Positions 1-64,000 of a stretch of DNA of 64,000 bases are shown piece by piece. The first letter of the stretch is position 1, and each line of letters starts with the position of its first letter. The notes under the pieces were generated by a model. It worked only from the letters and a program-made list of their open reading frames with translations, was not told where the DNA came from and ran no database searches. This stretch comes from Erythrobacter ramosus (GTDB lineage Bacteria > Pseudomonadota > Alphaproteobacteria > Sphingomonadales > Sphingomonadaceae): contig NZ_WTYB01000001.1 in the NCBI RefSeq assembly GCF_009828055.1, positions 26,001-90,000 of the forward strand. Direction: 5' to 3'. The position numbers were made by a program, and so were the translations under genes.

Positions 1-2
1 TC

Positions 3-320
3 GACGACGAGGAAGACTACGCGGACGAAGACGAAGGTGCCGATTACGCAGCCCTCGCCCCCGCCCCGCAGCCTGAGCCTGTGATTGTTGCACCGGCCCC
101 GCGGCCGCGCGCTGTGCGCAGTGCGCGCGTGCCGGCCGCGCAGGCTGGCCGCCGTGCTGCCTTCACGCTTCGGCTCGATGCTGATCGTCACCTCAAGCTG
201 CGCCTTGCTGCCACCATGCAAGGTGTAAGCGCACAGGCGCTCGTGACCGAAGCGCTCGACCGGCTGCTGGCCGAATATGACGAGCTCGATGTCATCGCCA
301 ACCATATGAAACGCCACTGA
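3..320 (+). CDS. Hypothetical protein, C-terminal part (runs off window start)
   Basis: The reading frame is open from the first full codon of the window, so the 5' end is missing. The visible part starts with an acidic, then Ala/Pro-rich linker and ends with a compact segment of about 50 residues (from AAFTLRLDADRHLKLRLAAT to the stop) that resembles a ribbon-helix-helix fold: a short basic strand followed by two helices. A DNA-binding or oligomerisation role would be inference. A GTG at 81 could act as an internal start, but the upstream frame reads as plausible acidic linker. It lies 47 bp upstream of the TPR/SPOR gene. Confidence 0.55.
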   Translation, partial: DDEEDYADEDEGADYAALAPAPQPEPVIVAPAPRPRAVRSARVPAAQAGRRAAFTLRLDADRHLKLRLAATMQGVSAQALVTEALDRLLAEYDELDVIANHMKRH

Positions 321-367
321 TCGTCAACTTTTCAAATTGACCTGAACCAACCGGATTTACGGGGGAA

Positions 368-1741
368 ATGACAATGGACCGCAGCTTCAAGACCGGCAGC
401 CGCTCCAAGCCGTATCGGGCGCCGCGCCTCGCGATCGCCATCACCACCGCTATCGCAGGCCTGACGCTGGCCGGCATGGCCGCCAATGCCGCGCCGGGCG
501 CGCAGGTTTCCTTCAGCAAGGCGCAGACCGCGCTGAGCAAGGGCCAGGTCAACAAGGCGATCACCTACGCCGAAGCTGCGGTCAGTGCCGATCCGCGCAA
601 TCCCGGCTATCGTGCGCTGCTGGGCGCTGCCTATCTTGAAGCCGGCCGGTTCCAATCGGCTGCGACCAGCTTCGGCGACGCGCTCGACCTCGGTGACGAG
701 AACCCGCGCACGGTCCTGAGCTTCGCGCTCGCCAAGATCGCGATGGGCGATTCGGGCGCAGCCGTCAGCGTGCTCGACGAATATGCGCGGGCGATTGATC
801 CGACCGACCTCGGCCTGGCGTTGGCACTGGCCGGTCAGCCGGAACGCGGGATGCATGTGCTGGTGAACGCGGTGCGCTCGGCCGAGCAGACCACGCCCAA
901 GCTGCGCCAGAACCTCGCCTACACCTATGCGCTGGCGGGCAATTGGCGCGCGGCACGGGTGATGGCGGCCGAAGATGTGCCGGGCGATCAGCTGGAAGCT
1001 CGTCTATCGCAATGGGCATCGATGTCCGCGCCCGAGATGTTCCAGCAGCGCATCGCTGCCCTGCTTGATGTGACCCCGCGCGCCGACAGCGGCCAACCGC
1101 AGCAATTGGCACTCGCCAACTTCCCGGGCCAGGAAATGCTGGCCGCCGCATCGGCAGAGGGCGCAGCGACAGACCTTGCGATGGGTGAACCTGCGCCGAT
1201 GACAATTGCCTACGTCGCACCGGCGCCGACCCCTGTTGCGCAGCCCGCACCGAGCACCACCTTCGCGCAGGCCTTTGCCGCGTCCGAACCTTCGAGCTCG
1301 GGCATCCGCTACGTGTCGAACCCGGTGGTGCAGGAACTGCCAATGCGCGCAGCACCTGCCGCATCGCGCGTCGCCGCAGTATCGCCGCAGCGCCGCATGG
1401 CCCCCGCGGCCGCTCCGGCTCCCGTTGCCAGCGACAAGGCTGCCGCCACGCACCTCGTCCAGCTCGGATCGTACAGCAGCAAGCTTGAAGCCGAGCGCGG
1501 CTGGAACGTGCTGAAGGCGAAGTTCCCGCAGCTCAAGGATCACAAGCCGGTCATCACCGAAGCGGTGGTCAACGGCCGCAACTTCTGGCGCGTTGCCGCC
1601 GCTGGCTTTGGCCCGAAAAGCGCGCAGTCGATGTGCGGCACGGTCAAATCATCCGGTCGCGGCTGCTTTGCTTACGCCGCGTCGGCGCCGCCTGCCGGTG
1701 CCGTGAAGCGCGACGTGCAGATGGCCTCGCGCAGCCGCTGA
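368..1741 (+). CDS. TPR and SPOR domain protein, exported or membrane-anchored
   Basis: The 457-residue protein has a basic N-terminus followed by a hydrophobic stretch (about residues 21-42) that fits a signal peptide or anchor. Tetratricopeptide-like helices cover about residues 50-140, and an Ala/Pro-rich low-complexity linker follows. A C-terminal SPOR domain (about 361-438, starting THLVQLGSYSSK) is clear. SPOR domains bind denuded septal peptidoglycan, so a periplasmic cell-division or envelope role is likely. The ATG at 368 follows a GGGGGAA ribosome-binding site; a second in-frame ATG lies two codons later. A strong terminator follows the stop. Confidence 0.85.
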   Translation: MTMDRSFKTGSRSKPYRAPRLAIAITTAIAGLTLAGMAANAAPGAQVSFSKAQTALSKGQVNKAITYAEAAVSADPRNPGYRALLGAAYLEAGRFQSAATSFGDALDLGDENPRTVLSFALAKIAMGDSGAAVSVLDEYARAIDPTDLGLALALAGQPERGMHVLVNAVRSAEQTTPKLRQNLAYTYALAGNWRAARVMAAEDVPGDQLEARLSQWASMSAPEMFQQRIAALLDVTPRADSGQPQQLALANFPGQEMLAAASAEGAATDLAMGEPAPMTIAYVAPAPTPVAQPAPSTTFAQAFAASEPSSSGIRYVSNPVVQELPMRAAPAASRVAAVSPQRRMAPAAAPAPVASDKAAATHLVQLGSYSSKLEAERGWNVLKAKFPQLKDHKPVITEAVVNGRNFWRVAAAGFGPKSAQSMCGTVKSSGRGCFAYAASAPPAGAVKRDVQMASRSR

Positions 1742-1775
1742 AATTCCCTGCCTTGGCAGGAATGAGCAAGCCTCG

Positions 1776-1812
1776 CTCCCGGATAGCGTTCGCGCTGTCC
1801 GGGAGTTTTCTT
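1776..1812 (+). terminator. Rho-independent terminator
   Basis: Perfect 8-bp arms CTCCCGGA and TCCGGGAG enclose a short, partly paired loop and are followed by TTTTCTT. It lies 35 bp after the TPR/SPOR stop codon. Its T-tract runs up to the stop of the convergent pyrC' gene, so it may limit read-through from both sides. Confidence 0.85.
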
Positions 1813-3046
1813 ATGCGGACAGGCTGACCCCGCCCTTCCACAGACCGAGCACCCGCCCCTGCGCGCCCTGCCGGTCGAACGGGGTGTTGTCGGCAGTCGC
1901 TTCCATCTTGCGACGGTCGATAATCCATGGCGCGTCGGTGTCGATAAGGGCGAGGTCGGCTTCCAGCCCTACCGTCAGCGCGCCGGCCGGAACGCCGAGC
2001 AATCGCGCAGGATTGCGGGCGAGGCAATCGAAAGCGCGGGCCGTATCGATAACCTCGTCACGCACCAACCCCAGCACCATCGCGAGCAGCGTCTCGGCCC
2101 CGGCCATGCCCGGCGCGGCATCGGCGAAGGGCAGGCGCTTGTCTTCCGGCCCGCGCGGATCATGACCGCTGGCGATCACGTCCACGGTGCCGTCACCAAT
2201 CGCTGCGAGTGCCGCCTGCCGGTCCGCCTCGGCGCGCAAGGGCGGCGAAATGCGGGTGAAGGTGCGGAAATCGGCGGTCGCGAGGTCCGAGAGCATGAAA
2301 TGGGCCGGGGTGATCCCGCAGGTGACAGGCAGGCCCCGCGCCTTGGCCTCGCGCACCAGATCGAACCCGCGTGCGGTGGTGACCTGCCGGATATGAAGGC
2401 GCGCACCCGCCAGTTCAGCGAGCGCAATATCGCGGGCAATGGCGAGCGCTTCGGCTTCGGCAGGCGCGGCTGGCAGGCCCAGCCGGGTGGCGATTTCGCC
2501 CGCGGTCGCCGCAGCCTCTCCGGTCAGCCCGCCATCCTCGGCATGCGTGACGACCACCAGATCCAGCATCGCAGCATATTGCAGCAACCGCAGCATCACG
2601 CCCGAATCGGCAATCCAGCGCCGTCCGGTCGCAATACCCCGTGCGCCAGCGTCCTGCATCAGCGCGATTTCAGCGAGCTCCCGCCCTTCCAACCCGCGCG
2701 TGGCAGCGGCGAGCGGATGAACCCAGAGATCCGGCTTGCCGCTCTTGGCGATGAAATTGACCCGGCTCGGCAGATCGAGCGGCGGTGATTGATCGGGCAT
2801 CAGCGCCGCACGCGTGATCCCGCCGAAATGGAACGCAGGCTTGTCGACTGCGAACACGCCCAAGTCGATGATGCCGGGCGCTAGCAGTTTGCCGCGCGCG
2901 TTGATGACCTCGTCACCGTCCTCGGCTGCGACATCCGCTCCGAGTGCAGCGATCAACCCGTCCACGCAGCGCAGCGCGCCCGCAGTGACGCCGCCAGGGG
3001 TCATCAATTGCGCATTGGTGATGGTGAGCGGGCGCGCCTGCTTCAT
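1811..3046 (-). CDS. pyrC': Non-catalytic dihydroorotase-like subunit (PyrC')
   Basis: This 411-residue amidohydrolase-fold protein aligns with class I dihydroorotases along its length, but the metal site is gone. The HxH motif expected after the GIID strand reads LGV (about residues 62-64). The later ligand-His region reads LHIRQVTT, and the aspartate motif TDHAP reads SGHDP. It is therefore most like the inactive PyrC' partners that support assembly of class A aspartate transcarbamoylase, as known in Pseudomonas. The ATG at 3046 overlaps the pyrB stop (ATGA), which indicates translational coupling. The longer upstream reading has no support because it lies inside pyrB. Active dihydroorotase must be encoded elsewhere. 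Confidence 0.85.
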
Positions 3047-4071
3047 GCCGCCCACCCTGCCACGCCACGCGCCTCGCGCGTCAAGATATCGAGGCACGCC
3101 ATGCGGATCGCGACGCCCATCTCGACCTGCCGGGTAATCAGCGAGCGGCCCTCCAGATCGGCGATCTCGCTGTCGATCTCGACCCCACGGTTCATCGGGC
3201 CGGGGTGCATCACCAGCGCGCCCGGCGCGGCGAGCGCCAGCCGCTTGGCAGTCAGCCCGTAGAGGTGACGATATTCGCGCGGGCTAGGGATGAACTGCCC
3301 GCTCATCCGCTCGGACTGGAGCCGCAGCATCATCACCACCTCAGCCCCTTCCAGAGCCGCATCGAACCGATGGAACACCTCCACGCCCATCGCCCCAATC
3401 CCGGTCGGCATCAAGGCAGGCGGCGCACAGACGCGAACATTCGCGCCCATTGCGGTGAGGCAAAGGATGTTCGAGCGCGCGACGCGGCTGTGCAGGATGT
3501 CACCGCAGATCACGATATTGAGCCCGGTGAAATCTTCGGCCCCCTCGCCCCGCTCGGCCAGCGCATGGCGCAGGGTCAGGGCGTCGAGCAGGCCTTGGGT
3601 CGGGTGTTCATGGCTGCCGTCGCCTGCGTTGAGCACCGGGCAATCGACCTTGTCCGCGATCAACCCCGTCGCACCGGACGAACCATGCCGGATCACGATC
3701 GCATCGGCGCGCATCGCGTTCAGCGTGATCGCGGTGTCGATCAGCGTCTCGCCCTTTTTCACCGAACTTTGCGCGGCGTGCATGTTGACCACGTCCGCTC
3801 CCAGCCGCTTGCCCGCAATCTCGAAGCTGAGCAGCGTGCGGGTGGAGTTTTCGAAGAAGGCGTTGATGATCGTCAGGCCCGCCAGCAGGTCCGTATGCTT
3901 GGTCCGCCGGCGGTTGAGCGCGACCCATTGTTCAGCCTGATCGAGCAGATAGAGAATCTCATGCCGCTGCAACTGGCCGATGCCAGTGAGGTCGCGATGC
4001 GGAAACGCCAACCGCCCGGCCGGAAAGCGGCCCTGTGCCGGTGAAGTCTCGCGTGCATCCATCAAGTCCAT
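3043..4071 (-). CDS. pyrB: Aspartate carbamoyltransferase catalytic subunit
   Basis: The enzyme condenses carbamoyl phosphate with aspartate to carbamoyl aspartate, the first committed step of pyrimidine synthesis. The 342-residue length fits the catalytic chain plus a short N-terminal extension. The carbamoyl-phosphate motif STRT is at residues 76-79 (in [10 protein letters not shown]), HGSSG follows, and the HPTQGLLDA motif is intact. The gene is translationally coupled to pyrC'. ATG codons at 4071 and 4062 are both possible starts. It is divergent from sppA, with about 107 bp between them. Confidence 0.95.
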
Positions 4072-4178
4072 GCCCCTAGTCGAGCCTCATCCGCTGCTCA
4101 ACCCATCGCGTAAGGTTTCCGATAGCAGTTACCGTGCAAAGCCCCTAGATCGACGGGGCAAGCTGAAGGAACGAATGC

Positions 4179-6071
4179 ATGAATTTTGTCGGCAAGGTCT
4201 GGAAGATCCTCGTGGGGATCAAGGACGGACTGGTGCTCCTGTTCATGCTGCTGTTCTTTGTGGCACTGTTCGCCATCCTTTCGGCCCGCCCCAACCCCGG
4301 TCAGGTGCGCGAAGGGGCGCTGCTGATCGATCTGGACGGCATCGTGGTCGAAGAAAAATCGGTGCTCGATCCGATCGAGACCCTGCTGTCAGGCACCGCC
4401 CCGGTCGGCGAATACCGCTCCCGCGACATTGTCCGCGCGCTCGATGCTGCTGCAAGCGATGACCGAATCAAGGCCGTGGTGTTCGATCTCACCACCTTCC
4501 TCGGCGGCGGGCAGGTGCACCTCAAGGACATCGGCGAGGCGATGGACCGGGTGCGCAAGGCGAAGAAGCCAGTGCTGACCTATGCGGTCGGCTATGCAGA
4601 TGATCACATGCTGCTGGCCGCCCATGCGAGCGAGGTGTGGCTCGACCCGCAGGGCTTGGCCGTCATCTCCGGGCCGGGCGGCAACCGGCTTTACTATGCG
4701 GGCCTGCTCGAAAAGCTCAGCGTCAATGCGAGGGTGTACCGCGTGGGTGCGTTCAAATCGGCGGTGGAGCCCTATTCGCGCAGTTCGATGTCGGACGAGG
4801 CGCGCCAAAACCTTGGCGGCCTGTACGGCGCGATGTGGGAGGAGTGGCAGGCAAATGTCACCAAGGCCCGTCCCAAGCTTGCACTGGCGCGGGTGACGAG
4901 CGATCCGATCGCCTGGATCCAGAGTTCGGGCGGTGATCTGGCGCAAGCAGCCATCTCCGCAGGGCTGGTCGACAAGCTTGGTGACCGCGTCCAGTTTGGC
5001 GCGCGGGTGGCGGAATTGGCGGGCAAGGACCCGTGGAGCGACCTGCCCGGCACCTACGCCTCGAGCGAACTTGGCGCCTACCTCGCCGATGCCGGAAAGG
5101 ATCGTTCGGGCAAAACGATCGGCGTGATCACCATCGCGGGCGAGATCGTTGATGGTGATGCCGGGCCGGGGATCGCCGGGGGCAGGCGGATCGCCGACCT
5201 GCTCGACGAGGCGCTCGACGATGATTTCGCCGCGCTGGTGGTGCGGGTCGATTCGCCCGGCGGCTCTGCTACCGCGGCCGAGGAAATCCGCCGCGCGATC
5301 CAGCGTCACCGCGACCGCAAGATTCCGGTCGCCGTATCCTTCGGCAATGTCGCGGCAAGCGGCGGCTACTGGGTCGCCACCTCAAGCGACCGGATCTTTG
5401 CCGAGCCCGATACCATCACGGGCTCAATCGGCGTCTTCGCCGTGGTGCCAACCTTTGAACAGGCCGCCGCCCGGCTTGGGGTCAACGCCGATGGCTATCG
5501 CACCACGCCGCTTTCGGGCCAGCCCGACTTCATCGGCGGATTCAGCCCGGAAATGGACACGCTGTTCCAGACCTCAATCAGCGGCACTTACAAGGACTTC
5601 ATCACCCTCGTCTCCAAGGCGCGGCGCATGCCGGTCGACCAGGTCGATAGCATTGCACAAGGTCAGGTGTGGGACGGCGGGACAGCGCGCCAGAAGGGTC
5701 TCGTGGACGAATTCGGCGGTATGGATGCTGCGCTCGGCTGGGCGGCGGCCAAGGCTGGTTTGAAGGACGGCGGATGGCACGCGGTCTATCTTGGTGAGCA
5801 GAGCGAGAATTACGATTCGCTGATCCGCCAGCTGGTTTCCAGCCAGGCCGCGCGCGCGCGCGCCGTGAACAGTGGCGATCTGTTCGCCATGGCAGCGGCG
5901 CGCAGCGAGAACCTCGGCGCACGGCTCGCACGCGATGCCGAACGCCTCCTGGGAACGCGCGGTGTTCAGGCATTTTGTGCCGAGTGTCCGCCAAGCTCTG
6001 CGCACCCGCCCTCCCCCGCCAAGCGGCCTGAGGGGATGCTGGCGCTGCTGGCGTGGCTGACAGGCGGCTAA
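4179..6071 (+). CDS. sppA: Signal peptide peptidase SppA, 67 kDa type
   Basis: SppA degrades cleaved signal peptides in the inner membrane. The 630-residue protein has one N-terminal membrane segment (about residues 15-35) and two tandem ClpP-like domains, the layout of the E. coli 67K form. The catalytic dyad is visible: Lys193 in VGAFKSAVEP of the first half and Ser394 in NVAASGGYW of the second. The ATG at 4179 follows a GAAGGA ribosome-binding site. The last 30 residues are Pro-rich and not typical of the family. Confidence 0.93.
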   Translation: MNFVGKVWKILVGIKDGLVLLFMLLFFVALFAILSARPNPGQVREGALLIDLDGIVVEEKSVLDPIETLLSGTAPVGEYRSRDIVRALDAAASDDRIKAVVFDLTTFLGGGQVHLKDIGEAMDRVRKAKKPVLTYAVGYADDHMLLAAHASEVWLDPQGLAVISGPGGNRLYYAGLLEKLSVNARVYRVGAFKSAVEPYSRSSMSDEARQNLGGLYGAMWEEWQANVTKARPKLALARVTSDPIAWIQSSGGDLAQAAISAGLVDKLGDRVQFGARVAELAGKDPWSDLPGTYASSELGAYLADAGKDRSGKTIGVITIAGEIVDGDAGPGIAGGRRIADLLDEALDDDFAALVVRVDSPGGSATAAEEIRRAIQRHRDRKIPVAVSFGNVAASGGYWVATSSDRIFAEPDTITGSIGVFAVVPTFEQAAARLGVNADGYRTTPLSGQPDFIGGFSPEMDTLFQTSISGTYKDFITLVSKARRMPVDQVDSIAQGQVWDGGTARQKGLVDEFGGMDAALGWAAAKAGLKDGGWHAVYLGEQSENYDSLIRQLVSSQAARARAVNSGDLFAMAAARSENLGARLARDAERLLGTRGVQAFCAECPPSSAHPPSPAKRPEGMLALLAWLTGG

Positions 6072-6171
6072 GCATCAGCGAAATCGCACCTTACCTAGCC
6101 GCGAGCGCTTGCCAAGCGCGCAAGGCCCGATTAAAGGCGCCCCCCTGTCCGGGTCGTATGGCCCCACGGGC

Positions 6172-6246
6172 GGGCGCGTAGCTCAGCGGTAGAGCACACC
6201 CTTCACACGGGTGGGGTCACAGGTTCAATCCCTGTCGCGCCCACCA
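6172..6246 (+). tRNA. tRNA-Val(CAC)
   Basis: A full cloverleaf is present with acceptor GGGCGCG paired to CGCGCCC, a D-loop with AGCGGTA, anticodon loop TTCACAC (anticodon CAC), T-loop TTCAATC and an encoded 3' CCA. The 75-nt gene reads GUG codons. Its 3' half is the integration site of the island that follows. Confidence 0.96.
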
Positions 6247-6249
6247 TTT
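6199..6249 (+). repeat. Left attachment repeat (attL) within tRNA-Val
   Basis: This 51-bp segment covers the anticodon arm to just past the CCA end of tRNA-Val. It is repeated at 8650-8700 with one mismatch (G6214 against T8665). Direct duplication of a tRNA 3' half is the usual footprint of integration by a tyrosine recombinase. Confidence 0.9.
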
Positions 6250-6382
6250 TTCCCTAGGTTTCAGAGTCTTTTAACTCTGTGGGTAAAGATGGTCCTTCGC
6301 TTCAGTGCGGAACAATGAGTGAAAATGCAGGCCAACGCGGCCCGAAACCGTACAATCCCCCTAACCGCAGACTCTCCCCCTG

Positions 6383-6532
6383 AAAGGCGTTCCGGGCGCG
6401 GATATCCTCACGACGATCAACCACCCGCGAAGGATCGCGCGGGTTCGCAATACATGCGGCAAGCCGCCCGCAGATCCTCATCATTCGCTCGACCTGCGAC
6501 AGCGCCAGCAGCATGCCGCCGTCCGAAGTGAG
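6383..6532 (-). pseudogene. IS1380-family transposase N-terminal remnant
   Basis: Reading the minus strand gives LTSDGGMLL, then a VERMMRICGRLAACI segment, then NPRDPSRVV. This pattern (TSDGG, hydrophobic run, ER, RLA, ACI, DPRDPxRV) is the conserved N-terminal part of IS1380-type DDE transposases. Similarity stops after about 50 residues: the expected catalytic core is absent, and the frame continues into unrelated sequence to a stop at 6302. It is a fragment left by an old insertion in the island. Confidence 0.65.
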
Positions 6533-6665
6533 CCTACTCCCACACCAAACGCAGCTGTGGCCCTCTTGCCGCGAACCGCTGGAAACGAAAATACGGGCGC
6601 GCTATCAGCGCTTCCGACAGGTATAGTCTGCGGAACTTTCTACGTTGTATTTAAAGGAGTTAGCT

Positions 6666-8186
6666 GTGACAAATCGTGACGGTTGGCCGGAGGCAACGAG
6701 CTACTTGCTGCTTCTGGCCGCTATCCCACCGCTTCTGCTTATTCCCCTCAATCACGATGTCGTCTGGCAACTTTGGATTGGCAGAGAGATGACCGCTGGC
6801 GCGCAGCTGTATGTAGATATTCTAGAGATAAATCCGCCACTTTGGTTTTGGATTGCGCAGTCCCTTAATGTATTGGCTGAGAGTATTAGAGCACCTGCAA
6901 CAGGCACGCTGATCATAGCATTTGGTTTAACTATTGGCATAAGCATCACACTCTTATCGCGTCTGATTTCTGATAAGCGAGCAATCCAACGATTTGCAGT
7001 CTATGCCGCAGTGCTGACGGCCACCATCGTCTTACCTCTCAATGATTTTGGCCAACGTGAGCACTTCGTCTTAATTGTCTCAATTCCGTATTGTGCATTG
7101 ATCGCTGCTCGTCTTGATGGAAAATCTCCTTCAAACAGACTAGCTTCTGCAATCGGACTCTTGGCTGCTCTAGGATTTGCATTGAAGCACTATTTTGTGC
7201 TGGTTCCGTTGGCGCTTGAGCTATTGCTCTTTCTTTCCAGACGCGCCGATTGGAGAGCCTTGCGCGCCGAAACTGTTGTGCTTGGAACATCTGCACTGAC
7301 ATATGCCGCCTGCATCTTCATTTTCGCGCCTGAATTCATCAAAACGATGGTGCCATTGGTGCGGCTCGCATACGACAGTTATAATGTGCAGTTCTCCGAA
7401 CAACTTCAGCATTCCTTCGTCGGCGTTTACCTTTTTGCTGGATTTGGATTTCTCGTTTACGGATGGCCAGCTTCCAAGCTCTCGCAAGCTTTGATTGTTG
7501 CATCCGTGATGTTTCTCGGCGCCTACTTTCTTCAGCAAAAAGGCTTCCGCTATCAGGCGCTCCCAGCGACCGGTCTAATGTTTCTTGGAATTGTAATGGA
7601 GATTATGGAAGCGCGGCTCCGATCATTTCGACAGCGTGCTGGGGCAAGCATGCTTTCATTAGCGCTTCTTTTTCCGATCGTCGTGGCGATTGCCAGCGGC
7701 ACATATTTCAACAGCAAACGTATCGAAGCTGAACTCGCCACTGAGGATCTCAGTTCGGGAGACGTGGTTCTGACACTGGGCGCAAATCCGAGTGACATTT
7801 GGCCCATGAATTACGAACGCGGGCTGGTCTGGCCATCCCGCCATTTTGCATTCTGGATGTTACCGACGTTTGCCAAAAGGACCTCGCCAGAACTAGAAGC
7901 TTTTGCCGATCGGGTTCGCCTTGATACTGCACACGACATCGCCTGCCTGCCTCCAGATCGCATTCTTGTGAGCTCAACATATGGCCGGAGTTGGGAGGGG
8001 GTACGTAGTTTCGATATTCTCGGCTTCTTCCGAGCGAATAAGGAATTTGAGGAGGTGTTCCGGCAGTATAGTATTGGACACCGCTACGGCCGGTTTCAAG
8101 GCTATGACCTAGTCGGCAAGATTGACAGGCCTGACAACTGCCGGCCCCGATCTCCTTCAGCTCAAGGCGACATTGGGGCGAGTTAA
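6666..8186 (+). CDS. Polytopic membrane protein, GT-C glycosyltransferase-like
   Basis: The 506-residue protein has roughly ten to twelve hydrophobic segments over residues 10-345, followed by a soluble C-terminal domain of about 150 residues. An early acidic/aromatic loop with HDVVWQLWIGREMTAG and then YVDILEINPP resembles the first periplasmic loop of GT-C enzymes (ArnT/PMT type), which transfer sugars from polyprenyl carriers. The donor and acceptor are unknown. GTG at 6666 is chosen because AAGGAG sits six bases upstream; a TTG reading at 6645 would overlap that site. Codon use is AT-richer than the flanking genes, in line with foreign origin. Confidence 0.7.
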   Translation: MTNRDGWPEATSYLLLLAAIPPLLLIPLNHDVVWQLWIGREMTAGAQLYVDILEINPPLWFWIAQSLNVLAESIRAPATGTLIIAFGLTIGISITLLSRLISDKRAIQRFAVYAAVLTATIVLPLNDFGQREHFVLIVSIPYCALIAARLDGKSPSNRLASAIGLLAALGFALKHYFVLVPLALELLLFLSRRADWRALRAETVVLGTSALTYAACIFIFAPEFIKTMVPLVRLAYDSYNVQFSEQLQHSFVGVYLFAGFGFLVYGWPASKLSQALIVASVMFLGAYFLQQKGFRYQALPATGLMFLGIVMEIMEARLRSFRQRAGASMLSLALLFPIVVAIASGTYFNSKRIEAELATEDLSSGDVVLTLGANPSDIWPMNYERGLVWPSRHFAFWMLPTFAKRTSPELEAFADRVRLDTAHDIACLPPDRILVSSTYGRSWEGVRSFDILGFFRANKEFEEVFRQYSIGHRYGRFQGYDLVGKIDRPDNCRPRSPSAQGDIGAS

Positions 8187-8198
8187 TAGCGGACGCTT

Positions 8199-8497
8199 TC
8201 AAGCGTCTGGATGCTGCGACGGGGCTTTGCCGTGGATGGTCGCTTGCGCGCGCTCGATCGCATCGGGGCTCAATTTGCCGCTTTCGTTCAACAGTGTGGA
8301 GGCTATCGCGCGGAAGCCGTGCGCGGTCATTTCATCGGTAGCGTAGCCCAGCCGCCGCAGACCGGCATTGATGATGTTTTCGCTCATCGGGCTGGTGCAG
8401 GTGCGCACGGATGGAAAGACGTAACCGATCGGCCCCGTCACTGCCTTGACTTGCCGGGACAGCTCTACAGTCTGCCGCGATAGGGGAACATGATGCG
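8199..8497 (-). pseudogene. Tyrosine recombinase (P4-type integrase) C-terminal remnant
   Basis: The minus-strand frame reads FPLSRQTVEL, then GPIGYVFPS, then a segment with MSENIINAGLRRLGY and TAHGFRAIASTLLNE. This is the catalytic-domain pattern of P4-type integrases, with HxxR present as HGFR. The expected following His/Trp block and nucleophilic Tyr are missing: after AIERA the frame diverges and stops at 8199. The frame is open upstream to about 8602 but lacks a start and the N-terminal domain. It points toward tRNA-Val, as integrases of such islands often do. Confidence 0.8.
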
Positions 8498-8649
8498 CCG
8501 GCCGGGCTGAAAGGTCTCCATGTCCATGATGCGTTCTAGCGCGAATGCAGTCAGGTTGGATATGATCAGGTACAAAGCTCGTACACTCGGCTTAGGCCTA
8601 CGCTATGATATTCTATCAAAATCATAATATTAACTTAGGCCACCAGCCC

Positions 8650-8700
8650 CCTTCACACGGGTGTGGTCACAGGTTCAATCCCTGTCGCGCCCACCATTTC
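8650..8700 (+). repeat. Right attachment repeat (attR), tRNA-Val 3' duplicate
   Basis: This is a copy of tRNA-Val bases 6199-6249 with one substitution, ending in the same CCACCATTT. The 5' half of the tRNA is absent, so it is not a functional tRNA gene. It marks the distal island boundary. Confidence 0.9.
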
Positions 8701-8857
8701 CTTCCCTTTGCGGCAGAGTGGAAATGGAATGACTGTGAACCGCCTTGGCCCGCTGCGCCTCCTACTTGCGTCATTCGCCCCTCCTGCCTTGACCGGGCAA
8801 CGGTGTTCGCGGCAAGGCTTGTCGCTCACGCCGTCGGGCGATCAAGCGAGGTTCTTC

Positions 8858-11482
8858 ATGCGCAATAAATTCTGGGGCCAGTGCCTTGTCGTAATGGCGG
8901 CTCTGATGAGTGCAGGCCAACCTGCCGCGGCGCAGTCCTTTACCGAGGGCAGCTTTGATCCTGCGATCCCCACGTTGACCGCTACGGTCGGCCATGCGCC
9001 GGGCGCCCGCATTACCTCGCCGGACCAGACCTATGTCTATCTGAAGGCGCTTGCCGAAGCTGCGCCGGATCGGGCACGGCTGGTGCAATATGCGGTGAGC
9101 TGGGAGGGGCGGCCGCTCTATTACCTCGTGCTGTCCGCACCCGCCAACATGGCGAAACTCGACGCAATTCGGGCCGATATGGCGACAATTGCTGCGGGAC
9201 GACCCGGCAATGGCTCGGCGATGCCCGTGACATGGCTTGCCTACGGCGTCCACGGCAACGAGATCTCCTCGACCGATGCGGCGCTGATGACCGCCTACCA
9301 CCTGCTCGCCGCCAAGGATGACGCGCGCGCCGCCAAGATCATGGCCGGCACCATCGTCGTCATCGACCCGATGCAGAACCCCGACGGGCGCGCGCGGTTT
9401 GTGAACAATTTCCTCGCTTCGACCGGCATCACCCCAGCTGCCGACCGGCAGGCGGCCGAGCATGACGAGCCGTGGCCTTCGGGCCGGGTCAACCACTACA
9501 TGTTCGATCTCAACCGCGACTGGTTCACGCTCAGCCAGCCCGAGACCCGGGGCAAGGTTGCCGCGATCCGCCAGTGGAACCCGGTGGTGGTGGTCGACCT
9601 GCACGAAATGGGCGGGGACGAGACCTATTTCTTCAGCCCCGCCGCGCAGCCCTTCAACCCCAATCTCTCGGCAGCGCAAATCCGCAGTTACGAGCTGATC
9701 GGGCGCTACAACGCAGCCGCCTTTGATGCGCGCGGCGAGCCCTATTTCACGCGTGAGGTCTATGACCTGTTCTACCCCGGTTATGGCGACACCTGGAACG
9801 CGCATCAGGGCGCGATCGGGAGCACCTACGAACAGGGTTCTGCGCGGGGCTTGGTGTTTGCACGGCGCGACGGGACGGAACTGACCTACGCTGACGGCAT
9901 CACCAACCACTTCACGGCCAGCCTCGCCACCGCTGCTGCTGTGGCCGACAATCCTGCGCGGTTCCTCAGCGACTTTGCCGCCAATCGCAGCGGCAATGCC
10001 AGTGGCTCGGCCGGACGCGGCACGTATGTGATCGACCTGTCGAAGCGGCGCTGGAATGCCGAGCGGCTGGGCCGCCGCTTGGCCGAACAGGGCATCACCG
10101 TGCTCCGACGCGAAGGCAGCGCGAGTGTTTGCGGAAAGTCCTATCCCGCAGGCTATCTCGCCGTCCCGCAGGCCCAGCCCGCCGCGCGGCTGGTAAAGAG
10201 CCTGCTTGACCGCGACACGCCGTTGCCGCCCGATTTCCTCGCCGAACAGGAGCGCCGCCGCTCGGTCGATCTGCCGCATGAGCTTTACGATGTGACCGCA
10301 TGGTCGGTGGGGCCGATGGCGGGCGTGGATGTGGCGCTGTGCAATGCGGCCGTCAGCGGCGATGCAATGAGCGCCGATGCGCCGATTGCAGCCAAGGCGG
10401 AAGGATCAGGCAGCTTTGGCATTGCCGTGCCGTGGACCGACAGCGGGCAGGCGCGGCTGGTCGCCTTGGCGCTGCGCGAAGGGATCGACGGGCGCGTGAC
10501 CGACCGCGCCTTCACCACCGCAGGCCGCGAGTTTCCGCGCGGGACAGTGGTGTTCCCGGCAGGCTCCAATAGCCCGGACAAGCTGGCACGCCTCGCCGAA
10601 CTCACCCGAGACGTCGGTGCGCATACGGTGGCGCTCGAAAATGGCTGGGTCGACGATGGGCCGAACCTTGGCAGCGAGCATTTCGTGAGGCTAACCATGC
10701 CGCGCGTCGCCGTGGCATGGAACGACGGCGTCTCGCAATTGAGCGCGGGCGCGCTGCGCTATGTGCTCGAACAACGGCTTGGCCTGCCGGTAACCCCGAT
10801 CCGCACCAGCCGGTTGGGCCGCGCAGACCTGTCGGATTACGATGTGGTGCTGGTGCCCGAAGGCGATCCGTCGAGCGTGCTCGGCGATGGGGGCCTGCGG
10901 GCGATCCGCAGCTTCGTGCAGCGCGGCGGCGTGCTGGTGGCAATCGGTGAGAGCTTGGAAACCTTCAGCAGCGGCGAAAATCCCCTGCTGGCTGTGAAGC
11001 GTGAAGCGGCGCTGGGACGTGAGCCTGCCGACGGCGATGACGACAAGGCCGCGCTGGCTGAAGCAGTCGCGATCGGCAACGACGCGGAATACCGTGAAGC
11101 GATCAAGGACCAGCAGGCACTCCCCGACACGCTGCCGGGCGCGCTGCTCAATGTCGTGGGCGAGCCCGATCACTTCCTCTCCGCCGGTTACGACAATGGC
11201 GCCGTGGTGCTCGCGACGGGCACGCAGATCTTCACCCCGCTCGACCGGGCCAATGGGATCAACGTCTTGCGCTTCGCCGCGCCAGGCAACCTGATCGCCA
11301 GCGGCTATGTGTGGGACGAGAATCGGCGGCAGCTGGCCTATAAGCCCTACCTGATGGCGCAGCCGCAGGGGCGCGGGTTGGTGATCGGCTTTGCCCATGA
11401 TCCTTCGGCCCGTGCCTATCTCGAAGGGCTCGACCTGATGATCGCCAACGCGGTGATGGTGGCGCCGTCTCGGGTGCGGTGA
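8858..11482 (+). CDS. Secreted M14-family zinc carboxypeptidase
   Basis: The 874-residue protein starts with a signal peptide (MRNKFWGQ to about AAAQ, residues 1-25). The zinc motif HxxE is at H132-E135 (GVHGNE) and the third ligand is H249 in VVVVDLHEMGG, which identifies a metallo-carboxypeptidase domain in residues 45-430. The rest has a Rossmann-like segment near residues 655-710 (DYDVVLVPEGDPS, FVQRGGVLVAIGE) resembling a glutamine-amidotransferase-like fold, as often fused to this M14 subgroup. Periplasmic or extracellular peptide turnover is likely. The ATG at 8858 is chosen for the signal peptide; upstream reading would enter the attR repeat. Confidence 0.88.
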   Translation: MRNKFWGQCLVVMAALMSAGQPAAAQSFTEGSFDPAIPTLTATVGHAPGARITSPDQTYVYLKALAEAAPDRARLVQYAVSWEGRPLYYLVLSAPANMAKLDAIRADMATIAAGRPGNGSAMPVTWLAYGVHGNEISSTDAALMTAYHLLAAKDDARAAKIMAGTIVVIDPMQNPDGRARFVNNFLASTGITPAADRQAAEHDEPWPSGRVNHYMFDLNRDWFTLSQPETRGKVAAIRQWNPVVVVDLHEMGGDETYFFSPAAQPFNPNLSAAQIRSYELIGRYNAAAFDARGEPYFTREVYDLFYPGYGDTWNAHQGAIGSTYEQGSARGLVFARRDGTELTYADGITNHFTASLATAAAVADNPARFLSDFAANRSGNASGSAGRGTYVIDLSKRRWNAERLGRRLAEQGITVLRREGSASVCGKSYPAGYLAVPQAQPAARLVKSLLDRDTPLPPDFLAEQERRRSVDLPHELYDVTAWSVGPMAGVDVALCNAAVSGDAMSADAPIAAKAEGSGSFGIAVPWTDSGQARLVALALREGIDGRVTDRAFTTAGREFPRGTVVFPAGSNSPDKLARLAELTRDVGAHTVALENGWVDDGPNLGSEHFVRLTMPRVAVAWNDGVSQLSAGALRYVLEQRLGLPVTPIRTSRLGRADLSDYDVVLVPEGDPSSVLGDGGLRAIRSFVQRGGVLVAIGESLETFSSGENPLLAVKREAALGREPADGDDDKAALAEAVAIGNDAEYREAIKDQQALPDTLPGALLNVVGEPDHFLSAGYDNGAVVLATGTQIFTPLDRANGINVLRFAAPGNLIASGYVWDENRRQLAYKPYLMAQPQGRGLVIGFAHDPSARAYLEGLDLMIANAVMVAPSRVR

Positions 11483-11525
11483 CAGGCTCTAGGCGCGGCA
11501 CGGCGATTGTGTCATCTTGACCGGG

Positions 11526-12260
11526 ATGGCGTTGTTTGAAGCCCTTGTAGTCCTTCATGTCGCCACCGGAGCAGTGGGGCTGACGGCGTTCTGGGGGCCG
11601 ATCGTAACGCGCAAAGGTGCCACCAAACACCGCAAGTGGGGCCGCGCGACGTGTTACGGATTTCTGGGCGCGGGCGCACTCGCCATCGCGATGGCGCTGC
11701 TGTCGCTCTACGGGCCCGACCATCGCCACCCCGAAGTCACTGACCGCGCGCTGTATGAAGGCCTGTTCGGGTGGATGATGCTGTACCTTGGCGTGCTCAC
11801 CATCGGCTTTGTCGACTATGGCCTCGCCGTGGTGCGCCACAGCCGCGACCGGCGGGCGCTGCGTTCGGTCCGGTATCAGGCGATCATTGGCGCTGTGGTG
11901 ATCTCGGGCGCGTGGTGCGGGATTTACGGTTTCAAGGTTGGCCACCCGCTGATGATGCTGGTCGCTTTCATCGGCATTGTCGCGATGATGATCCAGCAGC
12001 TTTACATCTGGCGTCCAGCCGAGTCGCTCCGCACGACATACATAGGCGAGCATTTCCGCGCGCTGATCGGCATGGGCATTTCGGCCTATACCGCCTTCCT
12101 TTCGGTCGGGCTGATCCGGCTGATCCCCGAACACGTGTTCAACCCTCTGATCTGGGCCGGGCCGAGCATCATCGGCGTCAGCCTGATCCTCTACTTCACC
12201 GTGAAGGGCAAACGCACCGCTACCGGCACAACCTCAGGACCGCGCCCACATCCGCAATAG
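11526..12260 (+). CDS. DUF2306-like multi-pass membrane protein
   Basis: The 244-residue protein has about seven hydrophobic segments. Conserved features include an N-terminal MALFEALVVLHVATGA helix, then KHRKWGRATC after the first helix, as in small membrane proteins annotated DUF2306 or related. The function is unknown. ATG at 11526 is preferred over a TTG nine bases upstream. The 3' end overlaps the convergent PKHD gene by 27 bp. Confidence 0.65.
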   Translation: MALFEALVVLHVATGAVGLTAFWGPIVTRKGATKHRKWGRATCYGFLGAGALAIAMALLSLYGPDHRHPEVTDRALYEGLFGWMMLYLGVLTIGFVDYGLAVVRHSRDRRALRSVRYQAIIGAVVISGAWCGIYGFKVGHPLMMLVAFIGIVAMMIQQLYIWRPAESLRTTYIGEHFRALIGMGISAYTAFLSVGLIRLIPEHVFNPLIWAGPSIIGVSLILYFTVKGKRTATGTTSGPRPHPQ

Positions 12261-12911
12261 GTTGGCGATGGTCTTGTCCAGCGTCAGCAGCTCGGCCGAC
12301 TGGGCGGGCAATTGCTGGCGGAGTGCGGTGCGCAGGTTTTCGAGATCGAACAGCATTTCACGCTGCGCCGGATCGGCGACCGTGCTTTCGATCCAGCCGA
12401 TGCAGACGATCCGCGTGCCCTTGGTGACCGGCTTGACCTCGTGGATGCTGCCCGAGGGATAGAGCACCAAATTGCCCGCCTCGCCCTTCAGCTCCTGCGT
12501 CATGCCCGCGGCGTGGATCACCAGCTCGCCGCCCTCGTATTCGCCGGGCGGCGTCAGGAACAATGTAAAGGAAAGATCGGTGCGCAGCCGCTGCGCGCCC
12601 CGACCCATCAGCGCATTGTCGACATGGGCGCCATACTTGCCGCCCACGCCCGTCCGGCTGATGATCACCGGCGAGAAGCGGCGCGGCTGCGCGGCGGCTT
12701 TCACCACGATATTGTCCGAAACCAGCTGGGACAGCTCGTCCTGCAAGGCCCGGCCCGCTGGCGAGTTCATCGCCGCCTGCTCGTTACGCTTCACCTGCCG
12801 CGCGACCGATCCTGCGGTCTCCCGCCCGTCGCGCCATTCTAGCATCGCGATCCGCTCGGCAATGGCAGCGCGGTGGTCGGCATCTTCGAGCGCGTTGATG
12901 ACAAGGATCAT
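12234..12911 (-). CDS. PKHD-type Fe(II)/2-oxoglutarate hydroxylase (PiuC-like)
   Basis: The 225-residue protein matches the PiuC/YbiX family. The HxD iron motif is visible in YGAHVDNALMG, and the distal His and Arg are in GSIHEVKPVTKGTR. Family members usually neighbour TonB-dependent iron or siderophore receptors. Here a receptor and DUF6607 gene lie just upstream on the same strand, although a strong hairpin at 12952-12986 separates them. ATG at 12911 (MILVINALE) gives the conserved N-terminus. Confidence 0.88.
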   Translation of the reverse strand: MILVINALEDADHRAAIAERIAMLEWRDGRETAGSVARQVKRNEQAAMNSPAGRALQDELSQLVSDNIVVKAAAQPRRFSPVIISRTGVGGKYGAHVDNALMGRGAQRLRTDLSFTLFLTPPGEYEGGELVIHAAGMTQELKGEAGNLVLYPSGSIHEVKPVTKGTRIVCIGWIESTVADPAQREMLFDLENLRTALRQQLPAQSAELLTLDKTIANLLRMWARS

Positions 12912-12951
12912 AGGTTCCGCTCTAACGCTTGGGCCGCCACCCAGCAAGAAG

Positions 12952-12986
12952 GCCGGCGGGAAGCGAGGACACAGCTTCCCGCCGGC
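12952..12986 (-). terminator. Strong hairpin terminator
   Basis: A perfect 13-bp inverted repeat (GCCGGCGGGAAGC and its complement) has a 9-nt loop and lies 25 bp after the DUF6607 stop. On the minus strand it is followed by CTTCTTG, a weak T-rich tail. It probably ends the receptor-DUF6607 transcript before the PKHD gene. Confidence 0.75.
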
Positions 12987-13011
12987 AGGGGCACCGAGGA
13001 TTTGGGGACGC

Positions 13012-14013
13012 TTAGCCGCCCTTGCGGGACGTGCCTTCCTCGATCAGCGCCAGCGCCTTGGCGCTCGCGGCTTCGGGGGTCTGCTTGCCGTCCTTGATTG
13101 CGTCGGCGAGCAGCATCAGTTCATTGGCGATGGTGGTGCCGGCGCTGGCTTCTTGTGCGATGCGGATGCCGCCATTGGCTTCGGCCACTGCCTCCCACTT
13201 CTCCCGCACGGCGTCCCAATATCCCTTGGTCTTGGCCCAATAGGTTTCTGCCGCGGCCACGTTGTAGCCATTGAAGCGCTCGTAGGTGTTGAGGACATAT
13301 TCCTGCACTACCGGCGCGGCCTCGCCGCCGTCCTTGGGGGTCACCATCTTGGTGTTGTCCTGCCAATGGATCCACCCGTTCGGGGTCAGCTGGTGGCGGT
13401 TGATGCCCATGTAATGGTCGTAGACCGGATTGCGGATCGCATCGCGCCGGGCGAGCGGGCGGGCCGTCCAGTTGGAACGCCAGCGGCGGATGCCCTGTGT
13501 CGTCTCCCATTCGCCCCACCCAGCATAACGTGGGCTGTCATCGACCTGATACACCGTCTGCGACCAGCGCCCGGCGCGCATCTTTTCCGGCACGGCGGTC
13601 AATTCCCAGGTGTCACCGCCGGTGAAGGCGAGGATCTTTTCAGGCTGAAATTCCCAGTCCTGCCGCCAGTGCTTGACGACATAGGGATTGGCCTCGTCCC
13701 CCGTCACCAACAGGTGCTGGAGCACGATGCGAGCGCCGGTATCCTCAATCACGCGGACGCTTTCGTATCCGCCGGAAATCTTGCGCTCCAAGGGCGCGTA
13801 GCCCTCCAGCCACGGGGTCGATTCCTGCATGTCGAAGGTGACTTTGAAGTCACCCGCCATCGCAAGGATGGTCTGGCGGTCTTCCTCGAAAGCAGCCTTG
13901 GCGGCTTCGGCGGTCTGGACAATCGGGCCATCGGCGAGCGCCGGGGCGGGGGCACCAGCCAGCGCGAGCGCGGCGATCCCGGATGCAAACAGGGTTTTGG
14001 TCAGTCGGTTCAT
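13012..14013 (-). CDS. DUF6607 family exported protein
   Basis: The 333-residue protein has a signal peptide ending near ALA (about residue 28). The body matches DUF6607 as I recall it: an N-terminal helix with DRQTILAMAGDFKVTF, a conserved RIVLQHLLV strand, and a Trp-rich middle with VVKHWRQDWEF and WSQTVYQVDD. No catalytic motif is recognised. It follows the TonB receptor by 18 bp on the same strand, so the two are co-transcribed and probably act together in the periplasm or outer membrane. ATG at 14013 gives a normal signal peptide. Confidence 0.8.
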   Translation of the reverse strand: MNRLTKTLFASGIAALALAGAPAPALADGPIVQTAEAAKAAFEEDRQTILAMAGDFKVTFDMQESTPWLEGYAPLERKISGGYESVRVIEDTGARIVLQHLLVTGDEANPYVVKHWRQDWEFQPEKILAFTGGDTWELTAVPEKMRAGRWSQTVYQVDDSPRYAGWGEWETTQGIRRWRSNWTARPLARRDAIRNPVYDHYMGINRHQLTPNGWIHWQDNTKMVTPKDGGEAAPVVQEYVLNTYERFNGYNVAAAETYWAKTKGYWDAVREKWEAVAEANGGIRIAQEASAGTTIANELMLLADAIKDGKQTPEAASAKALALIEEGTSRKGG

Positions 14014-14031
14014 GGGGTCCTCCATTCAGGT

Positions 14032-16284
14032 TCAGAAGCGGTAGCTGGCCGAAAGGCTGAGGTTGCGGCCCGGCCGGGTGAAGGCATCGGCGATGCCCGC
14101 GTCCGCGACGCTGAGGCCGCGCACATCGGACCACAGGGCGTAGGTCTCGTCCGTCAGGTTGAAGAGGCCGGCGCGCAGCTTCAGCCGCTCGGTCACGGCG
14201 TAGAAGGCGGTGAGATCGAGGATGGTGGACGCATCGGGACGCCCGAACAGATCGTCGCCATTGGCCGCGCGCTCCAGCTCATTGGCGCCCTTACGGGCAT
14301 TGTGGGTGAGGATCAGCTCTCCCCCGAACCGGCCCGAAGGCGCGCGGTAGCCCACGCCTGCGTTCATGTTGAACGGATCAATGGTGTCGAGCGGCGCGCG
14401 GCTGCCATCGGGCGCATTCACATCGCCATTGGCATAGGCCAGCGCGACCCGCGCGTTCCAGCCGCTGTCCAGCTTCACCTCACCCCGCGCTTCCAGCCCT
14501 TCGATCTCCACGGCGTCGAAATTGACGAACTGGAAGATCGCCGGATCCTGCGGGGTGAAGCTGCCGCTGACCACCTGCTGGTTGATGAAGTTGTCGTAAT
14601 CGCCCTTGAAGCCGGTCAGCTGGAACGAAAACACCTCGCCCACATAACGCGCTCCGACCTCCCAGCTTTCGCTGGTCTCGGGCCGCAGATCGGGGTTGGG
14701 GATCGAGGTGTAGCCGCCCGCGACGAATTCGAAGAAGTTGTTCACCTGGCTTGGCGTCGGCGCGAGGAAGCCTTGCGCGTAATTGCCGAACAGGATCACA
14801 TCAGGCGCGAGTTTTACGGTGACGCCCAGCTTGGGGGAGAGACGACTGTCGCTTTGGCCTGAGGCGGTGAAGGTCGGCAGCAGCGGGTCTTCAGTCGGGT
14901 TGAGATCGTAGAAGTCGAACCGCAGCGCCGGGAACAGCGTCACCGCGCCATCGAGCAGACCGATCTCGTCGGCGACGAACAACCCGCCCAGCGTGAAATC
15001 GGTTGCCGGGAAGGCCCGGGTCGGGAACGTCTCGCCCCGCCCCGGCACCGTGCCGCTGCGCAGTCCCTCTTGCCGGGTCCAGCTGACATCGCCGCCGATT
15101 GCGACGCGGTGCGCCATGCCGCCGAGGTCGAAGCCTGAGCGCACCTCGCCCGCCGCGCCGTAAACGCGGTTTTCGAAGGTATTGAGCCGCTCACGATCCG
15201 GGGCGGGGGTCGCAGTGAGCGTGGTCCGCTCCTCAAGCGCGAACTGCCGGTCTTCGGCGTCCTGCCAATAGGCTGAGAGGAAGGCATATTCGATTGGGTC
15301 CTCGGGCGAACCGTCATAGGTCCAGTCGAGCGAGGCGCGCAACCGCTCGGTCGTGTCGCGGGCGTTGAGGGCGTCCACGGTCCACACGGGATTGGGGCCA
15401 AAGGTGAAAGCCGGGCCGATGCCGGTCAGCACCTGCGTCTCCACCGCACTATCCAGATGTTCGCCCGTCAGGCGTATGCGATACGGGCCGTTGTCCCACA
15501 CCAGCTTGGCGAGCATCGCATCGCTGCGCCCATCCTGTGGGTTGGGCGCGGTGCGGGTGGGGCCGGTGCCTTTGATCGTGCCTTGATTGTCCAGTTCGGC
15601 GAAGTCGCGCCGGGTATAGGCCACCATCGCCGACCAGTTGCCGGTCTGCCCGGCCAGCGTGGCGGTCTGGGCAAATTCATTGTCGTCACTCGAGTATTGC
15701 GAGGTAACGAAGCCGCCGATGCTGGCGCCCGCGATGATATCGACCGGATCGGGGGTGACGAAGCTGATCGCGCCCGCCAGCCCATCCGAGCCGTAGAGCG
15801 CCGAGGCCGGGCCACGTAGGATTTCGACCTGCTTGACTAAGCTAACATCGGCAAACCCGCCGCGTCCGGCGTCCTGCGGGCCGAAGCTGAAGCCCTGCGG
15901 CGCGCGGATACCGTCGACCTGGACCAGCACCCGGTTGCCGCCGATCCCGCGCACGGTGAAGCCTTCGTTGCGCGCGCGCCCTGTCGCCCCGATAGCCGCG
16001 CCGAAGCGGGCGGGCGCGCGACGGACGGAGACGCCGGGTTCGAACCGGACCAAGTCCTTGATGTCGGTCGCAAGTTGGTCGGCGATTTCCTGATCAGTGA
16101 TGATCGTGACGGTGGCGGGCGCCTCCTCCTGCAACACCGGAGTGCGGGTCGCGGTGACCGTGATCCGCCCGGTTTGCTGCTGCGCTTCAGCCTCTGCTTC
16201 GGATGTGAGATCCTCGGCCGCAGCGGGTACTGCGAGCAGGGCGAGGGGGGCGGTGGTCAGGGCAAGTCTGTTGATAAAGTACAC
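14032..16284 (-). CDS. TonB-dependent receptor, haem/haemoglobin-receptor-like
   Basis: The 750-residue outer-membrane receptor has a signal peptide (to about residue 23), a TonB-box-like ITVTATRTP, a plug domain with VRGIGGNRVLVQVDGI and VEILRGPASALYGSDG, and a 22-strand barrel ending in Phe. The subfamily pattern is that of haem/haemoglobin receptors, with IPNPDLRPETSE matching the NPNL box. The stretch between the FRAP-like GFLAPTPSQ and the NPDL box has no His, unlike classical haem receptors, so the ligand is uncertain. A Fur-box-like palindrome lies upstream. Confidence 0.88.
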   Translation of the reverse strand: MYFINRLALTTAPLALLAVPAAAEDLTSEAEAEAQQQTGRITVTATRTPVLQEEAPATVTIITDQEIADQLATDIKDLVRFEPGVSVRRAPARFGAAIGATGRARNEGFTVRGIGGNRVLVQVDGIRAPQGFSFGPQDAGRGGFADVSLVKQVEILRGPASALYGSDGLAGAISFVTPDPVDIIAGASIGGFVTSQYSSDDNEFAQTATLAGQTGNWSAMVAYTRRDFAELDNQGTIKGTGPTRTAPNPQDGRSDAMLAKLVWDNGPYRIRLTGEHLDSAVETQVLTGIGPAFTFGPNPVWTVDALNARDTTERLRASLDWTYDGSPEDPIEYAFLSAYWQDAEDRQFALEERTTLTATPAPDRERLNTFENRVYGAAGEVRSGFDLGGMAHRVAIGGDVSWTRQEGLRSGTVPGRGETFPTRAFPATDFTLGGLFVADEIGLLDGAVTLFPALRFDFYDLNPTEDPLLPTFTASGQSDSRLSPKLGVTVKLAPDVILFGNYAQGFLAPTPSQVNNFFEFVAGGYTSIPNPDLRPETSESWEVGARYVGEVFSFQLTGFKGDYDNFINQQVVSGSFTPQDPAIFQFVNFDAVEIEGLEARGEVKLDSGWNARVALAYANGDVNAPDGSRAPLDTIDPFNMNAGVGYRAPSGRFGGELILTHNARKGANELERAANGDDLFGRPDASTILDLTAFYAVTERLKLRAGLFNLTDETYALWSDVRGLSVADAGIADAFTRPGRNLSLSASYRF

Positions 16285-16337
16285 GCGAAGGGCATCCTGC
16301 TGGGGGAGTGAAGGAACCCCAGCTTGATGTTATTATT

Positions 16338-16380
16338 GCTAATGCGAGTCAATAAGGAATGCAAATAAGAATCGTTCGCA
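16338..16380 (-). promoter_or_regulatory. Fur-box-like operator upstream of TonB receptor
   Basis: Positions 16360-16380 read TGCAAATAAGAA followed by TCGTTCGCA, an imperfect 21-bp palindrome with TGC/GCA ends and AAT/GTT inner parts. This resembles alphaproteobacterial Fur sites. An adjacent segment (16338-16357, GCTAATGCGAGTCAATAAGG) looks like a second overlapping half. The site is 76 bp upstream of the receptor start, so iron repression is the likely control. Confidence 0.6.
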
Positions 16381-16420
16381 TTTTAAGCGCGCAACTCCAC
16401 GCTCGCCGGATCACCCGACT

Positions 16421-17074
16421 CTACCGCCGCAGCAGCCCTTCAGCGAGCAGCCGATTGACGCCCGCCGCGACCTCCTCAGGCGACTTGTCGGCCAGGCCCC
16501 ACACGGCAAAGCGCAGGCCTGCAAAGACGTTCATCCCCATCATCGCCCAAGCTTCGATCTCGCCCAACCCGTCGCGGAATTCGCCCCGTGCTGCCCCTGC
16601 CTGCAGGCGCTCGACAAAGCGCGCGGCGATCGTTTCGTAGTGGTCGCGGTAGCTGGCCGGATCGACGAATTCGGCCTCGTCGATGATCCGGTAGACTTCC
16701 TTGTGCTCGGCCGCGAAGTTCAGGAAGGCGAGCAATCCCGCCCGCTCGATCTCGAGCGCGCCCATACCCTCACTGATCGCCGAGCGTGCGCTGCTTTTGA
16801 CTTGCTCGCTCATGTCGGCGACCAGCGCGCGGAACAGAGCGTCCTTGCTGTCGAAATATGTGTAGAAGCTCCCCAGCGCCACGCCTGCCCGCCGCGTGAT
16901 CGAGCTGACCGAAGCTTCGTGGAAGCCCTTCTCGCCGAACTCCTCCGCCGCAGCATCCAGCAGCTTGCGCAAGGTCCGCCGCCCGCGCTCGGTACGCGGC
17001 ACTTTGGCGTCACCACAGGCCGCGTCTTCGACTCCGGATTCGACCTTTGTCTTGGCTGTCTGAGTGTTGCCCAT
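16421..17074 (-). CDS. TetR-family transcriptional regulator
   Basis: The 217-residue protein has a TetR helix-turn-helix at about residues 38-85, with ASVSSITRRAGVALGSFYTY and FDSKDALF, followed by an all-helical ligand-binding domain. The N-terminal 30 residues are a non-conserved extension. It is divergent from a TonB receptor with 122 bp between starts. A palindromic operator candidate lies in that gap, so it probably represses the receptor and itself. A GGAGGGAG ribosome-binding site precedes the ATG. Confidence 0.9.
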   Translation of the reverse strand: MGNTQTAKTKVESGVEDAACGDAKVPRTERGRRTLRKLLDAAAEEFGEKGFHEASVSSITRRAGVALGSFYTYFDSKDALFRALVADMSEQVKSSARSAISEGMGALEIERAGLLAFLNFAAEHKEVYRIIDEAEFVDPASYRDHYETIAARFVERLQAGAARGEFRDGLGEIEAWAMMGMNVFAGLRFAVWGLADKSPEEVAAGVNRLLAEGLLRR

Positions 17075-17110
17075 CAGCTACTCCCTCCACGCTTTCGGTA
17101 GGCGGCGCAA

Positions 17111-17160
17111 GACTCGTGCACAAGTCTAAACTTGAAAGGTGGTTCAACTTTCAATATTGC
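17111..17160 (+). promoter_or_regulatory. Divergent promoter and TetR operator candidates
   Basis: Positions 17111-17126 form the 16-bp near-perfect palindrome GACTCGTGCACAAGTC, with one mismatched pair. Immediately downstream is TTGAAAG (17132-17138), with its complement CTTTCAA at 17148-17154. TTGAAA can serve as a -35 box, with TATTGC (17155-17160) 17 bp later as a weak -10. A repressor bound here would block transcription of the receptor at 17197. Confidence 0.55.
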
Positions 17161-17196
17161 TATCAGCATAAGAGGGCCAGGAGAGGAAACATCTCG

Positions 17197-19524
17197 ATGA
17201 ACATTAATCTTTGCGCGCGTGCTTTGCTGCTTGCCGGATGCGCTGGAGTCGCCACTTTCGCCGCGCCGCTCGCCGCGCAAGACAGCGCTGCGGATATAGC
17301 CGCCGAAGCCGCAGCAGCAGCTGAAGAAGACAACACGATCTACGTCACGGCCCGTCGCCGCGAAGAACGCCTGATCGACGTGCCGCTGTCCGTCACCGCG
17401 CTGTCGGGCGATGATCTGGTCAAGCAGGGCGTGCAGGATCTCACGCAAATCGCCCAGCAAGTGCCCAACATCACGCTCGAAGTCAGCCGCGGGACCAACA
17501 CCACGCTCACCGCCTTCATCCGCGGCGTCGGCCAGCAAGATCCGGTCGCCGGGTTCGAAGCGGGCGTCGGGCTCTATGTCGATGACGTCTACCTCAACCG
17601 GCCGCAGGCCGCCGTGCTCGATATCTATGATGTCGAGCGTATCGAAGTGCTGCGCGGGCCGCAGGGCACGCTCTATGGCCGCAATACCATCGGCGGCGCG
17701 ATCAAGTATGTGACGGCGGAACTACCCGACGAAACCAGCGTGAAGATCCGCGGTACCTATGGATCCTATGATCAGGCCGACCTGATCGTTACCGCCTCGA
17801 CCCCGATCACCAGCAACCTCAAAATCGGCGCCAGCGGCGCAAGGCTTTCGCGCGGCGGTTTTGGCGACAATCTGACGCTCGGAACCGAAAACTACAACAA
17901 GGACGTCTGGGCCGCACGCGGCACGATTGAATTCGACAATGGGCCGGTGTTCGTCCGTCTGTCGGGCGATTACGTCAAGGACAGCTCCGAAGCGCGCCAA
18001 GGCCACCGCTTCATCCCCGGCCTGCGCAGCGGCGCTCCCGTGCTGGACGACGTGTTCGACACCCGCGCCGGGCTCAACATCGTCGATCAGGAAGTCGAGG
18101 CTTATGGCGGGGCGCTGAACGTCGCGATCGAACTCAGCGACACGCTGACCTTCAAGTCGATCACCGGCTACCGCGAGGACAAATCGACCACCCCGATCGA
18201 CTTCGACAGCCTTGCCGCCGTCGATCTCGACGTGCCGGCGATCTACAACAATGATCAGCTGAGCCAGGAATTCCAGCTGCTTTATGAAAGCGACAGCCTG
18301 TCAGGCGTCGTGGGCTTCTACTACCTTGATGCCAACGCCTTCACCGCGTTCGATGTGGCGCTGTTCACCACCCTCAACGGATTGACGGCGCAGACGCTGG
18401 GCGATGTGAACACCAAGACCTGGTCGGTCTTCGGCGACTTCACCTATGACCTCAGCGACACGATCAGCGTCTCGGTCGGCGGGCGTTACACCAATGACAA
18501 GCGCACCAGCACGGTGCTGAGGACCACCTTCCTCGGCGGGTTCTCCAACCTGTTCGGGGGTACCGGCGTTGCCGCAGCGGTCACCAGCAACTTCAACGGC
18601 AGCGCGACCTTCAAGGACTTCAACCCGCGCGCGTCGATCAGCTGGCAGCCGAATGCCGACAACAATGTCTATTTCAGCTATTCGCAGGGCTTCAAGGGCG
18701 GCGGTTTCGACCCGCGCGGCCAGACCACGGCCTGCCGCAATCCGCGCGGCGGAGCCTGCACTGCGGACGAGGTGTTCGATTTCCTCGCCTTCGATCCGGA
18801 AACGGTCGACAGCTTCGAACTGGGCTGGAAGGCCTCGCTTCTCGACAACCGATTGAACATTAGCCTGGCGGGCTTCCTTGCGCAGTACAAGGACGTCCAG
18901 ATCCCCGGCTCGGTTGGCTTCGATGGCAATAATGACGGGGTGAACGAAAGCTTCATCGGAATCACCTCGAACGCGGCGAGCGCAGACGTCAACGGGATCG
19001 AATTTGAAGGCAACGCGCTGGTCGGGGAAGACTTCGCGGGCGAAGGCAGCCGCTTCAGCGTCAACTGGTCGCTCGGTGTACTTGATGCCAAGTTCAACAC
19101 CTTCATCGACGCCTTTGGCCGCGACGTAGCGGATCAGCGCGTGTTCCAGAACACGCCGGACATCACTGCACACATGGGCTTCAACATGGGTGTGCCGCTG
19201 GCAGGCGGGATGATGGATTTCATTGGCCTCGCCTCGCTAAGGTCGGATGCGAGCCAGTTTGAAGTGCCCAACCCGTTCCTCGATCAGGACGGTTTCGTGC
19301 TGGTCGATGCGAGCATCATCTACACCTCGGACAGCGGGCTCTACTCGATCGGGGTCCACGGCAAGAACCTGTTCGACAAGGAATATATCGTCGCCGGTTA
19401 CAACTTCGTCGCTGGCGGGGTTGGCGGTGCGCCGTTCATCCCGACGCTGGGCCGTGAAGGTACGCTGACCGGCTTCTACGGCGATCCGCGCCGCGTGTTC
19501 GTCACGGCGCAGGTCAACTTCTGA
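17197..19524 (+). CDS. TonB-dependent receptor
   Basis: The 775-residue receptor has a signal peptide ending AAPLAAQ (about residue 28), an Ala/Glu-rich spacer, the TonB box IYVTARRREE, a plug with FIRGVGQQDP, then VERIEVLRGPQGTLYGRNTI, and a barrel ending in VNF. It belongs to the large sphingomonad receptor group whose substrates range over plant and aromatic compounds as well as metals; the ligand cannot be told from sequence. ATG at 17197 follows a GAGAGGA site and gives the signal peptide. TetR control is likely from the divergent layout. Confidence 0.92.
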   Translation: MNINLCARALLLAGCAGVATFAAPLAAQDSAADIAAEAAAAAEEDNTIYVTARRREERLIDVPLSVTALSGDDLVKQGVQDLTQIAQQVPNITLEVSRGTNTTLTAFIRGVGQQDPVAGFEAGVGLYVDDVYLNRPQAAVLDIYDVERIEVLRGPQGTLYGRNTIGGAIKYVTAELPDETSVKIRGTYGSYDQADLIVTASTPITSNLKIGASGARLSRGGFGDNLTLGTENYNKDVWAARGTIEFDNGPVFVRLSGDYVKDSSEARQGHRFIPGLRSGAPVLDDVFDTRAGLNIVDQEVEAYGGALNVAIELSDTLTFKSITGYREDKSTTPIDFDSLAAVDLDVPAIYNNDQLSQEFQLLYESDSLSGVVGFYYLDANAFTAFDVALFTTLNGLTAQTLGDVNTKTWSVFGDFTYDLSDTISVSVGGRYTNDKRTSTVLRTTFLGGFSNLFGGTGVAAAVTSNFNGSATFKDFNPRASISWQPNADNNVYFSYSQGFKGGGFDPRGQTTACRNPRGGACTADEVFDFLAFDPETVDSFELGWKASLLDNRLNISLAGFLAQYKDVQIPGSVGFDGNNDGVNESFIGITSNAASADVNGIEFEGNALVGEDFAGEGSRFSVNWSLGVLDAKFNTFIDAFGRDVADQRVFQNTPDITAHMGFNMGVPLAGGMMDFIGLASLRSDASQFEVPNPFLDQDGFVLVDASIIYTSDSGLYSIGVHGKNLFDKEYIVAGYNFVAGGVGGAPFIPTLGREGTLTGFYGDPRRVFVTAQVNF

Positions 19525-19538
19525 ACGCTCTTTCCCCA

Positions 19539-19575
19539 GGGGGCGGCGGCCTCTGAATTGCCACCGCCGCCCCTT
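19539..19575. terminator. Bidirectional hairpin terminator
   Basis: Ten-bp G/C arms (GGGGCGGCGG and its complement) enclose a 14-nt loop with further pairing and are followed by a short T pair. The hairpin lies between the receptor stop at 19524 and the stop of the convergent small gene at 19590, so it can serve both. Confidence 0.65.
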
Positions 19576-19589
19576 ACTCCATTACTGGG

Positions 19590-19829
19590 TTACTGCTGGA
19601 CGGGAGCAGTCGGCGGGGTGGGCTTGGTGGCCTGCTCCGCCGTATTCTTGTCCATGATGCGCTTAGCGACATAGCCGCCGACACCCAGCGCCACCATCGC
19701 GGGCAAGCTGACTCGCGAGATGATGAAGGGAACGGCGGTCGCCAGCACGACGCCAGTTGCCCCGCCTGCTGCCGGATGCTTCTTTGCGACGCTTGCGCCA
19801 ATCGCGGCGCCGATGAGTTTACGGATCAT
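19590..19829 (-). CDS. Small membrane protein of unknown function
   Basis: The 79-residue protein has two hydrophobic stretches (about residues 3-14 and 23-52), a short charged segment and a Thr/Pro-rich tail. ATG at 19829 is chosen because AGGAGGTA lies at the right distance upstream; the longer reading lacks this. No family is recognised. Confidence 0.65.
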   Translation of the reverse strand: MIRKLIGAAIGASVAKKHPAAGGATGVVLATAVPFIISRVSLPAMVALGVGGYVAKRIMDKNTAEQATKPTPPTAPVQQ

Positions 19830-19929
19830 TTTGCGATACCTCCTGCGCAATCAACCCTCCGAAGCACAGGGATGTTCCATGGCGATTGCGGCTTTTCTTG
19901 GGCTTCCCAAGCGGGCATAGCGCCACGCC

Positions 19930-21207
19930 ATGCACGACATCCGCTTTATCCGAGACAATCCCGAAGCTTTTGACGCAGGCCTCTCCCGGCGCGGGCTGGC
20001 CTCGCTCGCCGCGCATCTGATTGCGCTGGACGAAGAGCGCCGCGCGGCGACCACGTCCGTGCAGGTCGCGCAGAGCCGTCGCAACGAGGCGTCCAAGCTG
20101 ATCGGCGCGGCGATGGCGAAGGGGGACAAGGACGGGGCCGAAGCGATCAAGGCCGAGGTTGCGGCGCTCAAGGATCAGATGCCCGCATTGGAAGCCCGCG
20201 CCGATGAACTGGCGACGAAGCTGAAAGAGGCGCTGGAGATCATCCCCAACCTCCCCGGCGCGGACGTGCCTGACGGCGGCGGCGAGGAAGACAATGTCGA
20301 GGTCTCGCGCTGGGGCGATGCGCGGGTGTTCGACTTCACGCCCAAGGAACACGCCGACATCGCGCCTGCACTCGGCATGGATTTCGAAACCGGCACCCGG
20401 CTGTCAGGCGCGCGCTTCACTTTCCTGCGCGGCGGCATGGCGCGGCTGCACCGGGCGCTCGGACAGTTCATGCTGGATGTGCAGACCGGCGAGCATGGTT
20501 ACGCGGAGTGCAACCCGCCGGTGCTGGTGGGCGACGATGCCATGTATGGGACCGACAAGCTGCCGAAGTTTGCCGAGGACAGCTTCAACACCACCAACGG
20601 CCGTTGGCTCATCCCCACCAGCGAAGTCAGCCTCACCGCCAGCGTCATGGGCGAGTTGCTCGACGAGGCCGCACTCCCGATGCGGCTCACCGCGCTCACC
20701 CTGTGCTTCCGCTCCGAAGCAGGTGCGGCGGGGCGCGATACGCGGGGGTTCATCCGCCAGCACCAGTTCGAGAAATGCGAGCTCGTCAGCATCGTGCGGC
20801 CTGAAGACAGCGAGGCCGAACACCAGCGCATGGTCCGTGCGGCGGAAACGATCCTCGAACGGCTGAACCTCCCCTATCGCAAGCTGCTGCTGTGCACCGG
20901 CGACATGGGCTTCGGCGCGCGTAAGACCTACGACCTCGAAGTCTGGCTTCCCGGCCAAGGCGCGTTCCGCGAGATCAGCTCGTGTTCGAACACCGGCGAC
21001 TTCCAAGCGCGCCGCATGAGCACCCGCTACCGCGTCGCGGGCGAGAGGCGCACCGAGTTCGTCCACACCCTCAACGGCTCGGGCCTCGCGGTCGGGCGCA
21101 CGCTGGTCGCGGTCATCGAGAATTATCAGAACGCCGACGGCTCGGTGACCGTGCCCGAGGCGCTCAGGCCCTATATGGGCGGCGTCCAAGTCATCTCGCC
21201 TAACTGA
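19930..21207 (+). CDS. serS: Seryl-tRNA synthetase
   Basis: The 425-residue class II synthetase charges tRNA-Ser and tRNA-Sec. The N-terminal coiled-coil tRNA-binding arm spans about residues 28-100. Motif 2 is seen as [20 protein letters not shown], and motif 3 as [19 protein letters not shown]. The Ser-binding TSEVSLTA loop is also present. A REP-like inverted pair follows eight bases after the stop. Confidence 0.97.
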
Positions 21208-21215
21208 CCCACCTC

Positions 21216-21306
21216 GTCACCCTGAACTTGTTTCAGGGTCCATGGTGCCCCAAACACTGCACAGCGACTGGCAGACACATGGATGCTGAAACAAGTTCAG
21301 CATGAC
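21216..21306. repeat. REP-like inverted pair, CTGAAC-TTG-TTTCAG family
   Basis: Two hairpin units face each other. The left is CGTCA-like head, CCCTGAACTTGTTTCAGGG, then TCCATG. The right is its inverted relative with TGCTGAA and TTCAGCA arms. The outer two stem pairs differ between the copies (CC/GG against TG/CA), but pairing is kept. It fills the gap between serS and surE and may also act as a terminator. Confidence 0.8.
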
Positions 21307-21323
21307 AAGATTGGAGAAGATCT

Positions 21324-22088
21324 CTGAGAATCCTCCTCACCAATGACGACGGCATCCACGCCCCCGGCCTTAAGGTGCTGGAAGAAATCGCGCGCCAGTT
21401 CTCCGATGATATCTGGATCTGCGCCCCGTCCGAAGAACAGTCCGGCGCGGGCCATTCGCTCACGCTGACGCGGCCCGTGCGGCTGAACAAGCTGGACGAG
21501 CGGCGCTTTTCGGTGACCGGCACACCGACTGATTCTGTGATGATGGCGCTACGCACCGTCATGCCCGATGCGCCCGATATCATCCTTTCGGGCGTCAACC
21601 GCGGCGCGAACCTCGCGGACGACATCACCTATTCCGGCACCGTCTCCGCCGCGATCGAGGGCGCCTTGGCGGGCATCCGCTCGATTGCGTTCAGTCAGGT
21701 CTATGCCCGCGAAGGCATGGGCGATGACGTGCCGTTCGGCGCCGCGCGCGAGTGGGGCGCCAAGGTGCTCAGGCCCCTGATCGACGCACCGATGGCCGAC
21801 CGCACGCTGATCAACGTCAACTTCCCGGCCCGCGCGCCCGAGGACGTGAAGGGCATCCGCGTCGTGCGCCAAGGCTTCCATGATTACGCCCGCGGCACCA
21901 TCGTCGAAGGGCGCGATCCGCGCGGCTATCGCTATTTCTGGTTCGGGCTCGACCAGATCGAGCACACATTGGATCACGGCACCGACCTTGAAGCGATCGA
22001 GGACGGCTACATTGCGGTCACGCCCTTGCAGCTCGACCTGACGCACTATTCGACCATCGGCATTCTGGCCGAACGGTTCGGCGGCTGA
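21324..22088 (+). CDS. surE: 5'-nucleotidase SurE (apparent CTG start)
   Basis: SurE is a metal-dependent survival-protein nucleotidase acting on nucleoside monophosphates. The conserved N-terminus RILLTNDDGIHAPG, with the metal-binding DD, is complete only if translation starts at CTG 21324. The in-frame stop is TGA at 21303, and no ATG, GTG or TTG lies between. A GGAGAA ribosome-binding site ends six bases before the CTG. The first usual start (GTG 21375) would remove the DD motif. The product is 254 residues, normal for the family. The stop overlaps the next ATG by one base. Confidence 0.92.
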   Translation: MRILLTNDDGIHAPGLKVLEEIARQFSDDIWICAPSEEQSGAGHSLTLTRPVRLNKLDERRFSVTGTPTDSVMMALRTVMPDAPDIILSGVNRGANLADDITYSGTVSAAIEGALAGIRSIAFSQVYAREGMGDDVPFGAAREWGAKVLRPLIDAPMADRTLINVNFPARAPEDVKGIRVVRQGFHDYARGTIVEGRDPRGYRYFWFGLDQIEHTLDHGTDLEAIEDGYIAVTPLQLDLTHYSTIGILAERFGG

Positions 22089-23158
22089 TGGCTGAGGCGC
22101 CCAGCCGCAATCCGTTCAAGCGCAAGGCGCTGCTGGCCGACCAGTTCCGGCCGCTCCGCCGTCAGGTTCGGATCCCGGTGTGGGGCGATCTCGGTATCCG
22201 CACGGGACTGGCCTTCGGGCTGATTGCGTTGGTGGTGGCCATCCACTGGTTCGACCGCGACGGGCTCAAGGACAATCACGACAACGTCATCAGTTTCCTC
22301 GACGTCGTCTATTTCACCATGATCAGCATCACCACCACGGGCTTTGGCGACATCGCCCCGATTTCCGACCGCGCGCGGCTGATCGAGGCGGTGATTGTCA
22401 CCCCCGTTCGCATCGCGGTCCTGTTCATCTTCGTGGGCGCCGCCTACGATTTCGTCATCAAGCGCAGCTGGGAGAAGTTTCGCATGGCCCGCATCCAGGA
22501 ACAGCTCACCGATCACGTGGTGGTGCTGGGCTTCGGCGTCTCCGGCTCGCAGAGCGTCGGCGAGCTGATCGAGCGCGGGGTCGATCCGCGCTGCATCGTG
22601 GTGATCGACCCGTCCGAAGAACGCCTGGCCGAAGCGGAGAAGCTCGGCGTCAACGTCATGGCCGCCGATGCCACCCGTGACGAGACGTTGAAGTCCGTCC
22701 GCATTGCCGAAGCGCAAAGCGTGCTGGTCAGCGCCGGGCGTGACGATACCTCGATCCTGATGGTGCTGACCGTGCGCCACCTCGCCCCCAAAGTGCCGAT
22801 CAGCGTTGTGGTGCGCGCCGAGGATAATGAATTGCTCGCACGGCAGGCGGGCGCGAACAATGTCATCAATCCGGTGCGCTTTACCGGCCTGCTGCTGGCC
22901 GGCAGCGTCAAGGGCGCGCATATCGCCGATTACCTCGCCGATCTCGCGAGTGTTGGCGGGCGGGTGCAGCTGGTCGAGCGCGAGGTGACCGAGGCGGAAT
23001 GCGGCAAGTCGATCAAGCAGCTGGAGAGCGGCGGCACGGGCCTGCGCGTCTACCGCAACGGTCGCGCGATCGGGTTCTGGGAAGACGAATGCCAGATGCT
23101 CCAGCCCGGCGACGTGGTGGTGGAAATCGTCCCCACCGCCGGGAGCGAGAGTGGTTGA
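22088..23158 (+). CDS. Potassium channel with RCK/TrkA-N domain
   Basis: The 356-residue protein has two transmembrane helices around a pore loop with selectivity filter TTGFGD (about residues 83-88), then a cytoplasmic TrkA-N NAD-binding domain beginning VVVLGFGVSGSQSV and a C-terminal RCK-like part. This is the layout of ligand-gated bacterial K+ channels (MthK/Kch type). Its ATG overlaps the surE stop (TGATG), so the two are translationally coupled. Confidence 0.9.
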   Translation: MAEAPSRNPFKRKALLADQFRPLRRQVRIPVWGDLGIRTGLAFGLIALVVAIHWFDRDGLKDNHDNVISFLDVVYFTMISITTTGFGDIAPISDRARLIEAVIVTPVRIAVLFIFVGAAYDFVIKRSWEKFRMARIQEQLTDHVVVLGFGVSGSQSVGELIERGVDPRCIVVIDPSEERLAEAEKLGVNVMAADATRDETLKSVRIAEAQSVLVSAGRDDTSILMVLTVRHLAPKVPISVVVRAEDNELLARQAGANNVINPVRFTGLLLAGSVKGAHIADYLADLASVGGRVQLVEREVTEAECGKSIKQLESGGTGLRVYRNGRAIGFWEDECQMLQPGDVVVEIVPTAGSESG

Positions 23159-23259
23159 TTTCCTGATGGGGCCGCTTTGCCCATGTTTGAGAAAAAAGCT
23201 GCCGTTCGGCTGACGACCCTAATCGGACATCAGTGAGGGACTGTACGCCCCGACAATTG

Positions 23260-24603
23260 TCAGCCCCCAGGTGGAAGTTCAGTGATGGCCGCAGGCGCGC
23301 TTTTGCGAGTGTGCGCGAGCAGCAGATAACCAGCTGAAAGACCGGCAACCAGTACCAGTCCCACCAGCGAATAAAACGGGTCCTGCGCCACGAACACCGC
23401 GAGCAGGAGCAGATCGAACCCCAACACCAGATATCCGGTAAGTGGAAAGAACGGCATCGCAAAGGGACGCAGCATATCGGGCTCGGACCGGCGCAGCTTG
23501 ATCGCGGCCAGTGCCACCAGCACGAACACGCCCTGCGCCAAGGCGACCGACGTCGCGATGAGCGCGATATAGGCATCTGACCACAGGAACGTCATGGAAG
23601 CGATGGTTGCGAGGCCTAAGGCTCGCAGCGGCGTGCCGCGCCCGGAAACATGCGCAAACCACTGCGGCAATATTCCCTCGCGGGCGGTTGCGAAGACTAC
23701 GCGGCTTGAGGTCATCAGTCCGAGGTTGGTAATGGCCCCGACCGAGAATACCCCGAAGAGCGTGAACACCATGTCTCCGTTCGAGCCAAGCAAGCCCCGA
23801 GCCGCATCGGCTGCGGCGAAGTCCGAGCGCGCGAGCTCTGCCGGCGAGAGCGCATACAGCAACGCGAGATTGACCGCCAAGTAAAGCGCGGCAATTCCGA
23901 GGATGCCGCCGAACAGTGCGCGCGGGATGGCCCGTCCAGGATCGGCGATATCTTCGCCGTAATTCACCACGTCGCCCCACCCCGAGTACGCAGAGAAGAT
24001 GACCAGCAGCGCTGCGCCGAAGCCGTACCATCCGGCGTTAACAGCTGGCAGTACGGTGTCGGATGAGGGAGCTCCGGGCTGAGCGAACAGCGCAATGACG
24101 AGAGCGATCAGCACCAGCCCTTTAAGACTGCTCAGCGCCACCTGGATTGCGCCGCTGACGCGGGTGCCAATAGCGTTGGAGACAAAGAACAGCACCAGCA
24201 GAATGGTCGCGACAGTTCCGGTGCCGAGTTCCATGCCCACTCCGAGGCGCGCGAGAAACTCCGCGGTGACGTAGGCCAGAAGTGCGACGGAAGACAGGTT
24301 CATCAGGACGAGCGTGAACGCGGTCACAACCACCATGCGCCGGCCGAATGCGCGTTCGGCAAAGGCGATCGGTCCGCCCGCTTGTGGGATCGCTGCGCCG
24401 AGTTCAGCATAGGGGAGTGCAGCAAGCATCGCGAGCGCGGCACCTACTACCCAAAGTCCGATCAAAACTGTCGGAGACCCACTGGACTGCGCGACGACCC
24501 CGGGCGAACGCAGAATTCCCTGCCCAACTACGCTGCCCACGACCGCGGCAAGCCCGAACGCGAGCCCGAGTACGCGCACCAAGTGGTCTGTTCGAGATTT
24601 CAT
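23260..24603 (-). CDS. APC-family amino-acid permease
   Basis: The 447-residue protein has twelve predicted hydrophobic segments. The first contains GLAAVVGSVVGQGILRSPG, the substrate-binding G-rich unwound helix of the APC superfamily. The conserved YSGWGDVVNYGEDIADPGR in helix 6/7 also fits. The substrate is unknown. A GGGGGGAAG ribosome-binding site precedes the ATG. The 23159-23259 gap and the 215 bp upstream of the gene hold no further gene that I can see. Confidence 0.88.
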   Translation of the reverse strand: MKSRTDHLVRVLGLAFGLAAVVGSVVGQGILRSPGVVAQSSGSPTVLIGLWVVGAALAMLAALPYAELGAAIPQAGGPIAFAERAFGRRMVVVTAFTLVLMNLSSVALLAYVTAEFLARLGVGMELGTGTVATILLVLFFVSNAIGTRVSGAIQVALSSLKGLVLIALVIALFAQPGAPSSDTVLPAVNAGWYGFGAALLVIFSAYSGWGDVVNYGEDIADPGRAIPRALFGGILGIAALYLAVNLALLYALSPAELARSDFAAADAARGLLGSNGDMVFTLFGVFSVGAITNLGLMTSSRVVFATAREGILPQWFAHVSGRGTPLRALGLATIASMTFLWSDAYIALIATSVALAQGVFVLVALAAIKLRRSEPDMLRPFAMPFFPLTGYLVLGFDLLLLAVFVAQDPFYSLVGLVLVAGLSAGYLLLAHTRKSAPAAITELPPGG

Positions 24604-24818
24604 TGTTGCTTCCCCCCGGAGCGCGGCCAGAGCGAAGTGTGCGCGGCTAGCTATGCATTAGCAAGCGATTGCGTCGCACGCGCCCGAATGCCAACCGGCA
24701 CTGCTCCAACTCTTCTCGGTCGGCTCGTCAGAACCGCCATTCCAACGTCCACCCAGCGTCGGCCGTTCGCCTCCGCCGCGGCGTTCGCCAAAAGCGGCCA
24801 TCCATCGCCTCAATGACC

Positions 24819-25220
24819 TCATCCCCGAAACCACACGAACACGCCGCCCATCGCCGCCATGCCGGTGAGGAAATGCCCGGCATCAATCAGGAAAAGCGCC
24901 AAGGGCTTGCGCTGATGCAGGTAGTTGATCCCGATTGCCGGGATCATCACGCCCACTGCAAAACCGACCGCCATCATCATCACCACAAAGGCAGGCGGAT
25001 CGGTGCGGACCAGCAGGTGCCACAGCACCATCGCGATCAGCATCTCGAAAGCGAAGGTCAGCGCGAAGATCACGCCCATATTGCCGCTGCGCAGCTGCGT
25101 GTTCGAAAGCCCCGCCGCGCGCTGCCACGGCTTGGCGAAGATCACGCCGTACCACAGAGCGCCCACGGCAAAACACGCCGCCGATCCGGCCAGCACCGGC
25201 CATAGGGCAAAATCACTCAT
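24819..25220 (-). CDS. DUF1761 family membrane protein
   Basis: The 133-residue protein has four hydrophobic segments and the family pattern GALWYGVIFAKPWQRAAGLS near the N-terminus, followed by PAIGINYLHQRKP and a C-terminal glycine-rich helix. The function is unknown. Its start overlaps the stop of the upstream gene by 4 nt (ATGA). Confidence 0.8.
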   Translation of the reverse strand: MSDFALWPVLAGSAACFAVGALWYGVIFAKPWQRAAGLSNTQLRSGNMGVIFALTFAFEMLIAMVLWHLLVRTDPPAFVVMMMAVGFAVGVMIPAIGINYLHQRKPLALFLIDAGHFLTGMAAMGGVFVWFRG

Positions 25221-25738
25221 CTTTGATCTCCTTCGGCCTCAGGCCATTCGAGTTCCAGCGTCGCATTAACGGCAACGTCCCGCCAGTCGCTCAGAAAGGC
25301 ATCAAGGGCGGCGCGGATGTCGCCCAGCTTGTCTGGCACACCGGCGGGCGGCGGCACTAGCGAGGTCGCCCAGGCCGGCTCCGCCATGGCCATGATTGCC
25401 GCGTCATCCGCCCCGCCACTCCAACTGGCGGCCTCGAAGCATTCGACCAGCCGCTCGGCCTGGATGAGTTCGACGATCTCCGGATCGGGCACGGCTGCGC
25501 GCGCGGCGCTGGCATGACCGCCTGCAAGGGCCATCGCCTGCACGGTTTCCGGCTCCATCCCGCGCGCAACCAGACCCCAGAAGCCAGCCTGCATCCCGAG
25601 GCCGCGCTCAACGAAGAAGTGGAAGGCATCGTGCGGATAGGGGCCCTTCTTGGTGAAGGCGAAGCGCGTGCGCGAACCGTCGGCCCGCGTTACCGCGACA
25701 TGATCCTGCGTCGTCCCTTTGGTGATCGCGATGCGCAT
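25217..25738 (-). CDS. Conserved hypothetical protein
   Basis: The 173-residue soluble protein is not recognised. The N-terminus MRIAITKGTTQDHVAVTRAD is beta-rich and is followed by a helical Ala-rich body. An FAFTKKGPYPHDAFHFFVE segment, with conserved-looking aromatic and His residues, may be the core. No signal peptide or membrane segment is seen. It is translationally coupled to the DUF1761 gene. Confidence 0.7.
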   Translation of the reverse strand: MRIAITKGTTQDHVAVTRADGSRTRFAFTKKGPYPHDAFHFFVERGLGMQAGFWGLVARGMEPETVQAMALAGGHASAARAAVPDPEIVELIQAERLVECFEAASWSGGADDAAIMAMAEPAWATSLVPPPAGVPDKLGDIRAALDAFLSDWRDVAVNATLELEWPEAEGDQR

Positions 25739-25786
25739 GGGGGGCCTGTAACCTAGTTCGCGGCCCGCGTGTAGGGCGCCCGCGCG

Positions 25787-26026
25787 CTAGATCACATAAG
25801 CGAATTCCTCGGCCTCAGGCGAAGGCTTCCGGCCGCGCATCTCGGCGTCGAGCTGTACGACGGTGCGGCTCGCGGTCTTGACGAACAGGCCCGGAACCAC
25901 CGCGTGGACCATGCAAGCCAGCCCGCCGACCACCATGCGACAGCCGAAGCTGAGCGCCGTGCGGGCGTGCTGGCCATAGGTTTCGCCAATGGCGCGCGGG
26001 TGTTCGGTGAAGAGCTTGACGATCAT
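25787..26026 (-). CDS. DUF6356 family protein
   Basis: The 79-residue protein has the family pattern: LFTEHPRAIGETYGQH at the N-terminus, one hydrophobic segment with GCRMVVGGLACMVHAVVPGL, and a short helical tail. It is a single-span or membrane-associated small protein common in sphingomonads, with no known function. Confidence 0.8.
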   Translation of the reverse strand: MIVKLFTEHPRAIGETYGQHARTALSFGCRMVVGGLACMVHAVVPGLFVKTASRTVVQLDAEMRGRKPSPEAEEFAYVI

Positions 26027-26122
26027 GGCTCCCCAGATGCCCGAGGCGCGGCCCGGCGGTCAACCCCGCGTAGCGAGGATATTCTGGCGCAAAGCCCGTA
26101 CACAGTGTAGGGGCGCGCCGCT

Positions 26123-27514
26123 ATGTCCACCGCCCCCACCATCGCACCCACCGTTCTGGCCGACCAGAAGAAGATCGGCATGGTCAGCCTAGGCTGCCCC
26201 AAGGCGCTCGTCGATTCCGAGCGGATTCTCACCCGCCTGCGCGCCGATGGCTATGCCTTTGCCGAGGATTATGCGGGCGCAGACGTCGTGCTGGTCAACA
26301 CCTGCGGCTTCCTCGATTCCGCCAAGGAAGAAAGCCTTGCCGCGATTGGAGAGGCCATCGCCGAAAACGGCCGTGTCATCGTGACCGGCTGCATGGGCGA
26401 GGAAGCCGACGCGATCCGCGCTGCCCACCCGCAGGTGCTCGCGATTACCGGGGCGCATCAGTACGAACAGGTGGTCGAGGCGGTCCATATCCATGCCCCG
26501 CCGAGCCAAGGCCCGTTCATCGACCTGATCCCGCAGCCGGACATCAAGCTCACCCCGCGCCATTACAGCTACCTCAAGATCTCCGAGGGCTGCAATCACT
26601 CCTGCGCCTTCTGCATCATCCCGGACCTGCGCGGCAAGCTGGCGAGCCGCCGGATCGATGCGTGCCTGCGCGAGGCAGAGAAGCTGGTCGCGGCGGGGAC
26701 CAAGGAACTGCTCATCATCTCGCAGGACACCAGCGCCTATGGGGTCGATATCCGCCACGAGACCCGCCAGTGGAAGGGTCGCGATGTCCGCGCGCACATG
26801 ACCGATCTGGCGCGCGAGCTGGGCGGCCTTCGCACGCCGGAAGGCCATGCGCCGTGGGTGCGGCTCCATTACGTCTACCCCTACCCCCATGTCGATCAGG
26901 TCATCCCGCTGATGGCCGACGGGCTGCTGACGCCCTATCTCGACATCCCCTTCCAGCACGCTAGCCCCAAAGTGCTGAAGCTGATGCGCCGCCCAGCGAA
27001 CGAGGCCAAGGTGCTTGAACGGCTGAAGTCGTGGCGCGCCATCTGCCCCGATATCGCCATTCGCTCCTCCTTCGTGGTCGGCTTCCCGGGTGAGACCGAG
27101 GAGGACTTCCAGTACCTGCTCGACTGGCTGGAGGAAGCCCAGCTTGACCGCGTCGGCGCATTCCGGTTCGAGCCGGTCGAAGGCGCGGCGGCCAATGCCC
27201 TGCCCGATCAGGTGCCCGAAGCGATCAAGGAAGAACGCTACGCCCGGATCATGGAAGTGACCGAGCGCATCAGCGCCGCCAAGCTCACCGCCAAGATCGG
27301 CCGCACGCTGCCTGTGATCATCGACGAGATCGGCGAGCCCGACGAAGACGGCGATATCGGCGCGACCGGGCGATCCCAGGCCGATGCGCCCGAGATCGAC
27401 GGGGCGGTGTATCTGCGCAACGTGCCGGAGACGCTGGCACCGGGCGACATCGTCGAAGCCACGATCGAGGATGCCGACGCGCACGACCTGTTCGGGGTGA
27501 TCGCAGCGCGCTGA
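26123..27514 (+). CDS. rimO: Ribosomal protein S12 methylthiotransferase RimO
   Basis: RimO is a radical-SAM enzyme that methylthiolates an Asp of ribosomal protein S12. The 463-residue protein has the UPF0004 domain ([19 protein letters not shown], then NTCGF and TGCMGEE, giving the three Cys of the auxiliary cluster). The radical-SAM motif CxxxCxxC is in [14 protein letters not shown], and a C-terminal TRAM domain completes it. The ATG at 26123 is the only start compatible with the conserved N-terminus. The 277 bp after it hold no recognised gene. Confidence 0.96.
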
Positions 27515-27791
27515 GTCGCAGCCCGCCTCCAGCAGGCCGGGGCCGGGTTGTTGGAGACACATGAGACACTGTCCAGGAACGCAAAATCCTCCCGCCCAAA
27601 AGGCACGCGCACGCGCAGGGTGATTGACCGGTTCAAACATCAGGCCTGCACCGTAGCGCGGCGTCGGCCAGTAGGAAATTCGTGCGGACGGGCCGAGGCG
27701 CCGTTAACCCCTCCCGCCGCGCCGTCCCCGCAAGGGACGCAAACCGGTTAGCCTCTGGCAAGCTAACGGCTGACAGGGCATAACCTGCCCC

Positions 27792-28625
27792 ATGATCCGG
27801 ATTCTCGCAGCCTCGCTTGTTCTTGTCGCAACCCCCTGTGTGGTGGCAGCGCAAACCACCGCCGGTCAAACCGGCGATGCCGCCGAGGCGGTTGCGGCCG
27901 AGGCGACCGGCACGTTCGAGCAGGTCGATCCCGATAGCGACTTGCCTTCGGCTGACGAAGCGGCAGCAGCCTATGCTGGCCTTCCGCCCCTTACGGCGGA
28001 CGAGGCGCCCGCGATGGTGGCCGCGCCCGCACTCAAGCCCGAGCCTCCCCGCGGCCCGGCCGTGCGGATGATCGCCAATGAGGTCGCACAGCCGCTCCCC
28101 GCAGCAGCGCCCGCACCTGCGCCCGCGCCCGCGCTCACTCCGGCGGCTCTCACCCGCAATGATCCTTTCGTCATCAAGTCGATCCTGCCGATCGAAGGCA
28201 GCATCCGCTATGGCGACTGGTTCTGGGATGAAAGCGCCGCGCCGCGCACGGGCAAGCTGGTCATCACTGTCGATCTCGAAGCTCGGGTCATCAGCGCCTT
28301 TCGTGACGGGCACGAAATCGGCACCGCCGTGGTGCTGGTCGGCACGCAGGATCACCCCACCCCGCTCGGCAGTTTCCCGATCCTGACCAAGGAGAAGGAT
28401 AACGTCTCGGAGAAGTACAACAACGCCCCGATGCCGCACACGCTGCGCCTGACTTGGGACGGGATCGCGATCCACGGCTCGCCGGTGATGAACGGCTATG
28501 CCAGCCACGGCTGCATCGGCGTGCCGGACGAATTCGCCGCCAAGCTGTTCGCCGCCGCCAAGCGCGGGGACAAAGTGATCATCACGCGCGGCAAGATGAT
28601 CGGGATTGGCGACAAGGTAATGTGA
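27792..28625 (+). CDS. L,D-transpeptidase (YkuD domain), exported
   Basis: The 277-residue protein has an N-terminal signal peptide (to about AAQ, residue 20), an Ala/Pro-rich linker and a YkuD catalytic domain in the C-terminal half. The active-site pattern is visible: HGSPVMNGYASHGCIGVP, with Cys as nucleophile. Such enzymes make 3-3 peptidoglycan cross-links or anchor proteins to the wall in the periplasm. Confidence 0.9.
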   Translation: MIRILAASLVLVATPCVVAAQTTAGQTGDAAEAVAAEATGTFEQVDPDSDLPSADEAAAAYAGLPPLTADEAPAMVAAPALKPEPPRGPAVRMIANEVAQPLPAAAPAPAPAPALTPAALTRNDPFVIKSILPIEGSIRYGDWFWDESAAPRTGKLVITVDLEARVISAFRDGHEIGTAVVLVGTQDHPTPLGSFPILTKEKDNVSEKYNNAPMPHTLRLTWDGIAIHGSPVMNGYASHGCIGVPDEFAAKLFAAAKRGDKVIITRGKMIGIGDKVM

Positions 28626-28693
28626 TCGAAAAGGTCCCTCCCTGCTCCGCAGGGACGGGGGGAGTCGAGTTCCACCCGCCATGCCATCTGTCT

Positions 28694-28778
28694 CCCCGCC
28701 CCGGACCTGATCCGGGGCCCCGCTTTTTCTCGAGCACCCGATAGGCAGCTGGACCCCGGGTCAAGCCCGGGGCGGGGG
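28694..28778. repeat. REP-like inverted pair, CCCCGG family
   Basis: Two GC-rich hairpins face each other: CCCCGGACCTGATCCGGGG on the left and CCCCGGGTCAAGCCCGGGG on the right, both with five-base loops. Outer CCCCG heads point away from each other. The pair lies between the convergent L,D-transpeptidase and tilS genes and ends seven bases from the tilS stop, so it may also act as a terminator. Confidence 0.8.
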
Positions 28779-28784
28779 ATGTTT

Positions 28785-29789
28785 TCAATTTACAATGCCC
28801 CGCGCAGGCTCCGGCCGGAACCGCCAGACGCGCATGGGGACGCCGACCTTTTCCACCCGCTCTACCCCCGGCACTGCCAACACTCCGCCCAATGAGGCGT
28901 TCTCGCCTGCCCAAAGCCGATCCCATGCCCGCGCCGCCTCGGCGCGGGTGGCATGGCCGCCGAGCGCGGCGATGATCTTGCAGATCGTCTCGATCGCGAT
29001 GACGCGCGGGACATTGGCGCAGTAGGTGTAGCCCAGCCCGCCCGGCGCGGCGTCATCGCGCATCACCATTTCGTGCCAGTCGAGTTCCGCATACCATTCG
29101 AGCGCCTGCCAGCCTTCAGCCAGATGCGCGGCGCTGGTCGCCAGCGCGACCGGATCGAGCCAGTCCGCCTCGGCCAGTTGTGCGCGCAAGCGGGCGCGGT
29201 CGAAGGCGGGATTGGTGTTGGAGGGGTCAGCGGCAGGCGTGATCCCGGCGGCGGCAACCATCGCGGCCAGCTCTGCCTTGCGCCAGCTTAGCAGCGGGCG
29301 CAGCAGGGTGATCTCACTCTCCGCGATGGTTGAGCGGGCGCGCACCCCTGCCAGCCCTGCCAGCCCGCTCCCCCGGTTGAGGCGCATCAGCAAGGTCTCG
29401 GCCTGATCATCGGCGTGATGCGCCGTGGCAACCGCGCCCAGTCCCTTGTCCTTCGCCCACCTCGCCAAAGCCGCGTAGCGCACGGCGCGGGCCTGCGCCT
29501 GAAGGTTACCGGGGGCGAGCGTGACGGCAAGCTGCGTGAAGGGAATGCCGCGCTCCCCCGCGATCCGTTCAACCAGCGCGACTTCGCCTGCAGCCTCGGG
29601 CCGCAAGCCGTGATCGATGCTGCACACTGCGATCTCACCCGGCAGGGCTTCGTGCGCGAGCAGCAGCAGCGCCAGACTATCCGGCCCGCCCGAAACTGCG
29701 AGGCCCAGCGGGCCGCTACGCGTGTCCTCAGGCCACAGCGCTGCCAGATCGGCAGCGAAGCGCCGAGGCGCTTTGGCGCTTAGCTGCAC
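28785..29789 (-). CDS. tilS: tRNA(Ile)-lysidine synthase
   Basis: TilS makes lysidine at position 34 of tRNA-Ile(CAU) so that it reads AUA. The 334-residue protein has the ATP PP-loop SGGPDSLAL (about residues 34-42), then SIDHGLRPEA and HHADDQAETLLMR, which are typical TilS motifs. The large C-terminal domains of E. coli TilS are reduced here, as in many alphaproteobacteria. The start overlaps the cpoB stop by 10 bp. Confidence 0.94.
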   Translation of the reverse strand: MQLSAKAPRRFAADLAALWPEDTRSGPLGLAVSGGPDSLALLLLAHEALPGEIAVCSIDHGLRPEAAGEVALVERIAGERGIPFTQLAVTLAPGNLQAQARAVRYAALARWAKDKGLGAVATAHHADDQAETLLMRLNRGSGLAGLAGVRARSTIAESEITLLRPLLSWRKAELAAMVAAAGITPAADPSNTNPAFDRARLRAQLAEADWLDPVALATSAAHLAEGWQALEWYAELDWHEMVMRDDAAPGGLGYTYCANVPRVIAIETICKIIAALGGHATRAEAARAWDRLWAGENASLGGVLAVPGVERVEKVGVPMRVWRFRPEPARGIVN

Positions 29790-30778
29790 TTCACCTTGGC
29801 GAGGCTGTTCCTGTATTCATCAGCCAAGCGACCGGTCGCGACCAGCGGATAGGTCTCACCAAATTCGGCGAGCGCGATGCAGGCCTTGCGGGTGTCATTC
29901 TTCGCGATCATCGCCTTGCCGAGATAGAGCAGGCTGTCCGGCGCGCGGTCGCCCGCCTTGTTGGCCTGATAGTTCCTGAGGAACCAGCGCGCGGCTTCAT
30001 CCGGCAGATTGTCGTCGAGGAACGCGCGGCCCAGCAGGTTGCGGCCAAAGCTGATGCGCGGATGGCTGGGATATTGTTCGACAAACTTGGTGAGCTGCTG
30101 GCGCGCTTCGGGGAAGAACCCGGCGCTCCACAGGCGGAACCCGTAGGAGTATTCATCATCCCCGGCGTCTTCCGTTTGCGGCTTCGTGATCGCCTGCACG
30201 GCAGCGAGGCGCGAAGCGCTCGGCGCGGCGACGCTGGCTGCGGGCGCAGGCGTCGGCGCGGTCTGCACCGGCGGGCGCACGGCGGGGAGAGTGGTGGAAG
30301 GCGCACTGGTTGGGGCAGGCTGAAACGCCGGGAGCGTGGCGGCAGACGGCGGCGTGGTGGTGATCGGCATATTGGCCGCCGTCTCCAGCGCGGCGAGCCG
30401 CAGTTCCATCTGTGAGAGCGCGTTAGCCTGTTCCTCAGAACGGGCGGTCAACCCGCGCAGCTGCGTCTCCAGCGTGTCGAGCCGCACGAGGATATCGGTC
30501 ACCGCCGTGCTGGACGGGGCAGCGGTGGAAGACGTCGTCGTCGGCGCGGCCGGATCGCCACCGGGGCCGATCTGCGGTTCAAAGAAACGACCATCCCCGC
30601 CGGGGAAGACCTTGCGCTGAAGCGCACGCACTTCGGCCTCGATCTTGCGGATGCGGGCGTCCGCCGTGCTGTCCTGCGCCAAGGCGGGCGCAGGCGCGGT
30701 CACCACCGTGGCGGTGCCAGCGGCAAGCAGCATCGCACCGGCAAGGCGCAGAGCGGGGGTTCGCAGGATGGGGGTCAT
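29780..30778 (-). CDS. cpoB: Cell division coordinator CpoB (YbgF-like)
   Basis: The 332-residue periplasmic protein has a signal peptide (to ALAQ, residue 35), an N-terminal coiled coil, a long Pro/Thr/Ala-rich linker and C-terminal TPR repeats (about 215-330, with EYSYGFRLWSAGFFPEARQQ). This is the CpoB layout; CpoB ties PBP1B and Tol-Pal action at the septum. Other tol-pal genes are not adjacent. Confidence 0.85.
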   Translation of the reverse strand: MTPILRTPALRLAGAMLLAAGTATVVTAPAPALAQDSTADARIRKIEAEVRALQRKVFPGGDGRFFEPQIGPGGDPAAPTTTSSTAAPSSTAVTDILVRLDTLETQLRGLTARSEEQANALSQMELRLAALETAANMPITTTPPSAATLPAFQPAPTSAPSTTLPAVRPPVQTAPTPAPAASVAAPSASRLAAVQAITKPQTEDAGDDEYSYGFRLWSAGFFPEARQQLTKFVEQYPSHPRISFGRNLLGRAFLDDNLPDEAARWFLRNYQANKAGDRAPDSLLYLGKAMIAKNDTRKACIALAEFGETYPLVATGRLADEYRNSLAKVKCS

Positions 30779-30904
30779 GGCGCGTCAGGCTCCCTGTCTA
30801 TGGCCGCGCATCTTGGCGCGGCGCACATGAACGTGTTCCGAATCCCTGCCTTGTGCGGGCTCTCAAGTCGAGAGCGGCACAGGGCCTAATCAACGGGAAA
30901 AGGG

Positions 30905-31891
30905 TTAACCGCGCGGTGAAGGCGCCGATTCGCCCGCTGGCGCGGGATTGCTGGCGGCGGCGGGACCGGTTTGCCGCGCTGCCGCAGCTTCTGCCGTCGG
31001 CGCTGACGGGTTGGCTGTCGCAGTGCGCTGCGTGGTGGTGGGTCGGGACGGAGCGGGCGAGCGCGCTTGCGGCAAGGCAGCGGCCTGATCCGCCGGAGCT
31101 GCCACGCGCGCCAGCAGCGCTGCGGCCGAAACCTGCACGCCCGAGATCGTCTCGGGCCGGTCGGAAATCTTGGCGACCGCTTGCCCGCCAACTGTCACCG
31201 ACAGCGCATCGGGACGTCCGGTGTTGATTCGGGGATCGGTAGCCGCAGCCGGAACCGTGACCGCCTCGCCCTGCTTGAGCGTGCGTTCGAGCAGTCGCTC
31301 CCCGCCTTCTTCATACAGCCGCACCCAGACGCCATCCTCCAGCGCGGTCAGCACCACCGGGCCGCTCGTAGCGGGGGTTGGGGATACGGCAGGCTTGGCC
31401 GCAACTGCTGCGGCGCTGGCCGCAGGCTCGGGGGAAAGCAGCGAGCCAGGCTCAGTCCCGGCGGCGAAATAGGTGTTGAAGAAAGCGAAGGCGCCGATGG
31501 CCAGCACCAGCACCGCAGCCGCCGCAGCCCAGGCGAGCCCTGACGAGGGCAAGCGCGCCGGATCGCCCGGCTCCATGTCGCCCGACGGGACCGAGCGCCG
31601 CATCGATCCATCGGCGAGCTCTGCCCGCACGGCATCGGTGATGACCGCAGGATCCAGCCCGACTGCCTTGGCGAAAGTGCGCGAAAAGCCGATCGCATAG
31701 GCGCGGCTGGGCAGGCTTCCGAAATTGTCGTCTTCGATCGCTTCGAGATGGCGCAGCGGGATGCGGGTTTCGGCAGCGACCTGCGAAAGGTCGAGCCGCA
31801 AGGCCTCCCGCGCCGCGCGCAAGGTTGCGCCCGGCCCGTGAAGGGGCAATTCCGGCGCATTACTGGCGCTGGTGTGATTTTCGCTGTCCAT
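30905..31891 (-). CDS. RodZ-like HTH and DUF4115 membrane protein
   Basis: The 328-residue protein has an N-terminal Cro-like HTH (residues 20-88, with LSQVAAETRIPLRHLEAIED), one transmembrane helix (about 119-141) and a periplasmic DUF4115 domain (about 188-262, with GVWVRLYEEGGERLLERTL). RodZ links MreB to the cell wall machinery. The C-terminus is a low-complexity Pro/Ala/Thr tail. The gap 31892-32041 has no gene. Confidence 0.87.
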   Translation of the reverse strand: MDSENHTSASNAPELPLHGPGATLRAAREALRLDLSQVAAETRIPLRHLEAIEDDNFGSLPSRAYAIGFSRTFAKAVGLDPAVITDAVRAELADGSMRRSVPSGDMEPGDPARLPSSGLAWAAAAAVLVLAIGAFAFFNTYFAAGTEPGSLLSPEPAASAAAVAAKPAVSPTPATSGPVVLTALEDGVWVRLYEEGGERLLERTLKQGEAVTVPAAATDPRINTGRPDALSVTVGGQAVAKISDRPETISGVQVSAAALLARVAAPADQAAALPQARSPAPSRPTTTQRTATANPSAPTAEAAAARQTGPAAASNPAPAGESAPSPRG

Positions 31892-32041
31892 GACCCGGGT
31901 CCGCGCCTTCTTCTCGAGGCGTTGAGTGTAAGAGTGTTGGTGAATTGTCCTTGAACGGGACTCACCCGCTCAGGGGTGTCCTGTCAAGCAGCGCCATAAC
32001 ACGCCAGCGCGCATGGCGCACGCTTCTCCGCAAGGCGGGTG

Positions 32042-34312
32042 TCAATCGTACTCGATATCGCGCGCATCGGCCCAGGCCGACAATTCTTTGCGCAGGTTCA
32101 GCGAAGGATCGGCGAGCCAGCCGGTCATCGCTGCGGTCAGCTCGGCAAGATCGACCTTGCGCACCAATTCCTTGATCGGGCCGACGGCGGCAGGCGTGAT
32201 CGAAAGCCGGCGATAGCCGATGCCCAACAAGGCCAGCGCTTCCAACCGACGCCCGCCCATTTCACCGCACACGCCGATATCGACCGCGCTGCCGACAGCG
32301 TTCTGCATCACCCGCCGCAGGAACCGGAGGATCGAGGTGCTGAGCCAGTCATACCGCTCGGCCAGCTTGGGGTTGGCCCGGTCGGCGGCGAACAGGAACT
32401 GGGTGAGATCGTTGGTGCCGATCGACAGGAAGCTCAGCTTGGGCAGCAGCAGATCGAGCACTTCGGCAAGCGCGGGCACTTCGAGCATCGCGCCGAACAG
32501 GATCCGTTCGGGCAGCAGCTTCTTCTGGGCGCGCAGGTAGATCAGCTGTTCATCGAACACGGCCTTGGCCGCATCAAACTCCCACGGTTCGCTGACCATC
32601 GGGAACATCACATAGAGCGAGCGTCCGCCCGCCGCCTCGAGCAGCGCGCGCGCCTGAATTTTCATCAGGCCTTCGCGTTCCAGCGCAAGGCGCAGCGCGC
32701 GCCAGCCCATCGCGGGGTTTTCATCCTGCGCGGCAATCTCGGATGCGAGATAGGGCACCGACTTGTCACCGCCGATATCGACCGTACGGAAGATCACCGG
32801 CTTGTCACCCGCCGCATCCAGCACATCGCGGTAAAGCCGCAACTGACGTTCCCGCTGCGGCAGGGTGGCGGAGACGAGGAACTGGAATTCGGTGCGGAAC
32901 AGGCCGACGCCGTCCGCGCCGGTCATCGCCAGCGCGCTCATGTCATCGCGCAGGCCAGCGTTCATCATCACCTGAATGCGGGTGCCGCAGCGGGTGAAGG
33001 GCTCCACGTCGCGCAAGCTCGCATAGGCCGCCTGCTTTTCGCGGCTCTTGGCGAACCGCGCCTGAAACGCATCGGCAACCTGCGGCAGCGGGCGGATGAT
33101 GGCATTGCCGACCGTGGCATCAAGCAGGATTTCATCGCCTTCGCGGATCGTGCCGCGCACCGCTTTGGTGCGGCCGATCACCGGCACGTTCATCGCCCGC
33201 GCCACGATCACCACATGCGCGGTGAGCGAGCCTTCTTCGAGGATTACGCCCTTCAGCCGCCGCTTGTCATATTCGAGCAGTTCTGCCGGGCCGAGATTGC
33301 GCGCGATCAGGATCGTGTCGCGCCGTAGCCCTTGCGAAGCTGCGGTGCCCACCTGCCCTGCGACGATCCGCAACAGCCGGTTCGCCAAATCCTCCAGATC
33401 GTGCATCCGGTCGGCGAGCAGCGCATCGTCGATCTCGCGCATCCGCATCCGGGTGTGCTGCTGCACACGCTCGATTGCGGCTTCGGCGGTCAACCCGCTG
33501 TCGATGGCTTCGTTGATGCGCCGCGACCATCCTTCGTCGTAGGCAAACATCTTGTAGGTTTCGAGCACCTCCTCATGCTCGCCACCCGCGCCGAATTCGG
33601 CCTGGCTGGCGAGCGTGTCGATCTGCTCGCGCATCTTGTCGAAGGCGCGGTACACCCGCTGACGCTCGGCCTCGGTATCCTCGGCCATGACCTGCGTGAT
33701 CTCAACGCGCGGCTGGTGATAGACCGCATGGCCAGCGCCCAGCCCCTTCACCAGCGTCAGGCCGGTCAAGGTCTGCGGCCCGGTCTGCTCCTGCGTCAGC
33801 CCGCGCGCCTCTTCTTCGTCGACCAGTTCGGCGTTGGCGATCAGCTCGCTCAGCACCATCGCCGTGGTCTGGAGCGCTTCGATCTCGACCTCTTCGTAGC
33901 GGCGCGGCTCGACATGCTGGACGCACAGAACGCCCACCGCACGGGCGCGGTAGACGATCGGGACACCGGCAAAGGAGTGGAACTTCTCCTCGCCCGTTTC
34001 GGGGCGGTACTGGAAATCGGGATGGGCCTTGGCCTCGGCCAGGTTCAACGTCTCGACCTTTTGCGCAATCGCGCCGGTCAGCCCTTCGCCGATGGCCATA
34101 CGGGTGACGTGCACCGCGCTCTGGTTGAGGCCGCGGGTCGCGAACAGCTCCAGCATGCCTTCGCGCAAAAGGTAGATCGAGCAGACCTCGCTCGACAGGC
34201 ATTCGCCGATGATCTCGACCACCTGATCAAGCTTGGCCTGCGCGTGCAACCGCGAGGCCATCACCTCGGTCAGGCGGGTCAGGATCTGGCGAGCGGCGGC
34301 TGCGGCGGTCAT
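32042..34312 (-). CDS. ptsP: PEP-protein phosphotransferase PtsP (EI-Ntr)
   Basis: The 756-residue protein has an N-terminal GAF domain (about residues 10-165), an HPr-binding helical part, the phospho-His domain (EEGSLTAHVVIVARAMNVP, His active site) and a PEP-binding TIM barrel ending with VCGEMGG and the conserved LLGIGYRRLS. It starts the nitrogen PTS phosphate relay to NPr and EIIA-Ntr. ATG at 34312 is chosen; the codon before it is GTG and could also be used. Confidence 0.94.
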   Translation of the reverse strand: MTAAAAARQILTRLTEVMASRLHAQAKLDQVVEIIGECLSSEVCSIYLLREGMLELFATRGLNQSAVHVTRMAIGEGLTGAIAQKVETLNLAEAKAHPDFQYRPETGEEKFHSFAGVPIVYRARAVGVLCVQHVEPRRYEEVEIEALQTTAMVLSELIANAELVDEEEARGLTQEQTGPQTLTGLTLVKGLGAGHAVYHQPRVEITQVMAEDTEAERQRVYRAFDKMREQIDTLASQAEFGAGGEHEEVLETYKMFAYDEGWSRRINEAIDSGLTAEAAIERVQQHTRMRMREIDDALLADRMHDLEDLANRLLRIVAGQVGTAASQGLRRDTILIARNLGPAELLEYDKRRLKGVILEEGSLTAHVVIVARAMNVPVIGRTKAVRGTIREGDEILLDATVGNAIIRPLPQVADAFQARFAKSREKQAAYASLRDVEPFTRCGTRIQVMMNAGLRDDMSALAMTGADGVGLFRTEFQFLVSATLPQRERQLRLYRDVLDAAGDKPVIFRTVDIGGDKSVPYLASEIAAQDENPAMGWRALRLALEREGLMKIQARALLEAAGGRSLYVMFPMVSEPWEFDAAKAVFDEQLIYLRAQKKLLPERILFGAMLEVPALAEVLDLLLPKLSFLSIGTNDLTQFLFAADRANPKLAERYDWLSTSILRFLRRVMQNAVGSAVDIGVCGEMGGRRLEALALLGIGYRRLSITPAAVGPIKELVRKVDLAELTAAMTGWLADPSLNLRKELSAWADARDIEYD

Positions 34313-34407
34313 CACCGTGCAGGTCTATTCATTCCGCACGACAAATGCAAAAGCCCAGATTGCAGCACACCGCCCGTCAGGGGCGTCAGGTGGACAATCC
34401 GTGCCGC

Positions 34408-34575
34408 TCAGCAGGCGGCAATTTCTTCCTTCAATCGCAATTTCTGCTTCTTGAGGGCCTGGATCATCGCGGTGTCGGGCACGGGCCGGGCCATTTCATC
34501 GCGCAACCGGGCTTCAAGGCCGGCATGCTTGCTCTGAAGGGCGTGGAGGTGTGACAACACTGCGGTCGATGCCAT
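34408..34575 (-). CDS. DUF465 (YdcH-like) small protein
   Basis: This 55-residue gene is short and easily missed. It reads MASTAVLSHLHALQSKHAGL, then an acidic helix, then IQALKKQKLRLKEEI, the DUF465 pattern of two helices with a KKxKLRLKEEI end. It lies 95 bp upstream of ptsP on the same strand. The function is unknown. Confidence 0.85.
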   Translation of the reverse strand: MASTAVLSHLHALQSKHAGLEARLRDEMARPVPDTAMIQALKKQKLRLKEEIAAC

Positions 34576-34882
34576 TATGCGTTCTCCTATCCAAGCGGGG
34601 GGATGCCCCCGGAAAGGCGACTCGGCAAACGAAGCGGCCGAGCCGCAGGTTTCATTGAAACCACAGGCAGCCTAGCTTGCAAAGCCCTGACACATCGTAA
34701 ATCGGTGCACCTGCCCGTGCGCGCGACGAACTGCGCAGACGGGCAGCGCAGACGGATCGCGCCAAAGCGGGGTGAAATCTGCACCTGCCATCTACCAAAT
34801 CGCCGCAGGAACGCGTAGCGCACGCCGTGCATTGGGCGCAGGCAGACATGCCGGCGGCAAAGTGGAAGGATCAGGGGCGAAC
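34576..34882. other. Intergenic gap between divergent DUF465 genes
   Basis: This 307-bp stretch should hold the promoters of both flanking genes. No tRNA, clear terminator, repeat or convincing -10/-35 pair was seen. An upstream extension of the right-hand gene is open but reads as basic, non-family sequence. Confidence 0.4.
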
Positions 34883-35092
34883 ATGACCGAGCAGGAGCTC
34901 AGGAAAAATCTTGAGTTGCTCAAGACCGAGCATCGCGACCTCGACGCCGCGATTGCCGCCTTGACCGAGGCGGCACGGGTCAGTGCATCAGCCGACATGC
35001 TCCAGATCGCCCGCCTCAAGAAGCGCAAGCTGCGGCTGAGGGACCAGATCGCGATTATCGAGGATACGCTGCTGCCCGATATCATCGCGTAG
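34883..35092 (+). CDS. DUF465 (YdcH-like) small protein, second copy
   Basis: The 69-residue protein is a two-helix DUF465 member: MTEQELRKNLELLKTEHRDL, a spacer, then ARLKKRKLRLRDQIAIIEDT. ATG at 34883 matches the family length; a longer open frame upstream adds unconserved residues. It is a divergent paralogue of the gene at 34408-34575. Confidence 0.85.
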   Translation: MTEQELRKNLELLKTEHRDLDAAIAALTEAARVSASADMLQIARLKKRKLRLRDQIAIIEDTLLPDIIA

Positions 35093-35168
35093 TTGTTTGC
35101 GGCTACATTTGGTGTAGCGGGACAACGCCTTCTGGTGTTTTTGATAAGAGCTTCTGGAGCACCTCAAC

Positions 35169-35540
35169 CTATCCGAGGGCGAGGCCGATCTCCGCAGCCT
35201 TTTGCCTGATAGCCCCTTTCGCGAGCTCGCCCATTAGGCCAATTGACCAGCTACCCAGCTGACCGGCCCCGCTCTTGGTCTTCTCCCAAATCTTCCCATC
35301 GCGAATGGTCTCAAGGAACTCGTGCCCATCCCACGTTAGAGTAAGGCCGGAAAACACGACCGCAGAGCCATGGGAGCGGCTGAATGGTTGCCTGAGCAAC
35401 CCAGCTTCCACCAAGAGGTGGGTGTGACCCTTTACAAGCTCCGGATCACGCCCGTCGATCAAGACCGCATCCCTCAGGTGCATTGGCGCAGCTTCAACAG
35501 CGAGAAGGATGTCTCGCACCAGATCCATATCTCTCTTCAT
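35169..35540 (-). CDS. DUF2513 domain protein
   Basis: The 123-residue protein starts MKRDMDLVRDILLAVE and contains a winged-helix-like middle with GHTHLLVEAGLL and LTWDGHEFLETIRDGKIWEK, the DUF2513 pattern. DUF2513 proteins are often found in prophages and mobile regions, but no other phage gene is nearby. The base composition is less GC-rich than the neighbours. Its ATG overlaps the stop of an upstream open fragment (ATGA). Confidence 0.85.
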   Translation of the reverse strand: MKRDMDLVRDILLAVEAAPMHLRDAVLIDGRDPELVKGHTHLLVEAGLLRQPFSRSHGSAVVFSGLTLTWDGHEFLETIRDGKIWEKTKSGAGQLGSWSIGLMGELAKGAIRQKAAEIGLALG

Positions 35541-35698
35541 GGCCCCGAGATTATCAGCTCCCGCGCCGGAGTCACCTTACCGTTTGCGCGATAGCTGAGA
35601 GAAGCCTCCTCCATCTCGAACCCCGCGAAGAGCTCGCGCACCTCTGGTCGGCCGTTCAGCGACAGAATGAAACGATCCTGATGCCCTCCTGAGAGGCA
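35537..35698 (-). pseudogene. Possible remnant gene upstream of DUF2513
   Basis: The minus-strand frame reads FILSLNGRPEVRELFAGFEM, then EASLSYRANGKV, then PARELIISGP and stops in an ATGA overlap with DUF2513. It reads like real protein but has no ATG, GTG or TTG start before the in-frame stop at 35699-35701, although AGGAGG lies near its start. It may be a truncated gene or one with a rare start. The rest of the gap to 35831 holds nothing recognised. Confidence 0.35.
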
Positions 35699-35831
35699 TC
35701 AGAACGACAAACCAACCATAGTTAATGGGCCAGCAATTCTGTGCCCTGCCGGGACGGATCCAAAAATTGCTTGGAAAGTAACCATAGCGATATGGCGGTG
35801 AGGCGCGCGGCGACGTAGCTTGCGGCGCAAT

Positions 35832-36293
35832 ATGGCTCGTACCACCAACCTTTCGCGCCCGATCGTCGAGGCGCTCTACACCGAAGCGCTCGTTCTGGCG
35901 GATGACGTGCGGGCGGTGTTTGCCGCCGGCACGCGCGAGCCGCTGGCAGGCGAGGACGCCTTCGTGCGGCTCGCGCTTTCGACCGAGGGGCTGAAGACCA
36001 CCACCCGGATGATGCATGTGCTGGCATGGCTCTTGAACCAGCGCGCGCTGTTTCAGGGGGAACTCAGCGAAAATCAGGTGCGCCTGCACGGTGCGCTGCC
36101 GCCGGATCGCGGCTCGGACGAAAAGCAGTTGGCGCTGCTCGAGCCGGAAACCCGCGAGCTGATCGCCGACACTGAAAAGCTGCACCAGCGCATCGCGCGG
36201 CTCGACGAAGCGTGGCGCCAGCATTTCGAAATGGCCTCGCCGGTGCGAGCCTTTCAGGATCGGATTGGACGGGAACTCGGGCGCTTCGGCTAA
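35832..36293 (+). CDS. DUF1465 family protein
   Basis: The 153-residue protein matches the alphaproteobacterial DUF1465 family: ALYTEALVLADDVRAVF, STEGLKTTTRMMHVLAWLLN and a C-terminal helix with EETRELIAD-like and RLDEAWR segments. Family members are linked to cell-cycle control through the CtrA network in some species. ATG at 35832 is favoured over a TTG 12 bases upstream. The stop overlaps that of convergent glpK by 4 bp. Confidence 0.85.
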   Translation: MARTTNLSRPIVEALYTEALVLADDVRAVFAAGTREPLAGEDAFVRLALSTEGLKTTTRMMHVLAWLLNQRALFQGELSENQVRLHGALPPDRGSDEKQLALLEPETRELIADTEKLHQRIARLDEAWRQHFEMASPVRAFQDRIGRELGRFG

Positions 36294-37762
36294 GCCGCGC
36301 TCAGCGCCTTTCGCCACCGCCCCAGCCGTGCATCGCGCACGTCGGCGTCCATCTGCGGCTCGAACGTCACCAACCGCCCGCGCATGGCCTGCGCCGCTGC
36401 GCCCAGATCGGGGTACATCCCCACCCCGCACGCCGCCAGCATCGCTGCCCCCAAGGCGGTCGTCTCGACAAAGCCGGGCCGCTCGACCGTGATGCCGAGC
36501 ATGTCGGCCAAATCCTGCGCCATCCAGTCATTCGCCGCCATGCCGCCGTCGATCCTGAGCGTGTGCCACGGTGCGCCATCCTTGGTGAAGGCGGCGCACA
36601 GATCATGCGTCTGATGCGCCATCGCCTCCAGCGCGGCGCGCGCCAACTCGGCCTTGCCGCTGGAGAAACTGAGCCCCGCGATCACCCCGCGCGCTTCGGC
36701 CTGCCAATGCGGCGCGCCCAGCCCTGACAGCGCGGGCACGATCACCACCCCGCCGCTATCCGGGATCGAGCGGGCGAGCGCCTCGGTCTCCTCCGCCACC
36801 TGCACAATGCCGAGCGAATCCCGCAGCCATTGGACCAGACTGCCTGCCACGAACACCGAGCCTTCGATGGCATAGGTGCGCTGCCCTTCAAGCTGGGTCA
36901 GTACCGTGCCGAGCAAGCGGTTGGTCGAGCGCGGGATGCGGCGCCCCTGACAGGTCAGCACAAATGCGCCGGTGCCATAGGTCGCCTTGGTCTGGCCGGG
37001 CGCAAGGCACGCTTGCCCGATGGTCGCCGCCTGCTGATCGCCCGCGAGGCCCGTGATCGGGATGGCCCGGCCCAGCAACCTGGGATCAGTCATGGCGAGC
37101 AGCCCGGCCATATCGACCACGCCTGGCAGCGCGGCCAGTGGCACGCCGAACAGATCGCACAGCCCTTCGTCGAATTGCGCATCCTCCAGCCCCATCAGCA
37201 AGGTGCGGCTGGCGTTGCTGGCATCGGTGATATGCGCCGCCCCGCCGGTCAGCTTGTAGGTCAGCCAGCTTTCGACCGTGCCGAACGCCAGCGTGCCTGC
37301 GTCCGCCGCCGCGCGCACGTCCGGCACATTATCGAGCATCCAGCGCATCTTGGTGCCCGAGAAATAGGGGTCGAGCAGCAGGCCGGTACGTTCTTGTACG
37401 CCAGCCTCATGGCCCGCCTCGCGCAGTTCAGCGCAGAACGGCTCGGTGCGGCGGTCCTGCCAGACAATCGCGTTGGTCAGCGGCTCGCCGGTGCTGCGGT
37501 CCCACGCCACCACGGTTTCGCGCTGGTTGGTGATGCCGATGGCGGCAATGCTCGCCGCGCCGCCTGCCTTGGGGATCACTTCCAGCGCGCAGGCCAGCGT
37601 CTTGTCCCAGATCTCGCGCGGATCATGCTCGACCCAGCCGCTCTGCGGGTAATGCTGCTCAAGCGGCGCCTGCGCCGAGGCTACCAGCACACCGTCACTC
37701 GCAAACAAGATCGCGCGGGTGGAGGTGGTGCCTTCGTCAAGGACGAGGATGTAATCAGCCAT
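36290..37762 (-). CDS. glpK: Glycerol kinase
   Basis: GlpK phosphorylates glycerol to glycerol 3-phosphate with ATP. The 490-residue protein begins MADYILVLDEGTTSTRAILF, the phosphate-1 motif of FGGY kinases. It has the conserved WQDRRT, TDASNASRTLLM and GDQQAATIGQAC motifs, and IDGGMAANDWMAQ near the C-terminus. ATG at 37762 fits the family; the upstream ATG adds nine residues. No glpF or glpD lies beside it. Confidence 0.96.
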   Translation of the reverse strand: MADYILVLDEGTTSTRAILFASDGVLVASAQAPLEQHYPQSGWVEHDPREIWDKTLACALEVIPKAGGAASIAAIGITNQRETVVAWDRSTGEPLTNAIVWQDRRTEPFCAELREAGHEAGVQERTGLLLDPYFSGTKMRWMLDNVPDVRAAADAGTLAFGTVESWLTYKLTGGAAHITDASNASRTLLMGLEDAQFDEGLCDLFGVPLAALPGVVDMAGLLAMTDPRLLGRAIPITGLAGDQQAATIGQACLAPGQTKATYGTGAFVLTCQGRRIPRSTNRLLGTVLTQLEGQRTYAIEGSVFVAGSLVQWLRDSLGIVQVAEETEALARSIPDSGGVVIVPALSGLGAPHWQAEARGVIAGLSFSSGKAELARAALEAMAHQTHDLCAAFTKDGAPWHTLRIDGGMAANDWMAQDLADMLGITVERPGFVETTALGAAMLAACGVGMYPDLGAAAQAMRGRLVTFEPQMDADVRDARLGRWRKALSAA

Positions 37763-37818
37763 GGGGTATTCCTCTCTCCGACGTGACATCTGCCACGGCG
37801 CTCGCCATATGCAAGGCC

Positions 37819-38697
37819 ATGGTCACGATCCCTCCCCAGCCCTGGCCCACCGGGCTTGCCGAAGCGGTCGAGCCGCTGGTGCTGCGCGTGCTGGCGCCCA
37901 ATCCCTCACCCTACACCTTTACCGGCACGCAGACCTATGTCGTCGGCGATCCGCGAGGGCCGGATTGCGCGGTGATCGATCCCGGCCCGAACGAGCCTGA
38001 ACATATCGCCGCGATCATCGCCGCTGCGGCGGGGCGCACAATCCTCGCGATCATGTGCACCCACACCCACCGCGATCACTCGCCTGCCGCCGCGCCGCTA
38101 GCGGAGCTGACCGGCGCGCCGATTGTCGGCTGCGCGCCGCTGGTGCTCCAAGTGGATGGCCCGCGCTCGGACGAAGCCTTCGATCCGACCTATGCGCCCG
38201 ACCGCGTGCTGGTGGACGGCGAAGGGATGCGCGGCACCGGCTGGACGCTTACCGCCGTCGCGACGCCGGGCCACACCTCGAACCACCTGTGCTTCGCTTT
38301 GGAGGAGAGCGGCGCGCTATTCACCGGCGATCACGTAATGGGCTGGTCGACCAGCGTCGTGATCCCGCCTGATGGCGACATGGGCGATTACATGGCGAGC
38401 CTGGAAAAGCTGATGGCGCGCGATGACGTGCGCTACCACTCGGCCCATGGTGCAGCGATTGAAAAACCGCGCCAGCTGGTACGCGGCATGATCGGCCACC
38501 GCCGCCAGCGTGAAGCGCAGATCCTGCGTCTGCTGGGCGAGACAGCGCGGCCCGTCAGCGGCTTCATCCCCGATATGTACAAGGGCCTCGACCCGCGCCT
38601 GATCCCGGCCGCCGAGATGAGCGTGACCGCGCATCTGATCGATCTGGAAAAGCGCGGCGCGGTGCGGCGCGACGGCGAGGTCTGGCGGGTCGTGTAA
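37819..38697 (+). CDS. MBL-fold metallo-hydrolase
   Basis: The 292-residue protein has the metallo-beta-lactamase metal motif THTHRDH (H82, H84, D86, H87), then ATPGHTSNH and LFTGDHVMGW, and a C-terminal winged helix typical of the LACTB2-like group. That group includes RNases and lactonases, so the substrate is open. ATG at 37819 follows the divergent glpK start by 56 bp. Confidence 0.9.
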   Translation: MVTIPPQPWPTGLAEAVEPLVLRVLAPNPSPYTFTGTQTYVVGDPRGPDCAVIDPGPNEPEHIAAIIAAAAGRTILAIMCTHTHRDHSPAAAPLAELTGAPIVGCAPLVLQVDGPRSDEAFDPTYAPDRVLVDGEGMRGTGWTLTAVATPGHTSNHLCFALEESGALFTGDHVMGWSTSVVIPPDGDMGDYMASLEKLMARDDVRYHSAHGAAIEKPRQLVRGMIGHRRQREAQILRLLGETARPVSGFIPDMYKGLDPRLIPAAEMSVTAHLIDLEKRGAVRRDGEVWRVV

Positions 38698-38762
38698 AGC
38701 GCGCTTGCACCGTCTGCCATTTTGGTGTTCCTCTACGTCGGGGCGCGAAATTGGGGGGCGGG

Positions 38763-39533
38763 ATGGCCACTTTGGCACAACGCGGCGCGGCGACAGAAGG
38801 CACGCGCTTTTATACCATCATGGCATTCGTCATGGCGCTGGTGATCGTGGCGGGCTTCTCGCTCAATCTGGCGATGGGGCGATCAAGCTTTGCGCTGCCG
38901 GCCGCGTTCCATGTCCACGGCATGATCTTCATGGGCTGGCTCGGGCTGTATCTCGCGCAGGCCGTGACCATCGCGAGCGGCAACCGCGGGTTGCACCGCC
39001 AGCTGGGCAAGCTCGCCTATGTTTTCATCCCGGCGATGGTGGCGGCAGGGGCGATGATCATTGTCGTTTCGATCCGCGAGACGGGTGGGCCGTTCTTCTT
39101 CGCGCAGAACGAGTTTTTCATCAGCAATCTGGCGGGGCTGCTGGTGTTCGGCGGGCTCGCGCTCGGGGCGCTCAGGGTGCGGCGTTACACCGGCTGGCAC
39201 CGGCGGCTGATGCTGGTGGCGATGAGCGCGCTGACCGGGCCGGGCCTCGGGCGGCTGCTGCCGATGCCGCTGCTGATCCCCTATGCCTGGCCGATCGCGG
39301 TTTCGGCGAGCTTTGTGTTCGGCGCGGTCGCGATGCTGGTCGATTGGCGGACCAATGGCCGGGTGCATCCGGCCTATTGGTGGGGCATGGGGATCAATGT
39401 CGGCGGCTTCCTCGCCTCGATGGCTCTGGCCTATTCGCCGATCGGCCACGCCATCACCGAAGCAGTGATCGCCGGCACGCCGGGGGCCGAGCGGCCGATG
39501 GGGCCGTTCCTGCCGCCGGGCTTCACGATGTAG
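38763..39533 (+). CDS. Multi-pass membrane protein of unknown function
   Basis: The 256-residue protein has about seven hydrophobic segments. Notable motifs are AAFHVHGMIFMGWLGLYLAQ and RGLHRQLGKLAYVFIPAM, followed by YTGWHRRLMLVAMSALTGPG; the His residues on several helices could bind haem. It resembles DUF2306-like or cytochrome-type membrane proteins but is not assigned. Confidence 0.7.
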   Translation: MATLAQRGAATEGTRFYTIMAFVMALVIVAGFSLNLAMGRSSFALPAAFHVHGMIFMGWLGLYLAQAVTIASGNRGLHRQLGKLAYVFIPAMVAAGAMIIVVSIRETGGPFFFAQNEFFISNLAGLLVFGGLALGALRVRRYTGWHRRLMLVAMSALTGPGLGRLLPMPLLIPYAWPIAVSASFVFGAVAMLVDWRTNGRVHPAYWWGMGINVGGFLASMALAYSPIGHAITEAVIAGTPGAERPMGPFLPPGFTM

Positions 39534-39613
39534 GGCGGGTGCCCAAGCTTTTCGCTCGAAAATCGGGGGCGAGCCCCTATATCGGCGGTTCCTGAGATAA
39601 CGGGGACTGACCG

Positions 39614-40615
39614 ATGAGCCTGCTGACCCGCAACCCCACCGGCACCGATCTGCTGGCCGAGATCAACCGTTTGCGCAAAGAGCGCAACGGGGTGATCCTC
39701 GCGCATTATTATCAGACGCCCGACATTCAGGACATTGCCGACTTCGTGGGGGACAGCCTCGAATTGTCGCGCAAAGCGGCGGCGACCGATGCCGACGTGA
39801 TCGCGTTCTGCGGGGTCAAGTTCATGGCCGACACCGCCAAGATCCTCTCGCCGCAGAAGACGGTGATCCTGCCCGACATGGACGCCGGGTGCAGCCTTGA
39901 GGACTCCTGCCCGCCCGAGAAATTCCGCGCGTTCCGCGAAGCCCACCCCGATCACATCGCGCTGACTTACATCAACTGCTCGACCGAGGTGAAGGCGCTC
40001 TCGGACGTGATCGTCACCAGCTCCAGCGCCGAGACGATCCTCGCCCAGATCCCGCCCGAGCAGAAGATCATCTTCGGCCCCGACCGGCACCTCGGCGGCT
40101 ACCTCAGCCGCAAGTTCAACCGCGAAATGCTGCTGTGGCCGGGCGTGTGCATCGTCCACGAGGCGTTCTCGGAAACCGAACTGCTCAAGCTGAAAGAGCA
40201 ATATCCCGGCGCGCCGATTGCCGCGCACCCGGAATGCCCGCCGACGATCATCGATCACGCGGACTATGTCGGCTCGACCAGCGGCATCCTAGCCTTCGCC
40301 AAGGACTTTGAAGGCGACACCCTGATCGTCGCGACCGAGCCGCACATCATCCACCAGATGGAAAAGGCGCTGCCGAACAAGCACTTCATCGGTGCGCCCG
40401 GTGCGGACGGAAACTGCTCGTGCAACATTTGCCCCTACATGGCGCTGAACACGATGGAGAAGCTGTATGTGGCGCTCCGCGATTTGCAGCCGCAGATCGT
40501 GATTGAGGAAGGCATCCGCCTGAAGGCCAAGCGCAGCCTCGACCGGATGCTGGAGATGGCAAGCGGGACTGTGGGCATGGGGGATTTGGGCAAGGTACAT
40601 TTCAGCGGGGATTGA
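39614..40615 (+). CDS. nadA: Quinolinate synthase NadA
   Basis: NadA condenses iminoaspartate with dihydroxyacetone phosphate to quinolinate, using a 4Fe-4S cluster. The 333-residue protein has GVILAHYYQTPDIQDIADFV, DMDAGCSLEDSC, and the cluster-region cysteines in WPGVCIVHE and NCSCNICPYM. No nadB or nadC is adjacent. Two REP-like hairpins follow the stop. Confidence 0.96.
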   Translation: MSLLTRNPTGTDLLAEINRLRKERNGVILAHYYQTPDIQDIADFVGDSLELSRKAAATDADVIAFCGVKFMADTAKILSPQKTVILPDMDAGCSLEDSCPPEKFRAFREAHPDHIALTYINCSTEVKALSDVIVTSSSAETILAQIPPEQKIIFGPDRHLGGYLSRKFNREMLLWPGVCIVHEAFSETELLKLKEQYPGAPIAAHPECPPTIIDHADYVGSTSGILAFAKDFEGDTLIVATEPHIIHQMEKALPNKHFIGAPGADGNCSCNICPYMALNTMEKLYVALRDLQPQIVIEEGIRLKAKRSLDRMLEMASGTVGMGDLGKVHFSGD

Positions 40616-40630
40616 AGCTCTGCGACGGCT

Positions 40631-40658
40631 CTAGGTGCCAGCTTTCGCTGGCATGACG
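40631..40658 (-). repeat. REP-like hairpin, GNRA-loop family, single copy
   Basis: On the minus strand it reads CGTCA, then TGCCAGC-GAAA-GCTGGCA, then CCTAG. It is 14 bp from the next copy, in opposite orientation. Two outer stem pairs differ from that copy but remain paired. Confidence 0.8.
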
Positions 40659-40671
40659 TACTATTCTAACT

Positions 40672-41053
40672 TCGTCACCCCAGCGAAAGCTGGGGCCTAG
40701 GGCGGAATTATGCTAAGCCTCTGAAATGGAACGCGGTGGCTACGTCTATATCATGACGAACAGGCGCTATGGCGTGCTCTACACCGGCGTAACCAGCGAC
40801 CTACCCGCCCGCATCACGCAACACCGCGAAGGCAAGGGCGGCACGTTCACATCGCGCTACAAATGCACGCGGCTCGTTTATGTCGATCACTACCCGACCA
40901 TCGAAAACGCCATCGCCCGCGAAAAGGCGATCAAGGCCTGGAAGCGCAGCTGGAAGATCGAAGCGATCGAGAGGCAGAACCCGACTTGGGATGACCTCTT
41001 CCTCACGCTCAACGCTTGATTGCCCTAGGCCCCAGCTTTCGCTGGGGTGACGA
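40672..41053 (+). mobile_element. REP-flanked GIY-YIG unit with perfect 32-bp inverted ends
   Basis: Positions 40672-40703 and 41022-41053 are exact inverted copies. Each has an outer CGTCA, a stem CCCCAGC-GAAA-GCTGGGG and an inner CCTAGGG. They enclose one gene for a 97-residue GIY-YIG nuclease, whose stop codon ends two bases before the right repeat. No target-site duplication is visible. The layout resembles a REP-transposase unit, but mobility is inference. Confidence 0.7.
40726..41019 (+). CDS. Small GIY-YIG nuclease
   Basis: The 97-residue protein is a stand-alone GIY-YIG domain (UPF0213 type). It has the first motif YVYIM (residues 6-10), LYTGVT (18-23), Arg29 in LPARITQH, the catalytic Glu66 in AREKAIKAW and Asn85 in RQNPTWDDL. 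All key residues are present, so it should be an active DNA-nicking enzyme. The basic C-terminus fits DNA binding. It sits between perfect inverted REP-like hairpins, which are plausible substrates. Confidence 0.9.
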   Translation: MERGGYVYIMTNRRYGVLYTGVTSDLPARITQHREGKGGTFTSRYKCTRLVYVDHYPTIENAIAREKAIKAWKRSWKIEAIERQNPTWDDLFLTLNA

Positions 41054-41059
41054 GGGAGG

Positions 41060-41962
41060 CTAGGTGGCCCTCGCCCTGCTCACCGCCAAAGCAGCCCCCA
41101 CCAGCACCATCCCCACAATATCCAGCGGCGACAGCACTTCGCCGAACGCCAGCCAGCCGTAGATTGAGGCGACCGCGGGCTGAGTCAGCAGCGCCAGTCC
41201 CACCACCAGCGGCGGGAAGTATTTCAGCGCGAACACCATCAGCCCCTGCCCCACCAACTGGCTGAGCACGAACAGCCCCACCACCGGCCCCCAAGCCTGC
41301 GGCCACACCGGCTCGCCCAGCGCCAAGGCTATCGCCAGCAGCACCGGGCAGCCGAACAGGCTCACCCATACCAGCAGGCTCCACGATCCGAACTGCCCAC
41401 GCGCACCCTGCAAGGTCAGCAGGTACACTGCGTAAAGCAGCCCCGCCGCCACGCTGAACAGGTCGCCGATCAGGGTTTCGTTCGAAATCTCGAGGCTGCG
41501 GCCCATCAGGATCGCCGCGCCCGCCAAGGCAAAAACAATCGCCAGCCACTCCAGCCGACCGGGCAGCGTGCGCGCGACGAGGAAGCCCCAGAACAGCAGG
41601 ACAATCGACCCGGCATTGCCGAACAGCGTCGCATTGCCCAGTCGCGTCATGCCGATCCCGATGTGCCAGCTGGCGAGATCGAGCGCGAAAGTCACCGCCC
41701 CCAGCGCCACCAGCGCGAGCGTTGTCGCGGGCATCCCCGTCAGCCGCTGGCCATTCGTCCGCGCCAGCAGCACCAGAAATGGCAACGCCAGAAACAGCCG
41801 CCAGAACCCGGCGGCTACCGGCCCGGTATCCGCCAAACGCACGAACCACGGCCCGATTGCCAGCGCCACGTTGCCGCCAAACAGCGCGAGCAGCAGCAGC
41901 CACGCCGCCGGGCGCGGCGGTTCACCGACAAGTTCTACTTGGGGGCGCTCCTCAATTTCCAT
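41060..41962 (-). CDS. EamA/DMT-family transporter
   Basis: The 300-residue protein has ten hydrophobic segments in two EamA repeats. The first includes GNVALAIGPWFVRLADTGPV, and the second ends with LAFGEVLSPLDIVGMVLVGAAL. Such proteins export or import small metabolites; the substrate is unknown. It is divergent from the old-yellow-enzyme gene with 70 bp between them. Confidence 0.88.
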   Translation of the reverse strand: MEIEERPQVELVGEPPRPAAWLLLLALFGGNVALAIGPWFVRLADTGPVAAGFWRLFLALPFLVLLARTNGQRLTGMPATTLALVALGAVTFALDLASWHIGIGMTRLGNATLFGNAGSIVLLFWGFLVARTLPGRLEWLAIVFALAGAAILMGRSLEISNETLIGDLFSVAAGLLYAVYLLTLQGARGQFGSWSLLVWVSLFGCPVLLAIALALGEPVWPQAWGPVVGLFVLSQLVGQGLMVFALKYFPPLVVGLALLTQPAVASIYGWLAFGEVLSPLDIVGMVLVGAALAVSRARAT

Positions 41963-42032
41963 GCTTGCGCCCTAGCCCTGCGCCCCCCAATTGGATAGCC
42001 AATCAAAACTGGCTCACAAGGATTACCCACAT

Positions 42033-43145
42033 ATGCACGACGCACTGTTCCAGCCGCTCCAGATGGGCGCGCTCCATGCCAAGAACCGCATCCACATGGC
42101 CCCGCTCACTCGTGGGCGCGCGGCTGAGCCGATGTTCACCCCCAACGCGCTGATGGCGACCTATTACCGCCAGCGCGCAGGCGCCGGGATGATCCTGACC
42201 GAAGCGACCGGCATCAGCCGCGAAGGCCTCGGCTGGCCGAGCGCGCCGGGCATCTGGAGCGACGAGCAGACCGAGGCGTGGAAGGCCACCACCAAGGCTG
42301 TGCACGAAGAAGGCGGCCTGATCGTCATGCAGCTGTGGCACATGGGCCGGATCGTCCACCCGGTGTTCCTCGATGGCCAGCCGCCGTTCTCCGCCAGCGC
42401 CACCACCGCGCCGGGCGAGGCTCACACGCCCACCGGCAAGTCGCCCTATGCGCAGGCACGTGCGATGACGCATGAGGATATCCAGCGCACGATTGGCGAC
42501 TACCGCCGCGCCGCCGAAAACGCCAAAAAGGCGGGCTTTGACGGGGTCCAATTGCACAGCGCCAATGGCTACCTGGTCGACCAGTTCCTGCGCGATGGCA
42601 CCAACCTGCGCACCGACGAATATGGCGGCTCGCCGGAAAACCGCACCCGCTTCATGCGCGAAGTGCTGGAAGCGCTGATCGACGTGTGGGGCGCGGATCG
42701 CGTCGGCATCCGCCTGTCGCCCAATGGCGACTCGCAGGGCACCGATGACAGCAACCCGGCAGCGACCTTCGGCGCGGCGGCCAAGGTGTGCGAAGAGCTC
42801 GGCCTCGCCTTCGTCGAACTGCGCGAGCCCGGCCCGGATGGCACCTTCGGCCAGACCGACGTGCCCAAGCAGAGCCCGCTGATCCGCCAGATCTACACCG
42901 GCACGCTGATCCTCAATTCGGACTATACCGCCGAGGAAGCCGTTGCCGATGTGACCAGCGGCAAGTGCGATGCGGTGAGCTTTGGCCGCCCGTACATCTC
43001 CAACCCCGATCTGGAAAAGCGGATCGCGGTCGGCGCGCATTGGAACCCGAACAAGGACGTGCCCAAGAGCTGGTACTTCCCGATCCCCGAAGGCTACGTC
43101 GATTACCCGACGCTGGCCGAGGAACAGGCCGAAGCGGCGGAGTGA
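42033..43145 (+). CDS. Old-yellow-enzyme family alkene reductase
   Basis: The 370-residue FMN protein reduces activated C=C bonds with NAD(P)H. The OYE pattern is visible: LFQPLQMGALHAKNRIHMAP, then GRIVHPVFLDGQPP, and HSANGYLVDQFLRDGTN followed by NLRTDEYGGS, and a C-terminal FGRPYISNPDL. A His-x-x-Asn pair expected at the substrate site appears as His/Asn in the HSANGYL block. It is closest to NemA/xenobiotic reductases. ATG at 42033 gives the family N-terminus. Confidence 0.92.
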   Translation: MHDALFQPLQMGALHAKNRIHMAPLTRGRAAEPMFTPNALMATYYRQRAGAGMILTEATGISREGLGWPSAPGIWSDEQTEAWKATTKAVHEEGGLIVMQLWHMGRIVHPVFLDGQPPFSASATTAPGEAHTPTGKSPYAQARAMTHEDIQRTIGDYRRAAENAKKAGFDGVQLHSANGYLVDQFLRDGTNLRTDEYGGSPENRTRFMREVLEALIDVWGADRVGIRLSPNGDSQGTDDSNPAATFGAAAKVCEELGLAFVELREPGPDGTFGQTDVPKQSPLIRQIYTGTLILNSDYTAEEAVADVTSGKCDAVSFGRPYISNPDLEKRIAVGAHWNPNKDVPKSWYFPIPEGYVDYPTLAEEQAEAAE

Positions 43146-43152
43146 CAGGATG

Positions 43153-43182
43153 CCCGGCAGCGTCCGCTTGGGCGCTGCCGGG
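43153..43182 (+). terminator. Hairpin terminator candidate
   Basis: Ten-bp arms CCCGGCAGCG and CGCTGCCGGG enclose a 10-nt loop eight bases after the OYE stop. There is no T-tract, so it may be a weak or Rho-assisted terminator. Confidence 0.5.
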
Positions 43183-43255
43183 AGCAAGGCTGTGGAGCCG
43201 GAAGCCCTCGATTGCAGACATCAGCGGATTCCAGATGTTCGCCGCCAACCCTTAC

Positions 43256-43337
43256 CGTCACCCCAGCGGAAGCTGGGGCCTAGGGCCAAATGGTGCAGCG
43301 CTTGCCGCTCTAGGTCCCAGCTTCCGCTGGGATGACG
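43256..43337. repeat. Gene-less inverted REP pair, GNRA-loop family
   Basis: Two copies of the GIY-YIG-flanking repeat face each other with 24 bp between. The left reads CGTCA, CCCCAGC-GGAA-GCTGGGG, CCTAGGG. The right is inverted, with TCCCAGC-GGAA-GCTGGGA. The outermost stem pair has changed from C-G to T-A while still pairing. It looks like a non-autonomous (MITE-like) version of the 40672-41053 unit. Confidence 0.85.
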
Positions 43338-43365
43338 AGAATGGCTGACTGCCGGATAAGGCGGG

Positions 43366-43674
43366 CTATTGCCGCGGCTGATCCGGCGCGGGCGCACCAG
43401 GCGCTGCTTCGGCCCCTTCGCTTGGCGGAGCACCGTCGATCCCCGGCACCGGGGTCACGTCGGGCTGTTCGGCGTCAATATCCCCGGTCGGGATGGCCTG
43501 TTGCGGCGCGAGGGGGGCCTGCGATTCAAGCTGCTCCAACGGGATCATTGCATCGCTGATCGATCCGGCGAGCACTTCGCCCGAAGCCTCTCCGCGCTGC
43601 TGGGCAGACGTGGTCGCATCCTCGGAGCAGGCCGAAGCGAGAAGAGCAAGGACAAGGATCGCGGCGCGGGTCAT
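43366..43674 (-). CDS. Small predicted lipoprotein
   Basis: The 102-residue protein has a lipoprotein signal ending LALLASAC, with Cys as the lipidated residue, followed by an acidic, Pro/Ala-rich disordered body. No family is recognised. Its ATG at 43674 overlaps the lipB stop (ATGA), so it is co-translated with lipB. Confidence 0.75.
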
Positions 43675-44360
43675 TGGCACGCTCTTTTCGCCGCGGCGTC
43701 CAATGCGTCAAGGAAATCATCGCTGCTGGCGATCAGAGCCGCGTCCCATGCGTCGGGCGAAACGCTGAGGCCCAGCCGCGCCAGACTGGTGACGCCATAT
43801 TCGGCAATCCCGCAAGGCACGATCCCGCCGAAGTGCGACAGGTCAGGGTCGAGATTGACCGAAAAGCCGTGCATCGTGACCCAGCGCCGCACCCGCACGC
43901 CGATCGCGCCGATCTTGGCCTCGCGCCCGTCAATGTCCTTGGTCCAGATGCCGACGCGGCCTTCGGCCCGCCAGCTTTCCACGCCGAATCCTGCCAAGGT
44001 GGCGATCACCCAGCCTTCAATCGCGTGGACGAAGCAGCGGACGTCCTTGCCGCGCTTGGCGAGGTCCAGCACGAGATAACCCACCCGTTGACCCGGCCCG
44101 TGGTAGGTGTAGCGTCCGCCCCGCCCCGCCTCGACCACTTCGAACCGCGGATCGACCAGCTCCGCCGGATCAGCGCTGGTGCCGGCGGTGTAGACCGGGG
44201 GATGTTCGAGCAGCCACACCAGCTCCGCCGCCTCACCCGCGTGCACAGCTGCATTGCGCGCTTCCATCGCCGCCAGCGCAGCCGAGTACGCCACCGGCGC
44301 GCTCTCACGCCGCCATTCAATCGGATATGCAACGCCGGGGACAGGAGCAGTGCTTGCCAT
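43671..44360 (-). CDS. lipB: Octanoyl-ACP:protein transferase LipB
   Basis: LipB moves octanoyl groups from acyl carrier protein to lipoyl domains, the first step of protein lipoylation. The 229-residue protein has [34 protein letters not shown] and a catalytic Cys/Lys pair in [10 protein letters not shown] and [14 protein letters not shown] at 44360 fits the family; the upstream frame adds 32 unconserved residues. Confidence 0.95.
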
Positions 44361-44449
44361 GGCGCATCGGTGGGGGCATTGAGCGGCGAGATCAAGAGGC
44401 GATTGCGCTTGCGCGGGCCTTGGAACTTCTTGGAATCGGAACAGCGCAG

Positions 44450-45307
44450 ATGGCACACGGCAAGCTCGATATGGGGAAGGCCTGGACGCAGGCGACGGCG
44501 CTGATGGGCCTCAACCGTGACACCATCGGCGCGATTGCGGGGCTATTCTTCTTCCTGCCATCGATGGCCAGCGCCCTATTCGTACCTGTCACCGCGATCA
44601 CGACCGCTCCTCCGGCAGGATCGAGCGGAGGCGAGGACCCGGCTGTGGTGATGCAGGCCGCGGTCGATCAGATGACGGCACTTTATGCCGATAACTGGCC
44701 GATCCTGCTCGCGGTATTCGCCATGCAGTTCATCGGATCGATGAGCCTGTTTGCCCTGCTGACCGACCGCGGCAATCCGACCGTGGGCGAAGCGCTGGCG
44801 ACCGGGATCAAGGGCCTGCCAAGCTATATCGCGGCGCAATTGATCACGGTGATCGGCGCGTCGCTGGCTATCGGCCTCCCGCTTGGCCTAATCTCGGCGC
44901 TGGGCGGTGAGGCGGTGGCGGTGCTGGCGGTGTTGGTCGCGCTGGTAGCGATCATCTATATCATGGTGAAGGTTTCGCTGGCGGCCCCCGTGATCGCGAT
45001 CGAAGGCCAGCGCAATCCTTTCACCGCCTTGGTGCGGTCGTGGCAGCTGACCAAGGGCAACAGCGTGCGGATTGCCGTCTTCATTGCGCTGCTTGTGGTG
45101 GTGATCGGGATCATTTCGACGCTTGTTTCCGGGATCATCACTCTCATCCTGTCGGCACTGGGCGGCGGGGTCGCGACCATTGGCGGGGCCGCGGTGAATG
45201 CGTTGGTCAATGCGCTGCTGACTGCGCTGTTCGTGGTGGTGACGGTGGCGATCTACCGCCAACTGAGCGACGATTTGCCCCAGCGCGCCGCCGATATCTT
45301 CGAATAG
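44450..45307 (+). CDS. Membrane protein, GPDPase membrane-domain-like
   Basis: The 285-residue protein has about six hydrophobic segments. It has an N-terminal [20 protein letters not shown] pattern and a central [20 protein letters not shown], common in sphingomonad proteins annotated as glycerophosphoryl diester phosphodiesterase membrane domain. There is no catalytic GPDPase domain. The function is unknown. ATG at 44450 lies 89 bp from the divergent lipB start. Confidence 0.7.
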
Positions 45308-45325
45308 CGGCGCTCTGCCAAGCCC

Positions 45326-46690
45326 ATGGCCGACACCGACCCCAAGCTGACCCGGGACCCGGCCGCGACTTCCGCCGCCCCGACTGGCGCGATCCCGCCT
45401 TCGCGCATGGCGTTGTTGTTCATGGTCATGCTGGTGACAGCGGCGGGCAACACCGCGATGCAATCGGTGATGCCCTCGATCGGGACCGCGTTGCAGGTCG
45501 ACGATGTGTGGATCAGCCTTGCCTATAGCTGGTCTGCGCTGCTTTGGGTGGTGTGCGCGCCGTTCTGGGCGCGGCGGTCAGACCAGCGCGGGCGCAAGGC
45601 GATGATGGCGCTGGGACTGACCGGCTTTATCGTGTCCTTCGTGCTGTGCGGCGCGGCCTTGTGGGCCGGGCTTTCGGGCGTGTTGTCAGCGGTCTGGACC
45701 CTGATTGCCTTTGCTGCTGCGCGAAGCCTGTATGGCGGGTTCGGCAGCGCCGCGCCGCCCGCAGTGCAGGCCTATGTCGCCTCGCGCACCCCGCGCGCCG
45801 AACGCACGCAGGCGCTGTCCCTGATCGCATCGAGCTTTGGCCTTGGTACCGTGATCGGGCCGGCGCTGGCGCCGCTGATGGTAGTGCCGTTCCTTGGCCT
45901 CGGGCTGACCGGGCCGTTCCTCGCCTTTGCCGCGATTGGCGTCGTCGCGCTGGTGCTGCTGCGGCTGCGCTTGCCCAATGACGAGCCGCAATATGCCGCG
46001 CGCGGGCAAGGGGTGGCCTATTCGAGCGGGTCGGGTGCGCCGGTCGATCCGCAGGAAACGACCGAGCAGGAAGATGCCGCCGCAGAGCCGCCGCGCCTTA
46101 GCTGGCGCGATCCGCGCCTGCGGCCCTGGGTGTTTGCGGGGCTGTTCGGCGGGCATGCACAGGCGATGGTACTGGGTATTTCGGGCTTTCTGGTGCTCGA
46201 CCGGTTGGGCCTGCGCGATACGCCAGCCGAGGGCGCGGGGCCGGTCGGGCTGGTGTTGATGAGCGGAGCGATTGCCACGCTGCTGGCGCAGTGGGGCCTG
46301 ATCCCACGCTTCGATCTCGGCCCGCGCGCGGCGACCTTATGGGGGATCGCGACAGCGGCCTTGGGCACGGTCATTCTGGCGATTGCGGGCGACCTCCACC
46401 TGATCGCGCTGGGCTATGCCATCGCCTCGCTGGGCTTCGGCCTGTTCCGTCCCGGCACCACAGCAGGCACCTCGCTCGCCGTCACCCGCGCCGAGCAGGG
46501 TCAGGCAAGCGGCATCGTCGCCTCACTGGCGGGGGCGAGTTACATCTATGCCCCCGCGCTTGGCGTGTGGCTCTATGGCCATTCCGACTGGCTGGGCTTC
46601 GGGTTGATCGTCGCCCTGTGCGCCATCGTGCTGGTGCACGGATGGTTCGCGCTTCAGGCGGACCGGGAATTGACCAAGGAACGCAGCTAG
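45326..46690 (+). CDS. MFS transporter
   Basis: The 454-residue protein has twelve hydrophobic segments and the MFS loop 2-3 signature as RRSDQRGRKAMMALGL. The N-terminal 28 residues are a Pro/Ala-rich extension, and a charged cytoplasmic loop near residue 235 separates the two halves. Drug or metabolite efflux is likely; the substrate is unknown. Its stop overlaps that of arsC by 4 bp. Confidence 0.9.
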   Translation: MADTDPKLTRDPAATSAAPTGAIPPSRMALLFMVMLVTAAGNTAMQSVMPSIGTALQVDDVWISLAYSWSALLWVVCAPFWARRSDQRGRKAMMALGLTGFIVSFVLCGAALWAGLSGVLSAVWTLIAFAAARSLYGGFGSAAPPAVQAYVASRTPRAERTQALSLIASSFGLGTVIGPALAPLMVVPFLGLGLTGPFLAFAAIGVVALVLLRLRLPNDEPQYAARGQGVAYSSGSGAPVDPQETTEQEDAAAEPPRLSWRDPRLRPWVFAGLFGGHAQAMVLGISGFLVLDRLGLRDTPAEGAGPVGLVLMSGAIATLLAQWGLIPRFDLGPRAATLWGIATAALGTVILAIAGDLHLIALGYAIASLGFGLFRPGTTAGTSLAVTRAEQGQASGIVASLAGASYIYAPALGVWLYGHSDWLGFGLIVALCAIVLVHGWFALQADRELTKERS

Positions 46691-47031
46691 AGAATTTCCA
46701 GTACGATGTCCTGAGGGCGACAGAGGCGCACGCCCTTGTCGGTCTCGACCAAGGGCCGCTCGATCAGGATCGGGTCGGCGACCATCGCCGCCAATACCGC
46801 TGCATCATCAGCATTCGGCAGGCCGCGCTCGGCTGCGTCGGTGCCGCGCAGGCGCAGCCCTTGCTGGGGCGCAATCCCGGCGTCGCGATAGAGCTGCGCG
46901 AGCTTCTCGACCGAGGGCGGGGTCTTCAGATATTCGACCATCGTCACCTCGACCCCGCTGAGGTTTTCGAGGATCGCCAAGGTCTTCCTCGACGTGCCGC
47001 AAGCCGGATTGTGCCAGATCGTCGCCTTCAT
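46687..47031 (-). CDS. arsC: ArsC-family (glutaredoxin-type) arsenate reductase
   Basis: The 114-residue protein has HNPACGTSRKTLAIL, with the nucleophilic Cys and Arg of ArsC, then VEYLKTPPS and the C-terminal PILIERPLVETDKGVRLCRP with the anion-binding arginines. ATG at 47031 (MKATIWHNP) gives the family length; the upstream frame lies in the intergenic region. No other ars genes are adjacent, so it may be one of the many ArsC/Spx-like reductases whose substrate is not arsenate. Confidence 0.9.
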   Translation of the reverse strand: MKATIWHNPACGTSRKTLAILENLSGVEVTMVEYLKTPPSVEKLAQLYRDAGIAPQQGLRLRGTDAAERGLPNADDAAVLAAMVADPILIERPLVETDKGVRLCRPQDIVLEIL

Positions 47032-47100
47032 TGTTGCTATTCCTGCGGTTGTACCGCCCGCATTCCTAAGCGAGCCGCGACACGAATGCCACAGCTTGTT

Positions 47101-47150
47101 GATAATCACTCTCGCCAAACGCGAGCCCTTGCAGATGCGAGTAAGTTGCA
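47101..47150 (+). promoter_or_regulatory. Fur-box-like sites upstream of siderophore receptor
   Basis: Positions 47130-47150 have TGCAGATGCGAG and GTTGCA ends, matching 13 of 21 positions of the site at 16360-16380. An upstream GATAATCACTCTC (47101-47113) also resembles a Fur half. They lie 35-85 bp before the receptor start, so iron control is expected. Confidence 0.5.
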
Positions 47151-47185
47151 ATAGCCGGCCTTCAAGATCGTCTGAAAGGTAACCC

Positions 47186-49354
47186 ATGATTCTCCGCGCC
47201 GCGCGATGTGCCCTGTTTCTCGGCTGCGCCAGCATCGCCTTCCCGGCGCTCGCCGATACCGCTCCGGACGCCAGCGAAACCGCTGCGGCGGACAGCGCGG
47301 AGGCCGACGACACAGGAGAGCGCGGCCCCAACATCATCGTTACCGGCAACGTGCTTTATGCCGACCAGATCAACGCGCTGCGCACGCCCACCCCGATCAT
47401 CGACGTGCCGCAATCGCTTTCGATCACCACCGCCGACCAGATCGTGCGGCAAGGCTTCGACAGCATTGGCGATATCGTCAACTACACCCCCGGCGTCACC
47501 AATTCGCAGGGCGAAGGACACCGCGATTCCGTGGTGTTCCGCGGCGTCCGCTCCACCGCCGACTTCTTTGTCGACGGGGTGCGCGACGATGTCGAATACT
47601 ACCGGGGGCTCTACAATCTGGAACAGGTCGAAATCCTGCGCGGCCCCAACGCCCTGCTGTTCGGCCGGGGCGGAACCGGCGGTATCCTCAACCGCGTGAC
47701 CAAGAAGGGCGTGGTGGGCGACACCTTCGGCGGCGTGCGTGCCTCGGTCGATACCTTCGGCGCCTATGACATCTGGGCCGATCTCAACCTGGCCACCAGC
47801 GACACCTCGGCGCTGCGGATCAATGGCGCCTACGAGCATCTCGACAATCACCGCGACCTGTTTGACGGCGAGCAGATCAGCATAAACCCGACCTTCCGCG
47901 CCGAACTCGGCAGCGCGACGACGATCGACCTCAGCTACGAATATCTCGACCACGAACGCTTCATCGATCGCGGCATCCCGACAGACGACAATGGCGATCC
48001 GGTGCGCGCACTGAAGCGCATCACCTTTGGCGATCCCGACAACAATTATGCGACCTTCAAGGCCCACGTGCTGCGCGGCGCGGTGCAGCACAGCTTCTCG
48101 GACAACCTCAAGGGCAACTTCACCGCTTCGTGGGGTGACTATTCCAAGGTCTACGCCAACTACTTCCCGATCGGCTACACGCCTGCGAACAACATTGTCG
48201 CGATGGATGGGTATATCGATACCAACCAGCGCCAGAACCTGGTGCTGTCAGGCAATCTGATCGGCGAGTTTGCCACGGGCGGCATCGGCCACACGCTGAT
48301 CGTTGGCGGCGAATACATCGACACCAGCAACAACAACGACCGCTTCAACGCGGTGTTCGACACGGCGGTCGCCGATGGCCGCCGCGCCGATGTGGAATTC
48401 TTTTCGGCGGTGCGGCCCTTCCCCCTGCGCGGCGGGGTCGGCACACTGGCGAGCGGGCGCACGACGCGGGTCGGGTTCACGGCGCTCAATGATGATACCG
48501 AAGCCGATCTGAACGTCTTCTCGGCCTATATTCAGGACGAAGTGAAGATTGCCGATTGGCTGCGGGTCGTGCTTGGCGCGCGGTTCGACAGCTTTGAGAT
48601 CACGGTGCTCGACAACCGCACTGGCGCGGTGCGCACCCGCAAGGACGAGGAAGTGACCCCGCGTGTCGGCCTGATCCTCAAGCCGCAGGATAACCTCTCT
48701 CTCTACGGCAGCTATTCGGAAACCTTCCTGCCGCGTTCGGGCGATCAGTTTGCCGATATCAATCCGCCTAACGATGCGCTCGATCCCGATACCTTCTCCA
48801 ACCTTGAAGCGGGCGTGAAGTGGGATATCCGCGCGGGCCTGTCCCTTACGGCGGCGGTGTTCCAGATCGAACAATCCTCGCCGCAGGTGGCGGACAGTAA
48901 TCCCGATACGCTGGACGTCATCGATTCCCGCATTCGCGGGTTCGAAGCGCAGTTCCAAGGGCAGGTGACCCCGGGCTGGTTCCTGACGGCCGGCTATTCC
49001 TATCTCGATGGCGAACAGCAAAGCCGCACGGGCCCGACCGGGCGCCGGGTGCGCGAATTGCCCGAGCATATGTTCTCAATCTGGAACAATGTGCAGGCGA
49101 CCGATCAGCTCGGCTTCGGGCTGGGCCTGACCGCGCAGGACGAGACTTTTGCGGACAATGGCAACACCGCCACCCTGCCCGCCTATGCGCGGGTCGATAT
49201 GGCGGTGTTCTATGATGTGAACCCCAGCCTGCGGGTGCAGCTCAACGTCGAGAACCTGCTGGATGAGCTCTATTTCCCCAATGCCCACTCGGCTGACGAG
49301 CTCACAGTCGCCCCGCCGATCAACGCGCGGCTGACGGTGTCGGCACAGTTCTAA
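47186..49354 (+). CDS. TonB-dependent siderophore receptor
   Basis: The 722-residue receptor has a signal peptide (to about ALA, residue 23), a TonB-box region NIIVTGN, and a plug with VPQSLSITTADQIVRQGFD, then VFRGVRSTADFFVDGVRDDV and LRGPNALLFGRGGTGG, typical of the siderophore subfamily (Fiu/FhuA/FpvA-like). The barrel ends in SAQF. It most likely imports a ferric siderophore; the type is not predictable. Fur-box-like sequences lie upstream. Confidence 0.93.
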   Translation: MILRAARCALFLGCASIAFPALADTAPDASETAAADSAEADDTGERGPNIIVTGNVLYADQINALRTPTPIIDVPQSLSITTADQIVRQGFDSIGDIVNYTPGVTNSQGEGHRDSVVFRGVRSTADFFVDGVRDDVEYYRGLYNLEQVEILRGPNALLFGRGGTGGILNRVTKKGVVGDTFGGVRASVDTFGAYDIWADLNLATSDTSALRINGAYEHLDNHRDLFDGEQISINPTFRAELGSATTIDLSYEYLDHERFIDRGIPTDDNGDPVRALKRITFGDPDNNYATFKAHVLRGAVQHSFSDNLKGNFTASWGDYSKVYANYFPIGYTPANNIVAMDGYIDTNQRQNLVLSGNLIGEFATGGIGHTLIVGGEYIDTSNNNDRFNAVFDTAVADGRRADVEFFSAVRPFPLRGGVGTLASGRTTRVGFTALNDDTEADLNVFSAYIQDEVKIADWLRVVLGARFDSFEITVLDNRTGAVRTRKDEEVTPRVGLILKPQDNLSLYGSYSETFLPRSGDQFADINPPNDALDPDTFSNLEAGVKWDIRAGLSLTAAVFQIEQSSPQVADSNPDTLDVIDSRIRGFEAQFQGQVTPGWFLTAGYSYLDGEQQSRTGPTGRRVRELPEHMFSIWNNVQATDQLGFGLGLTAQDETFADNGNTATLPAYARVDMAVFYDVNPSLRVQLNVENLLDELYFPNAHSADELTVAPPINARLTVSAQF

Positions 49355-49358
49355 AGGG

Positions 49359-49907
49359 CTATTCCGGCGTGGGCACCTGCAGCGCCGGGACGGCCTTGGC
49401 GGCGTCCTCGGGGCTGATGCCGGGGGCAGGCGCGGCGCTGATACGCTCCTGCCGCTGGGCCACGCGGCCCGCCTGCTCCACGGCCTTGATCAGCCGCGGA
49501 TAGACCCCGCAGCGACAGATATTGGGAATTGCGGCGTCGATATCCTCGCGGGTCGGCGCAGGGTTGCGCTGGAGCAGCGCGGCAACCGCGATGACGATGC
49601 CGGGGGTGCAATACCCGCACTGGATCGCCTGCTGCGCCACCATCGCCTGCTGCACGGGGTGCGCACGATCGCGCGACAACCCCTCGATAGTCGTGATCAA
49701 ACGCCCCTCAGCCTCGGCCAGAGTGATCGCGCAAGATCTGAGCGCGACCCCGTCGACCAGCACCATGCACGCGCCCGAACACTCCGCCCCGCCGCCACAC
49801 GCCTTGGTGCCGGTAAGGTTCATCGCCTCGCGCAGCGCGTAGAGCAGCGGCATGCGGGGATCGAGGTCAAACTCGACCGGCCGCTCGTTGACGGTCATGC
49901 GGGACAT
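49359..49907 (-). CDS. 2Fe-2S subunit-like protein (IorA/CoxS family), unusual Cys spacing
   Basis: The 182-residue protein matches the small iron-sulfur subunit of molybdenum hydroxylases. The second cluster domain is normal (QCGYCTPG and ICRCGVYPR). In the ferredoxin domain the first cysteines are C37, C43 and C47 (C-x5-C-x3-C) in place of the usual C-x4-C-x2-C; C59 is correctly spaced. The large molybdopterin subunit is not adjacent, so the partner is unknown. It is convergent with the siderophore receptor, 4 bp apart. Confidence 0.85.
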   Translation of the reverse strand: MSRMTVNERPVEFDLDPRMPLLYALREAMNLTGTKACGGGAECSGACMVLVDGVALRSCAITLAEAEGRLITTIEGLSRDRAHPVQQAMVAQQAIQCGYCTPGIVIAVAALLQRNPAPTREDIDAAIPNICRCGVYPRLIKAVEQAGRVAQRQERISAAPAPGISPEDAAKAVPALQVPTPE

Positions 49908-49927
49908 GGGGTGGGCCTAAAGCGGGC

Positions 49928-50692
49928 TTACTGCCGCCAGCTATCGTCGATCTTGTCGACCCGGCGCTTCCACGCCTCAAAGTCGAACATCCCCGCGCCG
50001 CCCTGCCCGCTCATCACGGAAAGGTCGCGCTGGTGGACATCGACCACCTCTTGCGAGACGAGCACGGGGTTGCCCATGCTGAGCGTCGCGACCTGAATCT
50101 CGCAGGCGCGCTGCAAGGCCCACATCTTGACGAACATCCCCTGGATCGTGCGGTCCATCACCACCGGGCCGTGATTGCGCAGCATCAGGATGGAGTGGTT
50201 GCCGAGGTTCTGCACCAGCCGTTCGCCTTCTTCGGCGCGCACCGTAATGCCCTCGAAATCATGATAGCCGATCTGGCCCTGGAAGTTGCAGGCGTAGAAA
50301 TTGGTCGGCAGCAGCCCGTCCTTGTGGCTCGCCACAGCCATCGTCGCTGTCGTGTGGACGTGGCAGATCGCATCGGCGCGCGCGCCCAGATGCTTGTGGA
50401 AATAGCCGTGCTGGGTGAAGCCCGCTTTGTTCACCATATAGGGCGAACCGCCGACATTATTGCCCTCGACATCAATCTTGACGAGGTTCGACGCGGTCAC
50501 TTCGCTGTACAGCAGCCCGAACGGGTTGATTAGGAAGGTGTCAGCCTCTCCCGGCACCTTCAGCGAGATGTGGTTGTAAATCGATTCCGACCAGCCGAGG
50601 TGGTCGAAGATGCGGTAGCACGCCGCGAGGTCAAGCCGCGCCTGCCACTCTTCCTTGCTGCATTCAATTGTCGGTTTGAGCTGGGTTGCCAT
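49928..50692 (-). CDS. Class II aldolase/adducin family protein
   Basis: The 254-residue protein has the class II aldolase fold with metal His residues in ICHVHTTATMAVAS and LRNHGPVVMD. It also has the N-terminal LAACYRIFDHLGWSESIYNH common to the group. Substrates of this family are sugar phosphates, or the protein has non-enzymatic roles; none can be assigned. It may form an operon with the 2Fe-2S gene 20 bp downstream. ATG at 50692 is chosen. Confidence 0.9.
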   Translation of the reverse strand: MATQLKPTIECSKEEWQARLDLAACYRIFDHLGWSESIYNHISLKVPGEADTFLINPFGLLYSEVTASNLVKIDVEGNNVGGSPYMVNKAGFTQHGYFHKHLGARADAICHVHTTATMAVASHKDGLLPTNFYACNFQGQIGYHDFEGITVRAEEGERLVQNLGNHSILMLRNHGPVVMDRTIQGMFVKMWALQRACEIQVATLSMGNPVLVSQEVVDVHQRDLSVMSGQGGAGMFDFEAWKRRVDKIDDSWRQ

Positions 50693-50786
50693 GGGCCGTT
50701 CCTCTCCGTCTATCCTTGGCACAAGCTATCGCACGCTGAGGGAATGCTTTGCAAGCCGCGAGGGCTGCCGCTAGGCCTTGGCGACA

Positions 50787-52154
50787 ATGAATGCGCCCGC
50801 CCTATCTTCTGCGAAACTCGTTAGCGGCAGCATTCCCGGACATCTGTTCAGTCAGACCTTGCCAGCCGTCATCGGCGTGGCTGCGATCATGTCGATCGGG
50901 ATCGTCGATGCCTATTTCATCAGCCAATTGGGCAGCGCCCCGCTGGCCGCGATCAGCTTCATCTTCCCGGTGGCTGTGGCTAGCACCTCGCTGGGTGTCG
51001 GCGTGATGGTCGGGATCAATTCGGTCGTCGCCCGTGCGCTGGGCGAAGGCGATTTTGAACGCGCTGCGCGGCGGGCCAATTTCGGGATCGTCTTCGCCGT
51101 CCTATGCGGCCTGGTGATGGGCCTAGCCCTGTGGCTGCTGATCGACCCGATCTTCACCGCGATGAATGCGCCGCCCGCGCTGATGCCGCTGATCCGCGCC
51201 TATATGACGCCCTATGCCTGCGGCTTCCCCTTGAGTCTGGCGATCATGGGCTTCAACGGCGTGCTGCGCGGACAGGGCGAGGCCAAGCGGACGAGCACCG
51301 TCAGCATCACCTATGCTGCCGCCAACTGGGTGCTCAACCCGATCCTGATCATGGGCGGGTTCGGGTTCGAGGGGTTCGGGATTGCAGGCTCGGCCTATGC
51401 GACCGTGATCGGCTGGGGGATCGGCGTGCTGACCGCGCTGGTGCTGCTGCGTGGGACGTCCCTGCCCTTGAACCTTTCCTTGCTGCGCAATTGCAGCCTG
51501 ATCGACCCGGCCAAGGCGATCATCCGCGTTGGGCTTCCGGCGGCATTCTCCAATGCGATCAACCCGCTGGGCCTCGCTATTTTGACATCGCTGGTGGCGC
51601 TCGAAAGCGAAGCAGCGGTGGCGGGCTTCGGCGCGGCGGGGCGATTGCAGAGCTTCGTGATTGTTCCGCTGCTCGGCCTGTCGGGCGCGATTGGGGCCAT
51701 TGTCGGACAGAACTGGGGCGCGGGCCGCTATGACCGGGCGCGCGAGGCGGCGCTCTATGCCGCAGGTTTCTGCGTCGTGTGGGGGCTGCTGATAGCGCTA
51801 GGGATGATGGCGGCGGGCGAAAGCTTCGCCAAGGTCTTCACCGATGATCCTGCTGTGATCGCCGAATTCGCGCTCTACCTGAAAATTGCCGCATGGGGCT
51901 ATGCCGGGTTCGGGCTCCTGATCGTCGGCAATGGGATCATGAACGCGGTCGACAAGGCGGGCTTTGCGCTGGTGCAGTCGGTCGCACGGGTGTTTCTGGT
52001 GATGCTGCCGGTGGCGCTGGTGTTGCAGCCATCGATGGGCAGCGCAGCGATCTACACCGCGGAACTCGCCGCCAATCTGTTCGGCGCGGTGTCCGCCGTG
52101 GTGCTGGTGCGGCATATCTTTGTCAGACATTCCCCAGCGTGGGTGCCGCGCTAG
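50787..52154 (+). CDS. MATE-family efflux transporter
   Basis: The 455-residue protein has twelve hydrophobic segments in two MATE repeats. It has GIVDAYFISQLGSAPLAAIS in the first helix pair and GFGAAGRLQSFVIVPLLGLS in the second. MATE proteins export cationic drugs or metabolites in exchange for H+ or Na+. ATG at 50787 is used; a TTG lies nine bases before. Confidence 0.92.
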   Translation: MNAPALSSAKLVSGSIPGHLFSQTLPAVIGVAAIMSIGIVDAYFISQLGSAPLAAISFIFPVAVASTSLGVGVMVGINSVVARALGEGDFERAARRANFGIVFAVLCGLVMGLALWLLIDPIFTAMNAPPALMPLIRAYMTPYACGFPLSLAIMGFNGVLRGQGEAKRTSTVSITYAAANWVLNPILIMGGFGFEGFGIAGSAYATVIGWGIGVLTALVLLRGTSLPLNLSLLRNCSLIDPAKAIIRVGLPAAFSNAINPLGLAILTSLVALESEAAVAGFGAAGRLQSFVIVPLLGLSGAIGAIVGQNWGAGRYDRAREAALYAAGFCVVWGLLIALGMMAAGESFAKVFTDDPAVIAEFALYLKIAAWGYAGFGLLIVGNGIMNAVDKAGFALVQSVARVFLVMLPVALVLQPSMGSAAIYTAELAANLFGAVSAVVLVRHIFVRHSPAWVPR

Positions 52155-52216
52155 GCGCTTGTTAACCAACCTTGCCGCATAGCCCTGCCCGTAAGGGCTA
52201 AGAGGTTGCGCACCTG

Positions 52217-54658
52217 ATGGACGATCTGCTGGCGGATTTCATCGCCGAGACTCGCGAAATGTTGGAGGCTTCCGGCGGCGAACTCGTCGCGTGGGAGGCG
52301 GATCCGGCTGACCGTGCGCGGCTGGATACGATCTTCCGCTTCGTCCATACCGTGAAGGGCAATTGCGGCTTCTTCGACTTCCCGCGCCTCGCCAGCCTCA
52401 GCCATGCCGCTGAAGACGCGCTGGCCGATTGCCGCGCTGGGCGGCGTGAGCCTGACCAGCAACTGGTCACCGCTGTCCTCGCCATCATTGACCGTATCGC
52501 CCTGATGATCGACGCGATCGAAGCGGGCGATGAGTTTCCCGAAGGCGGCGATGAAAGCCTGATCGCTGCGGTCGATGCTTCCCATGAAACAGCCCCCAGC
52601 GGGAGCCTGACAGGGGTCAAGGAGGGGTCCAACCCACCTCTGCACGCACCGGCTGACGCGATGCTCGGCACCGGGGAGGAGCAGGCGGCACCCTATCGCC
52701 GCGCAGATGCCGCCGCCGCCCAGCGCACCATCCGCTTGCCGGTCGAACTGCTCGACCGGGTGATGAGCGGTGTCTCCGACATGGTACTGGCGCGCAATGA
52801 TCTGGCCCACCGGCTGCGACAAGCAGGCAACCAGCCGACCATCGACGGCCCGTTCGAACGCCTCACCACCATCCTGTCCGATGTGCGCGACGCGATCACG
52901 CGGATGCGGATGCAGCGGATCGAGACGCTGTTCGGCGCGCTGCCCCGGCTGGTGCGGGACCTGTCCGCCGAACTCGGCAAGCAGGTCATGGTTGATCTCG
53001 ACGGCGGCGATGTCGAACTCGACCGCGAAATGATCGAGACCATCCGCGATCCGCTCACCCACCTTATTCGCAACGCGGTCGACCACGGGATCGAGCAGCC
53101 ATCTGCGCGCCTCGCCCATGGCAAGCGCGAGATTGGCCTGCTCGCCATCGCCGCGCGCCAATCGGGCAACACGATCAGCATCGCCATTTCCGACGATGGG
53201 CGCGGGCTGGATGAGGACCGTATCGCCGCCAAGGCGATCGCCACCGGCCTCATCACCGCTTCAGAGCGACAGACGATGAGCCGGGACAAGATCCTCAACC
53301 TGATCTTCGAACCGGGCTTCTCCACCGCCGAGACCGTCAGCAATGTCTCAGGCCGCGGCGTGGGCCTCGATGTGGTGCGCCAGAACCTCGAAAAGGTCGG
53401 CGGCAGCATCAAGGTCACCAGCGTTCCGGGCCAAGGCACGCTGTTCAGCCTGCAAATCCCCCTCACCCTCAGCATCATCGCAGGACTGACGGTCGACGTC
53501 GGGGGGCATCGCTTCGCCATCCCGCAAAGCTATGTCGAGGAAATCGTTCAGGCCTCGGCCCGCGCGCTCGATTTCACCCGGATGGGCGAGACCGCGCTGG
53601 TCACCTTCCGCGGTAACCGGGTGCCCTGCCTGATGCTGGGTGAGGTGCTGGGCCTCGGCACCTGCGAGATTGCTGCGCGTGAACCGACGCTGGTGATGCT
53701 GCGGCTCGCCAGCGGTGATCTGTTCGCGCTGGCGGTCGAGGGCATACACAATCACGGTGATCTGGTGGTCAAGCCGCTCGCACCGGCGGTAATGCGCTCG
53801 GGCCTTTATGCCGGATCGACCCTGCTCGATGATGGCCAACCAGTGCTGTTGCTCGATGTCGCCAACATCGCCAGCCAGCACAACCTGATGTCCGATACCC
53901 GCGTGCGGGCCATCGGGCCGATGGAGGGCGAGGCGGTTGTCACCGCCGACGCGCCGCGCGCGATGTTGTTCACCGATTTTGCCGGACGCCGCTCCGCTGT
54001 TCGCCTCGAACTGGTGCAGCGGATCGAGACGGCGCCAGCCTCTGCCATCGATCGGTCCGCCGCCCGACCGCGGGTGGTGATCGACGGGTTGATTCTGCCG
54101 CTGATCGGCCTGCCCGAAGAAGCCTTGACCATAGCGCGCGTGCGCCTGCTGCGCCTGTCGGACGGAGCGTGCGAACTGCTTTATGCGGTGCGCGAAGTCG
54201 AAGATGCGGTCGAGCTCAAGGACGCGTTGCACCCGGTGCCGGAAGACCCGCTGGCCGAAGCCATGACGCTGATTGGGGGCCAGCCGGTCACGCTGATCGA
54301 TGCTCACGCGCTGTTCGCGCTGCATGGCGAGCCGCCGCTGGCCGCCGCCCGCCCGCGCTGCGTGCTGCCCGATGGCGAGTGGGCGCGCACCATTCTCGCC
54401 CCGCTGGTCGCCAGCGCCGGGTATGACATCCTGCCCGAAGGCACCAATGACCCCGCCGCCATCGGGATCGTGTTCGATGATGTGTTCGAAGTCGCAGAGG
54501 CGCTGGGCCGCGCGCTGCCAGCGCGCGTAATTCGCCTGCGCGATCAGCCCGACGCGCCGCCGGGCTGCGAGACGATCTACCGCTATGACCGCGAAGGCCT
54601 GCTCGCCGCGCTGTCCGAAGCCAACCGCGCCGCCCGCGTCGAAGGAGAGGCCGCATGA
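52217..54658 (+). CDS. cheA: Chemotaxis histidine kinase CheA with degenerate C-terminal domains
   Basis: The 813-residue kinase has an Hpt domain (phospho-His H44 in HTVKGNCGFF), no recognisable CheY-binding P2 domain, a dimerisation domain (about 170-235), an ATPase domain (N286 in LIRNAVDHGIE, then SDDGRGLDED and GRGVGLDVV) and a CheW-like P5 domain (about 410-550). Beyond the usual end are about 260 extra residues: a second CheW-like stretch (570-690) and a receiver-like segment (about 715-800), which lacks the acidic pair and the phospho-Asp. It begins a cluster with cheW, cheY, cheB and cheR. Confidence 0.93.
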   Translation: MDDLLADFIAETREMLEASGGELVAWEADPADRARLDTIFRFVHTVKGNCGFFDFPRLASLSHAAEDALADCRAGRREPDQQLVTAVLAIIDRIALMIDAIEAGDEFPEGGDESLIAAVDASHETAPSGSLTGVKEGSNPPLHAPADAMLGTGEEQAAPYRRADAAAAQRTIRLPVELLDRVMSGVSDMVLARNDLAHRLRQAGNQPTIDGPFERLTTILSDVRDAITRMRMQRIETLFGALPRLVRDLSAELGKQVMVDLDGGDVELDREMIETIRDPLTHLIRNAVDHGIEQPSARLAHGKREIGLLAIAARQSGNTISIAISDDGRGLDEDRIAAKAIATGLITASERQTMSRDKILNLIFEPGFSTAETVSNVSGRGVGLDVVRQNLEKVGGSIKVTSVPGQGTLFSLQIPLTLSIIAGLTVDVGGHRFAIPQSYVEEIVQASARALDFTRMGETALVTFRGNRVPCLMLGEVLGLGTCEIAAREPTLVMLRLASGDLFALAVEGIHNHGDLVVKPLAPAVMRSGLYAGSTLLDDGQPVLLLDVANIASQHNLMSDTRVRAIGPMEGEAVVTADAPRAMLFTDFAGRRSAVRLELVQRIETAPASAIDRSAARPRVVIDGLILPLIGLPEEALTIARVRLLRLSDGACELLYAVREVEDAVELKDALHPVPEDPLAEAMTLIGGQPVTLIDAHALFALHGEPPLAAARPRCVLPDGEWARTILAPLVASAGYDILPEGTNDPAAIGIVFDDVFEVAEALGRALPARVIRLRDQPDAPPGCETIYRYDREGLLAALSEANRAARVEGEAA

Positions 54659-55122
54659 CCGGAGACCTCCTCGTCATCGCCCAGATCGCCGGTCGCCGCT
54701 GCGCGCTCTCCGCGCTCGACGTGAAATCCGTGATCGAGATCGGCACCATCACCCCGATTCCCCGCGCGCCCGTCTGGATCGCCGGCATCACCGCACTGCG
54801 CAGTCAGGCGCTAACCGTGATCGATTGCCGCCGCGCACTTGGCTTTGGCGGCGGGTCCGACGGCACTGACTGGGCGACCGACCACCGCGCCGCCGTGGTG
54901 ACGGATGGGGGCCATTCCTATGCGCTGATGGTCGATTCGATTGAAGACATCACCACGGCCGCGGACGAAGCGGGGCAGGTGCCGGGCGGGTTCGGGCCGG
55001 AATGGTCGCGCGTTGCCACAGGCATGGTCGAGACCATGGCGGGGCCTGCCTTGATGCTCGATCTGGCCGCCCTTCTGGCCGGGCCGGAAGCCGCAAGACA
55101 CGAAATCGAAGCCGCAGTTTAA
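54655..55122 (+). CDS. cheW: Chemotaxis coupling protein CheW
   Basis: The 155-residue protein is a single CheW domain. It links CheA to receptors. Conserved parts are VKSVIEIGTITPIPRAPVWI and AGITALRSQALTVIDCRRAL. Its ATG overlaps the cheA stop (ATGA), which indicates coupled translation in fixed proportion to CheA. Confidence 0.92.
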   Translation: MTGDLLVIAQIAGRRCALSALDVKSVIEIGTITPIPRAPVWIAGITALRSQALTVIDCRRALGFGGGSDGTDWATDHRAAVVTDGGHSYALMVDSIEDITTAADEAGQVPGGFGPEWSRVATGMVETMAGPALMLDLAALLAGPEAARHEIEAAV

Positions 55123-55175
55123 TCCTATGCTTACCAAGTGCGCCTAGTTTCAGGGCTCAAACCGCAGGAACGCCC

Positions 55176-55541
55176 ATGAAAACATGCCTCATCGTCGATG
55201 ATTCCCGGGTCATCCGCAAGGTTTCGAGGCATATCCTCGAAACCCTCGGTTTTGCCGTGGAAGAAGCCGAAAACGGTAAGCTGGCGCTCGACGCCTGCGA
55301 AGCGTCGATGCCTGATGTGGTTCTGCTCGATTGGAATATGCCGGTGATGACGGGGATCGAATTCCTCGTCCACCTGCGCCAGCGCCCCGGCGGCGAGCGG
55401 CCCAAGGTGGTGTTCTGCACTACGGAAAACGACGTGGCCCATATCCGCGAGGCCATTCAGGCTGGCGCGGACGAATATGTCATGAAGCCGTTTGATCACG
55501 AGACGCTCCAGATCAAGTTGCAGCTTGTCGGGTTTGCGTGA
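55176..55541 (+). CDS. cheY: CheY-like response regulator
   Basis: The 121-residue protein is a stand-alone receiver with the acidic pair D9-D10 in IVDDSRVIRK, phospho-acceptor D52 in LLDWNMPVMTG, a conserved Thr in VFCTTENDV and Lys in YVMKPFD. It should carry the CheA phosphate to the motor or another target. A CAGGAA site precedes the ATG. The stop overlaps the cheB start by 4 nt (GTGA). Confidence 0.93.
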   Translation: MKTCLIVDDSRVIRKVSRHILETLGFAVEEAENGKLALDACEASMPDVVLLDWNMPVMTGIEFLVHLRQRPGGERPKVVFCTTENDVAHIREAIQAGADEYVMKPFDHETLQIKLQLVGFA

Positions 55542-56695
55542 ACCGCTCTTCATCCATTCCCCTGATGCCCCCGTCTGGTAACCCGGACGGGAGCGATCGC
55601 CGCCTCGTCGCCCGCGCCGGTGCCGCTGCCGCGATCCGGGTGATGATCGTCGATGATTCGCTGACGGTCCGCACAATCTTCAAGCGGATGGTAGACAGCG
55701 ATCCCGCGTTGATGATTGTCGGCACCGCCAGCAGCGCCGAACGCGCCATCGCTCAGCTTGCCGCCGAGCCCGCCGATGTGGTGCTGCTCGATCTCGAAAT
55801 GCCCGGCATCGGCGGATTGGACGCCCTTCCCGCGATCCTCGCTACGCCCGGCCGCCCGCAGGTGCTGGTCGTATCGTCGCTGACGATGGACGGGGCCGAA
55901 CACACGCTCGCCGCCTTGCAGATGGGCGCCGCCGACACTCTGCTCAAACCGCGGCCCGGCGGCTTCACTGATGAGTACCGCGCGCAATTGCTCGGCAAGA
56001 TCCGCGCGCTGGGCAGCCGCCTCGACGATAATGACAGACTGCCCGCCCGCCTTGCCGAACCCAGCTTTGCGCGACCCGGCTATTCCCGGCGCAGCGTGCG
56101 GCCCGAGGCAATCGCGATCGGCGCTTCGACCGGCGGGATCCACGCTTTGGGCCTGATGCTGCGGCGGCTTGGCCCGGATTTCGATCTGCCGATCCTGATC
56201 ACTCAGCACCTGCCCGGATCGTTCATGCCGGTCTTCGCGCGCCAGATTGAGGCTGCTTGCGGGCGTGCTGCCGACATTGCCACCGATGGCCTGATCCTGA
56301 GCCCAGGGCGTATCCTGATCGCGCCCGGCCATGGCCACATGGTGGTGCGCCGCAAGGGTGCCTCCGCCCTCACCGTTCAGGTCAGCACTGAACCTGCGGC
56401 GAGCGGCTGCATGCCCTCAGTCGATCCGATGCTGACCAGCCTCGCTGAAGCCTGCGAAGGCCGCGCGCTGGGGGTGATCCTGTCCGGCATGGGCCGCGAC
56501 GGGGCGCTAGGGGCCAAGGACCTCGTCGATGCCGGCGGGACGATTTTCGCGCAGGATGCCGATTCGAGCGCGGTGTGGGGCATGCCGGGTGCCGTCGCCC
56601 GCGCTGGCCTTGCCAGCATGATCGCACCGCCCGACCGGCTCGGCGATGCTGTGATGGCCCGGGCCGGCGCTCCCGCCGCCCCGGCGCTGCGGTAG
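55538..56695 (+). CDS. cheB: Chemotaxis protein-glutamate methylesterase CheB
   Basis: The 385-residue protein has a receiver domain (MIVDDSLTVRTIFK, phospho-Asp in VVLLDLEMPG) after a 30-residue N-terminal extension, and a methylesterase domain with the Ser of IGASTGGI, the His of ITQHLPGSFMP and the Asp of LSGMGRDGALG. It demethylates MCPs for adaptation. The start is GTG 55538, overlapping cheY. Confidence 0.94.
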   Translation: MNRSSSIPLMPPSGNPDGSDRRLVARAGAAAAIRVMIVDDSLTVRTIFKRMVDSDPALMIVGTASSAERAIAQLAAEPADVVLLDLEMPGIGGLDALPAILATPGRPQVLVVSSLTMDGAEHTLAALQMGAADTLLKPRPGGFTDEYRAQLLGKIRALGSRLDDNDRLPARLAEPSFARPGYSRRSVRPEAIAIGASTGGIHALGLMLRRLGPDFDLPILITQHLPGSFMPVFARQIEAACGRAADIATDGLILSPGRILIAPGHGHMVVRRKGASALTVQVSTEPAASGCMPSVDPMLTSLAEACEGRALGVILSGMGRDGALGAKDLVDAGGTIFAQDADSSAVWGMPGAVARAGLASMIAPPDRLGDAVMARAGAPAAPALR

Positions 56696-56704
56696 GCCGC
56701 GCGC

Positions 56705-57565
56705 GTGATAGAAGTCAGCGAAGCCTCCCACCAGATCATCGCCGATCTGCTCGAAGCACGGACCGGGCAGCACCTGACCGAAAGCCGCCGCTGGCGGGTC
56801 AATTCGGCGCTCGCGGGGATTTTCCGCGCGCACGGGATCAGCAATGTCGACCAACTCGTGTGCCTGCTCGCCGCACCTCCGGGTGGGCCGGAGACCCCCG
56901 ACCTGTCGCAGGAAGTGGTCGAGGCGCTGCTCAACAACGAGACCTATTTCTTCCGCGACAAGCCGACCTTCGATCAGCTGCCGGGGGAAATCCTCCCCGA
57001 AATCGCCCACCGCCGCCGCGATATGCGGCGCCTTTCGATCTGGTCAGCGGGCTGTTCGACGGGGCAGGAGGTCTATTCGCTCGCAATGCTGTTCAACGAA
57101 CAGGCGGAACGGTGGCAGGGCTGGACGATCGATATCCTCGGCACCGATGTGTCGCACCGCGCGATCAACGCAGCGCGCAGCGGGTGCTACAGCCAGTTCG
57201 AAGTGCAGCGTGGGCTCGGCGTCACCCAGATGCTGCGCCACTTCGACGAGACCGCGCGCGGGTGGCAGGTGCGCGAAGATGTGCGCTGCAAGGTGCGCTT
57301 CCATCAGCATAATATCCTCGGCGCCTTCCCCGGACGGATGCCCTTCGATCTGGTGCTGTGCCGCAACGTGCTGCTCTATTTCGACCGGCAGGTCCGCACC
57401 CAAGCCTTCGCCCGCCTATCGAGTGCGGTGATGCCAGACGGGTTCCTGATGCTTGGCGCGGGCGAGACTGCGGTTGGCCAAACCGACCGCTTCGTCCCCA
57501 GCGCCCGGCGCGCGAGCTTTTTCGAACCCGCCGGCCAGGCCGCCGCGCTTCAGAAGATCGCGTAA
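56705..57565 (+). CDS. cheR: Chemotaxis methyltransferase CheR
   Basis: The 286-residue enzyme methylates MCP glutamates with S-adenosylmethionine. It has an N-terminal helical domain, the conserved LLNNETYFFRDKPTFDQL and the SAM-binding WSAGCSTGQEVYSLAML, and LCRNVLLYFD near the end. It follows cheB by 9 bp. CheD is not present in the cluster. Confidence 0.95.
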   Translation: MIEVSEASHQIIADLLEARTGQHLTESRRWRVNSALAGIFRAHGISNVDQLVCLLAAPPGGPETPDLSQEVVEALLNNETYFFRDKPTFDQLPGEILPEIAHRRRDMRRLSIWSAGCSTGQEVYSLAMLFNEQAERWQGWTIDILGTDVSHRAINAARSGCYSQFEVQRGLGVTQMLRHFDETARGWQVREDVRCKVRFHQHNILGAFPGRMPFDLVLCRNVLLYFDRQVRTQAFARLSSAVMPDGFLMLGAGETAVGQTDRFVPSARRASFFEPAGQAAALQKIA

Positions 57566-57671
57566 GCAAGCGGCCGACGCGGGCGCGCGGCTTTACCCTT
57601 CCTTAGCCGCTTCTGTTTAGGATGATCGAATAACAGCCCGCCAAACGGCGTGCCTATCGGGAAACCTGATC

Positions 57672-59213
57672 GTGTTCACGGCGAAGCAACCCTTGCATCT
57701 GACCTCGGTCGGAATGGTGCTCATTCCGATCGGAGTGGCCAGCGTCATGACAGGCGCGCTGGTGCTGGCGGTGAGCTTCAGTGACCACTGGAGCATCGGA
57801 TCGCACAGCGGGCTGATGATCGCCGCGATCCTGATCTACACCGCCACCCTGTTCTTCCTCGGCCGCAGCGGCATAGCAAGCGTCCGCGGATTGGAAATGC
57901 GCGCCAACACCGACGTGCTGACCGGCCTGCCCAACCGGCACGCGCTGCATGAAGACATCCTGCAGATCTCCAATGGGAACGAGGAAGTCGCGCTGGCGAT
58001 GATCGATCTCGACAGCTTCAAGCAGGTCAACGACCACTATGGCCACGCTGTCGGCGATCAGCTGATCGAGCTGTGCGCGCAGCTGATCCGCGACGTCTGC
58101 GGGGAGGAAGCGCGCTGCTACCGGCTTGGTGGAGACGAATTTGCTGCCGTGATGGCGGGCAAGGTGTCGGGTACGATCCTTGAGGGGATGTGCCGCACGC
58201 TGCTCGAACGGCTCGGCACCCCGGTCACACTCGGCCACCGCCAGATCGCGGTCGGCGCGAGCATCGGTCTGACCCGCTCGATGGCCGACAATCGCGTGCC
58301 CTCGTCCGAAATGCTGCGCCGCGCCGATGTGGCGATGGACATGTCCAAGCGCGGCGGGAAGATGCGCTGCACCTGGTTCAACGAAAGCTTCGACCGCCGC
58401 CGCGAACGCCTGCGCGAGATCGAGGACGAGATCCGCACCGGCATCGCCACGGGCGAATTCAACCTCGCCTATCAGCCGCTGGTCAGCGCCGATGATGCGC
58501 GGATCGTCGCAGTCGAGGCACTGTTGCGCTGGGACCGGGGCAATCGCCCCCCGCTCGGCCCTAATGTCTTCGTGCCGGTGGCCGAGGATTCGGGCCTGAT
58601 CAACCCGCTCGGCCTGTGGGTGCTGCGTCAGGCGGTGTGTGATGCACTGCGCTGGGGCGACATAACGCTGTCGGTCAATATTTCCGCAGCCCAGCTGCGC
58701 AATGCCGAATTCCCGATCAAGCTCGGCGAAGTGCTGGAGGAAACCGGCTTCCCGCCCCATCGGCTTGAACTCGAAGTGACCGAAACCTGCCTCGTGCTCG
58801 ATCCCGTCGTCGCCGAACGCACCCTCGATGTGATCCGCAGCTTCGGCGTGCGCATCGCGCTCGACGATTTCGGCACGGGCTATGCCTCGATTGGCTTCCT
58901 GCGGCGGTTCCGGTTCGAAAAGCTGAAGCTTGACCGCAGCCTTGTGGAACTTGCCGGCGTCGATGAAGGCAGCCGCGCGATGATGCTGTCGAGCATCGCA
59001 CTGGCCCGCGCGCTCAACATGGGCGTCACTGCCGAAGGGGTAGAGACCGAGGAGCAGGCCGAGCTGGTGCGCCTTGCCGGGTGCGATCAGATTCAGGGCT
59101 GGCTTTACTACCGCGCGCTGCCCGCCGCCGAAATCGACCGGCTAATGGCCGAACAGAACCGCGCAAACGCACAGGTCGCAGGGCCGGACAAAAAGGACGA
59201 ACAAGCGGCATGA
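57672..59213 (+). CDS. GGDEF-EAL bifunctional c-di-GMP protein
   Basis: The 513-residue protein has two N-terminal membrane helices (about 12-35 and 47-65) with little periplasmic sequence. It has a GGDEF domain with the intact GGDEF motif (153-157) and an EAL domain with EAL (282-284), ETE-type VTETC, and DDFGTGYA (398-405), all intact. No RxxD I-site lies five residues before GGDEF, so product inhibition is unlikely. Both cyclase and phosphodiesterase activity look possible. It sits between cheR and an MCP gene, and its stop overlaps the MCP start (ATGA). Confidence 0.92.
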
Positions 59214-61015
59214 GCGCGCTCCAGGATATTGCCCTCAACCTTGAAGCCGAACAGGCCGAGCACGAGCACAGCGCGCCCGCGACCCGGATGGGCCGTGCGC
59301 AGCATTGGTTCGCCACGCTTTCGATCGGCAGTAAGATCACCCTGTTCTTCAGCTGCAACCTCGCCTTCGCGCTGCTGGCCGGGCTGTTCGTCGTCGGCGG
59401 CTATGTTGAACTCGGCCAGCGCGGGGAGCGGATTCGCACCACCCACGAGGCCGCGCTCAAGGCCGAGCGGCTGCTGGTCCAGCTGACCGAAGGCCAGCGG
59501 CATGCCGAGCTGCTAGTCGCCGATGGTGACAGCGCCCGCGCCCGCGCCGCGCGCGAAGCCTTTGAACAGGCTGCCGCCAGCGTTGCTGCGTTGGCCGAAC
59601 GGGCCGATGCAACTGGCATCGACGCGCAGGGCCGGCTCGCTTTGATCCGCGAAGGCGTGGCCAATTTGAGCCGCCAAGTCGCCGCTTTCGATGGCGACAA
59701 CGCCGATGGCTCCAGCCGCCGTAGCCAAGCCGCCGAGATTGCCGCCACCAGCAGCACCGTGCTCGAAGCCGCGCGCGCGATGACCGTGACGCTGGGCGAA
59801 GAAGCCGACACCATGGCCGATAACGGCGCGGCGCTGATTTCACGCCTATTGGTGATGTGGATCGTGCTCGCCACCATCCTCACGCTGATCACTCTGTTCG
59901 CCCAGCGCTATTTTAACCGCACCGTGGGCGCGACGCTGAATGCGATTGCCCAGCAGATGAGCCGCATCGCTGCCGGAGAGCGCGATGTCGCGATCAGCGG
60001 CAAAGACCGGCAGGACGAAATCGGCGAGATGGCGCGCGCGACCGAAGTATTCCACCGCGCCGGGGTCAGGCTCGAACGCCTGAGCCGCGAACGCGCCGAA
60101 CGCGCCAAGGCCGAGCTTGACGAACAGGCCCGCCAGCAAGTGCTGCGCGAGGAAGCGCGGCTTGAGCGTGAACGCGTGCTGCAAGGCATCGCCGACCAGT
60201 TCGAACGCACCGTGGGAGAAGTCGTCACCGGTGTCGTCACAGCATCCAGCCAGCTGCAATCGACCGCCACCCTGATGGCGACCACCGCCGAAGACGCCAG
60301 CGCGCGTACCGGTGAGGCATCGTTCGCCATGCAGGAAGCCAATCTCGGCGCAACGGCAGCAGCGGCCGCTAGCGACGAATTCGCCATGTCGATCGGCGAG
60401 ATCAGCCGTCAGGCCGCCTCGTCTGCCGAACTTGCCCGCGAGGCGAGCATTTCGGCGCGGCGGGCCGACAGCACCATCGGCGCGCTTTCTGCATCCGCGC
60501 AGGAAGTCGGCCAGATTGTCGAACTGATCCAAACGATTGCGCAGCGCACCAACCTGCTCGCATTGAACGCCAGCATCGAAGCCGCACGCGGCGGCGAAGC
60601 GGGTCGGGGGTTCGCGGTGGTGGCTAGCGAGGTCAAGGAACTCGCCAACCAGACCAGCCGCGCCACCGAAAAGGTCGCCGATCAAATCCGCGCGATGCAA
60701 TCCACCACCGGCGCCAGCGTCAGTGCGCTGCGCGACATCGCAGCCCAGATCGAGAGCCTCGAAACGACGGCGGTGTCTATCGCGAGCGCGGTCGATCAGC
60801 AATCGGTCGCTGGACATGATCTGGCCCGCAGTATCGATCTCGCCGCGCGCGGGACGGAGAAGGTTGCTGGTCACATCGAAAACGTTCGTGCGCTGTCGCT
60901 GTCAACCGGCGCTGCGGCGAGCCAAGTGCTTTCCAGCGCCACCAGCCTCGAATCGCAGGCCGCCACCTTGCGAACTCAGGTCCAGAGCTTCCTTTCGCGG
61001 GTCCGCGCTGGCTAA
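59210..61015 (+). CDS. Methyl-accepting chemotaxis protein 1
   Basis: The 601-residue receptor has a cytoplasmic N-terminal tail of about 40 residues, TM1 (44-66), a helical periplasmic sensor, TM2 (about 212-232), HAMP (with [19 protein letters not shown]), and a signalling domain with the hairpin tip [18 protein letters not shown]. No C-terminal CheR-tethering pentapeptide (NWETF type) is present. ATG at 59210 overlaps the GGDEF-EAL stop, which suggests that the two are made together. Confidence 0.92.
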
Positions 61016-61099
61016 CCGCTGATAAATCCCCGCGACTCAAGTATTTGGAAAGGATTTTCCTTCACAATTGCTTGAAACAGGACCCCGGGGAATTGCGGA

Positions 61100-62962
61100 A
61101 TGAACATGATGAGCTTGCAGGAGCGACGTGAGGAACAGGCTGTTCCCGACTTCGTGCGCCAGATCAGATTGGAAGACAGCTCCGATTATAGCGACGAGGT
61201 TGAAGCCGAGCGCCCCGCCGCGTCGCGGGCGACGCTGCTGGAGCGGATAGACTGGTTCCGCAACCTCTCGCTTTCGGGGAAGATCAACGCGATCTTCGGC
61301 ACCTTCCTTGGCACAGGCGTGCTGATGGTGCTGGTGCTGGGCGCAGGCCTTGGCGAACTCTGGAACCGCTACAACGCGTCAGCGCGAGTGCAGGAAACAC
61401 TGGTCGCGGCCGGGCAGCTGCAATCGACCGCGGGCGAACTGCGCTATCACTCGGTGCGCGTGCTCTATGACCGCAGCCCCGATCTGCGCGAACAGCAGCG
61501 TGAAGGCGAAAGCGCCCTGTTGTCCCAGGTGACGGCGATCGAAGCCGCGCTGGCCAAGGACGCCCCCGAACTCGCCCCGCGCGTGGTGGCCCTGCGCGAA
61601 GAACTCAGCCGCTTCGAAAGTACCTTCGACAGCGCCAGCGAAAGCGTGCGCGGCGGCGCCGACGCGAACGCCGCAGCCGAGAAGGTTTCCGCTCAGGGCA
61701 GCACCCTGATGGGCGCCAGCGCGCGGCTTTCCGCCGAACTGGCGGCCCGCGGTGAGACGCAGGAAGCCACCGGCATCGGCTATTTCTTCAACATGATCCT
61801 GATCCTCGCCGCGCTAGCCATTGTCGGCGGGGCGGTGCTGCTGATGGGACTGGCCTATCTGTCGCGCGATTTCTCACGCAAGATCGTCGAAATCACCGAC
61901 GCCATGACCCGGCTGGCCGATGGCGACCGCAATTTCGCCATCGCGGGCGAGGATCGCAAGGACGAGATCGGCGCAATGGTCCGCGCGCTCGAACTGTTCA
62001 AACGCGCGAGCAAGCGGCTCGAAACCTGGGCACGCGAACGCTCGGAAAAAGCCGAACAGGAATTGCAATTGCAGCAGGAACGCGAGCGCGAGCGGCTCGA
62101 AGGCGAAGCGCGCAAGGCGGCGCTGCTGGATGAAGTCGCGCGCCAGTTCGAACGCACCGTCGGCGATGTCGTGAATGGGGTCGCCGCCGCATCGAGCCAG
62201 CTCCACACCACTGCGAGCCGCATGGCATCGAGCGCCGAGGAAGCCAGCCGCCGCACCGGCGAAGTCGCGCTGTCGATGGAAGAAGCCAACGCCGGCGCCA
62301 CAGCCGCCGCGGCTGCGAGCGATGAATTCGCCCTCTCAATAAGCGAGATCAGCCGTCAGGCGGCGTCATCCAGTGAACTCGCACGGCTCGCCACAGTTGC
62401 GACTGGCGAGGCGGATGAGACCATCTCGGCCCTCGCCGCTTCGGCTGACGAAGTGGGCCAGATCGTCGAACTGATCCAGACGATTGCCCAGCGCACCAAC
62501 TTGCTCGCGCTAAACGCCTCGATTGAAGCCGCTCGCGGCGGCGAGGCAGGACGCGGGTTCGCGGTGGTGGCGAGCGAGGTCAAGGAATTGGCGATGCAGA
62601 CCACCCGCGCGACCGAAAAGGTCGCGGACCAGATCCGCGCGATGCAATCCACTACCGGCGCCAGCGTCAAGGCGCTGCGGGCGATTGCTGGACAGGTGAA
62701 GGATCTGGAATCCACTGCGGTTTCGATCGCCACCGCGGTCGATCAGCAGTCCGTCGCCGGGCGCGATCTGGCACAGAGCATCGATCTGGCCGCGCGGGGG
62801 ACCGAGAAGGTTTCCGGCCATATCGAGGATGTGCGCCAGCTATCGCTCTCAACCGGCGCAGCCGCCTCGCAGGTGTTGTTGAGCGCGAACGAGCTGGAAG
62901 CGCAAGCCTCGCATCTGGGCGAACAGGTTCGCGGGTTCCTGCGGACGGTGCGGATGGGGTAG
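61100..62962 (+). CDS. Methyl-accepting chemotaxis protein 2
   Basis: The 620-residue receptor has the same layout as MCP1: a long cytoplasmic N-tail, TM1 (about 72-95), a helical periplasmic domain, TM2 (about 228-250), HAMP and a signalling domain whose tip ([18 protein letters not shown]) and flanks are nearly identical to MCP1. The sensor part differs, so the two share a duplicated output and distinct input. It is 84 bp after MCP1. Confidence 0.92.
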
Positions 62963-62989
62963 CGTCCGAGGCCGATATGGCCGGACGCT
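62961..62989 (+). terminator. Hairpin terminator at end of chemotaxis cluster
   Basis: Arms AGCGTCC and GGACGCT with inner GGCC/GGCC pairing begin within the MCP2 stop codon. No T-run follows, so termination may be weak or Rho-dependent. Confidence 0.5.
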
Positions 62990-63038
62990 CTACACTGCTG
63001 CTGTGACCTGAGATCACTTGGGTCCATGGTCGCCTTAA

Positions 63039-63963
<925 letters not shown>

Positions 63964-64000
63964 ATACCGATTTTGACTGGCGGTCCTCACGCAAGCGCTG

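Follow-up and report, generated by a model that had tools for sequence, protein, structure and literature searches.

The window analysed here, a 64,000-nt stretch of the Erythrobacter ramosus genome (G000; 3.24 Mb in 10 contigs; window C2:26001-90000), carries a 382-bp unit that is located between a plus-strand gene (39614-40615) and a minus-strand gene (41060-41962), which from their sequences we take to be nadA and an EamA-type gene, respectively. The unit and its surroundings contain the following features.

40628..40658, minus strand: third family-1 hairpin, diverged, upstream of the unit (84% match to the right arm)
40672..40703, plus strand: left arm of the unit, a family-1 hairpin whose CGTCA head faces outward, with a 7-bp stem, a GAAA loop and the tail CCTAGGGC
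40726..41019, plus strand: GIY-YIG nuclease gene, UPF0213-like, 97 residues, ATG to TGA (profile match and relatives)
41022..41053, minus strand: right arm of the unit, a family-1 hairpin identical to the left one in inverted orientation (arm comparison and folding)
43256..43337, no strand assigned: gene-less family-1 doublet, REPIN-like, two hairpins with heads outward and a core of about 20 bp

The two arms of the unit (32 nt each) were 100% complementary. The first-pass annotation had described them as exact inverted copies around an intact GIY-YIG gene whose stop codon lies two bases before the right copy, and this description proved correct; the outer CGTCA, the seven-pair stem, the GAAA loop and the tail were likewise borne out by sequence and folding. 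To this we add the third hairpin, the gene-less doublet and the copies found throughout the genome. As single-stranded DNA, the family-1 hairpin was predicted to fold at -9 kcal/mol (z -2.83; 4 of 200 shuffles folded equally well) and the doublet at 43256-43337 to fold as a whole at -33 kcal/mol (z -7.4). This doublet was also present in genome G095, and it was not seen in the 340 bases compared from each of ten other relatives. Its long hairpin gave five weak matches to microRNA models in Rfam, all below gathering.

The 97-residue protein matched Pfam PF01541 at 64.5 bits (cut-off 22.6) and also PF10544 (T5orf172) at 21.7 bits (cut-off 20), and an NCBIfam search with it returned no family. 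Its nearest named relatives came from Porphyrobacter and other Erythrobacteraceae. Over 150 relatives taken from the matches listed, Y8 was kept at a frequency of 0.98 and Y19, R29, E66 and N85 at 1.00; we take these to be the catalytic residues of GIY-YIG proteins. The Tyr, Tyr, Arg, Glu and Asn of the GIY-YIG site were invariant in 39 alignment rows, and the fold comparison assigned the protein to the GIY-YIG fold, with Slx1, At-HIGLE, UvrC, I-TevI, a 5hmC restriction enzyme and UPF0213 proteins as related rows. Two UPF0213 proteins from structural genomics, BH0048 (1zg2; sequence E 7.9e-07) and EF2693 (1ywl; sequence E 0.0012), had similar folds.

Throughout G000, the family-1 pattern (at most 2 mismatches) matched 35 times, and the reversed control pattern 0 times. 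Thirteen of 14 neighbour pairs within 500 bp faced outward; 12 of these had a spacing of 52-53 bp and the thirteenth (351 bp) encloses the nuclease gene. Nine of the 35 copies were single by pattern, some of them with a diverged partner. The doublets are ~80 bp long; their cores are partly conserved and lie in either orientation, and the outer flanks looked unrelated by eye. No sign that the core is a deletion remnant of the gene was seen by eye.

G000 had five profile matches to GIY-YIG: the window gene, three further small genes and one 670-residue frame, a putative UvrC as judged by its size. Each of the three other small genes lay between hairpins of a separate family. By the patterns used, families 2, 3 and 4 had 24, 20 and 51 copies in G000 (reversed controls, 0), close neighbours faced outward in 10 of 11, 8 of 8 and 15 of 17 cases, and 4, 4 and 21 copies were single. 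Families 2 and 4 have one more hairpin, placed between the left arm and the GIY-YIG gene. The window itself carries doublets of two of these families, whose GIY-YIG genes sit elsewhere in G000.

21216..21306, no strand assigned: family-2 doublet (C2:47216 and 47282 minus 26000; paralogue at G000:C2:1086780-1087058)
28700..28771, no strand assigned: family-4 doublet (C2:54700 and 54751 minus 26000; paralogue at G000:C4:214350-214631)

We then examined how general the hairpin-enclosed arrangement is. When 100 genomes of the genus were scanned, 76 had GIY-YIG matches (0-13 per genome; the thirteen and eleven matches in G036 and G055, respectively, represent an expansion of these genes), and 150 loci from 65 genomes, taken among the matches listed, formed the test set. 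Each locus was scored by the best ungapped repeat between its 200-bp flanks, with a threshold of 14 or more; controls were scored for inverted repeats only. Among these listed loci, an inverted flanking repeat was found at 128 of 150, and an inverted or direct one at 135, compared to 1 of 292 control positions inside the same loci and 18 of 150 mismatched controls in which left and right flanks came from different loci. The pair that flanks the window gene scores 32, and 0 of the 292 control positions reached 18. Therefore the flanking arrangement is not due to chance. Of the 15 loci that lacked a pair by both measures, 11 showed a one-sided GTC-headed hairpin under a looser rule and four showed none; the 11 include L103 and L171, with hairpins unlike the known classes, and L068, a real pair that was misjudged owing to an extended frame. 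Among named relatives across phyla (114 found, 80 kept), 56 of 80 had an inverted pair and 64 an inverted or direct one (control, 0 of 150); the flanked ones came from Gammaproteobacteria, Bacteroidota, Acidobacteria, Armatimonadetes, Chloroflexi and Methylomirabilis. Furthermore, an even draw from the phylum gave a GIY-YIG match in 157 of 299 genomes, and 25 of 29 new loci from this draw had an inverted pair (control, 2 of 56). In total, 209 loci had an inverted flanking repeat (128 + 56 + 25; a few genomes may recur between the sets), and enclosure of the GIY-YIG gene by hairpins is thus the rule, beyond chance. The system had been proposed as an alphaproteobacterial one; it is found there, but is not confined to that class. 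At L282, L318, L364, L366 and L371 the flanking hairpins were much longer or bulged, and therefore short perfect stems are not the only form that the repeat takes.

The gene could be a mere passenger, lying by accident between two ordinary regulatory or terminator-like repeats, as the strong folding of the doublets as single strands would allow. We consider this very improbable: all three sets of controls contradict it, no T-run follows the hairpin stem on either strand, and the hairpin is paired with the protein clade, as described below. The control positions and the absent T-run led us to set the terminator reading aside.

The pairing emerged from a comparison of paralogues. One hundred of the 128 inverted-pair loci have a flanked paralogue in their own genome, and in 97 of these the hairpin resembled the one around the nearest protein from a different genome more than the one around the paralogue (1 tied, 2 less alike; mean similarity 25.1 versus 7.6). 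Hairpin and protein were correlated (Mantel r = -0.73; of 999 permutations, none went below -0.05). When the 128 hairpins were clustered without protein information, 16 classes resulted, and hairpin class required 17 changes on the protein tree (the minimum is 15; shuffled classes required 87.5 on average, and none of 200 shuffles came as low), while genome labels required 109; this tree is built from few columns with rough support, and near-copies add to the clustering. The repeat thus goes with the protein clade and not with the genome, and the expectation of one and the same hairpin around GIY-YIG genes had to be dropped, as the hairpin differs between protein clades. In 182 distinct boundaries with a score of 18 or more, aligned on GTC (which is therefore imposed), C precedes GTC in 89%, a pyrimidine precedes that in 88% and A or G follows in 84%, giving a head of CGTCA or CGTCG. 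Protein columns 68, 71 and others track the hairpin class, a relation confounded with phylogeny, and these columns are therefore a lead only.

The number of hairpins in a genome was related to the presence of the gene. Clade A, to which the window gene belongs, has 13 carriers among the 100 genus genomes (including G005, which has an intermediate hairpin). Beyond their own flanks, carriers had a median of 6 family-A copies, with 0 in three of the 13 (G028, G046 and G005; no exact pattern), and 19 of the 87 non-carriers had 1-7 copies each. Carriers exceeded non-carriers (13 vs 87, Mann-Whitney p 4e-7, relatedness not corrected). In clade B, a sister clade, 5 of 8 carriers had further copies (the other three had none beyond their own flanks) compared to 4 of 92 non-carriers (p 8e-9). 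Both tests counted hairpins rather than doublets, and the p values are optimistic, given the relatedness of the genomes and the manual removal of flank copies. The idea of an independent REP-nuclease system would have been endangered by orthologues that consistently lack hairpins or by hairpins indifferent to the gene; the genus loci and the excess of copies away from the gene in carriers went the other way on both counts and support it.

Signs of mobility came from clade B. In G055, seven clade-B units that are 95-98% alike lie at unrelated places, some with a broken frame. In addition, family-B stretches that match the unit ends and miss the gene middle occur nine times, seven times in G083 and once each in G054 and G064. 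In six of the nine, of which five are from G083 and one is from G054, the two hairpin heads are exactly preserved, and the length is 158-228 bp. Such internally deleted copies were seen in clade B only and not in clade A. The units and their deleted copies form the pattern that is left by an autonomous element with shrunken derivatives. In G055 and G083, roughly 25-55 bp beyond the hairpins are common to some clade-B copies, and therefore the true ends may lie elsewhere than at the hairpins; we could establish no target-site duplication. In G055, the sequence common to L054, L068, L070-L073 and L076 extends past both hairpins by up to about 40 bp (left ...GCGACCCCGGAACGGACTTTACC, right GAAAAGGGCAG...CCACCC), which gives the impression of a unit embedded in a further dispersed repeat or moving together with one.

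The same observations bear on the possibility that a homing-like selfish GIY-YIG gene invades hairpin doublets made by something else. Such a gene would be found inside an outward doublet of its own family, as is the case here, and a specific target would likewise yield clade-specific pairing. However, the copy number follows the gene and deleted copies of the gene are themselves dispersed. Moreover, a Y1 transposase (PF01797, RAYT-type) was not found in G000, and it was present in 7 of the 100 genus genomes, among which are G091, a carrier, and G007 and G037, non-carriers that have hairpins. We regard an invading gene as improbable; a RAYT as the mover is not supported in G000. Nor does the nuclease gene have the setting of a homing endonuclease gene: it is free-standing between intact nadA and EamA frames, and the unit has no intron, intein, reverse transcriptase or interrupted cognate allele.

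The window gene itself behaved differently from its clade-B relatives. The suggestion of a mobile or domesticated system needs a correction here: the signs of mobility are indirect and come from the sister clade, whereas in 13 of 13 carriers the clade-A gene lies beside nadA, no more than about 2 kb from its 3' end, and recent hopping is not supported. In the non-carriers G022, G031 and G072 the EamA match starts 3, 12 and 13 bases past the nadA match, in G029, G096 and G007 a lone right hairpin lies beside EamA, as expected after loss, and the other non-carriers fetched had different DNA between the two genes. Sites with and without the unit thus both exist, in intergenic DNA that has diverged. 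L187, L192, L202, L209 and L210 had differing extra DNA downstream of nadA, and therefore the gap may be an insertion hotspot. The gene was reversed in 5 of 13 carriers, with both hairpins clear in three (G017, G046 and G005); such reversals would result from a flip between the hairpins or from excision with subsequent re-entry. On a nadA tree of 33 genomes, out of 97 in which nadA was matched, gene presence required 12 changes (shuffled mean 10.5) and is therefore not clustered, and orientation among carriers required at least 3; this tree is poorly resolved and does not separate loss from transfer. Across eight clade-A comparisons dN/dS was 0.04-0.42, and therefore the protein is kept. Altogether, inheritance and loss at a single locus appear to describe the window gene better than hopping does.

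Small GIY-YIG proteins that each go with a repeated hairpin-like site are known as Ssn enzymes, the nearest known kind of system, and they have homologues with other specificities. Chenal et al. are said to have described this family in Nat Commun in 2025, as site-specific single-strand nucleases with NTS repeats in Neisseria. Its definition (a small GIY-YIG protein with a multi-copy cognate repeat) covers the window gene, and by this analogy the system stands near the Ssn family and may belong to it. The pairing of a GIY-YIG protein with a repeated site may therefore not be new. If Ssn covers it, the additions made here are the doublet architecture, four families in one genome, the deletion derivatives, the in-place flips and the breadth of the rule; outward doublets, four families per genome, internally deleted units and in-place flips are not known to have been described for Ssn. 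Among the papers listed by our literature searches we recognised none that links GIY-YIG genes to REP-type repeats, a result that does not show absence from print. By analogy with Ssn biochemistry, the nuclease could cut its single-stranded cognate hairpin and tune DNA uptake or recombination, with no transposition, and the hairpins would multiply by other means. Clade-specific pairing and a fixed locus with frequent loss fit such a role. We nevertheless think it unlikely, since the deleted copies and multi-site units of clade B and the uniform 52-53 bp doublets resemble a copied element.

Another parallel is the REPIN-RAYT (TnpA-REP) system. In the parts of the sources on which we draw, the gene lies beside or between REPs, inverted REP doublets are dispersed and REPINs are more numerous where the gene is present (PMC8049555, PMC8266576), and the foot of RAYT REPs is most often a GTAG tetranucleotide (PMC8266576). 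The window system likewise has a gene among repeats, dispersed inverted doublets and more copies in gene-holding genomes. It differs in its GIY-YIG enzyme, where the system in those parts has a Y1 HUH protein, and in its CGTCA head as opposed to GTAG. Thus, as far as these parts of the sources go, it works like REPIN-RAYT and is not a member because enzyme and foot motif differ. GIY-YIG nucleases also occur within selfish DNA in homing endonucleases and Penelope-like retroelements, according to the portion of PMC1564403 used here; compared with these, the window gene is small, free-standing, hairpin-ended and has no intron, intein or reverse transcriptase.

We lean towards the view that the GIY-YIG nuclease, enclosed by outward copies of its predicted cognate hairpin, disperses this hairpin by nicking the single-stranded CGTCA head. 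The system is REPIN-like and the nuclease is its likely enzyme; cutting and mobility are inferred. Against this reading, no cutting or movement was observed, and several findings given above also count: the single locus of all 13 clade-A genes, the non-carriers with family-A copies and the carriers without further copies, the 15 genus loci that have no pair by either measure, the sequence shared beyond the clade-B hairpins, the lack of an established target-site duplication, and the Y1 transposase in G091, G007 and G037. In the mechanism that we propose, the enzyme would bind the single-stranded hairpin on the lagging strand or on incoming DNA and cut near YC|GTCA, and the freed doublet would be pasted elsewhere with host help. 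By analogy with RAYTs and REPINs, the unit with its gene would act as the autonomous element, and the ~80-bp doublets as the non-autonomous one. In the lineage of the window, the gene has settled in the nadA-EamA gap, where it is passed on, lost and at times found reversed. More tentatively, and with some doubt, we suggest that small GIY-YIG nucleases may move a large share of bacterial GTC-headed hairpin repeats, as REPIN-like transposable elements with a non-HUH enzyme, each lineage having its own hairpin class, chosen partly by columns 68/71 beside the catalytic glutamate, and shrinking to gene-less doublets.

REP-like repeats are common bacterial non-coding sequences. The route to them in the parts of PMC8049555 and PMC8266576 used here is the RAYT. 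If GIY-YIG nucleases drive a second route, a likely enzyme could be named for many GTC-headed repeats that are now anonymous, among them those of Alphaproteobacteria, Gammaproteobacteria, Bacteroidota and further phyla, and the predicted target of each enzyme would be readable from its own flanks. The 209 flanked loci are candidates for natural pairs of enzyme and hairpin, from which one could learn how hairpin DNA is read by a nuclease of ~100 residues.
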